A DNA stretch of 64,000 bases, taken from contig NZ_JAIMIC010000002.1 of assembly GCF_019966545.1 (NCBI RefSeq), positions 186,001 to 250,000 of the forward strand, in the 5' to 3' direction. The notes below the pieces were generated by a model. The model ran no database searches. It was not told where the DNA came from and worked only from the letters and a program-made list of their open reading frames with translations. The stretch is from Heliomarina baculiformis. Lineage in GTDB: Bacteria; Pseudomonadota; Alphaproteobacteria; Rhodobacterales; Rhodobacteraceae. Below, in pieces: positions 1 through 64,000 of the stretch (position 1 is its first letter; every line of letters starts with the position of its first letter). The position numbers and the translations under genes were made by a program.

Positions 1-568
1 TCGTGCGAGCCGCAGAGGGATCGAGCGCGCGGCAGCAGATGTATTCCTCGACAATCGCGCCCTGCTGTTCATAGCCGTATTGCAGAAAGTCCGGCGCGCC
101 CTCGAGTTCAAACAGGTAGGGGTCTTTCATATACCCGTGCTCGGCCGCGGCGCGCAGCGGCGAATAGCCGGTTTTCTGACGGTTCTGCCATTGCCAGACA
201 TGGGTCAGCTCGTGCCCCAGCAGCATCGCGGCGGTTAGGTTGAGCAGCTCCGGATACTCGGACAAGAAATCCTCGGAAAACCAGTCGCGCACGAAATAAA
301 CCTTGTTGAACAGGGTCATGGCTGCTGGTTTTGCGGTCACGATCCCCTCTTTCACAGGCGGTAGAATGCGTTCTCGGCAGGTGGTGCGGGGCCGTGCCTT
401 TCTGTGAAACGTGACCGCGGCGACCAGCGCGCCCTCGACCAGCCGGACCTTGTCGACGTTGAGTTCTTCGCCATGCAGAGACGTGGCAAAAGCAAGCTCG
501 GACTGAGTCAGGGGACGACCGCAACCGGCAACAAGCAGGGCTAGACACAGGCAGATCCGGATCAGCAT
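1..568 (-). CDS. Lipoprotein with HExxH zinc-protease motif (3' end beyond window)
   Basis: The open frame runs from an ATG at 568 off the left edge, so only the first 189 residues are visible. The N-terminus is a short lipoprotein signal with lipobox LVAGC (Cys16), so the mature protein should be acylated and sit on a membrane facing the periplasm. Residues 119-123 read HELTH, followed by VWQWQ. This is the HExxH zinc motif in the form seen in DUF4157-like and related metallopeptidases. A possible third ligand lies in the EQQGAIVEEY stretch near residues 167-176. Two Cys pairs at C64 and C178-C179 are also visible. A GAGGCAGG ribosome site lies directly upstream. The preceding thioesterase gene ends 6 bp before this start, so the two are probably co-transcribed. 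The family is not named with confidence, and the substrate is unknown. Confidence 0.8.
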   Translation of the reverse strand, partial: MLIRICLCLALLVAGCGRPLTQSELAFATSLHGEELNVDKVRLVEGALVAAVTFHRKARPRTTCRERILPPVKEGIVTAKPAAMTLFNKVYFVRDWFSEDFLSEYPELLNLTAAMLLGHELTHVWQWQNRQKTGYSPLRAAAEHGYMKDPYLFELEGAPDFLQYGYEQQGAIVEEYICCRALDPSAART

Positions 569-574
569 CCTGCC

Positions 575-979
575 TCAGCCGGCGTAAAAAGAGGCGGTGG
601 CGGTCGAGACCAGCTTGCCGCTTTCCTCATCGCTCATCTCGGCACGGGTAAAGGTCATCGCCTTGCCGGCCCGAACCACGAAGGCACGGCAGATGATCGC
701 CTTGCCGGACGCCGGGCGCAGGAATTGCGTGCTGAGATCGGTCGTGGCGCAGGGCCGGAATTCGCCCGCGTGGGCCAGCGCCGCGAGCACCATCACAGTG
801 TCGGCCAGCGCGGCCATGGCCTGCCCGGAAACGATCCCGCCGACACGGATCAGATGCTGGCCCACGGGCATACGGACCAACGCGTGTTCCTTGTCGATGG
901 ACAGCACCTCGGGTTGCAGGGCGAGCACCCATTCGGCGAAGTTTTCTTCGAGAATTTTCTGCGCGTCCGCTGGCGTCAT
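575..979 (-). CDS. PaaI-type hotdog-fold thioesterase
   Basis: 134 residues, the usual size for a single-domain PaaI/YdiI hotdog thioesterase. These enzymes hydrolyse acyl- or aryl-CoA thioesters in the cytoplasm as oligomers. The central helix carries the family pattern GGIVSGQAMAALADTVM (about residues 47-63), with the Gly-rich turn and the Asp expected in the active site, followed by the strand TTDLSTQFLRPA. The substrate cannot be read from sequence; aromatic acyl-CoA is typical of PaaI. The downstream lipoprotein starts 6 bp after the stop, so it may share the transcript. No paa catabolic genes are nearby, so a housekeeping CoA-recycling role is as likely as phenylacetate metabolism. Confidence 0.85.
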   Translation of the reverse strand: MTPADAQKILEENFAEWVLALQPEVLSIDKEHALVRMPVGQHLIRVGGIVSGQAMAALADTVMVLAALAHAGEFRPCATTDLSTQFLRPASGKAIICRAFVVRAGKAMTFTRAEMSDEESGKLVSTATASFYAG

Positions 980-1046
980 CCTGCTCTCCTGGCTGATCTT
1001 TTTGCAAACCTAGCGGGGGTTTGTGGGCCTGTCGACTGGCGACAGA

Positions 1047-1868
1047 TCAATCACTTGCGAGTGCTTCGCTGATGGCTTTGGGATCGACCGGTGAGAGCGG
1101 TGCCGCGACGCTCTGCGCGGCGATTGGCTGGGCCTTGATGACATCTGGTCGGGCGGGTTCTTCAGACGCTGGCGGGGGCACCGTTGCTGCCACCTCAGGA
1201 GGCCGGGACACCGCCCTTGCGCTCGCGCTCGGCGGTCGCTGCGCGCTCAGGTCCGTCTGCGCGGCGGGTACGACACTGGCGGCAGCCTCCATGGGGAGGG
1301 GAAGAGCATCCGGGGTGACGATGATGCCTTTTTCCTCAAGCTCCATGCGCAGGATTTCGTCCTGATGCGCCTCCTGGCAGGCGCGGACCTCTTCGAAGGC
1401 GCGCCGCGAGCCGCGCAGGGTGAACTTGCCCAGCTGGGTATCGCCATAGGACCATGTCATGCCCGCTTCGCGCTGAAATTCATCGACAAAGGTTTCGGAG
1501 CGGTCCATCGAAGCGTCGATCAAGATGTTCAAACCCGGCGTGCCGTCCATGTAGACACCCAGCATGTCGAGTGTCCACGGCGGCTGATCCCCGAAGACGA
1601 GCGAGATCGGGTAGCGCGAATTCTGTTCAATCGATTCCCAGCGCCCGTCGAGCACGGTGATATCCAGCGCGGGCACGTCTTCGTAAGTGTCGAACCCGAT
1701 AAAGAAATCGGTATCGTCAAAGCGCGCGAAAGCGAGGCAACCGCGGGTCGCCGGGTAAAAGCCCACGTCCCAGTCGTCTATCAACGCCCAGCGTATGGGA
1801 TCGGCCATGGCCGGAAGTGAGATCAGAACAAGCGCCATACCGACGACGCCGCGCAGAAAACAGGTCAT
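1047..1868 (-). CDS. Exported protein with Pro/Ala-rich tail, unknown function
   Basis: 273 residues from the ATG at 1868. A start seven codons earlier is possible but lies upstream of the better signal peptide. The N-terminus (MTCFLRGVVGMALVLISLPAMA) is a Sec signal with an AMA cleavage site. The mature part to about residue 165 is globular, with several aromatic residues. It resembles small invasion-associated/IalB-like or DUF-type periplasmic proteins only in general layout, and I do not recognise the family. Residues about 180-273 form a low-complexity Pro/Ala/Ser-rich tail, perhaps a spacer. One pair of Cys is present (CLAF, ACQE). It stands alone, with 67 bp to the thioesterase gene downstream. 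Confidence 0.7.
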   Translation of the reverse strand: MTCFLRGVVGMALVLISLPAMADPIRWALIDDWDVGFYPATRGCLAFARFDDTDFFIGFDTYEDVPALDITVLDGRWESIEQNSRYPISLVFGDQPPWTLDMLGVYMDGTPGLNILIDASMDRSETFVDEFQREAGMTWSYGDTQLGKFTLRGSRRAFEEVRACQEAHQDEILRMELEEKGIIVTPDALPLPMEAAASVVPAAQTDLSAQRPPSASARAVSRPPEVAATVPPPASEEPARPDVIKAQPIAAQSVAAPLSPVDPKAISEALASD

Positions 1869-2196
1869 CCGACCCTCGCAACACAACAACAGAGAAAAGT
1901 ATAGAGGGACGATAGGTTAAGGCGAAGTAGAGAAGCCGTGCGTGAAATGGGGAGGTTCGGCGGGATGTCCAGTATTATTTATGTATTTCAATGGCATGTG
2001 GAGAAAACGGGCTTGGTCGAAGGTCGATCATAAATAGTTTTGGGTGTAAACGGTGCGCGGCCTTTGCGGGGTATTGTTTCTGATATGGAGATGGTCGGGC
2101 GTGCTGTACTTGCAGCATTTGGGCTTTCTCATGCCCGGTGACATCCGTGCAGCACCTGTGCACCCCCTGTACACCGCCGCAGTGCGGCATGGCGCG
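1869..2196. other. 328-bp intergenic stretch
   Basis: No convincing gene. It must hold the promoter of the exported protein on its left and the 3' end of the small exported protein on its right. Visible structure: a short hairpin GCCGC-AGT-GCGGC at 2176-2188 just past the stop at 2197, without a U-run. Beside it at about 2156-2175 is an imperfect tandem duplication (CCTGTGCACC, then CCTGTACACC). Short open frames here have no family resemblance and no good ribosome site. Confidence 0.5.
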
Positions 2197-2487
2197 TCAG
2201 GCAGGGTCGGTCGGGATCTGCGCCGTCCAGTGTTCGCCCATCGCGACGATGCAGGATGTGCCGTGCGCATAGGTGACCACCAGCGTCCAGTCGCCCTGAG
2301 CGTCGGTCCAGACCTCCATCACCTGTTCCGGGTCACGGATGCCCGAGGCCGTCCGGCTGGCGCCGAACTGGCCGGTCAGTTTCTCATGCATCGCGGGGGT
2401 TGGCTCGCAGATCGCCTCGGCAATGGGAGAGACCGCCGAGGCCGGCGTGGCGAGGAGGGCAAGCAGGAGGAGGGCATGTTTATACAT
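2197..2487 (-). CDS. Small exported protein, unknown function
   Basis: 96 residues from the ATG at 2487. The longer in-frame extension to 2565 would bury the signal peptide, so the inner start is preferred. The N-terminus (MYKHALLLLALLATPASA) is a clear Sec signal peptide. The mature protein of about 78 residues carries two Cys, one after the cleavage site (AICEP) and one near the end (TSCIVAMGEHW), which could form a disulphide. The segment VMEVWTDAQGDWTLVVTYAHG resembles small conserved periplasmic proteins seen next to unrelated genes in Rhodobacteraceae. No function can be assigned. It stands alone, with a strong hairpin on its upstream side that belongs to the next transcript. Confidence 0.65.
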   Translation of the reverse strand: MYKHALLLLALLATPASAVSPIAEAICEPTPAMHEKLTGQFGASRTASGIRDPEQVMEVWTDAQGDWTLVVTYAHGTSCIVAMGEHWTAQIPTDPA

Positions 2488-2631
2488 GCCATGGAGTGTA
2501 ACGGTTATGTGACGTTTTGTATATACAAATGGTATACGTTTGCGTGAGGGCCGCGTGGAAGGCATTCCCCGAGGATCGTTTGATTTTGTTTCTCGGTTAG
2601 TGGCAATGTCCCGCCCGGACGCAGGCCGGGC

Positions 2632-2661
2632 AGCCCCCGACCGCCCCCCTGGGCGGGGGCT
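2632..2661 (-). terminator. Strong GC hairpin downstream of parE operon
   Basis: AGCCCCCG (2632-2639) pairs perfectly with CGGGGGCT (2654-2661), and an inner CCGCCC/GGGCGG pairing can form instead. It lies 63 bp past the stop of the DUF4268 gene read on the minus strand. A second small inverted repeat (CCCGG...CCGGG, about 2614-2630) adjoins it. There is no U-tract on the minus strand, so this may be a 3'-end stabilising hairpin rather than a classical intrinsic terminator. Confidence 0.5.
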
Positions 2662-2724
2662 TTGCCTCCACCCGCGGCCGGGGACTGCCCTTTGATTGTT
2701 TGTCAGGAGGTCAGGAGGTCAGGA

Positions 2725-3915
2725 TTAGTCGTTTGATCCGAATTCGACTTCCAGTTCTTCCAATCGAGGGCGGAATACGGCGTCAAAAGCTACGAGCGTT
2801 CTGGCAAACCATTCCTGAGCGATCGTTCTTTCGTCCGAATTCCATGGCGAAAGATACGGGATCGCCGTGCCGATCAGCGAGCGCCCGTTCGGCCGGATTT
2901 TCCAGATAAGCTCTTGCTCTATCTGGTCCTCAAACGCTTCTTTTTCGTCATGCAGCCGGTCGAATATCTCGCGGCCCGTGCCAGCGTCGAGGCTTATGCC
3001 GATCCCAATGGTATTGGCTGATCTGTCAAAGTACAGCAGCATGTAGCCCGATTTCCCCGCCCAGTTCGCCGCCGCCCGAAAGCGTTTTTCCGGCTTGAAA
3101 GTGACGTGGTTTGCGTCGGAAAATGTAAGAGCCTCACCAAGCTCTTGCCAAAACGCCAACCAGCGGTCTGCGTCCATCTGGCGCTCTGTATTGTCGCGGC
3201 TTTCCTTGGGCGGGACGATTGCGGCAGTGTCGTCTTCTGCCGTCTGTTTATCTTCCCACGGAATGATACGCGTTTTTCCGAGTACTCTTGGCTGGTAGAG
3301 CCGGTCACCGCTCGTCGATTCAAAAACAGCAAGTTCAACGAGACCAAAGGTGAAGGCGTTGCCGCTGAACTTGGTGAGGAACCGGGAAATCGCCTCGGTT
3401 CCTTCCCTTATGCCGTCACCGCAAATAAGCAAAAGAAAACGACCGTCGCGCAGGCTTCTCGATATGGAGTCGAGAAAGTTTGCCTCGTCCAGAACACGGC
3501 CATCGGCGACGATATCGATGAACCTCCTGCCGGTGCGATTGAAGACAGCGTTTTGCAGATTCTCAATCGACCATGTGCTGAGTTCTGACGCGTAATCGAG
3601 GATCTGTCCCACGACTTCGCGACGGGCTTCGGGATTGCGCCAGAGTTTTGTCTCTACGCAGACCAGCTGCCCGTCAGGCGTTGCATAGAGTATGTCCATG
3701 AAACCCGCTCGCAGCCTGAGTTCCGTGCAGATCGGGATCAGTCCCATGAAACGGGTGTCGATTTCCTCGACCGGAAGCAGCGAGGGATGGTTAAAGAGAT
3801 GGTCCTGCAGATCGCGTTCAGCGTATGTGCCGCTGGTCCCGATGGGTATTCTGATCAGTTCTTCGACAGTGCCGTCCGCGCGTTGAAGTACTGGTGCCGA
3901 GAATTGATTAGACAT
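2725..3915 (-). CDS. PD-(D/E)XK nuclease-fold protein with C-terminal DUF4268
   Basis: 396 residues from the ATG at 3915, which lies 8 bp inside the end of parE, so translation is probably coupled. The N-terminal domain has the restriction-endonuclease-like pattern: E35 in an AERDLQDHLF helix, D74 (GFMDI), E88-T-K90 (VCVETKLW) and Q104 (VVGQILDYA). These are the metal and catalytic positions of a PD-(D/E)XK core. After an acidic linker (about 215-240) comes a second domain, about 250-390 (WLAFWQELGEAL ... EWFARTLVAF), which matches my recollection of DUF4268. Such proteins are usually scattered and often listed as hypothetical nucleases; some sit in defence loci. Here the partner is topoisomerase IV subunit B, so a role in DNA repair or processing is possible but is inference. 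Confidence 0.75.
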   Translation of the reverse strand: MSNQFSAPVLQRADGTVEELIRIPIGTSGTYAERDLQDHLFNHPSLLPVEEIDTRFMGLIPICTELRLRAGFMDILYATPDGQLVCVETKLWRNPEARREVVGQILDYASELSTWSIENLQNAVFNRTGRRFIDIVADGRVLDEANFLDSISRSLRDGRFLLLICGDGIREGTEAISRFLTKFSGNAFTFGLVELAVFESTSGDRLYQPRVLGKTRIIPWEDKQTAEDDTAAIVPPKESRDNTERQMDADRWLAFWQELGEALTFSDANHVTFKPEKRFRAAANWAGKSGYMLLYFDRSANTIGIGISLDAGTGREIFDRLHDEKEAFEDQIEQELIWKIRPNGRSLIGTAIPYLSPWNSDERTIAQEWFARTLVAFDAVFRPRLEELEVEFGSND

Positions 3916-5863
3916 CCAACTCCTCAACGAACTTCGCGTTCTCCTGAATATACTGAAAGCGTAATTCCGGCTTTTTGCCCATGAGCCGTTCGACGAGGTC
4001 TCCGGTTTCGCCGGGTTCGTCTTCGTCGATGGTCACGCGGATCAGCTTGCGGGAGTTCGGGTCCATCGTGGTTTCCTTGAGGTCCTTGGCGTCCATTTCG
4101 CCAAGACCCTTGAAGCGGGAGACGTCGATCTTGCCTTTGCCGCCGAGGCCTTTTTCGAGCCATGCCTCTTTCTCGGCCTCGTCGATGCAATAGACCCGCT
4201 TGGCGCCCTGGGTCAGGCGGAAAAGCGGCGGGCAGGCGAGGTAGAGGTGGCCTGCGTCGATCATCGGGCGCATCTGTGTAAAGAAGAAGGTCATCAGCAG
4301 TGAGGCAATATGCGCGCCGTCGACATCGGCGTCGGTCATGATGATGATCTTGTCATAGCGCAGGTCGTCAAGGTTGAAACGCGTGCCAAGCCCGACGCCA
4401 AGGGCTTGTGACAGATCGGAAATCTCGGCGTTGGAGCCGAGTTTCGACGAGGCAGCGCCAAGCACGTTGAGGATCTTGCCGCGCAGGGGCAGCAGGGCTT
4501 GTGTCTTGCGGTCGCGGGCCATCTTGGCGGAGCCGCCCGCCGAGTCGCCCTCGACGATGAACAGTTCGGTGCCGTCGCGGGCGGTGGCGGAGCAGTCGAC
4601 CAGCTTGCCGGGCAGGCGCAGCTTCTTGGTCGCGGTCTTGCGAGCGGTTTCCTTTTCCTGACGGCGGCGCAGGCGTTCCTCGGCACGCAGAACGAGGAAG
4701 TCGAGGATCGCGCCCGCGGATTTGGTGTCGGCGGCGAGCCAGTTGTCGAAATGGTCGCGCACGGAGTTCTCGACAAGGCGCTGCGCCTCGGTCGTGGCGA
4801 GGCGGTCCTTGGTCTGGCCGACGAATTCCGGTTCTCGGATGAAACAGGAGACCAGCGCGCAGCCCCCTGTCACGAGGTCTTCGCGGGTGATCGAGGCGGC
4901 CTTGCGGTTCGAGATCAGCTCGCCATAGGCGCGGATGCCCTTTAGGATGGCGGCCCAGAAGCCGGCCTCATGGGTGCCGCCCTCGGGCGTGGGGACGGTG
5001 TTACAGTAGGACTGGATGAAGCCGTCGCGCGAGGGTGTCCAGTTGATCGCCCATTCGACCTTGCCCGGCGTGTTGAACTTTTCCTTGAAGTCGACGGTGC
5101 CGGCAAAGGGACGTTCGGCATAGGTGGAAGAGCTGCCCAGCGTTTCGGTCAGGTAGTCCGCGAGGCCGCCGGGGAAGTGGAAAGTTGCCTCGGTCGGGGT
5201 TTCACCGTCGTCGATGGCGGTCTTCCAGCGGATTTCGACGCCTGAAAACAGATAGGCCTTTGAGCGGATCGATTTGAAAAGCCGCGCGGGCTTGAAGCGA
5301 TGCGAGCCGAAAATTTCTTCGTCCGCGTGGAAGGTGACGGTGGTGCCGCGCCGGTTGGGCGCTGCGCCGACCTGTTCGACCGGGCCAAGGGGGATGCCGC
5401 GCGAGAAGCGCTGTTCGTAAAGCTGCCGGTCGCGGGCGACCTGCACCACCATCGAATCGCTGAGCGCGTTCACAACCGACGCGCCGACCCCGTGCAGACC
5501 GCCGGAGGTCTCGTACGCCTTGCCGGAAAACTTGCCGCCCGCGTGGAGCGTGCAGAGGATCACCTCGAGCGCGGATTTGCCGGGGAACTTGGGGTGCGGG
5601 TCGATCGGGATGCCGCGACCGTTGTCGCGGATGGTGACCGAATAATCGCTGTGCAGTTCGACCTCGATCCGGTTGGCATGTCCGGCGACGGCCTCGTCCA
5701 TGGAGTTATCGAGCACCTCGGCCACAAGATGGTGTAGCGCTCGTTCATCGGTACCCCCGATATACATGCCCGGGCGTTTGCGGACCGGTTCGAGACCTTC
5801 GAGAACTTCGATGGAAGAGGCGTCGTACTCGGTGGGCTCGGCCCCGGAGAGGAGATCATTCAT
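3908..5863 (-). CDS. parE: DNA topoisomerase IV subunit B
   Basis: 651 residues from the ATG at 5863. An upstream extension in frame lacks family similarity. It supplies the ATPase half of topoisomerase IV, which unlinks daughter chromosomes together with ParC (not in this window). The GHKL ATPase domain shows VLDNSMDEA, DNGRGIP and GGLHGVGASVVNALS. The transducer follows, and then the TOPRIM part with EGDSAGGSAK and DADVDGAHI, and the C-terminal FKGLGEM. The length fits ParE rather than the longer alphaproteobacterial GyrB, which is about 800 residues with an insert. The stop overlaps the start of the nuclease-fold gene by 8 bp. A 477-bp gap separates it from the divergent sulfation cassette. 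Confidence 0.95.
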   Translation of the reverse strand: MNDLLSGAEPTEYDASSIEVLEGLEPVRKRPGMYIGGTDERALHHLVAEVLDNSMDEAVAGHANRIEVELHSDYSVTIRDNGRGIPIDPHPKFPGKSALEVILCTLHAGGKFSGKAYETSGGLHGVGASVVNALSDSMVVQVARDRQLYEQRFSRGIPLGPVEQVGAAPNRRGTTVTFHADEEIFGSHRFKPARLFKSIRSKAYLFSGVEIRWKTAIDDGETPTEATFHFPGGLADYLTETLGSSSTYAERPFAGTVDFKEKFNTPGKVEWAINWTPSRDGFIQSYCNTVPTPEGGTHEAGFWAAILKGIRAYGELISNRKAASITREDLVTGGCALVSCFIREPEFVGQTKDRLATTEAQRLVENSVRDHFDNWLAADTKSAGAILDFLVLRAEERLRRRQEKETARKTATKKLRLPGKLVDCSATARDGTELFIVEGDSAGGSAKMARDRKTQALLPLRGKILNVLGAASSKLGSNAEISDLSQALGVGLGTRFNLDDLRYDKIIIMTDADVDGAHIASLLMTFFFTQMRPMIDAGHLYLACPPLFRLTQGAKRVYCIDEAEKEAWLEKGLGGKGKIDVSRFKGLGEMDAKDLKETTMDPNSRKLIRVTIDEDEPGETGDLVERLMGKKPELRFQYIQENAKFVEELDV

Positions 5864-6340
5864 GCGGCTGCTCTTTTGTTGGTTGGGCGGCAGTATGTCA
5901 GAGCCGGAAGGGTGGGGGAAGGCGAATCCGGGATCGGCCCGTTCGAGATTCAGAGAATTTGATCCATGTGACCGGAGGGTGCCATTGGGTGGCTGTTGAG
6001 CGGCGGCAGTCACCGGGAGGATAGCCCAATGATGGGCCGAATCGCGGGCGGGTTCGCCCCGCTTGTTCCGGCCATATCCCGGGCAGGTCGGTCAAAAATC
6101 CCCGCCATCGCATCCTATTGCAGAACAGCCGGGAGCCTTCGGCGTGACAGCTGCAGGTTGCGGAGAGAGAAAGGTCCGCGCGGATGCTATGGAAATTGTC
6201 GAAACCTGCGGATCAGGGTCAAATCTATCTGTCAGGCCATTTTTTTCTGGAAAGAAGCTGTCTGACGAGTCACCGTAAAGGTGATTGAATAAAATTTTTC
6301 ACCTCTGTTGCAGAATGTTCGAGTTTGTTGCGAGGATTGA
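5864..6340. other. 477-bp divergent intergenic region
   Basis: Lies between parE (leftward) and the arylsulfotransferase-like gene (rightward). Short open frames exist, but their proteins are Arg/Ser-rich with no recognisable family, so I do not call a gene. The right end is more AT-rich than the rest, with TTTTTTTCTGG, a run of A/T at 6286-6299, and repeated TCACC/GGTGA half-sites described separately. Promoters for both directions must lie here. Confidence 0.5.
6270..6304. promoter_or_regulatory. Repeated TCACC/GGTGA half-sites upstream of sulfation cassette
   Basis: TCACC (6270-6274) and GGTGA (6280-6284) form a 15-bp inverted repeat with a 5-bp centre. A further TCACCT at 6299-6304 pairs with AGGTGA at 6279-6284 across an AT-rich 14-bp spacer. 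The cluster ends 36 bp before the ATG of the first cassette gene. Three evenly oriented half-sites suggest an operator, or alternatively two competing leader hairpins. Confidence 0.4.
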
Positions 6341-7684
6341 ATGAATAAGACTACCCAAGGATCGTCGCCGCAAAAACGAGACTGGTCAAAGATAATTTTC
6401 CTAACCATCGCGGGGTTTCTCCTGCTGTTTGGTTCGTTCTGCTACGGAATCCTCGCGATCCGGATGAACCTGCAACCCTGGCCGCTGATGCTGCGCGGGA
6501 TCATCACGGTGAAGGAAGTGCTCGCGCCGAGCGACAAGCTGCTGCAATCGACACGTGCGCCTTCGGAGACCCCGATCGATTTTCCGCTGCCGGATCAGGT
6601 CGCGCCGGGCCTGGTTGCGGTCGCGGGGGATTATAAGACCCGCCATACCGAGGTGAAGGTGATGGACCGCGAGGGTCGCGTGATCCATTCATGGAAGCCG
6701 AACTGGTCGGAAATTTGGCCCGGGGACGAGGGTGATTTCTCGCCCCGGCCCGCCGACAGCATCTATCTGCACGGGGTGATGATCCTCCCGGACGGATCGC
6801 TGGTTGCGAATTTCGAGCATTACAGCACGTTCCGGTTGGATGTCTGCGGCAACCTGATGTGGAAGCTCGACAATCTCGGGCACCATTCGGTCAATTACGC
6901 GCCGGACGGGACGATCTGGGCCTCGGCCGAACGGCGGCCGCAGGAAGGTGTTCTGCCCTATCCGATGCACGCGGCGAACCTGCGCGACTGGACCATGCAG
7001 AACATCAGCATGGACGGCGAGATCCTGCGCACGATCCCGGTGATCGACGTGTTGTTGAACAGCGATTACGAAGGCCTGCTATACGTATCGGACAGGGCTA
7101 ATCCCGGCGACGGGGTCTGGGGTGATACGTTGCATCTGAACGACATAGATACCTTTCCCGAAGACATGGAATCGGAGATATTCGAGACCGGCGATGTCAT
7201 GTTCTCGCTGCGCAATATCTCGGGGATCTTCGTGATGGACCCGGACACGCTGGCATTGAAATACGTGAATGTCGGCCAAGTGATGCGCCAGCACGATCCC
7301 GATTTCGTCGAAGGCGACTGGATTTCGGTGTTCGACAACCGGACCTTCAGCATGGATGCGCAGGAGCCGGCCACGGGCAGCCGTATCATCGAGTTCAACG
7401 CGGTGACCGGAGAGCGGCGCGTGGTCATCGACGGCGCCGACCCGGAAACGGAATTTTTCAGCCAGATCATGAGCGTCCATCAGCCTCTGCCAAATGGCAA
7501 TACGCTGATCGTCGTTTCGGATGATGGCCGATTGGTGGAATATACCCCCGACAGGAAATTAGCCTGGCGTTACGAGAACCAGACCGAAGAAGGACTGCTT
7601 CGGATTTACTGGGCCGAAGTACTACCCCCAGAACTTGACGAAAATTTTTTCAGAGAGGCTGAACTGACATGCAACGGAAATTAA
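6341..7684 (+). CDS. Membrane-anchored arylsulfotransferase-like (ASST) protein
   Basis: 447 residues. After a basic N-terminus, one transmembrane segment (about 19-40) anchors the protein, leaving the rest in the periplasm. The body looks like an arylsulfotransferase beta-propeller (Arylsulfotran_2 type), with repeated blade strands such as LHGVMILPDGSLVANFE, HHSVNYAPDGTIWASAE and NGNTLIVVSDDGRLVEY. Characterised ASST enzymes move sulfate from one aryl sulfate to another phenol without PAPS, using a transient sulfo-histidine. Several His here (LHGV, GHHSV, VHQPL) are candidates, but I cannot say which is the nucleophile. It overlaps the next small gene by 16 bp and is followed by a PAPS-type sulfotransferase. 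The three probably act on one sulfated surface molecule. The acceptor is unknown. Confidence 0.75.
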   Translation: MNKTTQGSSPQKRDWSKIIFLTIAGFLLLFGSFCYGILAIRMNLQPWPLMLRGIITVKEVLAPSDKLLQSTRAPSETPIDFPLPDQVAPGLVAVAGDYKTRHTEVKVMDREGRVIHSWKPNWSEIWPGDEGDFSPRPADSIYLHGVMILPDGSLVANFEHYSTFRLDVCGNLMWKLDNLGHHSVNYAPDGTIWASAERRPQEGVLPYPMHAANLRDWTMQNISMDGEILRTIPVIDVLLNSDYEGLLYVSDRANPGDGVWGDTLHLNDIDTFPEDMESEIFETGDVMFSLRNISGIFVMDPDTLALKYVNVGQVMRQHDPDFVEGDWISVFDNRTFSMDAQEPATGSRIIEFNAVTGERRVVIDGADPETEFFSQIMSVHQPLPNGNTLIVVSDDGRLVEYTPDRKLAWRYENQTEEGLLRIYWAEVLPPELDENFFREAELTCNGN

Positions 7685-7896
7685 TGACCTTTGCTCTTGC
7701 TCTGAGCATTCTGAACGCGGCTGGCCCCGCCCATGCCTATATCGGACCGGGTGCCGGTCTGGGTGCCATTGCCCTGACCATCGCGCTGGCCGTGGGCGTT
7801 GTGCTGCTGGTGGTCGGGTTCGTCTGGTATCCGGTCAAGCGGATGATGAAATCGCGCAAGTCTGACACGCCGACAGTACCCAGCCGCGATAGCTGA
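7669..7896 (+). CDS. Small YIGPGAG-motif membrane protein
   Basis: 75 residues: signal peptide ending PAHA, then mature N-terminus YIGPGAG, one transmembrane helix (about 30-52) and a short basic tail (WYPVKRMMKSRK). Tiny proteins of this form occur in many bacteria beside polysaccharide, sulfatase or sulfotransferase genes, and their function is not known. The start at 7669 keeps the basic signal-peptide N-terminus and overlaps the previous gene by 16 bp. An alternative ATG at 7684 overlaps the TAA by one base. The following sulfotransferase begins two bases after the stop. Position between two sulfate-transfer genes suggests a partner or scaffold role in the membrane. Confidence 0.7.
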   Translation: MQRKLMTFALALSILNAAGPAHAYIGPGAGLGAIALTIALAVGVVLLVVGFVWYPVKRMMKSRKSDTPTVPSRDS

Positions 7897-7898
7897 AC

Positions 7899-9380
7899 TT
7901 GATCGGTCCTGTACTTGTCTGCCTTGTTGCCGTGGTCGGATTTGGCCTCGGCATATGGAAAACGCGTCTTGTCGCATCATCGCAGGGCGTCTTTGCGGCG
8001 ATCTCTGCCGGGATCGCGGCCATGTTCGACCCGGCCCTGTCGGATGACGAGAAAGAAGCCAGTATCCGGCGCACCGGGCTGGACCTGATCAAAAAGACTG
8101 GTGGTCTGGCGCTGCGGCTGATCCTGTCGCTGCTGGCGGCGGCGGTGCCGATCTATCTGGCCGACTGGCTGGGGCTGGTGCCGCTTGAGGCGTCGATGGA
8201 CATGATGCTGAGCTGGGAGTTCATCGTCATCGTTTCGGTCGTGGCGATTGCGGTCGGGTCGATCCTGTCGCGACTGCTGGGCGGCAAGAAAGAGGCCGAG
8301 CCGAGCGAAGGCTATAGCGCGGGCGACCAGATGGTGCATACGCTTGCCTTTGCCTCGCCGGGTTTGATGCGGCGGCTGGCGGCGAGCGATGACAGCTTGT
8401 TTTCCAGTAAGGTGGCGGGGGTGAAACCGGCGGGGCCGATATTCATCACTTCGCTGGCGCGGGGCGGGACGACTGCCCTGCTGAACGCGCTGCACGATCT
8501 GCCGAACGTGGCCACGCATCGCTATGCGGATATGCCGTTTTTGACCGCGCCGCTCTTGTGGAGCAAACTTGGCGGGAACCGTTCGGTCGCCCGGCGCGAG
8601 CGGGCGCATGGGGACGGGATGGAGATTGATCTTGAGAGCCCCGAAGCCTTTGACGAGGTGCTCTGGCGGCTCTACTGGCCCGAGAAATACAATGGGAACA
8701 AGATCGCGCTTTGGCGTCCGGGGGATATCAAAGAAAAAGCGCGTGACGTGATGCGGCGGCACATGTCCAAGATCATCCTGCTGCGCAAGGGCGACAAGGC
8801 GGCGGGCGGAGATGTGCATTACGTGTCGAAAAACAACGCCAATATCGCGCGGCTGACGGTGATCCCCGAGATGTTTCCGGGGGCAGAGGTGATCGTGCCG
8901 CTGCGACATCCTGTGACCCATGCGGCCTCGCTCCTCCGGCAGCACGAGAATTTCCTGACCCGCCACGCGGAGGACCCGTTTTCGCGGCGCTACATGAATG
9001 ACATCGGGCATCTCGAATTTGGTGAACTGATGCGTCCGATTGCTTTTGAGGGGTTCGCGCCGGGGGGGCGCGAGCCAACGTCTCCCGATTATTGGCTGGC
9101 CTACTGGATCGCGGCCTTTCGGGAGATCCGGCAGAACGGGGAGGGGTGTCACCTCGTGGCGCAGGACGACCTGCGATCCAATCCGCAGGGCACGATGGAC
9201 GCGCTTTGCGACCGGATCGGTCTGGATCACGGGGGCGTGGATTTTACGAAGTATTTCCGGCCCGGTGCGGATTTGGGGGATAGCTCTGTTTATTCGTCCG
9301 AGCTGCTGGCCGAAGCGCAGGCGCTGTATGAGGAGCTGAATGCTCGGGCGGTGCGGGCGTCGGTTCCCGTGGAGGCATAG
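7899..9380 (+). CDS. Membrane-bound PAPS-dependent sulfotransferase family protein
   Basis: 493 residues from a TTG at 7899. The next in-frame ATG at about 8022 would remove the first membrane segment. Two or three hydrophobic segments (about 4-20, 70-93, 101-125) precede a cytoplasmic catalytic domain. That domain opens with IFITSLARGGTTALLNALH (about 187-205), the 5'-phosphosulfate loop pattern of the sulfotransferase superfamily. A probable 3'-phosphate-binding strand is VIVPLRHPVTHAASLLRQH (about 338-356), with the typical R-x-P-x-x-x-x-S spacing. This would use PAPS in the cytoplasm. It is tightly coupled to the ASST-like gene and the YIGPGAG gene. The unusual N-terminal membrane domain suggests a lipid-linked or membrane acceptor. 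The start codon is the least certain point. Confidence 0.75.
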   Translation: MIGPVLVCLVAVVGFGLGIWKTRLVASSQGVFAAISAGIAAMFDPALSDDEKEASIRRTGLDLIKKTGGLALRLILSLLAAAVPIYLADWLGLVPLEASMDMMLSWEFIVIVSVVAIAVGSILSRLLGGKKEAEPSEGYSAGDQMVHTLAFASPGLMRRLAASDDSLFSSKVAGVKPAGPIFITSLARGGTTALLNALHDLPNVATHRYADMPFLTAPLLWSKLGGNRSVARRERAHGDGMEIDLESPEAFDEVLWRLYWPEKYNGNKIALWRPGDIKEKARDVMRRHMSKIILLRKGDKAAGGDVHYVSKNNANIARLTVIPEMFPGAEVIVPLRHPVTHAASLLRQHENFLTRHAEDPFSRRYMNDIGHLEFGELMRPIAFEGFAPGGREPTSPDYWLAYWIAAFREIRQNGEGCHLVAQDDLRSNPQGTMDALCDRIGLDHGGVDFTKYFRPGADLGDSSVYSSELLAEAQALYEELNARAVRASVPVEA

Positions 9381-9538
9381 GTGCCGTCTTTCGGGGGCGC
9401 AAGCTGCTCGGTTTAAGCGGAAAGCTTCGCTGCCCGGGATGGGATTGACGGCTGTCCCCGCGATGATGGTTTCGCGGGCTGACAATTCCAGGCCGACACC
9501 ATAACCTGCGCGGGAATTCACATAATCCAAGTATAAAT

Positions 9539-10243
9539 ATGCTGATACACGTCGGGCAGGAGCGCACAGAACGAATTAACCTGGCGCTTGCCGGTATGCT
9601 TGCGACGATTGCCGGGGCTCTGAACGCGGCTGGATTTCTTGCGGCGGGTGTGTTCACCGCGAATATGACCGGTAACGTGTCTGCCTTTGCGGATTATCTG
9701 GTAACCGGTGAATACGCCTTGGCGCTTTGGCTGGTGCCGTTGGTTGTCGCGTTTGTCCTGGGGGCTTATTCCGCTGCGGCCTTGATCTATCACGAACAAG
9801 CAAGGCGGGTTCACGGCGCATTCGCATGGGCGATCGTCGTGGAGGCATGTCTATTGATTGTGCTCTCTGCCGGACTGGCGGTCGCATCTGGCGGGGTGTC
9901 AGCTGCTCTCATGACCATTACACTAAGTTTCGTTATGGGGTTTCAGAACGCGGTCACGACGCTGATCTCCGAGGCCCGGGTGCGCACGACGCATGTGTCT
10001 GGCATGGCGACCGATATCGGCATTGGACTGGCGTCGCTTTCCAGCAATGCCGAGGGCAGGCGTGAAGCGGCCGCACGGCTCAAACTTCACGCCCTCACGC
10101 TTTCGGCCTTTGCAGTTGGCGGCATCCTAGGGGCCATCGTGTTCAACTCGGTTGGTAACTGGTTTTTCGCGATTGGGGCCGGGGCGCTTCTATTGATTGG
10201 CTTGCCCGAAATCGTGCGAGCGCGTCGGCTTGGCAGGGGCTGA
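9539..10243 (+). CDS. DUF1275 (YoaK-type) membrane protein
   Basis: 234 residues with about six hydrophobic segments. The family signature is clear: AGALNAAGFLAAGVFTANMTGN near the N-terminus (about residues 25-46) and a second related stretch GFQNAVTTLISEARVRTTHVSG (about 138-159). DUF1275 proteins are inner-membrane proteins of unknown transport or protective function. It stands alone between the sulfotransferase gene and a convergent hydrolase gene. Upstream, CCCGCGA (9457-9463) and TCGCGGG (9472-9478) form a 7-bp hairpin that may end the previous transcript. Confidence 0.85.
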   Translation: MLIHVGQERTERINLALAGMLATIAGALNAAGFLAAGVFTANMTGNVSAFADYLVTGEYALALWLVPLVVAFVLGAYSAAALIYHEQARRVHGAFAWAIVVEACLLIVLSAGLAVASGGVSAALMTITLSFVMGFQNAVTTLISEARVRTTHVSGMATDIGIGLASLSSNAEGRREAAARLKLHALTLSAFAVGGILGAIVFNSVGNWFFAIGAGALLLIGLPEIVRARRLGRG

Positions 10244-10340
10244 ATTTGAAGCTGTTTTGGCTTTGAGCGTCGTGTGCTTGAAGAAGCATGGCTGGGGGGC
10301 GGCCCGGTCTTTGCTGAAACCTGCGGGTTTAGGGCCTGGC

Positions 10341-10402
10341 GTTTGCGAATGGCAAACAGTCGATCTGCGACCTTGGAATCACGTACGATGTCTTTCGCAG
10401 AT
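10341..10402. repeat. Two inverted repeats between convergent genes
   Basis: GTTTGC (10341-10346) pairs with GCAAAC (10352-10357), and ATCTGCGA (10363-10370) pairs perfectly with TCGCAGAT (10395-10402). The second arm runs into the palindrome ATTTGCAAAT (10401-10410). They lie between the DUF1275 gene and the convergent hydrolase and may serve as bidirectional transcript ends, though no U-run follows. Confidence 0.4.
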
Positions 10403-10441
10403 TTGCAAATGACAGGGTAGCAGCCGCGCCGGTCGCGATGT

Positions 10442-11320
10442 TCAATCCGGCATCCACTCCCTCACGATCCCGGCGATCTCCTCCGCGTGGGTGTGGATCA
10501 GCCAGTGATCGGCGTCGGGGAGGTTCCTGCGGGTGAGGTCGGGGGCGAAATCCTCGAGGCCTTCGGTCGCGGCCGGCAAGAGAGCGCCGTCCTGTTCGCC
10601 CCAGATCAGCAGGTGGGGGCAGCGGACCATGAGCCGGTCGGTGGGAAACTCGGGCAGGTCGGTGATCGGCTCGCCCGGTTTGGCGAGGCGCAGGGGCGAG
10701 GCGCGGTACCAATTGATCATGGTTTCGAGCTTTCCGTCGCGGGCCCATTCGGTCTTGTATTCCTCGGCCCGGTCGGGATCGACCCAATTGGTACCCATGT
10801 GCCGGGTGAAGAAATCCATCATCTTTTCGAAGTTGTTCTCGGCGAGCTTTATGTGGGAATCCGGGCGGCGGAGATAGCCGATATAGGCCGAGGCCTCGGA
10901 TTGCGCGCCGCCTGATGCCATCGCGCGCTGGAAGGGCACCGGGTGGACGCCATTGGCGATGATCAGGCGCGAGACGTGATCGGGGTAGAACATCGCCAGC
11001 CCATAGGCGACGGCTGCGCCCCAGTCATGGCCAAAGACGGTGACCGGTCCGCTGCCGTAATGGTCGATCAGCGCGACCATATCCTTGGTCAGGGCCGAGC
11101 TGGTGTACATCTCGACACCCTCCGGTGCCCAGCTCTGGCCATAGCCGCGCTGGTCAGGGGCGATCACGTGAAAACGGTCGGAAAGCTTGGGCGCAAGATC
11201 GCTCCACGCGCCGCCATATTCCGGAAAACCGTGCAGGAACAGCATCTTGGGCTGGGACGGATCGCCCCAGCTGCGGACAAAGAACGGGTGGCCATTAAGC
11301 TCGACGGTTTCCGATTGCAT
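10442..11320 (-). CDS. Alpha/beta hydrolase, epoxide hydrolase/dehalogenase type
   Basis: 292 residues from the ATG at 11320; an in-frame extension lacks family similarity. HGFPE (30-34) supplies the oxyanion hole. GHDWG (97-101) puts Asp99, not Ser, at the nucleophile elbow, which is the arrangement of epoxide hydrolases and haloacid/haloalkane dehalogenases. The acid is probably Asp in WGEQDGALLP and the base His in DADHWLIH. Epoxide hydrolase activity is the more likely call because of the HGFPE form, but the two Tyr of a true epoxide hydrolase lid cannot be fixed by eye. It would be cytoplasmic. The next gene upstream on the same strand ends 89 bp away. Confidence 0.8.
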   Translation of the reverse strand: MQSETVELNGHPFFVRSWGDPSQPKMLFLHGFPEYGGAWSDLAPKLSDRFHVIAPDQRGYGQSWAPEGVEMYTSSALTKDMVALIDHYGSGPVTVFGHDWGAAVAYGLAMFYPDHVSRLIIANGVHPVPFQRAMASGGAQSEASAYIGYLRRPDSHIKLAENNFEKMMDFFTRHMGTNWVDPDRAEEYKTEWARDGKLETMINWYRASPLRLAKPGEPITDLPEFPTDRLMVRCPHLLIWGEQDGALLPAATEGLEDFAPDLTRRNLPDADHWLIHTHAEEIAGIVREWMPD

Positions 11321-11409
11321 GTAAAATTCTCTCCCTTGTCGGGGCAGGTTAGAGTGGGTTGGGTGTGAGGGAAAGAGGTGGCCCGCCCAGGCAGGCCACC
11401 TGTCTGGGA

Positions 11410-12699
11410 TCACTCGCCGGCGGGCAGGGTTTCGAAGCGCAGACCCTTGGCGGTGCGATCGGGAAAGCCCTTCCACTGGCTGTGATCGTCGGTTGGCTTG
11501 CCCGCGTCGTCCAGCGCGACGACACCGTCATCCGACTGTTCCACGAGGTCGAAATATTCGGCCATCTGCTGATCCTCCTTGAGGTGGAGATCCATGAAGG
11601 CGGTGGCGAAATGCTGGGTGATGTTGTTCATGCGGTTGGTGTCCCAGACCGCGTCTGCATAATGCTCGAACGGGGCGAAACCGAGCGCCTCGTCGAATTC
11701 CCAGCTTTCCTCGGGGGCGGGCATTGGTGCTGCGGCATTGTGGTTCGCGCCGATGAAGGTCAGCAGGTGACGCGTGGTGCCGGTGGTGCCCTCGAAAATC
11801 TGGCGGATCGCCGGGTAGACGGACACGTCATCGACACTGCCGGCCATCAGGAGGAGCGGTTTCTCGAAGCCCTTGAGCCCTTCGGCATCCCAGAAGCCGG
11901 TGTTCATGCCCCAGGGTCCGATGGCGATTGTCGCCTTGACGCGTGGATCGATCAGGTCGGCATGGGTTTGTGACCCCGCGAGGTGGCGCGAGAGCAGCCC
12001 GTTCGGCGTACCCCAGCTGTATTCGGTGCTGGACTGCGTGACGCCCGCGCCGCCAAATATCATCGCGCCGTAGCCGCCCATCGAATAGCCGATGACGCCG
12101 GTGGTTTCGGCATCGGTGATCGCGCCGATGGGGCTGTCGAGCGCGGCCATCTGGTCGATTACGAACTTCTGGTCGATGGGGCGGTTCAGCAGGGTCGAAC
12201 CAAAGGCGCCCTTATCGTCATAGGTGCTGTCCTTGTGGTCGATGGAGACCGCGACATAGCCCTTGGAGGCGAGGTTTTCGCCAAGGTGCGACATCAGGAA
12301 ACGGTTGCCGGGATAGCCGTGGCTGATCACGACAAGCGGGAAGGTTTCGCCGCTGACCGGGGTGGCATCACGGGCGGCGCGGCCATGGAGCGTGACCTCG
12401 GTCACGCCGTCGCGCAGGATCGCCTGATAGGTGCCGCCCGGCTCGGTGCCTTCCTCGGCGGGGTACCAGACCTCGACCGTCACGGGACGGTCATAGGTCG
12501 GCTCGCTGCCCTCGGACGTGTTCACGATGTCGATCTGGTCAGGATTGGTGAATTCCAGGGTTGTCACACCGATGGGCATGGCGCCATAGGCGGCAAGTTC
12601 GGGCGCGTCGGGGCGAATCCGGTCGATCCGGTTCTCGGCGTGGACGGTGCCGGCGGCGAGGCTGGCGGTCAGGGCGAGAGAGGTCAGGGCAGTACGCAT
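11410..12699 (-). CDS. Secreted alpha/beta hydrolase, dienelactone/PAF-acetylhydrolase-like
   Basis: 429 residues from the ATG at 12699. A Sec signal peptide (about 1-21, ending TVHA) places it in the periplasm. The core contains VVISHGYPGNR (oxyanion turn), the nucleophile elbow GYSMGGYG and a late His (GANHN), giving a Ser-His-acid hydrolase of the platelet-activating-factor acetylhydrolase/dienelactone hydrolase group. The region before the core (VEVWYPAEEG) is typical of that group. Substrate is unknown; esters or lactones are likely. It sits upstream of the epoxide-hydrolase-like gene on the same strand and is divergent from the MATE pump. An ATGGTTAA (CtrA-type TTAACCAT) sequence at about 12742-12749 lies in its upstream region. 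Confidence 0.8.
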   Translation of the reverse strand: MRTALTSLALTASLAAGTVHAENRIDRIRPDAPELAAYGAMPIGVTTLEFTNPDQIDIVNTSEGSEPTYDRPVTVEVWYPAEEGTEPGGTYQAILRDGVTEVTLHGRAARDATPVSGETFPLVVISHGYPGNRFLMSHLGENLASKGYVAVSIDHKDSTYDDKGAFGSTLLNRPIDQKFVIDQMAALDSPIGAITDAETTGVIGYSMGGYGAMIFGGAGVTQSSTEYSWGTPNGLLSRHLAGSQTHADLIDPRVKATIAIGPWGMNTGFWDAEGLKGFEKPLLLMAGSVDDVSVYPAIRQIFEGTTGTTRHLLTFIGANHNAAAPMPAPEESWEFDEALGFAPFEHYADAVWDTNRMNNITQHFATAFMDLHLKEDQQMAEYFDLVEQSDDGVVALDDAGKPTDDHSQWKGFPDRTAKGLRFETLPAGE

Positions 12700-12901
12700 G
12701 TCGTCTCCGGTCTTGTGCATTCAGTTCGGGGGTTCATCGTACATGGTTAATGTGACGTGACCATAATAATCTTATCCACAGGCGGGATTTTCCGACATAT
12801 TAGAACGCCCTCTATGGGGGCTGGCGGGCCGGAAGCGGGATCTCGATGGCCCGGTTCGTGGCCTCTTGCGGGGGGCGTGCAATACACATATTGCACAATT
12901 T

Positions 12902-14260
12902 ATGAGCGTTCACATGACATATGGCGGCCATGCCAAGGCGATCCTGTTTCTGGGTCTGCCCCTTATCGGAGGGCATCTGGCGCAATATGCCATCGGGCTG
13001 ACGGATACGGTGATGCTGGGCTGGTATTCGGTCGAGGCGCTGGCCGCGGTGACCCTGTCGCACAGCTATTTCTTTGTCTTTTTCATGCTCGGGTCGGGAT
13101 TCGCGCTTGCGGTGATGCCGATGGTGGCGGCGGCTGCCGCGCGCGACGACGAGGTTTCGGTGAGGCGGGCGACCCGGATGGGGCTGTGGCTGAGCCTTGG
13201 CTTTGCGCTTTTGGTGATGCCGATCATGTGGAAGGCGAAGACCCTTCTGGGCCTGCTTGGGCAGACACCCGCAGTGGCAGAAGCCGGGGGCGAGTACCTG
13301 CGGATCGCTGGTTTTGGGCTGATCCCGGCGCTCTTGGTGATGGTGATCAAATCCTATCTCGCGGCGCTGGAGCGCACGCGGATCGTGCTTTGGATCACGG
13401 TTCTGGCGGCCATCAGCAATGCGCTGGCGAATTACATCCTGATCTTTGGCAATCTTGGCGCGCCGGAACTGGGTCTGCGCGGGGCGGCGATTGCCTCGGT
13501 TCTGACGCAGAGCATTTCGCTGGTCGCCATCGTGTTCTACGCGATCCGGGCGCTGCCCGATCACAACCTGTTTCAGCGGCTGTGGCGGCCCGACTGGGAG
13601 ATGTTCGGGCAGGTGTTCCGGCTGGGGCTGCCGATTGGCATGACCACGGTCTGCGAGGTCAGCCTGTTCGCGGCGTCCTCGGTGATGATGGGCTGGCTTG
13701 GCACGGTGACGCTTGCGGCGCATGGGATTGTCATCACCGTCGCGGCGGCTGCGTTCATGGTGCATCTGGGCCTGTCCAACGTGGCGACGATCCGGGCCGG
13801 GAATGCCTATGGCCGGGGGGATCGCGGGCATATGGCCCGGGGGGCGCTGGTCGTTTTCCTGCTGTCACTAGGGATTGCCATTATCACGGTCACCGCCTTT
13901 CTTGTGGTGCCGGAACCTGTGATCAGCCTGTTCATCGAACCGGACGATCCAGCGCGGCCGGCCATCCTTATCGTGGGCGTGCAGCTTTTGGCGATTGCGG
14001 CACTGTTCCAGCTTGTCGACGGGGCGCAGGTGATCGCGCTGGGCTTGCTGCGGGGCGTGCAGGATACGGCGGTGCCGATGATGATCGCGATCCTGTCCTA
14101 CTGGGCAGTTGGCCTGTCGGTGTCTTACCTGCTGGGCTTTGTCTTGGGCTGGGGCGGCGTGGGTGTATGGCTGGGGCTGACGGCGGGGCTCGCCTCGGCC
14201 GCGCTTTTGCTGATGTTGCGGTTCTGGGGTAAATCGCTGGGCGAGGTCGGTTACGCCTGA
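12902..14260 (+). CDS. MATE family multidrug/cation efflux protein
   Basis: 452 residues and about 12 membrane helices in two homologous halves, as in NorM-type MATE transporters. These export cationic drugs or metabolites in exchange for Na+ or H+. The first half opens GLPLIGGHLAQYAIGLTDTVMLG and the second GLPIGMTTVCEVSLFAASSVMMG, repeating the MATE pattern. The start is not fixed. The ATG at 12902 lacks a good ribosome site, and the ATG four codons later has GAGCG upstream. Its last 10 bp overlap the convergent hypothetical gene. No regulator adjoins it. Confidence 0.9.
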   Translation: MSVHMTYGGHAKAILFLGLPLIGGHLAQYAIGLTDTVMLGWYSVEALAAVTLSHSYFFVFFMLGSGFALAVMPMVAAAAARDDEVSVRRATRMGLWLSLGFALLVMPIMWKAKTLLGLLGQTPAVAEAGGEYLRIAGFGLIPALLVMVIKSYLAALERTRIVLWITVLAAISNALANYILIFGNLGAPELGLRGAAIASVLTQSISLVAIVFYAIRALPDHNLFQRLWRPDWEMFGQVFRLGLPIGMTTVCEVSLFAASSVMMGWLGTVTLAAHGIVITVAAAAFMVHLGLSNVATIRAGNAYGRGDRGHMARGALVVFLLSLGIAIITVTAFLVVPEPVISLFIEPDDPARPAILIVGVQLLAIAALFQLVDGAQVIALGLLRGVQDTAVPMMIAILSYWAVGLSVSYLLGFVLGWGGVGVWLGLTAGLASAALLLMLRFWGKSLGEVGYA

Positions 14261-14676
14261 TCCTTGCGGGCGGCTTTTTCGCTTTTGTCGAGCCGGTCGG
14301 CCTTTTTTCGCACTAGAACCGAGCGCAGGTCGTGCATGGCAAGCAGAAGCGCATCCGTGATGTCTTCGAGCTGGTCGTCGCTGGCACGCGACTGCGCCCA
14401 TTGCGCGGTCAGGTTCATGTGATCGATGGTGCGGTGGATATCGTCGATATCGCGGCGGGCGAGCAGGGCCGTGCGTTCGGCCATCCACGCCCTGATTTCC
14501 CCGAGATCGGTGTCGGACAGGGTCCGATTGCCATGCGGCTTGATTTCGCCATTGCGGATATTGACCACGGCGATCTGATCCATGTCGATCCGGCGCTGAC
14601 GGTTCTCGGTATCGATACGGAACACGAAGGCACCGTTTTCGCGGACGCGAAAGTAATAGTCGGGCAGGTTGGGCAT
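14251..14676 (-). CDS. Conserved hypothetical protein
   Basis: 141 residues, hydrophilic, no signal or membrane segment. The N-terminal part (MPNLPDYYFRVRENGAFVFRID) looks like a small beta-rich domain. The remainder is helical and charged, ending in a Lys-rich tail (VRKKADRLDKSEKAARK). The pattern is familiar from uncharacterised Rhodobacteraceae proteins, and no function can be named. It overlaps the 3' end of the MATE gene by 10 bp tail-to-tail. Confidence 0.65.
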   Translation of the reverse strand: MPNLPDYYFRVRENGAFVFRIDTENRQRRIDMDQIAVVNIRNGEIKPHGNRTLSDTDLGEIRAWMAERTALLARRDIDDIHRTIDHMNLTAQWAQSRASDDQLEDITDALLLAMHDLRSVLVRKKADRLDKSEKAARKDQA

Positions 14677-14729
14677 GGCTTATGCCTTTGTTGGGACGAA
14701 AGCTTGATAGCGAAACCGGCAGGTTGTGA

Positions 14730-15275
14730 CTAGACCGCGTGACGCTGGCGGCGTCTTAGCGTTGCAAGACCGCCAATGCCCAGAAGCAGCGCGGGCAAAG
14801 TGGCTGGCAACGGCACGGCAGAAACGGCGGTTTCGATCTGTGCCGTAAACAGGGTGCCCGTTTCCATGAAAAAGCCGGTAAAATTAACCCTGAGCGTATC
14901 TGCCGTAAAGTTCAGCTTGGACTGGGTGAAATCTGCCGTGGAGGAAGACAACAGCGTGAAAGCGGAAAAGTCAGCAATTGTGTCACCAATATCAGTGAAC
15001 ACAAACTGACCAAAACCACTGGTGAACGCAGTCCGGTAGGGGCCATCATACCCGACCATGAGCAAGCCGGTCTCGGTGAAGTCAAAAGTGAAGGTGTCAG
15101 TTAAATAAACCGCAGTGGTCTCGACGCCGGGGCCGACGTTGAATGTCGGGTTCGAGATATCAAAGCCGGCATAGGCCGTAAGTGACATTTCGGCGCCGGA
15201 AAGATCCGCCGCACTGGCGGTGGATGATAGCCCGAGAGCAAGTGCGAAAGCACTGAATGCAGAGAGGAATTTCAT
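14730..15275 (-). CDS. VPLPA-CTERM exported protein
   Basis: 181 residues from the ATG at 15275; an in-frame extension precedes the signal peptide. The N-terminus (MKFLSAFSAFALALGL...ASA) is a Sec signal. The C-terminus has the tripartite sorting signal of the VPLPA-CTERM type: VPLPATLPALL motif, hydrophobic helix, then basic cluster RRRQRHAV. In this family such proteins are cleaved and sorted by an exosortase (XrtD in the VPLPA system), and they are often linked to exopolysaccharide or biofilm. The middle is Thr/Phe/Ser-rich and beta-strand-like (for example TDTFTFDFTETGLLM), as in other PEP-CTERM proteins. No exosortase is in this window. It stands alone. Confidence 0.85.
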   Translation of the reverse strand: MKFLSAFSAFALALGLSSTASAADLSGAEMSLTAYAGFDISNPTFNVGPGVETTAVYLTDTFTFDFTETGLLMVGYDGPYRTAFTSGFGQFVFTDIGDTIADFSAFTLLSSSTADFTQSKLNFTADTLRVNFTGFFMETGTLFTAQIETAVSAVPLPATLPALLLGIGGLATLRRRQRHAV

Positions 15276-15360
15276 GATAAGCGCCTTGTTGTTCGAAATG
15301 CGTTTGGCAGCCCGTTGCAAACGGTTCTTTACAAGGCAATGCTTAATCTGGAAACAATCT

Positions 15361-15387
15361 GTGGCACCGATGCGGGATCGGTGCCAC
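15361..15387 (-). terminator. Hairpin downstream of aspC
   Basis: GTGGCACCGAT (15361-15371) pairs perfectly with ATCGGTGCCAC (15377-15387) around a 5-base loop, 32 bp past the aspC stop on the minus strand. A weak T-containing tail (AGATTGTTTCC) follows. This is the likely aspC terminator, separating it from the VPLPA-CTERM gene. Confidence 0.7.
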
Positions 15388-15418
15388 GAGGTAGTCAGTA
15401 CCTGCAATAAATTGGATC

Positions 15419-16678
<1,260 letters not shown>

Positions 16679-16723
16679 TCAAGACGCAACTCAAGAATGC
16701 AACTCAAGACGGAGCGCCACGAC

Positions 16724-17125
16724 ATGATGGATGATACGACGGATTGGTACGGACCCGATGCTGCAACTTTCGGAGACCGGGTCGCCGCAGCCCGGGAAGC
16801 GGCGGGAATGAGCCAATCGCATCTCGCGCGGTGCCTCGGTGTGAAAAAATCGACGCTCACAGGCTGGGAAGATGACATTTCCGAACCGCGCGCCAACAAG
16901 CTGTCGATGATGGCGGGGCTTTTGAACGTATCGATCACATGGCTGCTGACCGGCGAGGGCGAAGGCATGAGCGCGCCCGACGATGCGGCGGATACGGCGA
17001 GCGATCTTGCGGGCTATGCGGCGGAGCTGCGCGAAATCCGCAACGCCATGCGGGCCAATTCCGAGCGGGCCGCACGGCTGGAAAAGCGCATCCGGCAGGC
17101 GATGAAAGCGGAAGAGACCGTATGA
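16724..17125 (+). CDS. XRE-family helix-turn-helix regulator
   Basis: 133 residues from the ATG at 16724, which has GGAGC eight bases upstream; an ATG nine codons earlier is also in frame. Residues about 24-80 form a Cro/CI-type HTH (AAREAAGMSQSHLARCLG ... STLTGWEDD) ending with an ITWLLTGEGEG motif. The C-terminal part (about 95-130) is a predicted coiled coil (ELREIRNAMRANSERAARLE). It overlaps sdhE by an ATGA, so the two are translated together. A link to succinate dehydrogenase assembly is suggested only by position. Divergent aspC may also be a target. Confidence 0.8.
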   Translation: MMDDTTDWYGPDAATFGDRVAAAREAAGMSQSHLARCLGVKKSTLTGWEDDISEPRANKLSMMAGLLNVSITWLLTGEGEGMSAPDDAADTASDLAGYAAELREIRNAMRANSERAARLEKRIRQAMKAEETV

Positions 17126-17379
17126 ACGAAAGCCACGAAGACCGGCTCAAGCGGCTGAAGATGCGGTCGATGCGGCGCGGGATCAAGGAAATGGACCTGA
17201 TCCTGACCGCCTATGCCGATGCCAATCTTGCCAAGATGAGCCCGGCGGCGCTGGATACCTATGACGCGTTGCTGCACGAGAACGATCAAGACCTTTACCA
17301 ATGGGTTACCGGGCAGGTCGCGCCGCCAACGGCTTACGCCGGATTGATCCATGATGTCTCGCAAGTATTTCAAAAATAA
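17122..17379 (+). CDS. sdhE: SdhE-type FAD assembly factor
   Basis: 85 residues. The gene starts inside the stop of the regulator gene (ATGA overlap). The family hallmark RRGIKEMD (the RGxxE motif) lies at residues about 17-24, followed by a small helical bundle with DLYQWVTGQ. SdhE (YgfY, SDHAF2 in mitochondria) binds the flavoprotein subunit of succinate dehydrogenase and helps covalent FAD attachment. The sdh genes themselves are not in the window. Length and motif match the family well. Confidence 0.88.
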   Translation: MNESHEDRLKRLKMRSMRRGIKEMDLILTAYADANLAKMSPAALDTYDALLHENDQDLYQWVTGQVAPPTAYAGLIHDVSQVFQK

Positions 17380-17393
17380 GATCAAATTAGCTT

Positions 17394-17412
17394 AACCGAT
17401 TCTTCGGTTTTT
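17394..17412 (+). terminator. Intrinsic terminator after sdhE
   Basis: AACCGA (17394-17399), loop TTCT, TCGGTT (17404-17409), then TTT. It lies 15 bp past the sdhE stop and just before the MarR-type gene. Confidence 0.6.
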
Positions 17413-17453
17413 CCGGTCACTTTCTGTTGAAGCAGATCGAGTCGGAGAGATTG

Positions 17454-17951
17454 ATGAGTATGGAGATGCAATTGATGCCGTCGGATCCGAAAGGATTCAT
17501 GGCCGGATACCTTGAGGCGCTGGCATTGGTCGAGCGTCTTCATCGTCTCCTGCTCGACGTTATCAAGGACGAGTTCGAACGTGTTGGTGTTCTGGAAATC
17601 AATGCCGTGCAGGCGCTTTTGCTGTTTAATATCGGCGACAACGAGGTCACGGCGGGCGAGTTGAAAAGCCGGGGTTATTACCAAGGCAGCAACGTAAGCT
17701 ATAACCTCAAGAAATTGGTCGACATGGGCTACATGCACCACCAGCGCTGCGAGATCGACCGCCGGTCGGTTCGGGTGCGGCTGACGGAAAAGGGGCGCAA
17801 TATCCGCGATGTCGTGTCGGGGCTGTTCCTGCGCCATGCAGAGGGGCTTGAGGAACGCGGCATCATCGGGCCCGGTGGTATCGAAGAAATCACGAGCTCG
17901 CTTAAGCGGGTCGAACGCTACTGGACGGACCAGATCCGCTATATCTACTAG
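17454..17951 (+). CDS. MarR-type winged-helix regulator, LdtR-like
   Basis: 165 residues from an ATG at 17454. The core (about 45-125) is a winged helix: EINAVQALLLFNIGDNEVTAGELK, then the recognition part YYQGSNVSYNLKKLVDMGYM and the wing RRSVRVRLTEKGR. This sequence closely matches what I recall of the alphaproteobacterial LdtR group, which in Liberibacter controls an L,D-transpeptidase gene. That identity comes from memory, without a search, so I leave the symbol blank. It has its own terminator on the 3' side and no partner gene. Confidence 0.8.
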   Translation: MSMEMQLMPSDPKGFMAGYLEALALVERLHRLLLDVIKDEFERVGVLEINAVQALLLFNIGDNEVTAGELKSRGYYQGSNVSYNLKKLVDMGYMHHQRCEIDRRSVRVRLTEKGRNIRDVVSGLFLRHAEGLEERGIIGPGGIEEITSSLKRVERYWTDQIRYIY

Positions 17952-17963
17952 GTTCGAGCAGCA

Positions 17964-17989
17964 GGGGGCGGCCCCTCGGGGGCGTCCTC
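17964..17989 (+). terminator. Terminator after MarR-type gene
   Basis: A 12-bp near-perfect GC hairpin (one mismatch, two G-U pairs) with a TC loop, followed by TTTAAT. It lies 12 bp past the stop and before the convergent DUF1194 gene. Confidence 0.65.
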
Positions 17990-18009
17990 TTTAATAAGAA
18001 GGCGAAAGG

Positions 18010-18720
18010 TTATCCCGGTTCCCGGTTGCGCGGGCGCCGATCGAAACCGACGGCGCGGGGCGTCAGTTCACGTTCCAGCTTGCGCCGCATCGCGCGTTCG
18101 TAATCCTCGAAGCTCTGGGCAATTTCCAGGAATGCGCCGGGGCCGTAGATCACCGAATTGCGGTAAAAGCTGATCAAGGAGCGTTCGGCTTCGTAATCCG
18201 AGTTGTTCACGACAAGCCCGTTGACGGTGACATCGGCAAAGGGGAACTGGGCATAGGCCTGTTCGGGGCCGAAACCTTCGTTATTTATGCCGTCTCCGGC
18301 GATATCGATGGTGCGGAACAGGCAGGCGGGGGCACGGCTGAGCAGGCGCGCGCCATAGCCAAGCGCATAGCCCATCGCAGTCGGGAATTCGCTGTGACTG
18401 CGGTTGGAGACGCCGATAATGCTGGCCGCATTCAACAGATCCTCTCGAGTACCGATCAACTGCCAGTCGAGGAGCAGTTCCTGATTGTACCGGCCGCTCC
18501 ACTCAAAAACAGCCAGCGCCACCGGCACGTCCACCGCGAAAAAGGCGCGCTGCACCTCGGGCGAAAGCAGCGCGGCGGCAAGTCCCTTGCGCTGAAGCGC
18601 ATCCTCTTCGGCATTGACCGAAGAGGAGACATCAAGCGCGAGGACAAGGGCGAGCCTGCAATCCTGTGCCTTCGCCGCAAGCGGCAAGAGCAGCGAGAAA
18701 ACGCAGGCCAGCCGCCACAT
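18010..18720 (-). CDS. DUF1194 exported protein (VWA-like fold)
   Basis: 236 residues. A signal peptide (about 1-18, ending AKA) exports it. The mature protein begins with LALVLALDVSSSVN, the DxSxS metal-ion-dependent adhesion (MIDAS) motif of von Willebrand A-like domains, and a later DIAGDGINN fits the remaining MIDAS position. This is the usual layout of DUF1194, common in alphaproteobacteria and of unknown function; ligand or protein binding in the periplasm is likely. Its start overlaps the stop of the glyoxalase gene by one base (TAATG), so the two are coupled. Confidence 0.8.
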   Translation of the reverse strand: MWRLACVFSLLLPLAAKAQDCRLALVLALDVSSSVNAEEDALQRKGLAAALLSPEVQRAFFAVDVPVALAVFEWSGRYNQELLLDWQLIGTREDLLNAASIIGVSNRSHSEFPTAMGYALGYGARLLSRAPACLFRTIDIAGDGINNEGFGPEQAYAQFPFADVTVNGLVVNNSDYEAERSLISFYRNSVIYGPGAFLEIAQSFEDYERAMRRKLERELTPRAVGFDRRPRNREPG

Positions 18721-19148
18721 TACCAGTGTCCGGTATTGCTCATGGAAGCCCAGGGTTCTGCTGGTTCCCGGGAATCGCCGTTTTGCAGCAATTCGACCGA
18801 GACATTGTCGGGCGAGCGGACAAAAGCCATGCGCCCATCGCGCGGCGGGCGGTTGATCGTTACGCCATTGTCCATCAGATGCTGGCAGGTGGCATAGATA
18901 TCGTCAACGCCGTAGGCGAGATGGCCGAAATGACGGCTGTCATCGGGAAGCGCATCATCGCCATCCCAGTTGTAGGTAAGTTCCACGGGGCATTCCTCTT
19001 GTCCTTCGGGCGCCATGAAGACCAGCGTGAACCGGCCTTCTTCGCTTTCGTGGCGGCGGATTTCTTTCAGGCCCAGCAGCGCGTAGAACGCCATCGATTT
19101 CTCAAGGTCCTTCACGCGGACCATTGTGTGCAGATAGGTTAGCGGCAT
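18720..19148 (-). CDS. gloA: Glyoxalase I (lactoylglutathione lyase)
   Basis: 142 residues from the ATG at 19148; a long in-frame extension has no family similarity. It isomerises the methylglyoxal-glutathione hemithioacetal to S-lactoylglutathione in the cytoplasm. The four metal ligands of a Ni/Zn glyoxalase I are visible: H in YLHTMVRV, E in CPVELTYN, H in HFGHLAYGV and E in NVSVELLQ. The repeat of two beta-alpha-beta-beta-beta modules fits. It leads a two-gene unit with the DUF1194 gene. Confidence 0.88.
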   Translation of the reverse strand: MPLTYLHTMVRVKDLEKSMAFYALLGLKEIRRHESEEGRFTLVFMAPEGQEECPVELTYNWDGDDALPDDSRHFGHLAYGVDDIYATCQHLMDNGVTINRPPRDGRMAFVRSPDNVSVELLQNGDSREPAEPWASMSNTGHW

Positions 19149-19215
19149 GTGTATTCTCCGTTTGCTCCCGCGAACTTTAGCGTTCTGAGCCGGAAGAACC
19201 AGACTTGCACTCTGT

Positions 19216-20637
19216 TCAGAAGGTGGATTTGATCCCGAGGGCCAGCGAAAAGTCGCGTGCGGAGTAGATCGAGATATTCGAATCCGTCTTGCTGGCCTGC
19301 AGCGTGAGGGTCGGGGCGAAACCGGCGTAGTCGTATTCTTCAAAGAAAAAGGTCAGATCGCCGGCGATTGTCTTGTCATCGCGCGGCGCAAACACGACCC
19401 GCCCGAAAGCGTTGAGACCGGCTGCGATCAGGGGATAGTCGGTCGCGCCAAGGGCAAGCCCCGCGCTGACCCGTGCCGGACCCAGACGCTTGTCGAATGT
19501 CACCGTGCCGCGCAGGCTGGCCCCGCTGTACGTGCCGTTCATCGCCTGTGCCGAAACATCGCGCAGCGACAGGGACAGGCCAAGCCGGTTACCGCCCTGC
19601 AACCGGTGATCAAAGACAGCGGAGAGGCCGTAGACCCGCGCATCGTTCGCTTTCGATTTCGCCTTGAAGCGATCTTCGGCAAGGACGCCGAGGGTCAGGG
19701 AAGACGCTTCGGATAATGCCCATGTCCGGTCTCCGAAGAGACGCGCGAAATAGAAATTCCGGTCGCCGCCAAAGCGACTTTCGCCAAGGCTTGCAGAAAC
19801 GGATGCGAAGTTGCCCTCGCGCGGGTCGCCGATGGCAAAGGCGTGGCGCAGGGTCAGTTCGCCATAGGTCGAGCCGTATTTGCGACCGCTGACGCCGGGG
19901 GCGAGCGCCTCCGCGCTGTCTGACAGGGCGACGCGCGAAATATAGAGACGTCCCAAAAGGTAGGTTGCGCTTTGCCGGTCGCCGCGCAACCGGTAGCCCA
20001 GCATCGTATCGAGCGTTGCAATGACTCCGGAAAGCGCCACCGCATCGGCGGGGCGCAGGCCGTAATCGGGCTCTCCATCGATGGTGTTGTACCGGCTGGA
20101 CGAGCCGTTGTTCACATTGTCCGAGGGGCGCAGACCCGCGTTAATGGAAAAGCTCCACGGGTTGCGCTGGCGCAGAATGCGATAGTCGCGCGCGATCTGC
20201 TGCGAGACTTCTTTGCTTTCGGCGTGGATCGCGGTGCGGCGCAGCCAGATCTGGGCGAGGGTCGGACGACCTTCGGCATAGGACAGCTTGGCGGCCAATT
20301 CGGCAGCGCGCATCCGGTCGGAACCGATGTCGGTCAGCCGATAGGCGCGGGCGGCAGCACGTCGGCCATCGCGGTTGCGGTTCAACCCGGCGTAGGCAAG
20401 CGCCTGCATGTAATGGGCGACGGGGTCTTTTGGATTGGCCCTAACAAGTCCGGCAGACAGGCGCAGGGCCAGCGCGGGCTGGCCTGTTTCAAGCGCATGC
20501 CCCGCCAGAAGACGCGCCTGCGGGAGGGTCAGGGAAACCGAATTTTCAGCCGTCTGGGCCGGGGTCATGCCCGTGGCGAGAAAAACGCCAAGTGCGAGGC
20601 AGGCACCGGCAAGTCGTTTACGGATTGGGCTGGTCAC
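19216..20637 (-). CDS. Slam-type outer-membrane protein (DUF560), TPR plus beta-barrel
   Basis: 473 residues from a GTG at 20637; an ATG at 20649 would add four codons. Either start lies inside the 3' end of the lipoprotein gene. After a signal peptide (to about 30) comes a helical TPR-like part (about 40-150: HALETGQPALALRLSAGLVRA is one repeat). A beta-rich remainder begins NPWSFSINAGL, then DNVNNGS, which is the conserved junction of Slam/DUF560 proteins. The C-terminus ends in Phe, as in outer-membrane barrels. Slam proteins carry lipoproteins across the outer membrane in the type XI pathway. The adjacent upstream gene encodes a TbpB-like lipoprotein, the expected cargo. I am confident of the architecture, less so of the exact barrel strand count. 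Confidence 0.8.
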   Translation of the reverse strand: MTSPIRKRLAGACLALGVFLATGMTPAQTAENSVSLTLPQARLLAGHALETGQPALALRLSAGLVRANPKDPVAHYMQALAYAGLNRNRDGRRAAARAYRLTDIGSDRMRAAELAAKLSYAEGRPTLAQIWLRRTAIHAESKEVSQQIARDYRILRQRNPWSFSINAGLRPSDNVNNGSSSRYNTIDGEPDYGLRPADAVALSGVIATLDTMLGYRLRGDRQSATYLLGRLYISRVALSDSAEALAPGVSGRKYGSTYGELTLRHAFAIGDPREGNFASVSASLGESRFGGDRNFYFARLFGDRTWALSEASSLTLGVLAEDRFKAKSKANDARVYGLSAVFDHRLQGGNRLGLSLSLRDVSAQAMNGTYSGASLRGTVTFDKRLGPARVSAGLALGATDYPLIAAGLNAFGRVVFAPRDDKTIAGDLTFFFEEYDYAGFAPTLTLQASKTDSNISIYSARDFSLALGIKSTF

Positions 20638-21523
20638 ACAGCGGTGCATCGCCGGGTGTGCCGCATTTCGGCAGGACGAAGATGCCGTATTCGACTTCGT
20701 TCTGGACGCTGGTGATGTGGTTTTCGACATAGATACCGCCTGCAATCGTTGCCGCATCGTCGCCGCCAAATATACCGCCGTAGCTTCCGCGCACCTGCTG
20801 CTGGATCGACACGTCGCCGGCAAAAGTGCCCGAGGCCGGGTTGATCGCCGTCGGCGCGAGTTCCAGATCGACCATTTCCGTTCCCGGGGCGTCCACGTAG
20901 GTTCGGTCATAAATGATGCCGTTCACGGCGTTATCGGTGAAGTCGGCATTCACCAGAACCTTGCCCGTTACTTCTCCTGCCTGAACCGGCCTGACCGAGG
21001 TGGGCGTGCCCGGTGTCACAGGAAGCAGGTCACCGCCGTCGCCGGGACCGTTCAGTAAGCCGACGTAGCGTCCGGCATAGCTTGCCAGCCCGCCGCTGCC
21101 GGTCACCGATGGTGGATCATAGGCACCGGCGCGGCCATAGACGGCCCCGCCGAAGAAGTATTCGAACTGCCCGCCCGTCGTGACCACGGCGGCCCGGGTG
21201 CCGTCAATGTCACGCACATAGGCGGTTGTGTGCCGCGATAGGGAGCTGTCCTGCGTGGTGTAGGCCTCGTACCCGTTCCGGTCGAGCGCGGGTCGCCTGC
21301 TGTAGACGGCCTCGAATTCCTCGTTGTCGAGGGTGATGCCGCGTACGGTCAATGTCTGTGCGTCCGCATCGTAGGAAATGCCCTGAAGATCCTGCGCAAC
21401 TTCGGCGGGGACGCCCGTTTCTGGATCGTCCGTGTCCGTATCCTCGATGAAGGGGTTGCCGCCGCCGCTACCGCACGCGGACAACATGGTCGCTGCTGCG
21501 AGCCCAAGCCAATACCGTTTCAT
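20618..21523 (-). CDS. TbpB-like lipoprotein, probable Slam cargo
   Basis: 301 residues from the ATG at 21523. The signal peptide ends in lipobox LSAC, followed by a Gly/Ser linker (GSGGGNPF), as is usual for surface-tethered lipoproteins. The C-terminal half (about 225-275) shows SGTFAGDVSIQQ and GSYGGIFGGDDAATIAGGIY. This is the beta-barrel pattern of transferrin-binding-protein B-type domains, where a GxFyGp-A-E-x-GG motif recurs. It has two Cys near the end. The ligand is unknown, and no TonB-dependent receptor is encoded nearby, so iron piracy is not implied. The gene overlaps the Slam gene by 20 or 32 bp. Confidence 0.75.
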   Translation of the reverse strand: MKRYWLGLAAATMLSACGSGGGNPFIEDTDTDDPETGVPAEVAQDLQGISYDADAQTLTVRGITLDNEEFEAVYSRRPALDRNGYEAYTTQDSSLSRHTTAYVRDIDGTRAAVVTTGGQFEYFFGGAVYGRAGAYDPPSVTGSGGLASYAGRYVGLLNGPGDGGDLLPVTPGTPTSVRPVQAGEVTGKVLVNADFTDNAVNGIIYDRTYVDAPGTEMVDLELAPTAINPASGTFAGDVSIQQQVRGSYGGIFGGDDAATIAGGIYVENHITSVQNEVEYGIFVLPKCGTPGDAPLCDQPNP

Positions 21524-21795
21524 CTGCCTCAACCATTGTTAATCAGGTTTTTCGGTCAGAGTCGGGCGAGGCGGTGCAAAAGTCAACGTCGTTGCGATTC
21601 GAAACCCCGTGGCGTGGCCGATAAGTTACCTTTATCTTGTGGGTCTGGTGGGGTATGCGGACACATACAGTATGGTGGCGCGGATTTGCGCGTAAAGCTC
21701 AGGCTTTGCGATCCGGTGGAATCCTGTTTATCTGGCAGCGAAATTGAAGGCCGGATCGAATCCGTTCAGGCCGCGACCGAGACAGAGGAAATCAC

Positions 21796-22626
21796 ATGCG
21801 CCAATATCTCGATGCGCTCGAGACCGTTCTGAGCAAGGGAAACCGGTCGACCGACCGCACCGGCACCGGGACGATTTCCTATTTCGGGATGCAGTGCCGC
21901 TATCCTTTGTCGGACGGGTTCCCGCTGGTCACAACCAAGAAGCTGCACCTGCGATCGATCGTGCATGAACTGCTCTGGTTCCTCTCGGGTGACACGAACA
22001 TCGGGTACCTGAAGGAAAACGGTGTTTCGATCTGGGACGAATGGGCGGATAAAAATGGCGATCTGGGGCCGGTTTACGGCCATCAGTGGCGGCATTTCCC
22101 GACCATCCGCAAAGAGATCGACAGCAATGGCGAAGCGCGGCTCCAGATCGGCGAGGTCGACCAGATCGCCAAGCTTGTCGAGGCGATCCGGAAAACGCCC
22201 GACAGCCGCCGTCTGATTGTCTCGGCCTGGAATCCCGGCGAGATCGACGAAATGGCCCTGCCGCCCTGCCATACGCTCTGGCAGGTTCGGGTTGCGGACG
22301 GGAAGCTGCATCTGCAACTATATCAGCGGTCCGCTGATATGTTTCTGGGGGTGCCGTTCAACATTGCCTCATATGCGCTTTTGCAGGTGATGCTGGCCAA
22401 GGTTACCGGATATGAGCCCGGCGATTTCATACATTCGATTGGCGATGCACATATTTACTTGAATCATCTCGATCAGGTGCAGACACAACTTTCGCGAAAG
22501 CCATCCGCGTTGCCTACACTGCGTCTGACGCGGGATGTTACCTCTTTGTTCGATTTCAAATACGAGGATTTCGAATTCGTCGATTACAATCCTCAGCCGG
22601 GTATCAAGGCGCCGGTTGCGGTCTGA
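21796..22626 (+). CDS. thyA: Thymidylate synthase
   Basis: 276 residues, within the usual ThyA range. It methylates dUMP to dTMP using 5,10-methylene-tetrahydrofolate, producing dihydrofolate. Signatures: [11 protein letters not shown] for the N-terminus, active-site [12 protein letters not shown] (catalytic Cys), the [17 protein letters not shown] stretch and the C-terminal closing segment IKAPVAV. AGAGGA stands before the ATG. folA, which regenerates tetrahydrofolate from its product, starts two bases after the stop, a classic functional pair. Confidence 0.97.
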
Positions 22627-22628
22627 CG

Positions 22629-23129
22629 ATGATTACATTGATTGTCGCCCGCGCGGCCAATGGGGCCATTGGAAAAGATAACGATATTCCCTGGCACTGC
22701 CCCGAAGACCTTAAGATGTTTCAGCGCGAGACCAGCGGAGGCGCCATCATCATGGGCCGTTGCACATGGGAGAGTCTGCCGGTCAAGCCACTGAAAAACA
22801 GGATGAATTGCGTGATCTCGCGCGATGGGTCGGTTGCAGAGCATGTGTTCGGGGATGTGGCCGATGCAGTGCGGGCGAGCCAGGCGGCGGGTTATGGGCG
22901 TATTTACGGAATTGGCGGCGAGCGGATCTACCGGGCGCTGTTTCCATTCGCGCACAGGTTGATGATCACCGAGGTGGATATGACGGTAAAGGACGCGGAT
23001 GCATTCTTTCCGGCTTTTGAAGAAAACCACTGGCTGGAATTGTCGCGGCGGGAATTGGCTGTTTCGCCTTCTAAATTCACATTGCGGGAATTGATACGTC
23101 GCGATGTTGCCTCTGCCGAGAATGTTTGA
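22629..23129 (+). CDS. folA: Dihydrofolate reductase
   Basis: 166 residues. It reduces dihydrofolate to tetrahydrofolate with NADPH. The N-terminus MITLIVARAANGAIGKDNDIPWHCPED is the DHFR substrate pocket with the acidic residue in place, followed by IIMGRCTWESLP and the nucleotide-site IGGERIYRALFP. It lies two bases behind thyA and must be translated from the same message. The sequence is somewhat divergent in the C-terminal quarter but intact. Confidence 0.95.
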   Translation: MITLIVARAANGAIGKDNDIPWHCPEDLKMFQRETSGGAIIMGRCTWESLPVKPLKNRMNCVISRDGSVAEHVFGDVADAVRASQAAGYGRIYGIGGERIYRALFPFAHRLMITEVDMTVKDADAFFPAFEENHWLELSRRELAVSPSKFTLRELIRRDVASAENV

Positions 23130-23433
23130 TCTGTTGGAATGGCAATCGGGCGAATTGCGAGATGGGAAGATTTCGAATTGCTGTTCGGTATTTCAAATAA
23201 CCAGGTAATTGCGGAGTTAATTAATTTTGCGTTGGCTGGTTAATTAGAATGCGAAACACTGCAATTAAGCCCGGAGAGGTGGCTTTGACGTGCACGGGGG
23301 ATTTCTGCCGAGGTATTTCTTGACAGATTATCTCGGGAATGCGTCCGAGCAGCGGGGGTGAAAGTTGCCCGCCCTGGACCGGGCGAAGCGAGGCTCAAAG
23401 GCTTGGTTCCGCTAGTAGGCGGAAAAACGGTAA
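23130..23433. other. 304-bp intergenic stretch with hairpins
   Basis: It lies between folA and the convergent cold-shock gene. The left part is AT-rich, with two TTAATTA elements (about 23217-23246). The right part is more GC-rich and carries GCCCG...CGGGC (about 23369-23387) and TTCCGC-TAGTAG-GCGGAA (23407-23424). A TTGACA occurs at about 23321 with no good -10 at the right spacing. No coding frame is convincing. The last hairpin could end the cold-shock mRNA but lacks a U-run. Confidence 0.4.
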
Positions 23434-23640
23434 TTATTTGAGTTTCAAATCTGCAGCCATTTGTCGGCCATCGCGTCCGTCCTGCAATTGATAATCAACT
23501 TTTTGGTTATCAGCCAACCCCGTCAGGCCGGATCTTTCCACGGCAGAGATATGCACGAACACATCCTTGCCGCCTTCGTCTGGCGCAATAAAGCCATAAC
23601 CCTTGGTCGTATTAAACCACTTCACGGTGCCACTTGGCAT
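23434..23640 (-). CDS. Cold-shock domain protein (CspA family)
   Basis: 68 residues, a single OB-fold cold-shock domain. RNP1 is KGYGFIAPD and RNP2 VFVHISAV, the aromatic RNA-contact surfaces. Such proteins bind single-stranded RNA and melt secondary structure, often at low temperature or in stationary phase. There are several paralogues in most Rhodobacteraceae, so I do not assign a letter. It is divergent from the ArsC-like gene with 184 bp between starts; that gap probably includes a 5' leader. Confidence 0.93.
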   Translation of the reverse strand: MPSGTVKWFNTTKGYGFIAPDEGGKDVFVHISAVERSGLTGLADNQKVDYQLQDGRDGRQMAADLKLK

Positions 23641-23824
23641 GTTTCCGCGTCTCCCTTTGCTTGCGTTCCGCGCGTCAATTGCGCAGAATCTTTAATGGCC
23701 CGATCAGACGTCAACTGTTTGTTAAGGCCAGTGTCAGCATCTCATGTGATTTGTAAAAATCAAGAAAAACGGGGTGCGGTGGGTTAAATTGCCGGTTATT
23801 TGCGCGAAATTGAAGGGGCGAACT

Positions 23825-24142
23825 ATGTTGGTGTTTGGACTGAAGAACTGCGATACTTGTCGCAAGGCGTTGAAATCATTGCCAGATGCACAACTTTTGG
23901 ATGTACGCTCCGACGGTATTCCCGCTGAGGTTCTTTCGCAGGCCTTGGCGGAATTCGGCGACAGCCTCGTCAATACACGCTCGACCACATGGCGAAATCT
24001 TCACGATTCAGAGCGTGCGCGCCCGCAGCTTGAGCTGCTTGAGGCGCACCCGTCCCTGATGAAGCGACCGTTGATCGTGGATGGCGAAACCATGTACCTT
24101 GGCTGGACGCAGGATACCCGTGCGGCGCTGGGCGTCGCGTGA
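23825..24142 (+). CDS. ArsC/Spx-family protein (YffB-like)
   Basis: 105 residues from the ATG at 23825; an in-frame extension by 17 codons lacks similarity. The thioredoxin-like fold begins VFGLKNCDTCRKALKSL, with a CxxC (Cys at 9 and 12 of the mature frame). Later come LMKRPLIVDG, where the cis-Pro loop belongs, and a C-terminal helix. The family includes arsenate reductases and small glutathione-dependent reductases such as YffB; no ars genes are near, so an arsenate role is not supported. Convergent with DoxX, 10 bp away. Confidence 0.85.
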   Translation: MLVFGLKNCDTCRKALKSLPDAQLLDVRSDGIPAEVLSQALAEFGDSLVNTRSTTWRNLHDSERARPQLELLEAHPSLMKRPLIVDGETMYLGWTQDTRAALGVA

Positions 24143-24152
24143 TGCGGTCCGT

Positions 24153-24716
24153 CTAGCGCACGTTGAGCCGTTGCTTGATGAGCTGGTCGACGGATACGGG
24201 ACCGGCGCCGCGAAAGACGAGGATCAGCAATAGCATAACCCAAAGCGCCCGCTGGTCGAGGATCAGGCTGCCGGGGTCCTTGTCGAACCATGCGCCAAGG
24301 GTATCGGGCTGGGTGATCGCGCCGTGACCGTAAAGATCGGTCAGCGTCTGCACCACAACAAATCCTATCATGCCTGCTGCTGAGATGCGGGTGAAAAGGC
24401 CAATGATGATCAGGGCGGGGAGGATAAACTCGGCCCATGTTCCGGCGAGGATGGTGAATTTCTCAAAACTGCTGGCCGCGCTGATGTCGTAGCCGGAGGC
24501 TTCAGCTGCTTTCGGAAAGATCTGCGCATAGGCGTTGAAGGTCGGTTGCCACAGACCCGAGATATCGCCGCCGAGTTTTGTCATGGCGGAGGTCCAGTAA
24601 TAGAGCGCGAAGAGCGCGGCAAAGACGAAGCGGGCGAGGGTGGGCATCAGCACGGTGCCGAGCCGCTGTTCGATGGTGAATGCGATACGCAGGTAGAGAT
24701 TGACGAGAGCGGTCAT
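24153..24716 (-). CDS. DoxX family membrane protein of the bufferin operon
   Basis: 187 residues, four hydrophobic segments, DoxX/SURF4-like. The family pattern RFVFAALFALYYWTSAMTK and AGTWAEFILPALIIIGLFTR is present. In bufferin and related MNIO operons a DoxX protein is the common last gene, perhaps linked to membrane redox chemistry or transport; its role is unproven. The start overlaps the stop of bufC (ATGA), so it belongs to the same transcript. Confidence 0.85.
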   Translation of the reverse strand: MTALVNLYLRIAFTIEQRLGTVLMPTLARFVFAALFALYYWTSAMTKLGGDISGLWQPTFNAYAQIFPKAAEASGYDISAASSFEKFTILAGTWAEFILPALIIIGLFTRISAAGMIGFVVVQTLTDLYGHGAITQPDTLGAWFDKDPGSLILDQRALWVMLLLILVFRGAGPVSVDQLIKQRLNVR

Positions 24717-25477
24717 AGGCGTTGGTCTTTCAGGGTCAGCGACGTCAGGGCATTGTCCCGCAGCAGGATGGCGAGGGTGCTGGCAGGATCGAAATCCGGT
24801 GCGGTGGTTTGTGCAACATCCAAAGCGTCTCCGAGGCTTTGGCCTTTGGAAATTGCGGCGATCCAGTCCGCCCCACCGCGGGGCAGCAGGTGGGGGACGG
24901 GATCGAATTCGCGGCGGGTAATCAGGACATCCTGCGGCTCTGCCACCGGTTTCGGCGCGTCGTGTTGAGTATTGCGCAGCCAGATTGCATGGACCGGCCA
25001 GCGGGAGCGGACGAGACGCAGCGAGGGTGCGAATGAGAGCGTGGATTCGGTCAGATCCTGCGGTGACAGGTCGGTCAGCCGTGACGGATCGAGGGCGGGT
25101 GCATCCGCCGCGTGATAGGAGGCACGCAGGGCCAGTTCGAGCCGCGCGATGTCGGGCAGATAGCCAAGGTGGGAAAGCTGCGACAGTCCGGCCAAGAATT
25201 CGGGCAGGTCAGTGCCGTATGCGCTGAGCACGGGAGAGCGGGGCGGGTAGGCGCGCAGGTACAAGGCTGCGATGGCTTTCATGTTCTCGGTGCCGAGCAG
25301 CTTTGTGACGACGGGAAAGCCGTTGCGCAGCGCTTCGCCCAGAGAGCTCGCGACATTGTTGCGCAGCACGTTGAGCCGGCGGCCTGCGGGCTGCCCGTTT
25401 CCGTCGGTCAGCCCCTCGGGCAGAGTCACATTTGGGTGTAGCAGGGCATGTGCGAAACTGCCGGTCCCGGCGGTCAT
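24713..25477 (-). CDS. bufC: BufC-type partner protein (DUF2063)
   Basis: 254 residues. The N-terminal DUF2063 region (about 5-95: FAHALLHPN ... [25 protein letters not shown]) is the part that binds the precursor peptide and the MNIO enzyme in characterised MbnC/BufC-type proteins. The C-terminal half is less conserved. The start overlaps bufB's stop and its own stop overlaps the DoxX start, both as ATGA, so the four genes are strictly coupled. It would form a cytoplasmic complex with BufB. Confidence 0.85.
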
Positions 25478-26331
25478 CCGACCGCAACCGTTTGCAGGGC
25501 GTGTTCAGCGCGGCGGGCCTCATCGCGCAGGGTTGGCCAGTCTGGCACATCGTTGTCCCATTCGACCAGAACCGGGCAGGGTCCAGTGCGGGCCAGAACC
25601 TCAGCAAGCAGGTCCCAGACCGGTGGGGCGACCGGGCGGGCGTGGCTGTCGATCAGCAGGGGGGCGCCGTGATCGTCGGCATCGTGGTCATGCCCCCCGA
25701 CATGGATTTCCGCCACGCGGGACAGCGGAAAGGCATCGAGATAGCTTTGCGGCGTAAAGCCGAGGTTCACCGAAGAGATAAAGACGTTGTTAACATCGAG
25801 CAACAGGCCGCAACCGGTGCGACGCGCGAGTTCGGCAAGGAATTCCGGCTCGGACCATGTGCTTTCGGCAAAGGCGAGGTAGCTCGACGGGTTTTCGAGC
25901 AGCATCGGGCGGCGAAGCGTGGATTGCACGGTATCGATATGCTCGGCCACGCGGGTGAGCGTGGCATTGGTGTAGGGAAGGGGGAGCAGGTCGTTCAGAT
26001 AGGTGTCGCCATGGCTCGACCATGCCAGGTGCTCCGAGAAAGACGCGGGGTCGAGCCAGCCGACAAGCTTGGCCAGCCGCGCGAGGTGGTCCTTGTCGAG
26101 CGGCTGGGCACCGCCGATGGAAAGCCCCACGCCGTGGACGGAGATGGCGAAACGCTCGGCCAGTGCGCGCAGCTGGGCCAAGGGCCGCCCGCCATCGCCC
26201 ATGTAGTTTTCCGCGTGGATCTCAAGCCAGCGGACCGGGCCTGCGTCCTCCATGATCGCGGCGAAATGCTGCGGCTTGAAGCCGACGCCGGGCGCGGCGG
26301 GAAGGCGGTTGAGGCGGGCGGTATCGAGCAT
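25474..26331 (-). CDS. bufB: BufB-type MNIO enzyme (DUF692)
   Basis: 285 residues, a TIM-barrel DUF692 protein: multinuclear non-haem iron-dependent oxidase. The conserved ligand segments are visible in order: [55 protein letters not shown] and the late VLVEWDND. These enzymes oxidise cysteine residues of a RiPP precursor into heterocycles, with BufC as partner. The bufA1 precursor is 45 bp upstream. All expected metal positions seem intact. Confidence 0.92.
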
Positions 26332-26376
26332 CTCGGTTGCTCCGGTGTGTAGGCGGCGCGGCCGCCCACTTCGGGG

Positions 26377-26679
26377 TTACGCGGGCAGGTCGCGTTGCAG
26401 CGGTTCCAGCGATCCTTCGCGTTCGGTGCCATCGGCCATGTCCGGCAGGTCGATCTCGGAGCATGTACCGGTATCGACCAGCGTCCAGGCGTTGCCCTGA
26501 TAGTCGACGGTCGAGGTGCCTGCACAGGTGGTGCCGGGACCGGCGGCGCAATCGTTCTGTCCGGCAAGCGACACGCCGTAGCATTTCTCTTTGGACTGGG
26601 CGGTCGCCGTGGTGCCCTGAGCGGCGAGAGCGGCAGCGACGGCGCTGGCAACGGCGAGCGTTTTTGCGGTGTTTGACAT
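26377..26679 (-). CDS. bufA1: BufA1-type bufferin precursor (DUF2282)
   Basis: 100 residues from the ATG at 26679, chosen because AGGAGGA stands eight bases before it; an upstream ATG is also in frame. A signal peptide (about 1-28, ending ATAQ) is unusual for a RiPP precursor and is the bufferin hallmark, since the modified peptide acts in the periplasm. Four Cys at 33, 44, 52 and 73 are in the family context: [26 protein letters not shown]. Characterised bufferins bind copper after BufB/BufC modify their central cysteines. A 27-residue acidic tail after the last Cys is longer than I expect for the family. It leads the buf operon. Confidence 0.9.
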
Positions 26680-26846
26680 GAGTTCTTCCTCCTTGATCAT
26701 GAATCTTGGTCGGGCGTGCTCAACCCTAGCCGGGCCGGTTGCCGCACGGGTTTCACGAGGCCGTGCCTCACGCCGCTGTCAGCCAGTGTGAGGCTTCGAC
26801 AGGAGAAACGCTGTTGAAAAGCGGGAATTTTGTCAAATGTTTCAAA

Positions 26847-26883
26847 GCCTGCCCCCGGTTTGCGGCGGAAATAGGGGGCAGGC
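26847..26883 (-). terminator. Terminator of thrS
   Basis: GCCTGCCCCC (26847-26856) pairs perfectly with GGGGGCAGGC (26874-26883) around a 17-base loop. On the minus strand TTTG follows. It starts 11 bp beyond the thrS stop and insulates thrS from the buf promoter. Confidence 0.85.
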
Positions 26884-26893
26884 GAGGGATTTG

Positions 26894-28873
26894 TTACAAC
26901 AGGTCCGGCGGGGTTGCTTCGATGCCAAGAGCTTTTGTTACAGCGGACAGATCCTGCACGCTGGTTTGTTTTTCGCCAAGGCGGCGGAGGGAGACGGTGC
27001 GTTCCTCGACCTCGCGATGACCGACGGCAAGGATGACCGGCACCTTGCCGACCGAGTGCTCGCGAACCTTGTAGTTGATCTTTTCGTTGCGGATATCGGC
27101 CTCGGCGCGGACACCTGCGGCCTGCAGCTCGGCGACGACCTCGTGCACGTAGTCATCCGCCTCGGAGGTGATCGAGGCGACGACAACCTGACGCGGCGCG
27201 AGCCAGAAGGGCAGTTTGCCTTCGTGGTTTTCGATCAGGATGCCGATGAAGCGTTCGAAGCTACCGAGGCAGGCGCGGTGCAGCATGAAGGGGCGGTGCT
27301 TGTCGCCATCCGCCGCGATGTAGCTGGCCCCCAGCCGTTCCGGCAGGTTCGGATCGACCTGAAACGTGCCGCATTGCCAGACCCGGCCGATCGCGTCGGT
27401 CAGGTAAAAGTCGAGCTTTGGCCCGTAGAAGGCGCCGTCGCCCGGTTCCAGCACATAGTCGCGGCCTACGGCCTTGATCGCGTTTTCCAGCGCGTTCTCG
27501 ACGTAATCCCAGCTTTCCTCGGTGCCGACCCGCTTTTCCGGGCGGGTGGCAAAGCGGATCTCGAAATCGTCAAAGCCGAGTTCCTTGTAGACATCCGCGA
27601 GGAAGTCGATGAATCGCGCGCATTCCTCCTGGATCTGGTCCTCGGTGCAGAAGATATGCGCGTCATCCTGGGTAAAGCCGCGCACGCGCATGATGCCGTG
27701 CAGCGCGCCCGAGGGTTCGAACCGCGCGCAGGAGCCGAACTCGGCCAGCCGGAGGGGCAAATCGCGGTAGGATTTGAGGCCTTGGTTGAACACCTGCACG
27801 TGGCAGGGGCAGTTCATCGGCTTGAGCGCGTTGATCCGGGTCTGGTCCTTGTTCTTGGCCGAGGCATCGTCGTTCTCGCCGTCGCGGCTTTCGTCGACTT
27901 CTACAAGGAACATGTGGTGCTGGTACTTGTCCCAGTGACCCGACGCTTCCCAGAGCTTGCGGTCGACAACCTGCGGTGTGTTGATTTCACTATAGCCGCC
28001 GGCACGCTGCTTGCGGCGCATATAATCCTGCAACTGGGTATAGATGGTCCAGCCATTCGGGTGCCAGAAGACCTGACCGGGGGCCTCTTCCTGCATGTGG
28101 AACAGGTCCATTTCGCGGCCCAGCTTGCGGTGGTCGCGCTTGGCGGCCTCTTCCAGCATGTGCAGGTGCGCCTTAAGCTTTTCCTTGTTCTGGAACGCCA
28201 CGCCATAGATGCGCTGCAGCATCTGTCGGCTGCTGTCGCCGCGCCAGTAGGCCCCGGCAATCGACATCAGCTTAAAGGAATCGCCGGGCACTTGGCCGGT
28301 GTGCTGCAGGTGCGGCCCGCGGCACAGATCCTGCCAGTCGCCGTGCCAGTACATGCGCAGCGGTTCGTCGCCGGGAATGGCGTCGATCAGTTCGACCTTG
28401 TAGGGTTCGTTATTGTCTTCGTAGTGCTTGACCGCCCGCGCGCGCTCCCAGACCTCGGTGGTCACGGGTTCGCGCTTGTTGATGATCTCTTTCATCTTTT
28501 TCTCGATGAGACCGAGATCTTCGGGTGTAAAAGGCTCTTTGCGGTCGAAATCGTAATACCAGCCGTCCTTGATGACCGGACCGATGGTGACCTTGGTGTC
28601 GGGCCAGATTTCCTGCACGGCGCGCGCCATGATATGGGCCAGATCGTGACGGATCAGCTCATTCGCCTGCTCTTCGTCCTGCAGGGTATGGATCGCGATG
28701 TCGGAATCCTGGTCGATCGGCCATTGCAGATCCCAGTGCTTGCCGTTGACGGTGGCCGAGATGGCTTTCTTGGCCAGCGATTTAGAAATATCCTCGGCCA
28801 CGGCGGCGGGGGTGACGCCCGCGTCGTAGGATCGTGCATTGCCATCGGGAAGGGTGAGAGAGATTTGGGCCAT
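26894..28873 (-). CDS. thrS: Threonyl-tRNA synthetase
   Basis: 659 residues from the ATG at 28873. The N-terminal TGS domain ([19 protein letters not shown]...) and the SAD editing domain ([17 protein letters not shown], with the zinc-binding CRGPHLQHT region) come first. The class II catalytic core follows, with [10 protein letters not shown] (zinc Cys), motif 2 [14 protein letters not shown] and a C-terminal anticodon-binding domain. It charges tRNA-Thr. It stands alone, with a strong terminator, and is divergent from an MFS gene 141 bp away. Confidence 0.97.
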
Positions 28874-29014
28874 ATCGGCACTCCTCGTCGGTTTGGCGCC
28901 CACTGAACGCCCGGTTGCGGGTTATGTTTCGCGCCCTATCTGCATCCCGGTCCAGGGCAAGTCAAGCGACCTTGGCGCGCATTTTCTGATGACAGGCACC
29001 TGAAAGGCACCCAG

Positions 29015-30289
29015 ATGAGTCATGACACCACGGAAGAGCTTTTCGAAACCCTGACCGGAGGGGCGGAAGACGATGTGGGGCTGTCGGAAGAAGCGGTGGC
29101 GGTCGAGCCCGCCAACGGGCTGCGCCATGTGGTAGCGCTGTCGATGACCAAGGTGGCCGACGGTCTGATCGACCCGAAGCTGATCCTGACATGGCTGATG
29201 AACAACCTCGGCGCGCCGGGGTACCTGATCGCGATGCTGGTGCCGATCCGCGAGGCGGGCGCGCTCTTGCCACAGATCGTGCTGGCGGGCGTGGTGCAGC
29301 GGATGGCGCAGCGCAAGTGGATCTGGGTGATCGGCAGCGCCGGACAGGGGATATGTGCCGCGCTGATCGTGGTGTCGGGGTTCCTGTTGGAAGGTGTCAC
29401 TGCGGGCCTTGCGATCTGTGCCAGTCTTGGCGGGCTGGCCCTGTTCCGTTCCGCCTGTTCGGTGTCGTTCAAGGATATTCTCGGCAAGACCGTCGCCAAG
29501 ACCCGGCGCGGGGCGATTACCGGAACGGCAGGGTCGGTTGCCGCGGCTGGCGTTCTGCTGCTGGCGCTGCTGCTCATCACCGGCGTGATCCAGAACAAGG
29601 CGCTGGTGTTGGCGGCCATTGGCTTGGCGGCTTTGCTCTGGGGCGGTGCTGCACTGGTGATGTCGATGCTGCGCGAGATGGATAGCGAAACCGGCGGCGA
29701 CAAGGGCCGCGTGGACTTCAGCCTGCTCAAGGACAATCCTCAGCTCTGGCGGTTCATTCTTGTGCGCGGCCTGCTGGTGTCGACCGCGCTGGCCCCGCCC
29801 TATATCGTGCTTCTCGATCAGCAGGGCGGGTTGCAGCAGCTGGGCGCGCTTGTACTGGCCTCGTCACTGGCGAGTTTCCTGAGCTCATACCTCTGGGGCC
29901 GCCTGTCCGACGCGTCGAGCCGCAAGGTGCTTATGCGCAGCGGGATCATCGGCGCGGTGGCGATGGCGGCGGCGGTCGTGGTGTCGCTGATGGATCTGGC
30001 CGGGGTCGTGGCGGTGCTGCCCGCCTGCCTGATGGTGCTGATGATCGCCTATAACGGGGTGCGGCAGGGGCGGTCGACCTATCTTGTGGATATGGCGCCG
30101 GAGGATCAGCGCTCCGCCTATGCGGCGGTGTCGAACACCATGATCGGCTGTATCCTGTTGCTGGTCGGTCTTGGCGGCGGCGTGGCGTCGATATTTGGCC
30201 CTAAACTGGCGCTGGCCGGTTTTGCCATCATGGCGCTGGCCGCCACATGGGTGGCGCGCGGGTTGGACGAGGTCGAGAAACAGGACTGA
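29015..30289 (+). CDS. MFS transporter, substrate unknown
   Basis: 424 residues. A hydrophilic, acidic N-terminal stretch of about 35 residues precedes 12 predicted helices. The cytoplasmic loop between halves carries DSETGGDKGRVDFSLLKDN (about 227-245), and a loop in the second half has LWGRLSDASSRKVLMRSG, the MFS motif-A-like sequence. The other half lacks an equally clear copy. The family is major facilitator, but I cannot name a substrate. The hydrolase gene follows after 103 bp. Confidence 0.8.
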   Translation: MSHDTTEELFETLTGGAEDDVGLSEEAVAVEPANGLRHVVALSMTKVADGLIDPKLILTWLMNNLGAPGYLIAMLVPIREAGALLPQIVLAGVVQRMAQRKWIWVIGSAGQGICAALIVVSGFLLEGVTAGLAICASLGGLALFRSACSVSFKDILGKTVAKTRRGAITGTAGSVAAAGVLLLALLLITGVIQNKALVLAAIGLAALLWGGAALVMSMLREMDSETGGDKGRVDFSLLKDNPQLWRFILVRGLLVSTALAPPYIVLLDQQGGLQQLGALVLASSLASFLSSYLWGRLSDASSRKVLMRSGIIGAVAMAAAVVVSLMDLAGVVAVLPACLMVLMIAYNGVRQGRSTYLVDMAPEDQRSAYAAVSNTMIGCILLLVGLGGGVASIFGPKLALAGFAIMALAATWVARGLDEVEKQD

Positions 30290-30392
30290 ACTTGCACCTC
30301 GGCGCGGGGACACGCAGTATCCCGGCAAAATGCCGGAACTGGAGGAAATGAATGTCGGACCCTGATCTTGCCCATAGGCCCGAGGCCCGGCA

Positions 30393-31139
30393 ATGAGCGC
30401 GCCGGAATATCTTGAGACAGCCCATGGCCGGCGGATCGCCTATCATTCCACGCCCGGAGAGGGTCCGGTGATTGTCTTTCTCGGCGGGCTGAAATCGGAC
30501 ATGCAGGGCACCAAGGCGGTGCATCTGGAGGAATGGGCGCGCGCGCAGGGGTTTGCTTTCCTGCGCTTTGACTATTCCGGTCACGGCGAAAGCTCGGGGC
30601 GTTTCGAGGACGGCTGCATCGGTGACTGGCACGAAGATACGCTGGCCGTGGTGGATCAACTGACCGAAGGCACCATCCTGCCGGTCGGGTCGTCGATGGG
30701 GGGATGGCAATCGCTGCTTCTCGCCCGTGAGAGGGCGGATCGGGTCATGGGCCTTGTCACCGTCGCCGCCGCGCCGGATTTCACGGAAGACAGCTATTGG
30801 GCGGGGTTCAGCGACGCGCAGAAGCGCCAGCTTGAAGAGGAGGGGCAGGTCGAACTGCCGTCGGATTACATGGAACCCTATATCGTGACGCGACGCATGG
30901 TCGAAGACGGGCGCAAGCGGCTGGTCCTGAGGTCTCCGCTGCCCCTTCCGTTTCCCGTGCGTTGTCTTCAGGGGACCGCCGATACGGCCGTGTCAACCGA
31001 CACTGCACTGCGTCTGCTCGATCATGCCGACAGCCCCGATATGCGGCTGCAACTGGTCAAGGACGCCGATCATCGGTTTTCCGACGGCCCTTGCCTCGGG
31101 ATCATCGAAACAGCCATCATGGAGGTGCTGGGCAGATGA
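30393..31139 (+). CDS. Alpha/beta hydrolase (serine type)
   Basis: 248 residues, cytoplasmic. FLGGLKSDM gives the oxyanion turn, GSSMGGWQSL the nucleophile elbow with Ser, and DADHRFSDG the catalytic His; the acid is probably Asp in LQGTADTAVS. The pattern resembles the palmitoyl-protein-thioesterase ABHD10/S9-like hydrolases found in alphaproteobacteria. Substrate unknown. It overlaps the VOC gene by ATGA and begins a three-gene chain with no spacing. Confidence 0.85.
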   Translation: MSAPEYLETAHGRRIAYHSTPGEGPVIVFLGGLKSDMQGTKAVHLEEWARAQGFAFLRFDYSGHGESSGRFEDGCIGDWHEDTLAVVDQLTEGTILPVGSSMGGWQSLLLARERADRVMGLVTVAAAPDFTEDSYWAGFSDAQKRQLEEEGQVELPSDYMEPYIVTRRMVEDGRKRLVLRSPLPLPFPVRCLQGTADTAVSTDTALRLLDHADSPDMRLQLVKDADHRFSDGPCLGIIETAIMEVLGR

Positions 31140-31576
31140 AGATGGAACAGCGGGTAAGCCTTATCACGCTTGGAGTGGCGGATTTGGGGAGAGCAGCCGC
31201 GTTCTATACCGACCTGGGGTGGGAAAAGGTCGAGACGCCGGATGGTCTCGTTGTTTTCGACCTCATCGGTCAAAGCATCGGGCTTTATCCGCTGGAAAAG
31301 CTTGCCGAGGACATGGGCGTTCCGGTCGAGCATCTGGGAAAGGGTGGCGCGACCCTTGCACATAACGTCCGCTCGCGCGAGGAGGTGGACGTTCTGGTCG
31401 AGACGGCCAAATCGGCAGGGGCCGAGATTCTGCGCGCGCCGGGCGAGGTCTTTTGGGGCGGATATATCGCCTATTTTGCCGATCCCGACGGGCATGTCTG
31501 GGAAATCGCGCATAACCCGCTGTCGCCCTTGGCCGAGGGTGGCGCATTTCGCTGGGAAGGCTTCGGCAAGAGCTGA
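31136..31576 (+). CDS. VOC-fold protein
   Basis: 146 residues, starting inside the previous stop (ATGA). Two VOC modules are visible: LITLGVADLGRAAAFYTDLGWE and the later YFADPDGHVWEIAHNP. The first strand has Leu-Thr-Leu where a metal-binding His often stands, but E in VWEIAH remains, so metal binding may be incomplete. Possible roles are a dioxygenase-like, glyoxalase-like or resistance protein; nothing in the context decides. It overlaps the next gene by one base (TGATG). Confidence 0.85.
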   Translation: MKMEQRVSLITLGVADLGRAAAFYTDLGWEKVETPDGLVVFDLIGQSIGLYPLEKLAEDMGVPVEHLGKGGATLAHNVRSREEVDVLVETAKSAGAEILRAPGEVFWGGYIAYFADPDGHVWEIAHNPLSPLAEGGAFRWEGFGKS

Positions 31577-32202
31577 TGCGCAAGCCCGGATCCATGTGGA
31601 GCCTTGAGACCTTGGGCCGCGTGCGATTGTCCGAACATTTCTACATGCGTGAATTTCTTTATTCCGAAATCGCGGCCTTTCACGGTTTTCAGAACATGCC
31701 CGAACGCCCCGATCTGGCCATCGAATGCGGGCGCGCGTTCTGTGGGTCGCTGCTGGACCCGTTGCAGGATACATTCGGGCGTGTTGCGATCCGGTCGGGC
31801 TATCGCTCACCCGAGGTGAACCGGTTTGGCAATGAAAACGGGCTGAACTGCGCGCGCAACGATAACCCGATCGAATGCCACATCTGGGACCGGGACGAGG
31901 GCGAGAACCGCATCGCCGGTGCGTCGGTCGTTATCCCGTGGTTTGCGGATCGTTATGAAAAGGGACGGGACTGGCGCGATCTGGCTTGGTGGCTGCATGA
32001 TCATCTGCCTTATTCCGAGGTGTTCTTCTTTCCAAAGCTCTGTGCCTTCAACCTCGTCTGGCGGCCAGTCGCCCGGCGCAGGATCGACAGTTATATCGCG
32101 CCGCGCGGCTGCCTGCTTAAACCGGGTGCCGAACCGGATGAGCCTCTATCGGTGCGGCGGGATAGATATGCCGATTTTCCAGTCTTTCTCGGGCGGCGGT
32201 AG
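31576..32202 (+). CDS. Peptidase M15-like protein
   Basis: 208 residues. The N-terminal part (LSEHFYMREFLYSEIAAFHG) and VAIRSGYRSPEVN resemble the D-Ala-D-Ala carboxypeptidase/M15 fold as found in cell-wall and phage enzymes. The usual SxHxxGxAxD zinc site is not plain: the comparable place reads IECHIWDRDEG, followed later by WWLHDHLPYSE, so one or more ligands may be changed. There is no signal peptide, so it would stay in the cytoplasm. It is the third of three overlapping genes with the hydrolase and VOC genes. I am moderately sure of the fold, not of activity. Confidence 0.6.
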   Translation: MRKPGSMWSLETLGRVRLSEHFYMREFLYSEIAAFHGFQNMPERPDLAIECGRAFCGSLLDPLQDTFGRVAIRSGYRSPEVNRFGNENGLNCARNDNPIECHIWDRDEGENRIAGASVVIPWFADRYEKGRDWRDLAWWLHDHLPYSEVFFFPKLCAFNLVWRPVARRRIDSYIAPRGCLLKPGAEPDEPLSVRRDRYADFPVFLGRR

Positions 32203-32297
32203 GGGCACGCGAGGTGACACTGTCGCCGCGTCGCTGTTAACGAGATCACAATACTAAGCGACCATCTTCCGGGCTGGAATACCCCGAGAGATCGTAA

Positions 32298-32594
32298 ATG
32301 GCGCGTTTATCCATTCTGATATTGCCCGTGATGGCGCTGATGACCGGGCCGGTCATCGTGCTGGCGGGCGCGCCGTCGCGGGGTGATCGCCCCGTTCTCG
32401 TCGTCTCGTTGCCTTGGGGGCCTTCATCCGAACAGATCGTTCAGCGCGCTGGCGGTCGCCTGCTTGGCCCTGTGTCTGCGCCGCTGGGCGTTCTGGCCAC
32501 GTCTGAGACTCCCGGGTTTCGGTCTCGTCTGCGCGGCGAGGGGACCATTCTTGTGGTCGGTGCCTCGTTAATTGCTTCTATTTGTGGAATTTGA
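32298..32594 (+). CDS. Small membrane protein coupled to MCP gene
   Basis: 98 residues with a hydrophobic N-terminus ([24 protein letters not shown], signal or anchor) and a hydrophobic C-terminal segment ([17 protein letters not shown]). GAGAG precedes the ATG. The stop is one base before the MCP start, so translation is coupled. No known family is recognised; conserved small proteins of this type are seen in Rhodobacteraceae. It may modulate the chemoreceptor-like protein. Confidence 0.6.
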
Positions 32595-32595
32595 A

Positions 32596-34311
32596 ATGAA
32601 AGACACCCCAGTCGAAGATTCCTGTAACCTTAGGGAGGCTCGCATGATTGTTGCGGCGGCCTGGGTCGGAACGGCAGTCAATATCGGTGTCGCTTTCTAT
32701 CTTCAAAGCCCGGTGCTTTGGATCGGTGGCGCCGCGGCGATCTTTGCGCTCGTGGGGACGCTTATGCAACGGGGGGCGCCTGTCGTGGCAAGAATCGGTG
32801 CCGCCCAGGCCCTGCTTGGACAAGCGGTTGTCCTGAACGCGGCAATGGCAGGCCACGCATGGCAGATCGACGCGCATATGCTGTACTTTGCGCTGCTGGC
32901 GATTACGGTTTCGCTGAACGATATTCGCGCCGTTCTGGCCGCTACCGCACTTGTTGCGCTGCACCATCTTACACTGACATTCCTGATGCCAGCGCTGGTC
33001 TTCCCTTCGGCCACGATTGCTGAGAATATTCCCCGTACGGCGATGCACGCGGTCATCCTTTTGCTGGAGACCGGCGCGCTGATCTATGCGCTAAGCAAAC
33101 AGCATCAGATGGATCGGGCGATGCGCGCCCAGAACGAGGCTCTGGCAGAGGCGAATGCAAAGGCCAGGAAATCAACAGATGACGCGTTACACGCGCTGGC
33201 CGATGCCGAAGAGGCCAAGAAACAGGCCCAGCATTCTCGTTCGGAAGTCGAAGCGGCTTTGAAACGGGCGGAGAGCGAAGCGGAACGGGCAGCGGCAGCC
33301 GATCGCGAAGCGCGCGAAGCTACGCGGGAAGAGGCGGAGAATCGGCAGAAAGCAGCAGACCGGCAGCGCGTCGTGGTGGATACCTTACGCTCGAGCCTGA
33401 AGTTACTTCGCGAGCGCAATCTGCACGCGCAGATCAGGAACAGGCTTGATCCGCAATACGACGACCTTCGCGAGGATTTCAATCAGGCGGTCGACGCGCT
33501 TCGTATGGCTATCGAGACCGTCCAGAGTTCGGCTCAATCCATCGGGTCCGACGTGCAGGCAATGGCAAATGCCGCGCAGGATATGTCCAATCGCACGGAA
33601 CGGCAGGCGGCGACGTTGGCAGAAATTTCAACGAACGTGTCGCGGTTCTCGGCAACCGTCAAAGACACGGCAAAATCCGCCCGCGAAGCTGAATCCGAAG
33701 CCGGTGAAACAAAGCGCCAGGTGCTGGCGAGTGGTGATCTGGTGCAAAGAGCGGTGACGGCGATGGGTGAGATCGAAACAAGCTCGAAAGAAATACAGAA
33801 AATTGTCGGTGTTATCGACGAAATCGCTTTCCAGACGAACCTGCTCGCCCTAAACGCCGGGGTGGAAGCCGCCCGTGCCGGCGACAGTGGTCGAGGCTTC
33901 GCGGTTGTAGCATCGGAAGTTCGCAATCTCGCCCAGCGAAGTTCGGATGCAGCGCAGGAAATCAAGAACCTGATAAACGCAAGTGACAGCCGGGTCGGTG
34001 AGGGTGTCGGACTTGTTCGCGAAACCGGCAAGGCGAACGAAAGCGTCATGTCAGCCGTGAATGGTATCGTGCAGCGGATTATCGATATCGCCGCCGGGGC
34101 TGACCGTCAGTCGGGCGCGTTGAACGACATCAGCGAAGCGATCGCGCAGCTCGACAATGTCACCCAGCGCAACGCGGCGATGTTCGAGGAAACATCGGCG
34201 GCGAGTGAATCTATGATGGACGGCACCCGAAAACTGACCGAGGTCATTTCCGCATTCGTATTGAAACCCTCCAGCCCATCTATTCATTCCGACGACCGAA
34301 CCGCCGCTTAG
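32596..34311 (+). CDS. Methyl-accepting chemotaxis protein with polytopic membrane domain
   Basis: 571 residues from the ATG at 32596. Residues about 20-165 contain five or six hydrophobic segments with short loops, not the two-helix/periplasmic-sensor arrangement. A long coiled coil (about 175-275) and a linker lead to the signalling domain, whose tip reads [19 protein letters not shown] and then [17 protein letters not shown], the kinase-coupling hairpin. It should report through CheW/CheA on a membrane or cytoplasmic cue. No pentapeptide for CheR binding is seen at the C-terminus. It is coupled to the small membrane protein upstream. Confidence 0.92.
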
Positions 34312-34448
34312 AGGCTGGGGCGGGTGAAACTTGGAATGTCCCGCCTGTGAGGAAATAGATGCCGGGCGGCCATTTCGAACGTGAACGCAGATGCTGCATT
34401 GGATGTCTGCCTGCGATGTTCAGTTCTTTGGGAAGAGGATCCGCAGAC

Positions 34449-35030
34449 TTAGGATCGGACCAGCGCCTGACGTTCCTTTTTGTCTAGAACGTGGATCGGC
34501 GCGGTTGGCGCGCCGGATTCGATATCGAAAAACGGGGTGTCCCGCCACTTACCGGACATTCGGGCGGCGGCGGCGCGCTTTAGAACCTGCATTGTCATCG
34601 TAAATGCGCCCTTGTGCCGCCTCGCCCCGTCCTTTCCCGGTAGAAAGCTTTGGGTCACGACCTTTCCAATCCGGGCAGGGTCCTGCAGGCGATCTACGAT
34701 CAGTCCCGCAAAAGGAATCGTTGGTTTCGGCAATGTGTTGAACAACGGTGCTTTGCAGCAATCAGCATACCAGCGCATCAAGCCCTTCGGTCCCAAACGC
34801 AGAATGCGCAGATGCTCGTTGCCTTGGGTGAAATGCACCGTTTCCGGGCTGATCTGGAATATGTGGACGCCGTTCGGGTGCGGATCAGGCCGGCCGAGAT
34901 AGATATCGGCCGCACGACAATCGACGCAGAAACATTCAACATGGGTCCCGGTTTTTCGCGAGGCCGGCATAACCTCGCCCGCAACGGTGCCACAGGAGCA
35001 CTCAAAGCGGGCGGGGGATGAGTCTTTCAA
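34449..35030 (-). CDS. DUF6151/GFA-like zinc-binding protein
   Basis: 193 residues. Cys residues in pairs (FECSCGT, ECFCVDC, ADCCKAPLF) recall the zinc sites of GFA/CENP-V-like proteins such as glutathione-dependent formaldehyde-activating enzyme. The DUF6151 label is from memory. No enzyme partner for formaldehyde is near. It lies next to phaZ on the same strand, 14 bp downstream of it, so the two may share a message. Confidence 0.7.
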   Translation of the reverse strand: MKDSSPARFECSCGTVAGEVMPASRKTGTHVECFCVDCRAADIYLGRPDPHPNGVHIFQISPETVHFTQGNEHLRILRLGPKGLMRWYADCCKAPLFNTLPKPTIPFAGLIVDRLQDPARIGKVVTQSFLPGKDGARRHKGAFTMTMQVLKRAAAARMSGKWRDTPFFDIESGAPTAPIHVLDKKERQALVRS

Positions 35031-35044
35031 TCGATGCTCCGGTT

Positions 35045-36319
35045 TCAGGCGGCGTTCTTGTTGGCCGCCTTGCGGGTTTTGGTCGTCGTTCCGCTGTTCG
35101 CGTCGATGAATTCAAGCACCAGCGGACGGATATTGTTACGCCATGACTTGCCCGCGAAGATGCCGTAGTGACCGGCCCCGGGCTCAAGATGGCTCGCCTT
35201 TTTCGAATCCGGCAGGCCGGTGCAGAGATCGAGAGCGGCAACACACTGGCCAGGGGCCGAGATGTCGTCATTCGCGCCTTCGACCGTTTTGACGGCGACG
35301 CTTGTGATCTTGCCGATATCGACCTTGTGCCCGTCTACCACGAATTGGTTCTTCGCGATCTCGTTGTTCTTGAATATCCGTTCAACCGTAGAGAGGTAGA
35401 ATTCGGCCGTCATGTCCATCACGGCAAGGTATTCGTCGTAAAAGCGGTTGTGGGCATCGTGGTCCGACGCGCTGCCATGTGCGACCCGAGAGATCTGCTC
35501 CTTGAAGGCATCGGCATGGCGTTCCGCGTTCATGGCCATGAAGGACGAAAGCTGCAGGAGGCCGGGATAGACCAACCGTCCTACACCCGGGTACTTGAAG
35601 CCGACCCGCTGGATCATGGCCTGCTCCAGCTGACCCATGGTGACACGCGCGCCGAAATCGGTGACCTCGGTGGGTGTGGCTTCGGGGTCGATAGGCCCGC
35701 CGATCAGGGTCAGCGAACGGGGCTGTGCTTTGGGGTCCTGCTCGGCCAGGTAGGCAGTTGCGGCGAGGGTGAGCGGCGCTGGCTGGCAGACCGCGATCAC
35801 ATTGGTGTCAGGTCCAAGTTCTCGCATGAAGTCAACGAGATAGAGGGTATAATCCTCGATGTCGAACTTGCCTGCGCTGACTGGAATATCGCGCGCGTTG
35901 TGCCAATCCGTCACATAAAGGTCGACATCGCCCAGCAGACTTTGCACAGTGGAGCGGAGAAGAGTAGCGTAGTGTCCCGACATCGGGGCAACAAGCAATA
36001 CCTTGCGAGAGCTGGGTTCACGCCCGGAGACGTTAAAATGAATCAGGTCGCCGAACGGCCTTTCGATCACGGTCTCGATTTCGACCAGATGATCCCGACC
36101 GTCATCGCAGGTGACACTGTGAATGCCCCAGTCCGGCTTGACCACCATTCGTTCAAAGGAACGTTCGGTGACCTCGCCCCAGGCTTCGAACCAGCGCAGC
36201 GCGGGGTTCGGCAACATGGCAAACATCGGGTAGGACGCGACGGCCTTTGCGGAAGCACCCATCCACTGGTTGGTATTCCGCATCGTTTCCATCAAGTCGT
36301 AGGTAAACATAGATCGCAT
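35045..36319 (-). CDS. phaZ: Intracellular polyhydroxyalkanoate depolymerase
   Basis: 424 residues; an ATG three codons later is also possible. It hydrolyses storage polyester granules in the cytoplasm. The sequence matches the Paracoccus/Ralstonia intracellular PhaZ group. VAPMSGHYATLLRSTV lies upstream of the catalytic site, and the nucleophile is Cys178 in VIAVCQPAPLTL, as is known for this group (Cys instead of Ser). HLEPGAGHYGIFAGKSW near the C-terminus supplies the His. The gene is divergent from phaC with about 110 bp between, containing a PhaR-type site. Confidence 0.93.
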   Translation of the reverse strand: MRSMFTYDLMETMRNTNQWMGASAKAVASYPMFAMLPNPALRWFEAWGEVTERSFERMVVKPDWGIHSVTCDDGRDHLVEIETVIERPFGDLIHFNVSGREPSSRKVLLVAPMSGHYATLLRSTVQSLLGDVDLYVTDWHNARDIPVSAGKFDIEDYTLYLVDFMRELGPDTNVIAVCQPAPLTLAATAYLAEQDPKAQPRSLTLIGGPIDPEATPTEVTDFGARVTMGQLEQAMIQRVGFKYPGVGRLVYPGLLQLSSFMAMNAERHADAFKEQISRVAHGSASDHDAHNRFYDEYLAVMDMTAEFYLSTVERIFKNNEIAKNQFVVDGHKVDIGKITSVAVKTVEGANDDISAPGQCVAALDLCTGLPDSKKASHLEPGAGHYGIFAGKSWRNNIRPLVLEFIDANSGTTTKTRKAANKNAA

Positions 36320-36396
36320 ATCGGGTCTCCTGCATCAAAGGCACCGGCGTGGCGGATGTTGCGTCGCTTGTGCCTCCCGAACGCGGCGACGGTATT

Positions 36397-36407
36397 CTGC
36401 ATAGCAG
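36397..36407. promoter_or_regulatory. PhaR-type operator between phaZ and phaC
   Basis: CTGC-ATA-GCAG, a perfect CTGC-N3-GCAG element as reported for PhaR in Rhodobacter and Paracoccus relatives. It lies 24 bp before the phaC ATG and could control both divergent genes. Confidence 0.7.
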
Positions 36408-36430
36408 CATGATAGGGGGGAAAAGTTAAA

Positions 36431-38236
36431 ATGACAACTATGGACAAAGGTAGCAACGTCCCTTCCGTGGAACACGTTGAGCGTATGAAAGAAAATCTGG
36501 AAAAAGTTGAGGCGTTATCGCGGCGTCTTGTGGACGTGATGGCGCACAAGACATCCCACAACCCCGCGTTGGACGCTCCGAGCCAGGAATTGTTTGCAAA
36601 TGCAGCAACGGCTTATTGGGCGGAATCGCTTCAAAATCCGGCGCGGATCATCGAGCAGCAGGTTGCCTACTGGGGTAAGACGGTCACGCATTTCGCCGAG
36701 GCTCAGCAAGCGCTTGCACGCGGCAAGTTCGAGGCGCCGGCCGATCCCGGCCCCAAGGATCGCCGCTTTGCGAACCCGCTCTGGGATTCGCACCCCTATT
36801 TCAATTTCATCAAGCAACAGTACCTGATCAACGCGGATGCTATTCAGGAAGCCGTCGACTCGGTCGAGGATATGGATGAAAAGGAAAAGCGTCGGCTGAA
36901 GTATTTTTCGCGCCAGATCGTCGATATGCTGGCACCGACGAACTTTCTGGGGACAAACCCGGACGCGCTTGAAAAGGCGTTGGAAACCGAGGGGCAGTCG
37001 CTGGTCGACGGGCTAGAAAACCTCGTCTCGGATCTGGAAGCGAACAATGGCGAACTGGTTGTCCGGCTCGTGGACGAAAAGGCTTTTGAGTTGGGCGGAA
37101 ACATCGCGACTTCTCCCGGCAAGGTCGTCTACCGCAACCGGATGATGGAACTCATCCAGTACGAACCGACAACCGAGAAGGTGTTTCAGACGCCTTTGGT
37201 GATCTTCCCGCCCTGGATCAATAAATTCTATATTCTCGACCTCAAAGAACAAAACAGCCTTATCAAGTGGATCGCGAACCAGGGATACACCCTCTTTGTG
37301 GTGAGCTGGGTGAACCCGGACGCCGCCTATGCCGAGGTTGGCATGGAGGATTACATCGAGGACGGCTATTTCGCGGCGATCCGCGAGATCAAGGCGATCA
37401 CCAAAGTGCAGCAGATCAACGCCATCGGTTACTGCATCGCGGGCACAACCCTGGCGCTTGTGCTGTCGCTGATGAAACAGCGCGGCGACAAATCGATAAA
37501 GTCCGCAACCTTCTTTACGGCGCTGACTGATTTCGCCGAACAGGGTGAGTTCACGCCATTCCTGTCTGATGATTTCATCGACGGGATCGAGGCCGAGGTC
37601 GAAAAGCAGGGCTTCCTGCGGTCTTATATCATGGCCCGCACCTTTAGCTACTTGCGGTCCAACGATCTTGTCTATTCGCCGGCCATTCGCAGCTACATGA
37701 TGGGCGAGACGCCTCCGGCGTTTGACCTGCTATACTGGAACGGCGACGGGTCGAACCTGCCGCGCAAGATGGCGATGCAATATCTCCGCGGGCTTTGCCA
37801 ACGCAATGAGTTCGCGCAGGACGGGTTCGATTTGCTGGGACACAAGCTGAAGCTGGAAGAGGTGAACGTGCCGCTTTGCTCGATCGCCTGCGAGACGGAC
37901 CATATCGCCGCGTGGAAGGACTGCTATCGCGGCGTGCAGAAAATGGGTGCCAAGGATCGGACCTTTATCCTGACCCAGTCAGGCCACATCGCGGGCATTG
38001 TGAACCCGCCGAGCAAGAAGAAATACGGCCATTACCTGAATGACGACCTCAGCCTTTCAGCGGAAGACTGGCAGGCAGGCGCTGATTTCCATGAAGGGTC
38101 GTGGTGGCCGAACTGGGAGGCCTGGCTTCGCAAGCGTTCTGGCAAGCAGATCGCCGCACGCACACCCGGGGATTCGGAGCATCCACCACTGGCCGATGCG
38201 CCCGGTACCTATGTAACTACTAAGGCAAGTCGTTGA
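36431..38236 (+). CDS. phaC: Class I polyhydroxyalkanoate synthase
   Basis: 601 residues, the usual class I size. It polymerises (R)-3-hydroxyacyl-CoA on the granule surface. The lipase-like box is GYCIAG with Cys335 as nucleophile; Asp490 (CETDHIAAW) and His519 (QSGHIAGIVNP) complete the triad. The N-terminal 100 residues are the variable, dimerising part. phaA and phaB are not adjacent, as is common in this group. A phasin gene follows after 142 bp and phaZ is divergent. Confidence 0.97.
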   Translation: MTTMDKGSNVPSVEHVERMKENLEKVEALSRRLVDVMAHKTSHNPALDAPSQELFANAATAYWAESLQNPARIIEQQVAYWGKTVTHFAEAQQALARGKFEAPADPGPKDRRFANPLWDSHPYFNFIKQQYLINADAIQEAVDSVEDMDEKEKRRLKYFSRQIVDMLAPTNFLGTNPDALEKALETEGQSLVDGLENLVSDLEANNGELVVRLVDEKAFELGGNIATSPGKVVYRNRMMELIQYEPTTEKVFQTPLVIFPPWINKFYILDLKEQNSLIKWIANQGYTLFVVSWVNPDAAYAEVGMEDYIEDGYFAAIREIKAITKVQQINAIGYCIAGTTLALVLSLMKQRGDKSIKSATFFTALTDFAEQGEFTPFLSDDFIDGIEAEVEKQGFLRSYIMARTFSYLRSNDLVYSPAIRSYMMGETPPAFDLLYWNGDGSNLPRKMAMQYLRGLCQRNEFAQDGFDLLGHKLKLEEVNVPLCSIACETDHIAAWKDCYRGVQKMGAKDRTFILTQSGHIAGIVNPPSKKKYGHYLNDDLSLSAEDWQAGADFHEGSWWPNWEAWLRKRSGKQIAARTPGDSEHPPLADAPGTYVTTKASR

Positions 38237-38258
38237 TTCTGAAGAAAAGGTTTTTTTG

Positions 38259-38269
38259 CTGCATTGCAG
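38259..38269. promoter_or_regulatory. PhaR-type operator 1 upstream of phasin
   Basis: CTGC-ATT-GCAG, first of two CTGC-N3-GCAG elements 28 bp apart before the phasin gene. Two sites on one face of the helix suggest cooperative repression by PhaR. Confidence 0.75.
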
Positions 38270-38286
38270 CGAAATCCCTTGAAATG

Positions 38287-38297
38287 CTGCAGTGCAG
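38287..38297. promoter_or_regulatory. PhaR-type operator 2 upstream of phasin
   Basis: CTGC-AGT-GCAG, within the longer palindrome TGCTGCAGTGCAGCA. It is 82 bp before the phasin ATG, within the expected promoter region. Confidence 0.75.
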
Positions 38298-38378
38298 CAT
38301 GTATATTCCCTTCCATACGAGGATCATGCGGGACGTACCCCGCGAGTTCAACCGCAAGGCGAATAAAGGAATTTAGAA

Positions 38379-38828
38379 ATGGCTGCTAAGACCCAAGATT
38401 TCACAACCGTAATGAAAGACATGATGGGGGCATTCCCTGTCGATACCGCTGCGTTCGAAGACGCATTCAAGACCACCGCTACGCTGAACGAAAAGCTGTC
38501 GGGCGTTGCTCTCGAAGCGGCTGAAAAGTCGGCCGAGATTTCGAACAAGTGGACCAAGGACACGCTGACCAAGCTGGCCGACATGTCCAAGGCGAAAACC
38601 GAGCCTGCCGACTATGCAAAGGCGATGTCCGACTTCGCTTCGGCTTCGGCTGAAAGCGCTGCCGAAAACATGGCTGCTTTTGCTGAAATCGCGAAGAAGG
38701 TCCAGATGGACACCGTCGAACTGATGATGGCTGCTGGCAAGGACATGACCGAAGACGCCACCGCCGCTGTCAAGAAAGCGACGAACGACGTGACCTCTGC
38801 CGCCAAAAAGGCCGCAACGTCGAAGTAA
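38379..38828 (+). CDS. phaP: Phasin family protein
   Basis: 149 residues, Ala/Lys/Thr-rich and mostly helical, with no Cys. It matches the phasin type (MAAKTQDFTTVMKDMMGAFPVD... and a Lys/Ala tail AAVKKATNDVTSAAKKAATSK). Phasins coat PHA granules and control their number and size. The gene has AAGGA before its ATG and two PhaR-type operators upstream. A strong terminator follows, so it is a separate highly expressed unit between phaC and phaR. Confidence 0.88.
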   Translation: MAAKTQDFTTVMKDMMGAFPVDTAAFEDAFKTTATLNEKLSGVALEAAEKSAEISNKWTKDTLTKLADMSKAKTEPADYAKAMSDFASASAESAAENMAAFAEIAKKVQMDTVELMMAAGKDMTEDATAAVKKATNDVTSAAKKAATSK

Positions 38829-38870
38829 TATCGCGAAAGCCACACCGTTCCCTCAAATGGTGTAATCGCA

Positions 38871-38894
38871 AGGGCAGGTCGTAAGACCTGCCCT
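38871..38894 (+). terminator. Intrinsic terminator after phasin gene
   Basis: AGGGCAGGTC, loop GTAA, GACCTGCCCT, then TTCTTTTTGTTTTTT. A 10-bp perfect stem with a long U-run, 42 bp past the stop, is the clearest intrinsic terminator in the window. Confidence 0.95.
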
Positions 38895-38952
38895 TTCTTT
38901 TTGTTTTTTGCTCGCATAGGCTTTGCCAAGGCATCACGCCGGGAGTGGAAAA

Positions 38953-39501
38953 ATGGCAGACGATAACAAACCCCTGCTGATCAAACGATATGCCAGTCGA
39001 AGGCTCTATAATACCGAGACCAGCGATTACGTAACGCTTGAAGATATCGCTGGATTCATCCGCAGCGGACGGGAAGTTCAGATCATCGACCTGAAGTCCG
39101 GGGATGACCTGACGCGGCAGTACCTTTTGCAGATCATCGCCGAGCATGAAAGCCGCGGCGAGAATGTCCTTCCGGTTGGCGTGCTCAACGATCTTGTCCG
39201 CAGCTACATGGTGCCGGGCGGTGGGATGATGCCGCAATTCCTGCAATCGTCTTTTGACATGCTCCGCGAGAGCCAGACGAAGATGATGAAAAATATGACC
39301 GCCATGAACCCCATTGCCAAGATGCCCGGGTTCGAAGCTTTGCAGGCGCAGCAGGAAGCGTTTCTCAAGGCGATGACAGGCGCCTGGTCCGGCAGCAGCG
39401 GGCCAGAGAAAGAAGCTGGCGAGGAAGAGGGTGGGGAGGATCTCGACGATATCAAGCGCCAGTTGGCAGAGCTGAACAGCAAGCTGTCAAAGCTTAAATG
39501 A
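38953..39501 (+). CDS. phaR: PHA synthesis repressor PhaR
   Basis: 182 residues from the ATG at 38953. The N-terminal DNA-binding domain (PHB_acc_N) shows LLIKRYASRRLYNTETSDYVTLEDIA and the following DLKSGDDLTRQYLLQII, typical of PhaR, which senses nascent PHA and represses phaP and itself. The C-terminal half includes the PHB-accumulation region and an acidic stretch, then a short coiled coil (IKRQLAELNSKLSKL). Three target-like sites lie in this locus; none is evident between the phasin terminator and phaR itself. Confidence 0.95.
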   Translation: MADDNKPLLIKRYASRRLYNTETSDYVTLEDIAGFIRSGREVQIIDLKSGDDLTRQYLLQIIAEHESRGENVLPVGVLNDLVRSYMVPGGGMMPQFLQSSFDMLRESQTKMMKNMTAMNPIAKMPGFEALQAQQEAFLKAMTGAWSGSSGPEKEAGEEEGGEDLDDIKRQLAELNSKLSKLK

Positions 39502-39565
39502 GCCTGAAAAAGTTTCGGAATGAAAAAGGGGCACGGAGATTGGCGGTTTAATGCCCTGCAATTTA

Positions 39566-39584
39566 TGCCTTAAAAGCAAAGGCA
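39566..39584. terminator. Possible bidirectional terminator
   Basis: TGCCTT (39566-39571), loop AAAAGCA, AAGGCA (39579-39584). It lies between convergent phaR and the TetR gene, and the U-run is weak on both sides. Confidence 0.4.
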
Positions 39585-39593
39585 ATCTTCAAT

Positions 39594-40262
39594 TCAGGGT
39601 TGAGGAATTTTTCGATCCGAAAGTTTCTTCTCGGGCTCACACGCCCAGACTGTAACCTCGTTTACCGCCGCTTGTTCCCGATATGAGCGAATCAGGCGGT
39701 CCATCGCCTGACGGCTGATGTGACGGTGTTTTTCGGCGAAACCCAGCGATGCGACCATCTTCCAGTGGCCGTACATGAGACATACGAATAAGTAGGAAAG
39801 TTCCTCTGCAGACGCGGCGTCGAGTTCGGAATACTGAACCTCGAATTCCTGGCTGAGGACCTGACCGATCATCTTGTACTGCCCCTGTAGCTGATGCTTT
39901 ATCGGTTCTGACCGCGCGGCCATGCAGAGCATGGCATCATAGATCTGATCGTCCCGCGGTTTCGGCGTGTTATCGAGAAAATCGAAGTAAAAATCGAGAA
40001 AAGCGTCTACCCGCGCCGATCCGTTGAGCTTTCCGGCGGTCGAGACAAGGGCTTCGCGGTAGAGGGAAGCGAGATAATCGCAGACCGCGATCATCAGGTC
40101 TTCGTGTCGGTCAAAGTGATAGCGGACGAGCTGACGCGTCATCCCTGCTTCGTGGGCGACCGCGTCATAGGAAAGGTTGGGCAATCCCGACTTTCGCAAT
40201 GCTTCGAATGCCCCCAAGACAATCTGATGCTTGCGGGCCGATTGGCCTGAATGTCTATTCAT
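39594..40262 (-). CDS. TetR-family regulator
   Basis: 222 residues from the ATG at 40262. The N-terminal HTH (about 24-50) includes AHEAGMTRQLVRYHF, a BetI/AcrR-like pattern. The C-terminal domain is a helical ligand pocket with no named match. It is convergent with phaR and next to an aminotransferase and amine-oxidation genes on the same strand, so it could regulate that module rather than PHA. A candidate self-operator stands directly upstream. Confidence 0.88.
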   Translation of the reverse strand: MNRHSGQSARKHQIVLGAFEALRKSGLPNLSYDAVAHEAGMTRQLVRYHFDRHEDLMIAVCDYLASLYREALVSTAGKLNGSARVDAFLDFYFDFLDNTPKPRDDQIYDAMLCMAARSEPIKHQLQGQYKMIGQVLSQEFEVQYSELDAASAEELSYLFVCLMYGHWKMVASLGFAEKHRHISRQAMDRLIRSYREQAAVNEVTVWACEPEKKLSDRKIPQP

Positions 40263-40271
40263 AATGGAACC

Positions 40272-40288
40272 TGGTCTAAATATAACCA
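40272..40288. promoter_or_regulatory. Candidate TetR operator
   Basis: TGGT and ACCA arms flank an AT-rich centre (TCTAAATATA region), 10 bp upstream of the TetR start. An inverted repeat so close to the start fits autorepression, but the arms are only four bases. Confidence 0.35.
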
Positions 40289-40356
40289 AGTATTCATCAT
40301 GTTCGGCTTAGCTCTCAAGCCAGTATTTACAACTTTTTCGTTATGAAAGTTTTCGT

Positions 40357-40390
40357 AAGGGACCCCGCCCGCTTACTGGGCAGGGTCCTT
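40357..40390 (-). terminator. Hairpin downstream of DegT-type gene
   Basis: GGACCC pairs with GGGTCC and GCCC with GGGC, around a short loop, with a single bulge. It is about 9 bp past the stop of the aminotransferase gene and ends with CTTACG on the minus strand. It separates that gene from the TetR gene. Confidence 0.55.
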
Positions 40391-40398
40391 TACGTGTC

Positions 40399-41592
40399 TC
40401 ACGTTCCATAAGCGCGTGACGGCTGTGTGGCCTGATCGATCGCATCCAGCAGGATTTCGGCGATCGCGTCATAGTCGTCGCGGCTGAGATGCACGGGGAG
40501 CCGGACATCGCAGGCGCGCATCAGCATGGCCCGGGTCAGGGGTAGTTCAGGCAGGTTGGGAATGAACTGCCAGTTCCAGAATGCCCGTGCATTGTCGGAA
40601 GAGCGTCCAAAGATCTGGACCTTGACGCCACGGGCTTCGGCGGCGGCCGAAAACGCAGTGATTTCGGTATCGTCCAGACCGATAAGGTTGAACTGGATAG
40701 AATCCGGTGCGCGTTCTTCGGGGCCCAGCTTGGCAGGGACGTCGATATAGGGTGAGGCGTTCAGACGTGCCGCCACATAATCGTGCCCATCGCGCCCGTC
40801 ACGGACACGGCGGGCCAGTTCCGGCAGTTGCGGACGAATGACCGCTGCCGACAGGTTGCCCATCCGCAAGTTATAAAGCGGCACCTTGTTCTGCCACTTG
40901 GCGAAGGCGTCGTGCAGGACGGGATGTTTCTTCCAGTTATGCTCGTAAGCGCCGGACATGATGATCGCACGGGCCACGAGATCGGCGTCGTCGGTGATCA
41001 TTATACCGCCTTCGCCGGCATTGATCATCTTGTAGGACTGGAAAGAAAAACAACCGATCTTGCCGATAGTCCCGATGTTCTGCCCGTGCCACGTGGTGCC
41101 GAGCGAATGGGCCGCGTCCTCGACCACGGGAATATTCCGCGCATCGCAGATCGCCATGATCGCATCCATGTCCGAGGTATGGCCCCGCATGTGGCTGATG
41201 ATAACAGCCGAGATATCGTCGTCGATCTTGGCTTTGAAGTCTTGCAGATCGATCCGGTAATTTTCGCCGACCTCGCAAAGAACCGGGTAACAGTCGGCGT
41301 GAACCACAGCCGAAGGGACGGCTGCAAAGGTAAAGCCGGGGATCAGCACGCGCGCATCCCTCGGCAAATCCAGCGCCTTGAGCGACAGGAACAGCGCGGC
41401 GGAACAGGAAGAGACCGCAAGCGCGTATTTCGATCCCAGCAGCTCGGCAAACTCAGCCTCGAGCAGCGCGACGGGAGCGTTCTCTGGTGCGGTGTAACGG
41501 AAAAGATCGCCCGATTGCAGCAACGCATCAATAGCTTCGCGCGCGGATTCGGGAATGGGTTCAGCCTGATGGACGTCCGGAGCTTGCCTCAT
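40399..41592 (-). CDS. DegT/DnrJ/EryC1/StrS-family aminotransferase
   Basis: 397 residues. PLP-binding Asp159 sits in VVEDAAHSLG and Lys188 in GCFSFQSYKMINAGEGG, the fold-type I arrangement of sugar aminotransferases. Such enzymes usually act on nucleotide-keto-sugars, but no sugar-nucleotide genes lie nearby. Instead the gene borders an FAD oxidase and glutamine synthetase homologues, so a keto-acid or amine substrate, or an unusual amino donor role, is possible. It is separated from the FAD gene by a strong hairpin and so may be transcribed apart from it. Confidence 0.82.
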   Translation of the reverse strand: MRQAPDVHQAEPIPESAREAIDALLQSGDLFRYTAPENAPVALLEAEFAELLGSKYALAVSSCSAALFLSLKALDLPRDARVLIPGFTFAAVPSAVVHADCYPVLCEVGENYRIDLQDFKAKIDDDISAVIISHMRGHTSDMDAIMAICDARNIPVVEDAAHSLGTTWHGQNIGTIGKIGCFSFQSYKMINAGEGGIMITDDADLVARAIIMSGAYEHNWKKHPVLHDAFAKWQNKVPLYNLRMGNLSAAVIRPQLPELARRVRDGRDGHDYVAARLNASPYIDVPAKLGPEERAPDSIQFNLIGLDDTEITAFSAAAEARGVKVQIFGRSSDNARAFWNWQFIPNLPELPLTRAMLMRACDVRLPVHLSRDDYDAIAEILLDAIDQATQPSRAYGT

Positions 41593-41667
41593 ATTTCGAT
41601 TTCCTTAATTGAATCTTTGGGAAAGGTAAAACAATTAGCGATTACGACAAAGCGGAATCTGCCTCAA

Positions 41668-41693
41668 CCTTGTGACATTTTCATGTCACAAGG
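41668..41693 (-). terminator. Hairpin downstream of FAD oxidoreductase gene
   Basis: CCTTGTGACAT and ATGTCACAAGG form an 11-bp perfect stem with a GAAA tetraloop on the minus strand, 36 bp beyond the stop at 41729. No clear U-run follows, but the stem is stable, so it probably marks the transcript end. Confidence 0.65.
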
Positions 41694-41728
41694 CTGGTTC
41701 ATGTCGGAACGTCGGGGATGGGGTGGGC

Positions 41729-43033
41729 TTATATGCCGAGCCGGTCGCGCATGGAAAACCATGTCATCGCGAGAATGAGCATAGGGTTTCTAAAGGCGGC
41801 ACCGCCGGGGAAGGGCGTCGTCGGGATGCGCGTCATCGTATCGAAACCGTCGCTTTCGCCCTGAACCGCCAAGGCCATGAGCTGCCCGGCCTGCGTGGCC
41901 GAGCCGACACCGTGGCCGGAATAGCCCGACGCCGACAGAACGTTCGGCGCGAGCCGGGTCAGGTAAGGCAGGCGTTTCATTGTAATGCCAAGCGTTCCGC
42001 CCCAAGCATAGTCGATACGGATATCGCGCAGGTGCGGAAAGATCTCGACCATTGGCTTGCGAACCTTGGCGGCGATATCGGCCGGGAAACGGTAACCGTA
42101 GCTTTCGCCACCGCCGAACAGGAGCCGTTTGTCGGCGCTCAGGCGGAAATAGTTGATGACAAATTTCGTATCGGCCACGGCGACGTCCCGGGCCAGTACG
42201 CGGTCGGCCTCATCCCCGAGGGGTTCGGTGGCAGCAATGAAATTGTTTATCGGCATGACGCGCGCCGCGACCTTGCGGTTCAGCGAGCCGAGATAGCCAT
42301 TGCAGGCAAGGATCACATGGTCGGCCTGCACTTTGCCGCTGTCGGTCTGGACGGTCGCGGGGCGGCCTTCGTCGATATGGTGAACATGCGCGCCCTCATA
42401 AATGCGCACACCTGCTTTATGCGCCGCCCGCGCCAGACCGAGCGCATAGTTCAGCGGATGCAGATGCGCCGCATCCGTGTCCAGTATGCCCCCCTTGTAG
42501 GCGGGCGAGGGGCACATGGCATGGCAGGCTTCCTCATCGAGAAGCTCGATCTTGTCATAGCCATAGCGGGTGCTGAGATGTTCCGCATATTCGTGCATCT
42601 CGCGGGTTTCGCGGTCGTTGAAACCGGTATGAGCGACACCCGGCCTGATATCGCAGTTGATGTCGTGACGCGCGATCAGCCCCTTGACCAAGGCCTTGGA
42701 GTCTTCGGCCAGTGCCCACAGCTTGGCGGCATCCCCATCGCCGACCATCTTTTCGACGACATCCTGTTCCTGCCGCTGGCCGCTGCCAAGCTGGCCGCCA
42801 TTGCGCCCGGACGCACCAAAGCCGACGCGCTGCGCCTCGAGCAGGACTACTTCGAGACCGGCCTCGGCAAGATGCAGAGCGGCGGATAGCCCGGTATAGC
42901 CTGCGCCCACGATGCAGACATCGGCACGGGTCTCTCCTTTGAGCGGGGGGAACGGGTCCATGGGCGTGGCCGTTGCCGTGTACCAGCTGGCCGGGTACTG
43001 GCCTTTTTTGTCGTTCGAATAAAGCAGGTCCAT
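41729..43033 (-). CDS. FAD-dependent amine/amino acid oxidoreductase (PuuB-like)
   Basis: 434 residues, DAO superfamily. The dinucleotide fold is VCIVGAGYTGLSAALHLAEAGLEVVLLEAQ. The following GFGASGRNGGQLGSGQRQ is where PuuB/DadA-type enzymes hold FAD, and a late SGYSGHGVG closes the pocket. In the gamma-glutamylputrescine (Puu) pathway PuuB oxidises gamma-glutamyl-putrescine. Its start is 4 bp from the stop of the glutamine-synthetase-like gene, so the two form one message. Confidence 0.85.
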   Translation of the reverse strand: MDLLYSNDKKGQYPASWYTATATPMDPFPPLKGETRADVCIVGAGYTGLSAALHLAEAGLEVVLLEAQRVGFGASGRNGGQLGSGQRQEQDVVEKMVGDGDAAKLWALAEDSKALVKGLIARHDINCDIRPGVAHTGFNDRETREMHEYAEHLSTRYGYDKIELLDEEACHAMCPSPAYKGGILDTDAAHLHPLNYALGLARAAHKAGVRIYEGAHVHHIDEGRPATVQTDSGKVQADHVILACNGYLGSLNRKVAARVMPINNFIAATEPLGDEADRVLARDVAVADTKFVINYFRLSADKRLLFGGGESYGYRFPADIAAKVRKPMVEIFPHLRDIRIDYAWGGTLGITMKRLPYLTRLAPNVLSASGYSGHGVGSATQAGQLMALAVQGESDGFDTMTRIPTTPFPGGAAFRNPMLILAMTWFSMRDRLGI

Positions 43034-43037
43034 GGGT

Positions 43038-44396
43038 TCAGACGTTCAGCAAGAGATGTTCGCGTTCCCAAGGGCTGATGACCTGAAGGAATTCCTGGTA
43101 CTCGGTACGCTTGACGATGGAATAGACGCGGGCAAATTCCGGGCCGAGGATTTCATGCAGTTCGGTTGCCTCGTCGAACATGTCGAGCGCCTGACCGAGA
43201 ACGGCGGGGATATCGCTGTCGCCGTCATAGGCGTCACCACGAAACTGTTTTTCAGGGCGCAATTCGTTGACAAGGCCGAGATATCCGCAGGCCAGACTTG
43301 CCGCGATCCCCAGATACGGGTTGCAGTCCATCCCGGCGAGCCGGTTCTCGATGCGGCGCCCGTCCGGTCCCGACAGGGGGATGCGGATGCCGGTCGTCCG
43401 GTTGTCGCGACCCCAGGCAAGGTTGATCGGCGCGGCATGGTCTTTCACGTACCGGCGATAGCTGTTCACATAGGGAGCGAGCACGGCGATGGCCGAGGGC
43501 AGGTGCTGCTGAAGCCCGGCGATGAAGTTGAAAAAGGCATCCGTGTCGCCACCCTGCGGTCCGGCAAAGAGATTACGGCCGGTTTCCATGTCGATGATCG
43601 AATGATGGATGTGCATGGCGCTGCCCGGCTCATCCGCGATGGGCTTTGCCATGAAAGTTGCAAAACAGTCGTGGCGCAGCGCTGCCTCTCGGATCAGCCG
43701 TTTGAAGTAAAAGACTTCGTCCGCCAGTTTGACCGGATCGCCATGGCGCAGATTGATTTCAAGCTGGCCGGCGCCGCCTTCCTGCGTGATGCCGTCGATT
43801 TCGAAACCCTGCGCCTCGGCAAAGTCATAGATATCGTCGATGACGGGCCCGAATTCATCCACCGCTGTCATGGAGTAAGCCTGACGCGCGGCCGCCGGGC
43901 GACCCGAACGGCCCATCATCGGCATGATTTCCTTGGCCGGGTCGAGATTTCGCGCAACGAGGAAAAACTCCATCTCGGGCGCGACCACCGGCTTCCAGCC
44001 TTGTTTATGGTAGAGATCTACCACGCGTCTCAGCACGTTACGTGGGCTGAACGGGATTGCATCGCCGTCGCGGTCATAGGCGTCGTGGATCACTTGGAGC
44101 GTCCAGTCGCCCGTCCATGGCGCGGCGGTTGCCGTCGACATGTCAGGTTTGAGGATCATGTCGCGTTCGATGAAACCTTCTTCGCCGGCCGCTTCGCCCC
44201 AGTCCCCGGTGATAGTCTGGAAAAAGATGCTGTCAGGTAGATGAAAAGAAGTCTGACGGGCAAATTTCGATGCGGGCACGGCCTTGCCGCGCGCGATGCC
44301 CGGAAGATCGGAAACGATACATTCGACTTCGTCCAGCCGCCGTCCCTCGAGAAAGTCGCGGGCGGGTTGCGGAAGCTTGTCGGTCCAGTCGGCCAT
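43038..44396 (-). CDS. Glutamine synthetase-family gamma-glutamyl-amine ligase (PuuA-like) 1
   Basis: 452 residues, glutamine-synthetase fold. Catalytic segments are VAPEMEFFLVARN, EGGAGQLEINLRHG and NPYLGIAASLACG, without the adenylylation Tyr loop of true GlnA. Homologues such as PuuA ligate glutamate to putrescine or other amines. The start overlaps the stop of the amidotransferase gene by one base, and the FAD oxidoreductase follows 4 bp on. It is one of two paralogues in the cluster, suggesting two amine substrates or a hetero-complex. Confidence 0.85.
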   Translation of the reverse strand: MADWTDKLPQPARDFLEGRRLDEVECIVSDLPGIARGKAVPASKFARQTSFHLPDSIFFQTITGDWGEAAGEEGFIERDMILKPDMSTATAAPWTGDWTLQVIHDAYDRDGDAIPFSPRNVLRRVVDLYHKQGWKPVVAPEMEFFLVARNLDPAKEIMPMMGRSGRPAAARQAYSMTAVDEFGPVIDDIYDFAEAQGFEIDGITQEGGAGQLEINLRHGDPVKLADEVFYFKRLIREAALRHDCFATFMAKPIADEPGSAMHIHHSIIDMETGRNLFAGPQGGDTDAFFNFIAGLQQHLPSAIAVLAPYVNSYRRYVKDHAAPINLAWGRDNRTTGIRIPLSGPDGRRIENRLAGMDCNPYLGIAASLACGYLGLVNELRPEKQFRGDAYDGDSDIPAVLGQALDMFDEATELHEILGPEFARVYSIVKRTEYQEFLQVISPWEREHLLLNV

Positions 44397-45079
44397 CAGG
44401 CCCTCTCTTTCTTGAAAAACTCAGCCATCTCGCGGGCGATCGCGGGGCTGTCGGTAGGGCCCTTGCGCAGCTCTTCGCGGGCTTTATTCAGTTGGTCTTC
44501 CGGCACGACACCCTTGCCGCGCGTATCGATCAGGCCCTCGATGAAATCCGCGCCGTATTCCGGATGAGGCTGCATCGTCCAGATCGTGTCGTCATAGGCC
44601 AGGATCGCGTGCTTGCAGAAGTCATTGCCGCCAACGACGCGCGCCCCGGGGGGCAGGTCGATGACCTGGTCCTGGTGCCAGGCATTCACGAAACGCTTTT
44701 CGCCGCCCATGTCGTATTCGACACGCCCGACTGCCCAGCCGCCATCATACTTTACGACTTTGCCGCCAAGCGCCTGCGCGATGATCTGGTGGCCAAAGCA
44801 TATCCCGACCAGCGGCAGCTTGCGCGCATGGATGTCGCGGATCAGGTCTTCGAGCGGTGGGATCCAAGGGTGATCCTCGTAGGCGCCGTGGCGCGAGCCG
44901 GTGATAAGCCAGCCATCGCAGGCATCCGCGCCTCGGGGGAAAACCCCGTCGACAACGCTGTAGGTTTCGAATTCAAAGCCGTTCCCGCCAAGGAGGTTCT
45001 GGAACATCACGTCATAGTCCTTGAAGCTCTCAAGGAGTTCGTCAGGCGCGTGGCCAGTTTGCAAGATGCCGATTTTCAT
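44396..45079 (-). CDS. Class I glutamine amidotransferase, GuaA-type
   Basis: 227 residues. The triad is visible: Cys94 in GICFGHQII, His172 and Glu174 in MQPHPEYG. It lacks an attached synthetase domain. In the Puu context it could hydrolyse gamma-glutamyl amide bonds as PuuD does, but its sequence looks like the GMP-synthase-type glutaminase group rather than the PuuD peptidase C26 form. It is coupled to the glutamine-synthetase gene and has a partial TGATCA element before it. Confidence 0.85.
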   Translation of the reverse strand: MKIGILQTGHAPDELLESFKDYDVMFQNLLGGNGFEFETYSVVDGVFPRGADACDGWLITGSRHGAYEDHPWIPPLEDLIRDIHARKLPLVGICFGHQIIAQALGGKVVKYDGGWAVGRVEYDMGGEKRFVNAWHQDQVIDLPPGARVVGGNDFCKHAILAYDDTIWTMQPHPEYGADFIEGLIDTRGKGVVPEDQLNKAREELRKGPTDSPAIAREMAEFFKKERA

Positions 45080-45091
45080 GAGTCACATGTC

Positions 45092-45107
45092 ATTTATGAT
45101 CAAAACA
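45092..45107. promoter_or_regulatory. Partial copy of TTTGATCA palindrome
   Basis: ATTTATGATCAAAACA has core TGATCA at 45097-45102, matching the centre of the element at 46530-46543. It is 13 bp upstream of the amidotransferase start. Confidence 0.35.
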
Positions 45108-45141
45108 AGGGTATCGAAGGCCCGGTGGACGGGCAAGGGGG

Positions 45142-46461
45142 TCAGACCGCTTCGAGGTAGCTGATCCAGTGTCGTTCGGGCGGAGTTTCTGCGAAACGCG
45201 CCAATTCCTGCCGCTTGGTCATCACGAGGTTCTGGATCATCGCCGTGGGCAGGATACGCGCCATCAGCGGGTCATTCTCGATCCGGTCGATGGCCTCGCC
45301 CCATGTCGCGGCAACGCGCGGGACGCCGGTTTTCTCATAGGCGTTGCCGGTGATGGGGGCGGGCGGTTCGATGCCGTCCTCGATTCCGGTCAGCGCCGCG
45401 CCCAGCGCGGTTGCGAGCATCAGGTAGGGGTTGATGTCGCCCCCGGCGACGCGATGTTCGATCCTGCGGGCAGAGGGCGATCCGCCGGGAATCCGGATGG
45501 CCGCCGTGCGGTTTTCATAGGCCCAGACCGCGCTGACCGGTGCATGGGCGCCGGGCACCAGTCGGTCATAGGAGTTTCCGTTCGGCGCAAAGATCAGCGT
45601 GCTCGACGGCATCGCGGCAAGACAACCCGCAACTGCATGGCGCAGCGTATCGGTGCCGCGTGGCCCGCCATCGTCGAAAATGTTCTGCCCGTCCTTGTCC
45701 ACGACCGAGAAATGGACATGCATCCCGTTACCTGCATCGTCCGCATAGGGTTTCGCCATGAAGGTCGCGGCGAATCCGTGTTTGCGTGCGAGGCCTTTGA
45801 CCAAGGCCTTGAAGAGCCACGCATCGTCAGCCGCCCGCATCGCGTCCTGATGGACGAGGTTGACTTCGAACTGGCCAAGACCGGTTTCTGAGATCACCGT
45901 ATCCGCCGGAATGCCCATCTGGTTGCAGGCCTCGTAGAGCGCGGTGAAATATTCATCAAAGGCGTCAAGCTGGCGGACCGAGAGGATGGCGCTGGAATAG
46001 ACCGGGCGACCCGTGACGGGGTTTGTCGGTGCTTCGGGAAGGGAGCCCTTGTCGTCGATCAGGGTAAATTCCATCTCGGTCGCGGCAATGGCGGTCCAGC
46101 CGCGCGCCGCGTAGCGGTCGACCACCTGTTGCAGCGCGTGGCGGGGATCTCCGAAGAACGGGTCGCCTTTGTCGGTATACATTGCCATTGGCACCAGCGC
46201 CGAGGCCGTCGCCAGCCATGGCATCGGAACCGCACCGCGATCGGTTGGCAGCAAGACGCCGTCGGCGTCGCCGCTGTCGAAAACCAGCGGGCTGTCTTTG
46301 ATGTCAGACCCCCAGAGATCCACGTTCAGCACCGAAAGCGGCATGCGGACGACGCCCTCGGCAAGCTTGTCGGCATAAGAGCCGGGTACGCGTTTGCCCC
46401 GCATCTGCCCATTCAGATCGCTGGCGGCTACTCGGAAAGTCGGGAATGTCCTGAGGTCCAC
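45142..46461 (-). CDS. Glutamine synthetase-family gamma-glutamyl-amine ligase (PuuA-like) 2
   Basis: 439 residues, the second glutamine-synthetase homologue. Catalytic parts: AATEMEFTLIDD, ETGLGQFEVNLVHQ, HVHFSVVDKDG and INPYLMLATALGAAL. It resembles PuuA more than GlnA: no adenylylation site, shorter N-terminus. The gene starts the cluster, with a 14-bp palindrome 69 bp upstream. It lies 62 bp from the amidotransferase gene. Confidence 0.85.
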   Translation of the reverse strand: MDLRTFPTFRVAASDLNGQMRGKRVPGSYADKLAEGVVRMPLSVLNVDLWGSDIKDSPLVFDSGDADGVLLPTDRGAVPMPWLATASALVPMAMYTDKGDPFFGDPRHALQQVVDRYAARGWTAIAATEMEFTLIDDKGSLPEAPTNPVTGRPVYSSAILSVRQLDAFDEYFTALYEACNQMGIPADTVISETGLGQFEVNLVHQDAMRAADDAWLFKALVKGLARKHGFAATFMAKPYADDAGNGMHVHFSVVDKDGQNIFDDGGPRGTDTLRHAVAGCLAAMPSSTLIFAPNGNSYDRLVPGAHAPVSAVWAYENRTAAIRIPGGSPSARRIEHRVAGGDINPYLMLATALGAALTGIEDGIEPPAPITGNAYEKTGVPRVAATWGEAIDRIENDPLMARILPTAMIQNLVMTKRQELARFAETPPERHWISYLEAV

Positions 46462-46529
46462 GGAAAGACTCTTTTTGTTCGAATTATGCTTTCCCCTTGT
46501 TTAGCGGAGGATCTTACGAGTGTCACCGA

Positions 46530-46543
46530 AATTTGATCAAATT
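46530..46543. promoter_or_regulatory. 14-bp perfect palindrome upstream of glutamine synthetase gene
   Basis: AATTTGATCAAATT is a perfect palindrome in the divergent region between the glutamine-synthetase cluster and the hypothetical gene. A weaker copy precedes the amidotransferase gene. It probably is a regulator's operator for the amine module; the regulator is not identified. Confidence 0.5.
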
Positions 46544-46745
46544 ATTTACGCAGATGATTTCCCGCGCCGGAAAGGCTGAAAAACAATCACAAATGCCACG
46601 CGTCTGACATATTCTTGTCGGCCGTCAGCCCCAGTTTGCGGCGAGGTTCCTCGGCGTAATCCGACCTGGGATGTCCTGCCGCTGTTTAGGTGACGCGGCT
46701 GCGTGAGGCCTTTGTGTCAGTGGTAAGCGTTAAACGGGATCTGGC

Positions 46746-47453
46746 ATGGCTTATCAATTCAATGGTTTTGGCAACAAGGGCGAGGCGCCGTCCCGGCAGC
46801 CTGACGATGCCGCAGCTGCCGCAAGCGAGAAACCAAAACCGCATGTGCAGCGCATCGCCAGCTCCGCTCAGGCGAAACCGCGAACGAACCGGTCGCACAG
46901 GAGCCAGAGCAAGCCGCAGCAAGACAGGGTAGAACAGGACGAACCCCGGGTTGAGCGGATGGAACGGGTAAAAGTCAGCCGTCGACCCGAAGCTGCCGCT
47001 GTCTCGGCTGAGCCAAATCCGCGCATGACATTGATCATCGAGCCTGAAGGCGAGGTCAGGCGACCCCGTTATGAAAGCGTCTCTCAATCCGCGCGGAATT
47101 GGGTTTTTCCGGTGACCGCCGGCGTGGCCGTTTTTCTGATCGTGCCTTTGTGGGTTTACCCTGCGGTGCTCATGCTGATCGGTACAGTGCTGGGGTGTGC
47201 CTACCTTTACTTTGGCCCGGACAGGATGAAGGAAATCGCCAGTAATCGTTTCGCCCGGTTGGAACGCAGGCATCCCGCTAAGGCCGAAAGGCTGCGCCAG
47301 ATTGCGCGACAGGGGCGCGAGCGCGTTTCGGAATTTGCACAGCACTTGCCAAAGTCTTGGGCGGAACGGCTGGCCGATCTTGGGTTTGACGATGAAAAAC
47401 CGGCATTCGGCGACGATGAATTTATCGATCCGATGCTCGACCGACGGGTGTGA
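46746..47453 (+). CDS. Conserved membrane protein, unknown
   Basis: 235 residues. The first 110 are basic, Pro/Gln/Arg-rich and probably disordered. A double hydrophobic segment follows (WVFPVTAGVAVFLIVPLWVY and AVLMLIGTVLGCAYLYFG, about 119-157). The C-terminal 75 residues are charged and helical, ending in an acidic patch. It resembles conserved Rhodobacteraceae proteins of unknown function. It is convergent with the ABC permease gene, 15 bp apart, and divergent from the amine cluster. Confidence 0.7.
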   Translation: MAYQFNGFGNKGEAPSRQPDDAAAAASEKPKPHVQRIASSAQAKPRTNRSHRSQSKPQQDRVEQDEPRVERMERVKVSRRPEAAAVSAEPNPRMTLIIEPEGEVRRPRYESVSQSARNWVFPVTAGVAVFLIVPLWVYPAVLMLIGTVLGCAYLYFGPDRMKEIASNRFARLERRHPAKAERLRQIARQGRERVSEFAQHLPKSWAERLADLGFDDEKPAFGDDEFIDPMLDRRV

Positions 47454-47468
47454 GCTTTTTCGACCGTT

Positions 47469-48278
47469 CTAGCGCAGCAGGTTTGGCCGGAACTTGAACT
47501 TGGCCCGGGCCTCGCCCGGAAGATGTTGGTTCAGGCGCCGGTTGATAAGGCCGAAAACGCCTACGATTACCAGCGTGAACAGGATGAAATAGCCCGCCAG
47601 AATGGGGTAGGGGACAAAAGGATTAAAGGTCTTGTCCGCAAAGTAGCTGGCGTAATAGAGCGCATCTCCGCGTTGCTGCCATGCCGGGAAGCCGGAGAAA
47701 AAGACAAGCGTGGTGGCGTGAAAGAGAAAAATCGCCTCGTTCGTATAGGCGGGCCAAGCCAATCGTAGCATCGTCGGCCAGATGATCCGCTTGAAGCGCG
47801 TCCACCCGGTCAGACCATAGGCATCAGCCGCCTCGACATCGCCCTTGGGCACAGAGCGGAGTGCGCCGTAAAAGATCTCTCCGGAATAGGCGGCGGTATT
47901 CAGGAACAGGACAATCAGCGCACCAAGCCAGGCAGCGGTGAAGGGATCAAAAAATTCGATGTTACTCTTCAGGTTCAAAAATAAAAAATATGCAAAGAAG
48001 AACTGGATGAAGAGCGGCGAGCCCCGGAACAGAAAGATGAACCATTCCGCAGGTTTGCGCAGCCACGGGTTCTGCGCACCCTTGGCCACGGCAAGCCCGG
48101 TCGCAAGGAAGAACCCGATGACCAGGGCAAAGATGCCGAAATAGATGTTCCAGATCATGCCCGAGCCGATAAGGACGACCTGTTCGCACAGGGTAAAATC
48201 ACTTCTGGGCAAAAGGCGCTCGCCGATGCCGATGCTGCGCAGCGCGTAGTCCTGTATGGTTTGCAGGCAGGCGCTCAT
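47469..48278 (-). CDS. Polar amino acid ABC transporter permease (HisM-like)
   Basis: 269 residues, five or six membrane helices. The EAA loop is EAADAYGLTGWTRFKRIIWP, the site of contact with the ATPase. It is the last gene of an ATPase-binding protein-permease-permease operon, starting within the stop of the first permease gene (4 bp overlap). The family (HAAT, HisM/OccM) imports basic amino acids, opines or glutamate/glutamine; substrate not determined. Confidence 0.88.
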   Translation of the reverse strand: MSACLQTIQDYALRSIGIGERLLPRSDFTLCEQVVLIGSGMIWNIYFGIFALVIGFFLATGLAVAKGAQNPWLRKPAEWFIFLFRGSPLFIQFFFAYFLFLNLKSNIEFFDPFTAAWLGALIVLFLNTAAYSGEIFYGALRSVPKGDVEAADAYGLTGWTRFKRIIWPTMLRLAWPAYTNEAIFLFHATTLVFFSGFPAWQQRGDALYYASYFADKTFNPFVPYPILAGYFILFTLVIVGVFGLINRRLNQHLPGEARAKFKFRPNLLR

Positions 48279-49159
48279 GAGGCGGCCCTCCGCTGGGCTT
48301 CGCCGCCGGTAGTGGCCTGCCCGTGCGTCAGCCGGAGCATCAGTTTTTCAAGCGCGATTTCAGAGACTTTCGTGAAGGCGAGATAGAACACCAGCAGGGC
48401 AAGAAAGTACCACATACGCCAGTCGCCATGCGGGTAATCCGTAAAGCGCGAGGTCTTGGTGCCGCCGAGTTCCCGTGCCCAGTAGACGATATCCTCGATC
48501 CCCAGCAGGAAAAGCAGGGGCGTGGCCTTGATCAGCACCATCCAAAGGTTTGAAAGACCCGGCAGAGCGTAAACCCACATCTGCGGGACCAGTACGCGCC
48601 AAAAGGTCTGGCGCTGTGACATGCCATAGGCTGCAGCGGTCTCGAGCTGGGCATGCGGTACGGCCCGCATGCCGCCGAACAGGACGTTGGCGGCGAAGGC
48701 ACCGAAAACGATGGCAAAAGTGATGACAGCCAGCGCGAAACCGTAGGTTTCGTGGATCCATTCCGGCGCGCTGCCAGCGGGCAGCTTGGCAGCCTGACAG
48801 ACGATGAAATCATTGCCTTGTCTGATCGGCATGTCCCAGTCGGGGCACAGTGTCTTGTGGCGCAGCCACTCGAGTGCCTGATCAAGGGCGATGACGAAGA
48901 AAAGGAAAAACGCGATGTCGGGCACGCCCCGCACGATGGCGATATAGGTCTTGCCGAACCAGCGCAGCGGTCCGAAACCCGACCGTGCCGCCATTGCTCC
49001 AAGAAACCCGAAGCCAAGCGCAACCGGCGCTGTCACGGCCAAAAGGCCCAGCACTTTGAGAAAAGCCATGTAGAATGACATGTGGACGCCGGTGGTCAGA
49101 TAACAAGACAGCCATGCCAGCGTTTCAAGCGAGTCGGGATCGACGCAATAGGAAAACAT
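48275..49159 (-). CDS. Polar amino acid ABC transporter permease (HisQ-like)
   Basis: 294 residues, longer than typical HisQ because of a 70-residue periplasmic-side insert (WLRHKTLCPDWDMPIRQGND and following, with two Cys) between helices. The EAA-like loop is ETAAAYGMSQRQTFWRVLVP. It overlaps the next permease by 4 bp and is separated by 96 bp and a hairpin from the binding-protein gene. It pairs with the HisM-like protein to form the channel. Confidence 0.87.
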   Translation of the reverse strand: MFSYCVDPDSLETLAWLSCYLTTGVHMSFYMAFLKVLGLLAVTAPVALGFGFLGAMAARSGFGPLRWFGKTYIAIVRGVPDIAFFLFFVIALDQALEWLRHKTLCPDWDMPIRQGNDFIVCQAAKLPAGSAPEWIHETYGFALAVITFAIVFGAFAANVLFGGMRAVPHAQLETAAAYGMSQRQTFWRVLVPQMWVYALPGLSNLWMVLIKATPLLFLLGIEDIVYWARELGGTKTSRFTDYPHGDWRMWYFLALLVFYLAFTKVSEIALEKLMLRLTHGQATTGGEAQRRAAS

Positions 49160-49218
49160 GCGGGTCCGTTCAGTGGCGCGGGCGGCATTTTACGACCTGC
49201 GCCCCGCGTTGAGAGAAA

Positions 49219-49241
49219 CGGCCCGCCGAAAGGGCGGGCCG
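49219..49241 (-). terminator. Intercistronic hairpin after binding-protein gene
   Basis: CGGCCCGCC and GGCGGGCCG pair around a GAAAG loop, 15 bp after the binding-protein stop and 60 bp before the permease start. It has no long U-run. Such hairpins commonly raise the amount of binding-protein mRNA relative to permeases. Confidence 0.65.
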
Positions 49242-49255
49242 CATTGAGGTCGGGA

Positions 49256-49984
49256 TCAGTAGGTGCCGACGCCTTCGCCGAACCACTTGTCCAGCAATGC
49301 ATTCAGGCTGCCGTCTTCCTTCATCGACGTGATCGCCGCGTCGAACTTGTCACGCAGTTCGGTATCGCTTTCGCGCAGGCCCATGCCCACGCCACCGCCA
49401 AGAGGTACGCCTTCACCCACGAAGGTCAGCTCGCCGCCCGATTCCTCGACCAGCGGGAGGAGGTAGTCGTAATCGGCAAAAACCGCATCCGCTTCGCCGT
49501 TGCGCACGGCTGCGATGGTTTCTTCGGGGGTAGCGAATTCAACCAGCGTTGCGCCGCTTTCCGCGACATAGCCTGCCTGAATCGTTGCGGTCTGGGCCGA
49601 GACGATGCCGCCTTCGAGATCAACGTCATCGGACAGCGCAACATAGGCGGATTCGGTGGGCGGATAGTAATCCTGCGTAAAGTCGATCACCTCGTCACGC
49701 TCGTCCGTGATGCTCATGCCGGCCATGATGGTGTCGTAGTTGCTCGACACGAGGTTCGGAATGATCGAATCCCAGTCGTTCTTGACCCATTCGCAGGTCA
49801 GCTCGGCGCGGGTGCAGAGTTCGTCGCCCAGTTCGCGCTCGAACCCGTCGACTTCGCCCGAGTCATTGATGAAGTTGTACGGAGGGTAGGCGCCCTCGGT
49901 GCCCATGCGGATCGTCTTGTCTTGGGCAAAGGCCGACCCCGCGACGATGGCGAGTGCCGCCGTGGTTAAAATCAGAGATTTCAT
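49256..49984 (-). CDS. Periplasmic amino acid-binding protein
   Basis: 242 residues with a Sec signal peptide (to about 20, ending AFA). SBP family 3 (HisJ/ArgT-like): MGTEGAYPPYNFINDSGEVDGFE near the N-terminus, then DWDSIIPNLVSSNYDTIMAG and FTQDYYPPTES. The mature protein is acidic, which suits basic ligands such as arginine or ornithine, though this is inference. It is the second gene of the operon after the ATPase. Confidence 0.9.
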   Translation of the reverse strand: MKSLILTTAALAIVAGSAFAQDKTIRMGTEGAYPPYNFINDSGEVDGFERELGDELCTRAELTCEWVKNDWDSIIPNLVSSNYDTIMAGMSITDERDEVIDFTQDYYPPTESAYVALSDDVDLEGGIVSAQTATIQAGYVAESGATLVEFATPEETIAAVRNGEADAVFADYDYLLPLVEESGGELTFVGEGVPLGGGVGMGLRESDTELRDKFDAAITSMKEDGSLNALLDKWFGEGVGTY

Positions 49985-50012
49985 GATAGTTACTCCCTTG
50001 GTTTTATTTTGA

Positions 50013-50789
<777 letters not shown>

Positions 50790-50968
50790 GGGGCGTCCGG
50801 TTTTGCTGAATTTCGCCGTAGTAGGAGTTAATTCCGCACGTATTGCAATCGTGAATTCAGATAGGCAAGGGGCAAGAGGGGGCAATTGACGGTAGGGAAT
50901 GCCCGAAAATTAATCTCATTCCCGTATTTCGGTCGGGTCGTTCCGCCGGGCCGCGCCCGAGCTGGCGA

Positions 50969-51703
50969 TCACGCCCCGATAGTTTGCGGAGTCGGGACGG
51001 AAAGATAGTCGGCGGTTTCTATACGGACCAAACCGCGCAGATGCAGGGCCTTGCGATCCTGTTCGTTCAGATTGGCGATGGCGGATGCGACAGCCTCGGC
51101 GATCGGGGCAGGGTCTCTGTCTTGGGCGGTGATGTAGGGCAGGCCGGGGGTCGGCTTTGTTTTCGCGATGACCTTGAGCTGTGCCGCCAACGGATCATGT
51201 TCGCAGAGCAAAAGCCACGTCACGGCATCGATCCCGGCAATATCGGCGCGCCCCTCGGCCACCGCGTGAAGCGAAAGGCGATGTCCGCCGGTCGGAACCA
51301 TTTCTGAAAACCGCAGGCCTTTCAGGAAATGGAGCGGTCCGGCCCAGCCGGATTGAGACATGTCCTCGTTATAGGCAAAACGGGCGCCGTCGAAATCCTG
51401 CGGCGTGTCGCGAAGATCGTCCGCCCGTGCAACGATCACCGATTGGTAATATCCCGGCGGACAGTCGGGCAAACCGAAATCAGGCGTCCCGATCAGGTTT
51501 ACCTTGTCGTACAGTCGTGTCCGGTAAGGCATCCCGCAGGTCTGGCCCAGCAACAGGTCGGGCGATTGCCACATATCCCAGTAGTCCAGATCGCGGGACA
51601 GGTTCTCTGGGCCATAGCCAAGCCGGGCGCGGATTTCCTGCCAATAGCGGTCGTTGGCTTGTTGGATTTCCGGCATGTCATACATGCCAAGCATCGCTAT
51701 CAT
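50969..51703 (-). CDS. PhnD-like periplasmic-binding-fold protein without signal peptide
   Basis: 244 residues. PhnD/transferrin-like family: LLLGQTCGMPYR and GRADIAGIDAVTWLLL are the usual segments of phosphate/phosphonate-type binding proteins. The N-terminus (MIAMLGMYDMPEIQQANDRYW) has no signal peptide, so a cytoplasmic or differently exported role is possible. Its start overlaps the stop of the TerB-like gene (ATGA). No ABC permease accompanies it, so it is an orphan. Confidence 0.8.
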   Translation of the reverse strand: MIAMLGMYDMPEIQQANDRYWQEIRARLGYGPENLSRDLDYWDMWQSPDLLLGQTCGMPYRTRLYDKVNLIGTPDFGLPDCPPGYYQSVIVARADDLRDTPQDFDGARFAYNEDMSQSGWAGPLHFLKGLRFSEMVPTGGHRLSLHAVAEGRADIAGIDAVTWLLLCEHDPLAAQLKVIAKTKPTPGLPYITAQDRDPAPIAEAVASAIANLNEQDRKALHLRGLVRIETADYLSVPTPQTIGA

Positions 51704-52146
51704 CTGGTCTCGGCTTTTTGGCGGGCCAGCGCGCTGTCGCGGTCGGTGACACCCAGAAGGTTGGCCGTCAGCCGCATAAGTGCGTTTTCAGCATCGGCCC
51801 TGTCGCCATCGGCGAGAACCACCTGCCACATAGCCTCGACCACGCCGCGTCGGCTGTCATAGGGCACCGCATCCTTGATGGCGCGGGTAAAGCGCACCGT
51901 GTCCGGTGCGCCTGATTCCACTTCTTCCGCTTCCTTGCGGAGGTTTTCCGCTTCGGACTTGCTCAACCCGTAACGGGCCTCGGTTATGCGGTCGATCTGG
52001 GCGATTTCCGCCGGCGCGTACTCATTGTCCGACCGGGCGATACGAACCAGAAGGGCGGTCAATGCCAGCCGGGCATCGCCATCGTTCATCGGTTCTGGGT
52101 CATTCGCCGTAAGGCGATTTATCAAATCTGCAAACATATCCTGCAT
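51700..52146 (-). CDS. TerB-like protein 2
   Basis: 148 residues from the ATG at 52146; a TTG four codons earlier is possible. All-helical TerB fold, with DARLALTALLVRIARSDNEYAPAEIAQIDRI as first helices and MWQVVLADGD as the last repeat. Asp/Glu-rich loops may bind metal. Related to TerB-like protein 1, which ends 55 bp upstream, and clearly a tandem duplication followed by divergence. The family is linked to tellurite or stress responses, but most members are uncharacterised. Confidence 0.82.
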   Translation of the reverse strand: MQDMFADLINRLTANDPEPMNDGDARLALTALLVRIARSDNEYAPAEIAQIDRITEARYGLSKSEAENLRKEAEEVESGAPDTVRFTRAIKDAVPYDSRRGVVEAMWQVVLADGDRADAENALMRLTANLLGVTDRDSALARQKAETR

Positions 52147-52201
52147 ATAGGCCGCCAAACCGGGCTGGCCAAGGCAAATTGCGCAGCCTTCACGAAGGCG
52201 C

Positions 52202-52660
52202 TTAATCCTCTTCTGGGGAGGATTTCCTGGCGATCACCTTGTCGCGCGCCGCATCGCTGTCGGCGCGCGACAATCCCATCGCCTTGCGCGCATCTTCGAC
52301 GATTTTCAACTCGCCCGGGTTTTGCGCGCCGTCTGCCATGACGACTTCCCAGAGCGCGTCCAGTGCGGCGAGCCGTTCGGACAGTTCCGTGGTCTCGCGG
52401 ATCAACTGACCAAAGGTGTCGGTCTCAGGCGCCGCCGCGTGCAGCTTTTCGCAGGTTGCCCTGACCTTGGCGGCCTCGATCGCGTCGTGCTTGTAAAGCC
52501 GTTGAAGAATGCGGTCGATCAGCCGGATCTCTTCCATCTTGTAGTCGCGATCCGACTGCGCGACCCGGACCAGCAGCGCGCCAAGGGCAAGCTCGGCATC
52601 GGGGTCGGGCAATTTCGGCGGCGATTTGGGGCGAAAGGCCTGAAACAGGTTGCTAAGCAT
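52202..52660 (-). CDS. TerB-like protein 1
   Basis: 152 residues, TerB fold: DAELALGALLVRVAQSDRDYKMEEIRLIDRI aligns by eye with the same helices in TerB-like protein 2, and DALWEVVMADGAQNPGELKI repeats the acidic loop. It is the second gene of a run with DUF1330 upstream (40 bp) and TerB-like protein 2 downstream. A role in tellurite resistance is not supported by other ter genes. Confidence 0.83.
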   Translation of the reverse strand: MLSNLFQAFRPKSPPKLPDPDAELALGALLVRVAQSDRDYKMEEIRLIDRILQRLYKHDAIEAAKVRATCEKLHAAAPETDTFGQLIRETTELSERLAALDALWEVVMADGAQNPGELKIVEDARKAMGLSRADSDAARDKVIARKSSPEED

Positions 52661-52700
52661 GTTACATCTGAGCTCCGCAAAGATGGTTCAACGTCGAGTC

Positions 52701-52994
52701 CTATCCGTCATAGCCGGGCAAAATGCTGAGATCGCCGGTGGAAACCGGGTCCCGCAGGGCCTTGGCCGCCTGATAGCCGGGGCTGTTATAACAGGCCAGA
52801 GCCGTTTCGTAGCTGTCAAATTCGATGACGACGGTCCTTGCGCGGGATTTGCCCTCTGGCTGTTCGCCCTCGCCGCCCCGAACGAGGAAGCGCGCGCCAT
52901 ATTCGGCGAAGGGTGCCGCATTCGCTTCGATATATTTCTTGTAGGTTTCCATGTCATCGACGTCGACATGGGCGATCCAGTACCCCTTGGGCAT
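52701..52994 (-). CDS. DUF1330 family protein
   Basis: 97 residues from the ATG at 52994. DUF1330 dimeric alpha/beta-barrel-like fold: KGYWIAHVDVDDMETYKKYI, then RTVVIEFDSYETALACYNSPGYQAAKALR. Function is unknown in the family. It probably leads the run with the two TerB-like genes and the PhnD-like gene on the minus strand, and is divergent from the dipeptidase gene. Confidence 0.88.
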   Translation of the reverse strand: MPKGYWIAHVDVDDMETYKKYIEANAAPFAEYGARFLVRGGEGEQPEGKSRARTVVIEFDSYETALACYNSPGYQAAKALRDPVSTGDLSILPGYDG

Positions 52995-53090
52995 GTGTAG
53001 TCTCCTGATTTTGAGGCAGGGTCGCAAAGCGCCTCGCAAAACTCAACGGTTGCCATTGCGGCTGCGGAAAAATCTGTGCAACGTCCCGCC

Positions 53091-54134
53091 ATGGCAACAC
53101 ATATTTTCGACGGTCACAACGATACGCTGACATTGCTGGCCGGGCTCAAGGTATCCGATCCCGTGGCACAATTCGTCAAGGGAACGCACGGACATATCGA
53201 TGTTCCCAAGGCGCAGGAGGGCGGGTTCGCAGGTGGGTTCTTTGCCATCTGGGTACGCTCTCCCGGGCCGGGCGGTTTCTCGCTCAACGACCTCAAGCCG
53301 CCTTACGATGTGCCGCTGCCAAAGATGGTCGACCAGGCCGAGGCGTGGGAAATCGTCGAGCGGTCGGCGAATATTCTTCAGGCGCTCGACAAGGCCGGCG
53401 CGGTCCGGATCTGCCGCACGGTGGACGAGATCGAAGCCGCAAGGGCAGACGGTGTGATCGCCGCGATCATGCATGTCGAGGGCGCCGAAGCGATTGGCCC
53501 GGAATTGAGCGAACTGGACCGTCTTTACGATATGGGGCTGCGGTCGCTGGGTCCCGTCTGGTCGCGAGAGACCATTTTCGGTCATGGCGTGCCGTTCCGC
53601 TACCCGTCCGACGGGGATATTGGTGTCGGCCTGACCGAGGCGGGCAAGGCGCTTGTCGCGCGCAGCAACGAGCTGAAGATACTGATCGACCTCAGCCATC
53701 TGAATGCGGCCGGTATTGCCGATGTTGCGAAGATTTCCGATGCGCCACTGGTCGCGACCCATTCCAACGCATGGGCGGTCAGCCCCCATGCCCGCAACCT
53801 GACTGATCCTCAACTACAGCTAATTGCAGACAGTGGTGGGGTGGTCGGGTTGAATTTCGAATGCAGCTTTATGCGTCCCGATGGTGTGCCGAATGTGGAT
53901 ACCCCCCGCGCGGATGCCATGGCGCAGCTCGACTATTTGCTCGACAAACTGGGCGAGGACGGGGTCACGCTTGGGTCTGATTACGATGGCTGCAAGCCGC
54001 CGCAATGGCTGAACCGGGCGGACAAGCTGCCGAACCTTGTCCGGGCGATGGAGCAGCATGGCTATGCACCGGAGCGGATCGAAAAAATCTGCTGGGGCAA
54101 CTGGATGCGGGTACTGCGCGAGACGTGGGGTTAG
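53091..54134 (+). CDS. Membrane dipeptidase (M19 family)
   Basis: 347 residues from the ATG at 53091; a GTG five codons earlier also fits. Renal dipeptidase-like TIM barrel: FDGHNDTLTLL (first zinc ligands), MHVEGAEAI (Glu bridging the metals), LIDLSHLN, and a late GSDYDG. It cleaves dipeptides, in some members D,L- or beta-lactam substrates. No signal peptide, so likely cytoplasmic. It is convergent with the NicO-type transporter gene, sharing 4 bp. Confidence 0.9.
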   Translation: MATHIFDGHNDTLTLLAGLKVSDPVAQFVKGTHGHIDVPKAQEGGFAGGFFAIWVRSPGPGGFSLNDLKPPYDVPLPKMVDQAEAWEIVERSANILQALDKAGAVRICRTVDEIEAARADGVIAAIMHVEGAEAIGPELSELDRLYDMGLRSLGPVWSRETIFGHGVPFRYPSDGDIGVGLTEAGKALVARSNELKILIDLSHLNAAGIADVAKISDAPLVATHSNAWAVSPHARNLTDPQLQLIADSGGVVGLNFECSFMRPDGVPNVDTPRADAMAQLDYLLDKLGEDGVTLGSDYDGCKPPQWLNRADKLPNLVRAMEQHGYAPERIEKICWGNWMRVLRETWG

Positions 54135-55033
54135 GCCAGCGCGGTCAGCAACAGCCCGCCCGCCAGCACTGTGATCGTTAGACCCGCTGTGATTTCCAGA
54201 ACCGGAACCACCCTTGTCATCAGGGGCGAGCCGGAAAGCGCCGAGACAAAGCTGCCGCGCAGCCCGGTCGCGGCGCAGGCGACCGCGATGGTTACACTGG
54301 CCGTTCCCAGCCCCATCGCAAGCGTCGCGGCAATGCCTGCAAGTGCGATGCCCATCTGCCAGGTGATCAACAGGACAAAGATCGCGCCCGAGCAGGGGCG
54401 AATGGCAATGCTGGCGATCACGGCAAGCGTTTCGCGCAGCGACCCGGTGTTTTCGATTTCTTCGAGCGTCGGCCCGTGCCGGTGCGAGCAGCTTTCGTCG
54501 TGCTCGTGATGATGGTGGTGATGCGCATGGTCATGCGTTACCCGGGGCGGCATGATCCGGCGGCAGCCGCGTATTATCAGCCAGGTGCCGACCAGCGCGA
54601 TGGCGGCGTAGCTCAACGGGGCCATCATACCTTCCGCAACGCCTACAAGATGCTCACGTGTCAAATGAAAGGCCCAGACACCGGCATAGACGATCGCGAT
54701 TGCAGTGGCCGATTGCCCAAGGCTCGCGACAAGGCTGATCGCGACCAGCCGAAACATGGGCACCTTTCGCCCCAGCCCATAGCCGCCGATCAGCACCTTG
54801 CCATGGCCCGGCCCGATGGCATGGACGAAACCGTAAGCAAAACAGAGCGCCAGCAGCGCGGTCAGTGCACCGACTTCGCGGGCGCGCAGGCTGCGCAGTG
54901 ACTGGGCGATGCCGTTCTGGAAATGGCGTTGCTCAGTCGCGGCCCAGCTGGCCAGATCGGCAAACCCGCCGCTCAGCCAGAACCATGCGAGCGCGACGAC
55001 GATTAGAACCGGAAGGATCAGGAGCTTGGGCAT
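54131..55033 (-). CDS. NicO/RcnA-like nickel/cobalt transporter
   Basis: 300 residues, six or more helices. NicO hallmark: GFVHAIGPGHGKVLIGGYGLG, with HAIGPGHG as the metal motif. A His-rich loop follows (HDHAHHHHHHEHDESCSHRHG, about residues 170-190), then SIAIRPCSGAIFVLL. RcnA exports Ni/Co in E. coli; NicO members may import. It overlaps the DUF1007 gene by 16 bp. The cobalt-type nitrile hydratase lies 3 kb away, so a role in cobalt supply is conceivable. Confidence 0.85.
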   Translation of the reverse strand: MPKLLILPVLIVVALAWFWLSGGFADLASWAATEQRHFQNGIAQSLRSLRAREVGALTALLALCFAYGFVHAIGPGHGKVLIGGYGLGRKVPMFRLVAISLVASLGQSATAIAIVYAGVWAFHLTREHLVGVAEGMMAPLSYAAIALVGTWLIIRGCRRIMPPRVTHDHAHHHHHHEHDESCSHRHGPTLEEIENTGSLRETLAVIASIAIRPCSGAIFVLLITWQMGIALAGIAATLAMGLGTASVTIAVACAATGLRGSFVSALSGSPLMTRVVPVLEITAGLTITVLAGGLLLTALA

Positions 55034-55668
55034 TGCACCTGCACCTCGGTTGCAAAGGCCGCGCCGGGATCCGACAATCCGACGTCCTCCGGGTTCGCAT
55101 TCGGATCGAGCGTGGAAAGCTGCTGCTGGAGATCCGCCAGATCGTCGCCAATCTGCGGCAGAACATTCTCAATCATGCAGGCGTTCCAGCCGGTCACGGT
55201 CACCGGAAGGGTGACGTCGTAAGCGGTGTAATAGGTCGGGTCATAGGGTTTCAGCGACAGCTTGCCACCAACGGCCTGCGGATGTCCTTCGACTTCGCGC
55301 AGGTGGGTCGTAATGATCCGCCCGGCCTTGAACTCGGCCGTGGCTTCGCTCGGACCGGAAAGGGCAAGCGACTCGCCGTTCAGCCCGGCAACGAGATCGC
55401 CGTTGAACCCTTCGATCCAGTTCATGTCGAAGCCAGTCAGTTGCTCCAGTTCTTTGTCGGTGAGAGCACCGTCATAGTCCTGATCCAGCCCCATGTCCGA
55501 TGTGATCAGCAGCGAATAGTAATCGTCATAGGCCCATGTGGTCCGGATATGGGTCAACCTGCCGGTTTCATCAAGGATCACCTCGAAGCCGGTATCCACG
55601 AAAATATGCGGATGCGCGGCAAGATGCGCAGGGACCGTCAGCAAAAGGACAAGCAGGGAGCGAAACAT
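55018..55668 (-). CDS. DUF1007 exported protein
   Basis: 216 residues with a signal peptide. The predicted mature N-terminus AHPHIFVDTGFEVI is the conserved DUF1007 start, placing a His-Pro-His at the beginning where it could bind metal. It has EF-hand-like DQDYDGALTDKEL in the middle, and C182 and C213 near the end. DUF1007 genes are found next to NicO-type transporters in many proteobacteria, and they overlap here by 16 bp. It probably is a periplasmic metal partner. Confidence 0.85.
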   Translation of the reverse strand: MFRSLLVLLLTVPAHLAAHPHIFVDTGFEVILDETGRLTHIRTTWAYDDYYSLLITSDMGLDQDYDGALTDKELEQLTGFDMNWIEGFNGDLVAGLNGESLALSGPSEATAEFKAGRIITTHLREVEGHPQAVGGKLSLKPYDPTYYTAYDVTLPVTVTGWNACMIENVLPQIGDDLADLQQQLSTLDPNANPEDVGLSDPGAAFATEVQVQCPSS

Positions 55669-55883
55669 GTGTGTTTGCTAGGATATACTGCCGCGTCAGG
55701 CAATCGCTCAACGTGGCCGGATCGGCGATTTGCAGCCAATCCGGGGGATTACCGGGAAGGCGCCTTCCAGATACGCCTGTATTGGTATTCCCGTCAGCCA
55801 AGATCCGGCGAGTTTGGTGCAAGCGTATTTCGTCAGTTAACGATTTGCGTCTTCTGTCTTGCCGGGACTGCAAACCGTTCAGA

Positions 55884-57527
55884 TCAGACCAAACGCGATG
55901 TTTCCTTGGCGGCCCGGATGAAGTCATCGAACAGCGGGTGGGGCGCGAAGGGTTTCGATTTCAGTTCGGGGTGGAACTGGACGCCGATGAACCACGGGTG
56001 GTCGGTCCATTCCACGATCTCGGGCAGACGACCGTCGGGGGACATCCCCGAGAACTTGAGCCCGACCTCTTCCAGTTTCTCGCGATACTTCATATCCACC
56101 TCGTAGCGGTGGCGATGGCGTTCTTCGATATGGCAGGTGCCGTAGATCTGCGCGACTTTCGAGCCTTCGGCCAGCGTCGCGTCGTAGGAGCCAAGACGCA
56201 TGGTGCCGCCCTTGTCGTCATCGACCTTGCGGGCGACAGTGTGATTGCCCTGAATCCATTCTTTCAGGTGGTAAACGACGGGTTCGAAACGCTTCTTGCC
56301 CGCTTCGTGGTCGAATTCCTCGCTGCCGGCTGTCTTGAGGCCCGCCACGTTGCGCGCCGCTTCGATTACCGCCATCTGCATGCCCAGACAGATGCCAAGA
56401 TAGGGCACCTTATGAGTCCGGGCGAATTCAGCCGCCTTTATCTTGCCCTCGGTGCCGCGTTCACCGAACCCGCCGGGAACGAGGATCGCGTGGAATCCTT
56501 CGAGATGCGGGGCCGGGTCCTCGGTATCGAAGATTTCGGAATCCACCCATTCGACCTTGACCTTGACCCGGTTCGACATGCCGCCGTGGGTGAGAGCCTC
56601 GGCAATCGACTTATAGGCATCCTCAAGCTGGATGTATTTGCCGACGATGGCGACCTTGACTTCACCCTCGGGGTTATAGATCCGGTCTGCCACGTCTTCC
56701 CACGTGTCCAGGTTCGGCTTGGGCGCCGGGGTGATCTGGAACGCATCCAGTACAGCCTGATCCAGACCTTCTTTGTGATAGGCGAGCGGCGCTTCGTAGA
56801 TCGATTTCAGATCCTGCGCAGCGATCACCGAATCGGGACGCACATTGCAGAACAAAGCCAGCTTTTCGCGTTCCTTGACCGGGATCGGACCCTCGGAGCG
56901 GCAGACGAGGATGTCGGGCGCGAGACCGATGGAGCGCAATTCTTTGACCGAGTGTTGGGTTGGCTTGGTTTTCAGCTCGCCGCTGGCCTTGATATAGGGC
57001 AGCAGGGTCAGGTGCATGAAAATGCACTGCCCGCGCGGTTTGTCCTGTGCGAACTGACGGATCGCTTCGAAAAAGGGCAGGCCCTCGATGTCGCCGACCG
57101 TGCCGCCGATTTCGCAGAGCATGAAATCGACCTCATCTTCTCCGATGGAAATGAAGTCCTTAATTTCATTTGTGACATGTGGAATCACCTGGATCGTTTT
57201 TCCGAGGTAATCGCCGCGCCGTTCCTTTTCGAGCACCGTGGAATAGATGCGCCCGGAACTGACCGAGTCAGTCGAACGCGCCGCGACCCCGGTAAAGCGT
57301 TCGTAATGGCCAAGGTCGAGATCGGTTTCAGCGCCATCGTCGGTGACGAAGACTTCGCCATGTTCAAACGGGCTCATCGTGCCAGGATCGACGTTGAGAT
57401 AGGGATCGAGCTTGCGCAGCCGGACGGAAAAACCGCGCGCCTGCAAAAGCGCCCCAAGTGCCGCCGATGCGAGCCCTTTGCCAAGGGAAGAGACCACGCC
57501 GCCAGTAATAAAAATGAATCGCGCCAT
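55884..57527 (-). CDS. pyrG: CTP synthase
   Basis: 547 residues from the ATG at 57527. It forms CTP from UTP with ammonia from glutamine. The N-terminal amidoligase half opens [21 protein letters not shown]. The C-terminal class I glutaminase holds the nucleophile Cys in [19 protein letters not shown] and the His/Glu in a late FHPELKS. It stands 171 bp from secG upstream, on the same strand. Confidence 0.97.
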
Positions 57528-57698
57528 AGGTTTCGCAGGCCCCCGTGAGTACCGAATTTTCGAGTGTATGCGGTTCGCAAAAACCACGTCATCACGGGAG
57601 TCCACCTATAGAGGATTCGCGCGACAAGGGCAATAGAACCGCAATATGATGTTGCGTTAGTTAAACGTCAGCCAAGGTATTGTGGCAGTTATGCCAGA

Positions 57699-58064
57699 TC
57701 AGTCCGCACGCGGCACAAGCGGTGCGTCATCCCCTTCGGCGGGCGGCAAAAGATCTTCTGCATTGGGTATTTGCGCCGGTGCGCTTTCGCCTTCTGCCGG
57801 AGCTTCGGTGCCGAGACGGTCGAGAACCGAAACGCCCGAGGCCTTTTCTGCCGCCAGGATCGTCAGCGTGAGCGAAGTGCAGATGAATGCCGCTGCCAAA
57901 AGCCAAGTAAGCTTGCCAAGGGCGGTTGCCGCAGCCCGGCCGCTCATCGCGCCACCACCGCCGCCGCCCATGCCGAGGCCACCGCCTTCGGAACGTTGCA
58001 GCAGGACGATACCGATCAGCCCGAAGGCGAGGATCAGATGGATGATGAGAACGACGTTTTCCAT
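57699..58064 (-). CDS. secG: Preprotein translocase subunit SecG
   Basis: 121 residues from the ATG at 58064; a longer frame lacks family similarity. Two membrane helices (about 3-22 and 52-72) flank the Gly-rich GLGMGGGGGGAMSG cytoplasmic loop, the SecG hallmark. The acidic, Pro/Ala-rich C-terminal tail of about 45 residues is typical for alphaproteobacteria. SecG assists SecYE in protein export. secG is directly upstream of pyrG on the same strand, an arrangement common in this group. Confidence 0.92.
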   Translation of the reverse strand: MENVVLIIHLILAFGLIGIVLLQRSEGGGLGMGGGGGGAMSGRAAATALGKLTWLLAAAFICTSLTLTILAAEKASGVSVLDRLGTEAPAEGESAPAQIPNAEDLLPPAEGDDAPLVPRAD

Positions 58065-58179
58065 AAGGGCTGTTTGGTCTCCGGCCTGTGACGGGGGGTA
58101 TCTATGCAAGATCGCGCGCCGGGGCAAGGGATGAGTTTGCGGCTGGACAAAAGCAATGTCTCCCCGGCAAGATCGACAC

Positions 58180-58800
58180 ATGCCACATGATCATTCCGAC
58201 CACGAACATGCCCACGCCCTGCTGCCCTCGGACCCGGCGCTGAGGGTCAAGGCGCTTGAGACGATTCTGACCCGCAAGGGGCTGGTTGATCCGGCCGCGC
58301 TGGATGAGGTCATCGATACCTACGAAAACCGGGTCGGCCCCAAGAACGGGGCCGATGTCGTTGCCCGCGCCTGGAGCGATGAAGGCTTCCGCGCGGCGCT
58401 TGCGGTGGATGCGACCGAGGTCATGCGCGAGCTGGGCTATTATGGCCGACAGGGTGAGCACATTGTGTGCACAGAGTGTACACCATCCGTACATCACATG
58501 GTCGTCTGTACGCTTTGCAGCTGTTACCCGTGGTCTCTGCTTGGAATTCCGCCCGGATGGTACAAATCCGATGCCTACCGCTCCCGTGCGGTGCGCGAGC
58601 CCCGCAAGGTGCTGGCCGAGTTCGGCGTGGCGCTGCCGCCGGAAACCTCGGTGCGGGTCTGGGATTCGACCGCCGAGATCCGATATCTCGTCATTCCGCT
58701 GCGCCCGGCCGGAACAGAGGGCATGTCTGTCGAGGAGCTCGCCAAGCTGGTCACGCGCGACAGTATGATCGGCACCGGGCTGGCGCGGGTGCCGGAATGA
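58180..58800 (+). CDS. nthA: Nitrile hydratase alpha subunit, cobalt type
   Basis: 206 residues from the ATG at 58180; another ATG eight codons earlier is possible. It hydrates nitriles to amides in the cytoplasm. The metal motif VCTLCSC (109-115) has Thr at the third position, the mark of the cobalt form (iron forms have Ser). Cys113 and Cys115 are those normally oxidised to sulfinic and sulfenic acids. The N-terminus is His/Asp-rich. It overlaps the beta gene by ATGA; the accessory protein follows, completing the normal three-gene set. No amidase follows. Confidence 0.96.
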
Positions 58801-59471
58801 GCCGCGTTCACGACATGGGCGGGCGGTTCGGTGACGGACCGGTGATCCCCGAGCCGGAAGACGCCCCCGTCTTTCACAAGGACTGGCATGCCCGCGCTCT
58901 GGCGGTGACGCTGGCCGCAGGCGCGCTGGGCAAGTGGAACATCGACACGTCGCGTCATGCGCGGGAATGTGTCGGCAACACTGATTATGCCCGGTTCAGC
59001 TATTACGAGAAATGGATTGCGGCGCTGACCGACCTGCTGGTTGCGACGGATCTTGTCAGCCGGGATGACTTGCGCGCGTCCAATCCGGACCAACAGCCCC
59101 TGTCCGACAAGGCGATGACTGCCGACAAGGTGGCCGCCGTGCTTGGCAAAGGCGGTCCGGCGGATCGTGACAGCGATATCCCCGCTCGTTTCGTGGCGGG
59201 AGATACGGTTTTGACCCGTCGCCCGGCTGATAACCGGCTCGTCGATGGGGGACACACCCGGCTGCCCGCTTATGCGGCTGGGGCGCGGGGCCGGGTTTTG
59301 ATGCTCCACGGCAGCCATGTGTTGCCCGACAGCAATGCGCACGGCCTTGGCGAAGCGCCCGAACCGCTTTACGCGGTGGTCTTTCCCGCCGCCGAACTTT
59401 GGGCGGCGCCGGAACATCCCGGTGACGAGGTGGTGCTGGACCTCTGGCAGTCCTATCTGGAACCGGCGTGA
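58797..59471 (+). CDS. nthB: Nitrile hydratase beta subunit
   Basis: 224 residues, starting inside the alpha stop (ATGA). The N-terminal part [16 protein letters not shown] is the usual beta start, with an SH3-like C-terminal domain ([27 protein letters not shown]). It pairs with the alpha subunit to form the active site, with its Arg residues near the cobalt. The stop overlaps the accessory gene (GTGA). Confidence 0.94.
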
Positions 59472-59809
59472 CGATGCCGGACATCCCCGAACCGGCCTTT
59501 GCCGAACCGTGGCACGCGCAGCTTTTCGCGCTCACCGTGCATCTCAACGAATCCGGGCGGTTCGCTTGGCCCGACTGGGCCGAAAGGTTCGGTGCCACCC
59601 TTGCCGCCCATGGGTTGGCGCGGGATCTCGACGGGGGCAACGATTATTTCATGGCCTGGCTGGAAACGCTCGAAAAGCTTCTGGCAGAGCAGGGATCGGC
59701 ACTGCCGGAGGAGGCGGGGTCGGTCCGCGCGGCCTGGGAGCGGGCCTATCTGTCCACGCCGCATGGTGAACCCGTTCGCCTGTCCGAGTCCGACGAACAG
59801 GCGATCTGA
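59468..59809 (+). CDS. Nitrile hydratase accessory/activator protein
   Basis: 113 residues from a GTG at 59468, or 111 from the ATG at 59474. Related to the small activator of cobalt nitrile hydratases, which exchanges with the alpha subunit to insert cobalt; its sequence resembles the N-terminal half of the beta subunit (EPWHAQLFALTVHLNESGRF, then WLETLEKLLAEQG). The GTGA overlap couples it to the beta subunit. purA begins 99 bp later. Confidence 0.88.
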   Translation: MTMPDIPEPAFAEPWHAQLFALTVHLNESGRFAWPDWAERFGATLAAHGLARDLDGGNDYFMAWLETLEKLLAEQGSALPEEAGSVRAAWERAYLSTPHGEPVRLSESDEQAI

Positions 59810-59908
59810 AAGCGCTGTTTCCTGCCGTAGAGCGCAATTTCCGGTTTCGCCGGGGCTGTGGCATCGCTATACGGGCGCGGGTTTGAACCAATTATCAAAG
59901 GACTGGTT

Positions 59909-61204
59909 ATGGCCAATGTTGTCGTTGTCGGCGCCCAGTGGGGTGACGAGGGAAAAGGCAAGATCGTTGACTGGCTGAGCGAGCGCGCCGATGTGATCGC
60001 GCGTTTTCAGGGCGGGCATAACGCCGGCCATACGCTTGTCATCGATGGCAAGGTCTACAAGCTGAATGCGCTGCCTTCGGGTGTGGTGCGTGGCGGCAAG
60101 CTTTCGGTCATCGGTAATGGTGTCGTGCTTGACCCGTGGCATCTGGTCAAGGAAATCGCGTCGATCCGCGAGCAGGGCGTGGAGATCACGCCTGAAACGC
60201 TGATGATCGCCGAGAATACGCCGCTGATCCTGCCGATCCACGGAGAACTTGACCGGGCGCGCGAAGAAGCCGCCTCCAAAGGCACCAAGATCGGCACCAC
60301 CGGGCGTGGCATCGGGCCAGCCTATGAGGACAAGGTCGGACGCCGGTCGATCCGGGTTGCGGACCTCGCCGATGAGGCGACGCTGATTGCGCGGGTCGAC
60401 CGTGCCCTGCAGCATCACGATCCGCTGCGCCGTGGTCTGGGGATCGATCCGATTGATCGCGAGGGGCTGATCGAGCAGTTGAAGGAAATCGCGGGCGAGT
60501 TGCTGCCCTATGCCGCGCCGGTCTGGAAAGTGCTGAGCGAAAAGCGCAAGGCAGGCAAGCGCATCCTGTTTGAAGGGGCGCAGGGCGCCTTGCTGGATAT
60601 CGATTTCGGCACCTATCCTTTCGTGACGTCTTCGAACGTGATCGCCGGGCAGGCGGCAACCGGCACCGGAATCGGTCCGGGCGGCATCGATTACGTGCTG
60701 GGGATTGTGAAAGCCTATACGACCCGCGTCGGCGAAGGCCCGTTCCCGAGCGAGTTGCATGACGAGGACGGTCAGCGCCTTGGCGAAAGGGGTCGTGAAT
60801 TCGGCACCGTTACCGGGCGCAAGCGGCGGTGTGGCTGGTTCGATGCGGCCCTGCTGCGTCAGACCTGTGCGACCTCTGGCGTCAATGGTATCGCCCTGAC
60901 CAAGCTGGACGTGCTCGACGGGTTCGATAAGCTGAAGATCTGCGTCGGCTACGATCTGGACGGACAGCGGCTGGATTACCTTCCGATGGCTGCCGAACAG
61001 CAGGCGCGCTGCACGCCGGTTTACGAAGAAATGCCGGGCTGGTCGGAATCGACCGAAGGGGCGCGCAGCTGGGCTGATCTGCCTGCCGAGGCGATCAAAT
61101 ACGTGCGCCGGGTCGAGGAACTGATCGAGTGCCCCGTCGCGCTCCTGTCGACCTCGCCGGAGCGGGAAGATACCATCCTTGTGACCGACCCCTTCGCGGA
61201 TTGA
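59909..61204 (+). CDS. purA: Adenylosuccinate synthetase
   Basis: 431 residues from the ATG at 59909. The first step from IMP to AMP: it joins aspartate to IMP using GTP. The P-loop [14 protein letters not shown] stands at the start, and [30 protein letters not shown] and [20 protein letters not shown] follow in order. A 12-bp hairpin lies just past the stop. It is a housekeeping gene next to the nitrile hydratase set without shared function. Confidence 0.97.
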
Positions 61205-61222
61205 TCTGATCGTGCAGGGAAA

Positions 61223-61249
61223 ACCGCGTTTTCCGGTGGAAAACGCGGT
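61223..61249 (+). terminator. Long perfect hairpin after purA
   Basis: ACCGCGTTTTCC (61223-61234), loop GGT, GGAAAACGCGGT (61238-61249): a 12-bp perfect stem 18 bp past purA. No U-run follows directly; the next element supplies one. Confidence 0.75.
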
Positions 61250-61251
61250 GC

Positions 61252-61270
61252 CTCCGGCGGGAGTATTTTC
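61252..61270 (+). terminator. CTCC-GGCG-GGAG mini-terminator
   Basis: CTCC, loop GGCG, GGAG (61252-61263), then TATTTTC. A short hairpin with a U-rich tail of a form I recall as frequent between Rhodobacteraceae genes. It follows the larger hairpin by two bases. Confidence 0.6.
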
Positions 61271-61309
61271 CGCAAGAGGAAAACAGATGCATTGCAGAAG
61301 GAGGGGCTG

Positions 61310-61531
61310 ATGGCCTTGTCATACAAAGCGCGGCGGCGTTGGGCCCTTGTCATCTTGCTGATCGGCCTGCCGCTTTACATCATTCTGGCGGTCAACATTC
61401 TGAACCGGATCGAGCGGCCCTCGATTTTTGTTGAACTGCTTGTCTATGTCGCGCTGGGCGTGATCTGGGCGCTGCCGTTCAAATTTGTGTTCAAGGGCGT
61501 CGGGCAGGCAGATCCGGATCAGCGCGACTGA
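61310..61531 (+). CDS. DUF2842 small membrane protein
   Basis: 73 residues from the ATG at 61310. Two helices (about 10-30 and 40-60) with short loops: RRRWALVILLIGLPLYIILA and ELLVYVALGVIWALPFKF. DUF2842 is a small alphaproteobacterial inner-membrane family of unknown function. It is convergent with the acidic protein gene, 8 bp apart. Confidence 0.85.
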   Translation: MALSYKARRRWALVILLIGLPLYIILAVNILNRIERPSIFVELLVYVALGVIWALPFKFVFKGVGQADPDQRD

Positions 61532-61539
61532 CGTTCTTG

Positions 61540-63543
61540 TCAGCCGGCGGCGCGCTTGGCCGGGCGAAAGCCGATATCGACCGAGGCGGTGAAACGTCCA
61601 CCGCCATTTTTGCAGATCTTGCCTTCGCGCAGCAGCAAACCGAAGGAACGGAGTCCGTCTTCGCGGTTGAACTCGATGGAGGGCAGCTGGCGGACCTTGT
61701 TCATCAGCTGGGGCCGGGAGAATTCCTCGCGCCCTTCGACAAATGAAAGGTAGGCCGCCGCCGCTTCGAGAAGCTGGGGCAGATCCTTGGCGCCCATCTG
61801 CTTGGCATAGCTGGCAAAGGCCTCGGACTGGCTGTCGGCAGACGTATCGAGCAATTCCGTCGTGATCCGGCGGGGGCGGACCGGGAGGCGCGAATTCTCG
61901 GACTGTTCGATATCGATACGCTGTTCGGCGACCAGCTTGAGCGGGGCGGCGCGTTTTTCGCTTGCGGGCCGTTCCGGACGCTGGGAGCGGTTGTTGTCCC
62001 GGCGGCGGGGGCGCACCACGCTGGCAAGATCCTGACGGTAGGCGTCATCGCCCTTGTCGTCGTTGAGATCGTGTCCGGCAGACCGTTCTGCCTGTGCCGC
62101 TGCTACGGCGGCGCGCAGGCGGCTGTAGGTGTTCCGGCTGGTGGAATACTCCGGCGCGTCCATTTTTTCTTCGGCGGCAGCCATCAGGCGGGAAACGTCG
62201 TTATCCAATCCTTGCGTGGCCGTTTCTGTCTCTTCCATTTCGACATAATCGCTTTTGTGCGTCGCGGTGGGCTCTTCGGGTGTTTCCGGCTCTTCGGTCT
62301 CACCGATCAGATCGTCCTGAAGCGCGGCGAGTTCGCGCATAAGGTCGGCTTCGTCCTCGGCGGAGAGATCGCTTTCGGTGCCGGTCATCTTCGTCGCCGG
62401 AGAATAGCGTTCCATATCCGGTTCGTCGTCGCTGTCGTTTTCCTGCGACATGGCTTCGGCCGCTGCATCGCGACCGGCAAGAGCCGCTGCGATTTCCGCA
62501 CGCTTGAGCTCTACACGACGGGCATTTTCACGCGAGATGGCGGCGTTTTCTTCGTCGTCAGCGGAGGAGAGCGGCGTTTCGTCGACTGTGGCTTCTCCGG
62601 AGGTCTCGGCGGCGTCCGGTTCTGCTTCGTCGGATTCCATCTCTTCGACCAGTGCGACTTCTTCTTCGTCGGGCTCGGCGAAATAAGAGCTCAGGTCGAG
62701 ATCGGGTTCCTCGTTCTCGTCTTCCGATACGATTTCAGGTTCTGCGTCTTCTTCTGTGTCAGCCAGAGGTTCCCGGGATTTCTGTTCGGCAAGGGCGGCG
62801 AGAATACGGCCATCGTCTGCGGCACTGTCTTCTTCGTAATCCTCGTCATATTCGGTCAGACGACGCTCGGCATCGCCATCGGCGGTGATGGTTTCCTCAG
62901 TCTCGCCCTCGGCGTCGATCCGGTCGAAGATGGCGGCAAGTTCCGTATCGGGCGCGTCGCTTGAGGTCGCGACTTCCTCGTAAATCGCATCCTCACCGGA
63001 CGCGGATTCGACTTTGTCGGCAGCTGCCTCGGTTTCTGCCTTCTCGGCCTCTTGTTCCGCCTCGTTACGGGAGACCACGGCGCGGATGCGTTTCAGCTTG
63101 GCTGCGATACTGTCGGGGCCGGTGCTGGCGCTGGCGACACTGGTCGATTCGGGGAAGGCTGCAAACGCGCCTTGTTGTGCCGAAACGGGCGAATTTTGCG
63201 TCGGCTGAACCATGTCTTCGGCGGTCTTGTCTGCCTTGGCAACGGGCGCTTCTGGTGACGACGGAAAGGGCGCGTTCTGATGCGAAGTGGCGCGGAGAAT
63301 GACACCGGTGCCCGCCTCGTCGGCACGGGCTTCGATTTGCCGACTGCGGTCGCGCTGGGCGATCTGGGTCAGCATTTCTGCGTCAAGCTTGGGAGGTTCG
63401 GCTCCGAAGTAACGGTCATCCGCTGCAAGCGTACGGAAATATTCTGCGATTTCCTTCATCATGTCGAAGGAATCGTCGAATCCTTCGAGCGTGCAGGAAA
63501 AAGTCCCGTAAGAAACAGTCAGAATCTTGTTGTTATTAACCAT
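61540..63543 (-). CDS. Large acidic protein, unknown
   Basis: 667 residues from the ATG at 63543. The N-terminal ~100 residues are globular (ILTVSYGTFSCTLEGFDDSFD and AEYFRTLAADDRYFGAEPP). A very acidic, Glu/Asp/Ala-rich low-complexity region spans about 130-480. A C-terminal ~100-residue domain (DLPQLLEAAAAYLSFVEG, EFSRPQLMNKVRQLPSIEF, GLRSFGLLLREGKICKNGG) looks like a helical or winged-helix domain. It resembles proteins seen in Rhodobacteraceae with no assigned role, sometimes mislabelled as CheA. No signal peptide. It is divergent from the thiamine pyrophosphokinase gene. Confidence 0.7.
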   Translation of the reverse strand: MVNNNKILTVSYGTFSCTLEGFDDSFDMMKEIAEYFRTLAADDRYFGAEPPKLDAEMLTQIAQRDRSRQIEARADEAGTGVILRATSHQNAPFPSSPEAPVAKADKTAEDMVQPTQNSPVSAQQGAFAAFPESTSVASASTGPDSIAAKLKRIRAVVSRNEAEQEAEKAETEAAADKVESASGEDAIYEEVATSSDAPDTELAAIFDRIDAEGETEETITADGDAERRLTEYDEDYEEDSAADDGRILAALAEQKSREPLADTEEDAEPEIVSEDENEEPDLDLSSYFAEPDEEEVALVEEMESDEAEPDAAETSGEATVDETPLSSADDEENAAISRENARRVELKRAEIAAALAGRDAAAEAMSQENDSDDEPDMERYSPATKMTGTESDLSAEDEADLMRELAALQDDLIGETEEPETPEEPTATHKSDYVEMEETETATQGLDNDVSRLMAAAEEKMDAPEYSTSRNTYSRLRAAVAAAQAERSAGHDLNDDKGDDAYRQDLASVVRPRRRDNNRSQRPERPASEKRAAPLKLVAEQRIDIEQSENSRLPVRPRRITTELLDTSADSQSEAFASYAKQMGAKDLPQLLEAAAAYLSFVEGREEFSRPQLMNKVRQLPSIEFNREDGLRSFGLLLREGKICKNGGGRFTASVDIGFRPAKRAAG

Positions 63544-63682
63544 CAGATGCTCGTCCTCTGCATTTGAATGCAATGTCTTATACAATGTCGACAGCGTCAA
63601 AACCGGCCCGAATCTGTGCAAATGAAAGTATCATTTCGTGGCGAGATTGTGATCAGTTAACGAAAATGCCATTTAATTTTCC

Positions 63683-64000
63683 ATGAACGATAAACTTTTT
63701 TGCACCGGTGCGCCGGTAACGCTTGTCGGTGGCGGGGCCATCGACCCCGGCGATCTGGACCTTGCCCTGTCTCGCGCGCCAGCGCTCGTGGCGGCGGATT
63801 CGGGGGCGGCCCCGGTGCTTGCTGCTGGCCATGTGCCAGACGCGGTGTTCGGCGATTTCGACTCCATTTCGACGGACGCGCTGTCGCGCATTCCAGAAGA
63901 TAGGCTGTTTCGGATCGCAGAACAGGATACCACGGATTTTCACAAGGCGCTGAGCCGGATTTCAGCGCCAATGGTTCTGGCGGTCGGGTTTCTGGGTGAC
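63683..64000 (+). CDS. Thiamine pyrophosphokinase (5' part, cut by window end)
   Basis: The first 106 codons are present; the rest lies beyond the window. The N-terminal domain shows TLVGGGAID at the start, then ALVAADSGAAPVLAAGHVPD and VFGDFDSIS, the metal/phosphate site of thiamine pyrophosphokinases. DTTDFHKAL then supplies the conserved Asp. It phosphorylates thiamine to the coenzyme form. The start ATG at 63683 is 139 bp from the divergent acidic-protein gene. Confidence 0.88.
   Translation, partial: MNDKLFCTGAPVTLVGGGAIDPGDLDLALSRAPALVAADSGAAPVLAAGHVPDAVFGDFDSISTDALSRIPEDRLFRIAEQDTTDFHKALSRISAPMVLAVGFLGD

Follow-up and report, generated by a model that had tools for sequence, protein, structure and literature searches.

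The 64,000-nucleotide stretch of the Heliomarina baculiformis genome analysed here (the window, in whose coordinates all positions are given) very probably carries a two-gene cassette of the type XI secretion system (T11SS), in which a Slam-like outer-membrane protein would display on the cell surface the lipoprotein encoded directly upstream of it, as judged from the sequences of both families and by analogy with Slam1 and TbpB. The sequence-only reading had presented the two genes as a pair standing alone. That they form an isolated and undescribed pair is not supported: a locus of this type, with genes for DUF1194, glyoxalase and thymidylate synthase, has already been published for Rhodobacteraceae and Roseobacteraceae under the name of marine cluster 3 T11SS (Grossman et al. 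2025, PMC12282271; cited throughout for the accessible part of its text). What is new here is not the kind of gene pair but the presence of a cargo gene directly upstream of most Slam matches, the delimitation of the unit to two genes and the shared divergence of Slam and cargo.

Organisation of the gene pair

Both open reading frames of the sequence-only reading, as well as the DNVNNGS junction, are present at their places, on the minus strand, which that reading had left unstated (Table 1). The cargo gene begins with ATG at 21523 and its stop codon ends at 20618, whereas the Slam-like gene, the stop codon of which ends at 19216, can start either with ATG at 20649 or with GTG at 20637, overlapping the cargo gene by 32 bp or 20 bp, respectively; with either overlap co-expression is likely, in keeping with the earlier view that the two proteins are made together. 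The lipobox pattern is found in 50 of 55 cargo loci, including that of the window, and 2 glycines of the motif GGIFGGDDAATIAGGIYVEN (G254 and G262) do not vary across the cargo alignment (52 of the 55 cargos; L039, L106 and L115 left out). Similarly, N178 and N180 of the DNVNNGS junction are invariant in the Slam alignment (51 of 55 proteins; L087, L095, L106 and L115 left out), in which the terminal phenylalanine is nearly invariant. By eye, the Slam-like protein has a signal-like start, and a rough beta-moment scan yielded 15 peaks on the C-terminal side of residue 160 and 5 on its N-terminal side. In front of the cargo gene, TTGAC is present in all 8 aligned upstream regions, that of the window included, with a partly conserved GGTNAC-like stretch further upstream.

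Table 1. Positions of the cassette, its predicted parts and the neighbouring genes in the window
Feature	Position	Strand	Basis and remarks
DUF1194 gene, vWA-like, neighbour	18010..18720	-	PF06707, 232.5 bits; MIDAS-type DVSSS by eye
Glyoxalase gene, site flank outside the system	18720..19148	-	PF00903
Putative Slam/T11SS outer-membrane protein gene	19216..20649	-	ORF, 477 aa
Predicted transmembrane barrel, Slam-like protein residues 165-477, last residue Phe477	19219..20157	-	Beta-moment scan; PF04575 of a relative
DNVNNGS junction, Slam-like protein residues 177-183	20101..20121	-	Conserved columns
TPR-like helical N-terminal domain, Slam-like protein residues 42-162	20164..20526	-	Low-confidence model; TPR_19 in relatives
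Putative cargo lipoprotein gene	20618..21523	-	ORF, 301 aa; upstream member of the pair
C-terminal two-cysteine tail of the cargo, Cys287 to Cys296	20636..20665	-	Sequence
TbpB/fHbp-type C-terminal barrel motif GGIFGGDDAATIAGGIYVEN, cargo residues 249-268	20720..20779	-	Conserved columns
Type II signal peptide, lipobox LSAC, predicted lipidated Cys17	21473..21523	-	Sequence pattern and eye
Intergenic region from which the cargo and ThyA genes diverge	21524..21795		TTGACTTTT at 21578-21586 (minus strand)
Thymidylate synthase ThyA, other site flank	21796..22626	+	PF00303
Dihydrofolate reductase (DHFR)	22629..23129	+	PF00186

Assignment of the two protein families

Taken singly, the window's proteins stay below the curated cut-offs. 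The Slam-like protein scores 18.7 bits against PF04575 (E = 0.0014; cut-off 22) and has only sub-threshold matches to TPR models, and the lipoprotein scores 15.4 bits against FHBP_C (cut-off 28.1) and 18.4 bits against slam_lipo (cut-off 80). Among the relatives, by contrast, PF04575 matches 32 of the 51 Slam family rows at E ≤ 0.001 (the window's row not being one of the 32), and when 5 chosen rows were scanned singly, 4 scored above the cut-off, the match extending across almost the full model in 3 of these; in the relative from locus L033 the match covers residues 160-451. TPR_19 matches 13 of the 51 rows, and of the 52 cargo rows, 5 match TbpB_B_D, 3 match FHBP_C and 7 match slam_lipo at E ≤ 0.001. 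Since the window's proteins fall below the cut-offs while their relatives match the barrel models, membership is transitive: there is a good case that the outer-membrane protein belongs to the T11SS/Slam family and a fair one that the cargo belongs among the barrel lipoproteins. A genome search with PF04575 produced no match in H. baculiformis and none in 14 control genomes either.

AlphaFold2 models, built from each window protein together with one near-identical relative (from L022), reached a mean pLDDT of 28 and 33, too low to read either fold, so that modelling confirms neither the TPR-plus-14-strand-barrel fold nor the TbpB-like barrel that the sequence-only reading had inferred; in the low-confidence model of the N-terminal part of the Slam-like protein, paired helices are seen (block pLDDT about 34-56). 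Neither window sequence, used singly, had a significant match in the PDB. Matches of the Slam family profile, to TPR and designed helical proteins, were confined to the TPR part of the profile, and the cargo family profiles gave nothing significant (best 2pma, E = 0.028), the motif part aligning to the fHbp chain 1ys5 at a non-significant E of 0.29.

The weak Pfam scores of the window's proteins speak for another reading, in which the Slam-like protein would be a TPR-porin without a secretion function and the lipoprotein would stay in the periplasm, and we know of no experiment on a marine cluster 3 T11SS. This alternative is nevertheless highly improbable, given the pairing of the genes in most Slam loci, their shared divergence (see below) and the matches of the relatives to barrel models. 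The pairing and the profile matches of the relatives support the original proposal of a Slam-type outer-membrane protein with an adjacent cargo lipoprotein.

Distribution of the pair

The Slam protein was found in 19 of 61 genomes searched, that of H. baculiformis counted, and since a lipoprotein-like gene lies directly upstream of every one of the 19 Slam genes (with a lipobox pattern in 18), the association is not due to chance. With the start codons of the relatives set by script (overlap limit 60 bases), the spacing in 18 of the pairs ranges from an overlap of 56 bp to a gap of 14 bp; in the 19th, L062, the Slam gene is cut off by the contig end. Of the named relatives, Phaeobacter sp. 22II1-1F12B is the nearest (96 percent in the Slam protein and 94 percent in the lipoprotein), and it was also the single relative that a scan of genome contigs gave.

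In 295 genomes of the family, the Slam profile matched 183 at E ≤ 0.001, a figure that takes in weak matches, and the cargo profile matched 136 at the same threshold. Among the matches listed, 146 Slam matches in 139 genomes covered at least 250 of the 466 profile positions, some of them being pieces of one gene at contig ends. The pair, which the sequence-only reading had suggested looking for in other members of the family, recurs there widely: among these listed matches, 128 of the 146 have a cargo gene directly upstream in the same orientation. Because 17 of the 128 paired loci had served to build the profiles, the count with those loci removed, 111 of 129 of the listed Slam matches, is independent of the profiles. 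From the 111 further Slam-cargo loci, 60 were drawn at random and 40 were taken. The other 18 of the 146 listed matches had no cargo match upstream; inspection of 17 of them (G158:C16 left out) showed that one, L071, has a weak upstream cargo match after all (E = 7e-6) and that another, L067, begins at a contig end. Collectively, these counts indicate that most T11SS proteins of the family have alongside them a probably dedicated lipoprotein drawn from a single protein family.

In 240 genomes drawn from across the class, relatives of the Slam protein at E ≤ 1e-15 were present in the H. baculiformis genome and in 9 others outside the family, and the cargo at E ≤ 1e-8 was present in the H. baculiformis genome only. 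Slam paralogues located away from the glyoxalase site (L064, L065, L066, L072 and L075) have other short lipoprotein-like genes nearby, several of them in opposite orientation; the cargo profile either misses these genes or matches them only marginally.

The chromosomal site and its neighbours

Relatives of the glyoxalase gene were found in 288 of the 295 family genomes at E ≤ 1e-40. The Slam set consisted of 57 loci, excluding L062, which lies at a contig end, and L024, which nearly duplicates L023. From the top entries of the glyoxalase listing, 40 Slam-less loci were selected by eye rather than at random, and genome G312 (L081), in which the cargo gene is kept, stands outside the Slam-less count. 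The distance between the glyoxalase and thymidylate synthase genes is 2.5-3.7 kb in all 51 measurable Slam loci (of 57), whereas of the 52 measurable Slam-less loci (of 56), it is below 400 bp in 42, 400-2300 bp in 8 and longer in 2. As the flank distance grows by the length of Slam and cargo alone, the unit comprises these 2 genes, and the data indicate that glyoxalase and thymidylate synthase are positional neighbours of the cassette site. Thymidylate synthase is present in 51 of 54 Slam loci and in 52 of 56 Slam-less loci, with no bias.

Some sites are only partly occupied. The cargo gene occurs without Slam in L081 and as a remnant in L154, Slam occurs without recognisable cargo in L069, L070 and L077 (Slam shortened), and in L082 the Slam gene is broken in two. 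Together with the empty sites, these loci suit a tentative scenario of repeated loss from an old site. In 3 Slam-less loci, L057 (G016), L159 and L139, about 2-4.5 kb separate the glyoxalase and ThyX genes and match neither profile; this DNA may hold remnants or other genes.

The thymidylate synthase itself varies. At 21796-23129 the window has ThyA and DHFR where most relatives, unlike the window, have the flavin-dependent ThyX: ThyX and ThyA were counted 31 and 6 times in 40 Slam loci and 29 and 9 times in 40 Slam-less loci. Beside the cassette, two thymidylate synthases that are unrelated to each other have been exchanged in place. Elsewhere in the window, at 14730-15407 (minus strand), a protein with a signal-like start and no Pfam match is encoded, the C-terminal tail of which we take to resemble PEP-CTERM.

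The third neighbour, DUF1194, requires separate consideration, since a role for this vWA-like protein as the real cargo or partner of the T11SS was considered possible from its co-occurrence, reported in 102 of 145 loci (PMC12282271). Our counts go some way in the same direction: among glyoxalase-holding loci, DUF1194 is present in 40 of 54 with Slam versus 32 of 56 without it (p = 0.073), and when a flank of 4.5 kb is required, in 38 of 49 versus 30 of 52 (p = 0.037). However, those 32 Slam-less loci carry the gene at the very same site, and MarR and AAT, two unrelated genes, are at least as strongly biased when the same flank is required (p = 0.007 and 0.024). Among loci that retain both of these genes, DUF1194 is found in 31 of 37 with Slam versus 16 of 26 without it (p = 0.076), a trend that does not fall to zero, and the shift in the distance between glyoxalase and thymidylate synthase is accounted for by Slam and cargo alone. 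We therefore consider it very unlikely that DUF1194 is the cargo or partner and regard it, less certainly than the two flanks, as mostly a positional neighbour with a modest trend remaining.

Shared divergence of Slam and cargo

Pairwise distances of Slam and cargo are correlated, with a coefficient of 0.63 over 38 of the 57 loci (partial correlation 0.62 given glyoxalase and MarR) and of 0.65 over 36 loci (0.64 given AAT), a level reached in none of 2000 permutations. Slam correlates with the neighbouring genes at 0.16, a level reached in 26 of 2000 permutations, and with AAT at 0.32 (1 of 2000). As measures of descent, glyoxalase and MarR serve poorly, because the correlation between their own distances is only 0.13. 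Linked inheritance alone suffices to explain the shared divergence of Slam and cargo.

The two-cysteine tail is present in 20 of 55 cargos, which cluster on the Slam tree (55 of the 57 loci, the partial L112 and L116 having been dropped): tail type, with 4 of the 55 tails unclassified and uncounted, changes 3 times on this tree compared with a mean of 16 after shuffling, and none of 500 shuffles gave so low a number. We considered the tail as an element recognised by Slam. However, the C-terminal and N-terminal halves of the cargo co-diverge with Slam equally (r = 0.568 versus 0.566; difference ≤ 0 in 515 of 1000 bootstraps), and such a role can therefore not be claimed. Information per alignment column in the N-terminal half of the cargo is likewise about equal to that in the barrel half. 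The cargos of cluster 1 T11SS have been described as having variable N-termini.

Comparison with known systems

From taxon and gene order, rather than from the authors' sequences, we infer that the window's locus is a member of marine cluster 3. The bacterial families are the same, and genes for DUF1194, glyoxalase, thymidylate synthase, DHFR, an aminotransferase, an HTH regulator and threonyl-tRNA synthetase are found nearby (PMC12282271). The locus differs in that further DUF560 domains were reported in 102 of 145 cluster 3 loci, compared with a single Slam gene here, and above all in the cargo, which appears scarce in the accessible account but lies here beside most Slam genes, among neighbours that are mostly positional. 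In that account, a domain search across cluster 3 found 0.21 cargos per outer-membrane protein and TbpBBD in 8 of 145 loci, whereas among 11 loci annotated by hand, 10 were predicted to encode cargo lipoproteins, with lengths of 282-375 aa (PMC12282271). Our counts fit the hand-made figure, and TbpB_B_D sees only 5 of our 52 cargo rows. In the consulted part of the literature on T11SS, Slam or DUF560, on Roseobacter and on DUF1194, we found no empty-site comparison of these loci, nor did we find a publication that names the surface lipoprotein assembly modifier together with Rhodobacteraceae.

Experimentally verified T11SS belong to cluster 1 only, according to the accessible part of the same source (PMC12282271). 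With Neisseria Slam1 and Slam2, which serve TbpB, LbpB, HpuA and fHbp, the window's pair shares a predicted two-domain Slam architecture and a putative lipoprotein cargo that bears a barrel-type motif at its C terminus, but the sequence similarity is remote and the TonB receptor partner is absent from the window. The NilB/NilC and HrpB/HrpC systems of Xenorhabdus likewise combine a T11SS protein with its own cargo nearby, NilC being a surface-exposed lipoprotein, although these are cluster 1 systems and HrpC is soluble and linked to haem (PMC8406197, PMC9100927).

By analogy with these systems, the lipoprotein would carry a type II signal peptide when synthesised, be exported by Sec and be lipidated on Cys17, and would cross the periplasm held by a chaperone, as proposed from Slam1 and TbpB. 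The Slam-like protein would contribute a periplasmic TPR domain and an outer-membrane barrel through which the lipoprotein could pass, to fold outside and stay lipid-anchored on the surface, as TbpB does via Slam1. Slam1 proteoliposomes take up TbpB without Bam, and the chaperone Skp helps (PMC9090332). For the window's pair, we infer the barrel folds, the translocation and the surface display from sequence and from this analogy.

Possible function of the cargo

A TbpB- or hemophilin-like co-receptor for iron or haem acquisition is one candidate, since roles in the uptake of iron or haem are common among known cargos with TbpB-type barrels. A TonB receptor gene is present in 120 of 185 Slam clusters (PMC5449769). 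The window's pair does not follow this pattern. As the sequence-only reading had held, it has no TonB receptor beside it: the genome contains 4 matches to PF00593, none of them on the 738-kb contig that includes the window. The same reading's description of the pair as standing alone holds for TonB receptors but not otherwise, glyoxalase, DUF1194, ThyA and DHFR being its neighbours. Furthermore, in the upstream regions of 49 cargo genes, searches with crude regular expressions detected no pattern resembling a Fur, Irr or Zur site (a loose RirA-like pattern in 5 of the 49 is too short to be informative and was disregarded), and cluster 3 lacks co-occurrence with TonB and with iron or haem genes in the accessible part of its description (PMC12282271). 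A co-receptor function is thus unlikely; nothing that we found points to iron as the function of the cargo, and the absence of TonB receptors from the contig and of iron-box patterns from the cargo upstream regions speaks mildly against it.

A tentative alternative, which we put forward as possible rather than probable, is that the family-wide cassette, at its fixed site and with its single cargo family, serves one shared non-iron surface function, such as binding of an environmental ligand or adhesion, and has often been lost but not swapped. In such a case, the cassette would keep a single cargo family, unlike host-associated T11SS with their variable cargos. Evidence against a single function comes from the differing N-terminal motifs, in 5 of 10 predicted cargo structures (PMC12282271).

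As far as its accessible text goes, the published account of marine T11SS treats cargo as scarce and looks for function in DUF1194, glyoxalase and the folate genes (PMC12282271). The comparison of loci presented here suggests instead that the Slam channel nearly always travels with its own putative cargo, the genes around the pair being for the most part bystanders. The paired lipoproteins would thereby provide a concrete set of cargos for work on surface display and ligands in these bacteria.
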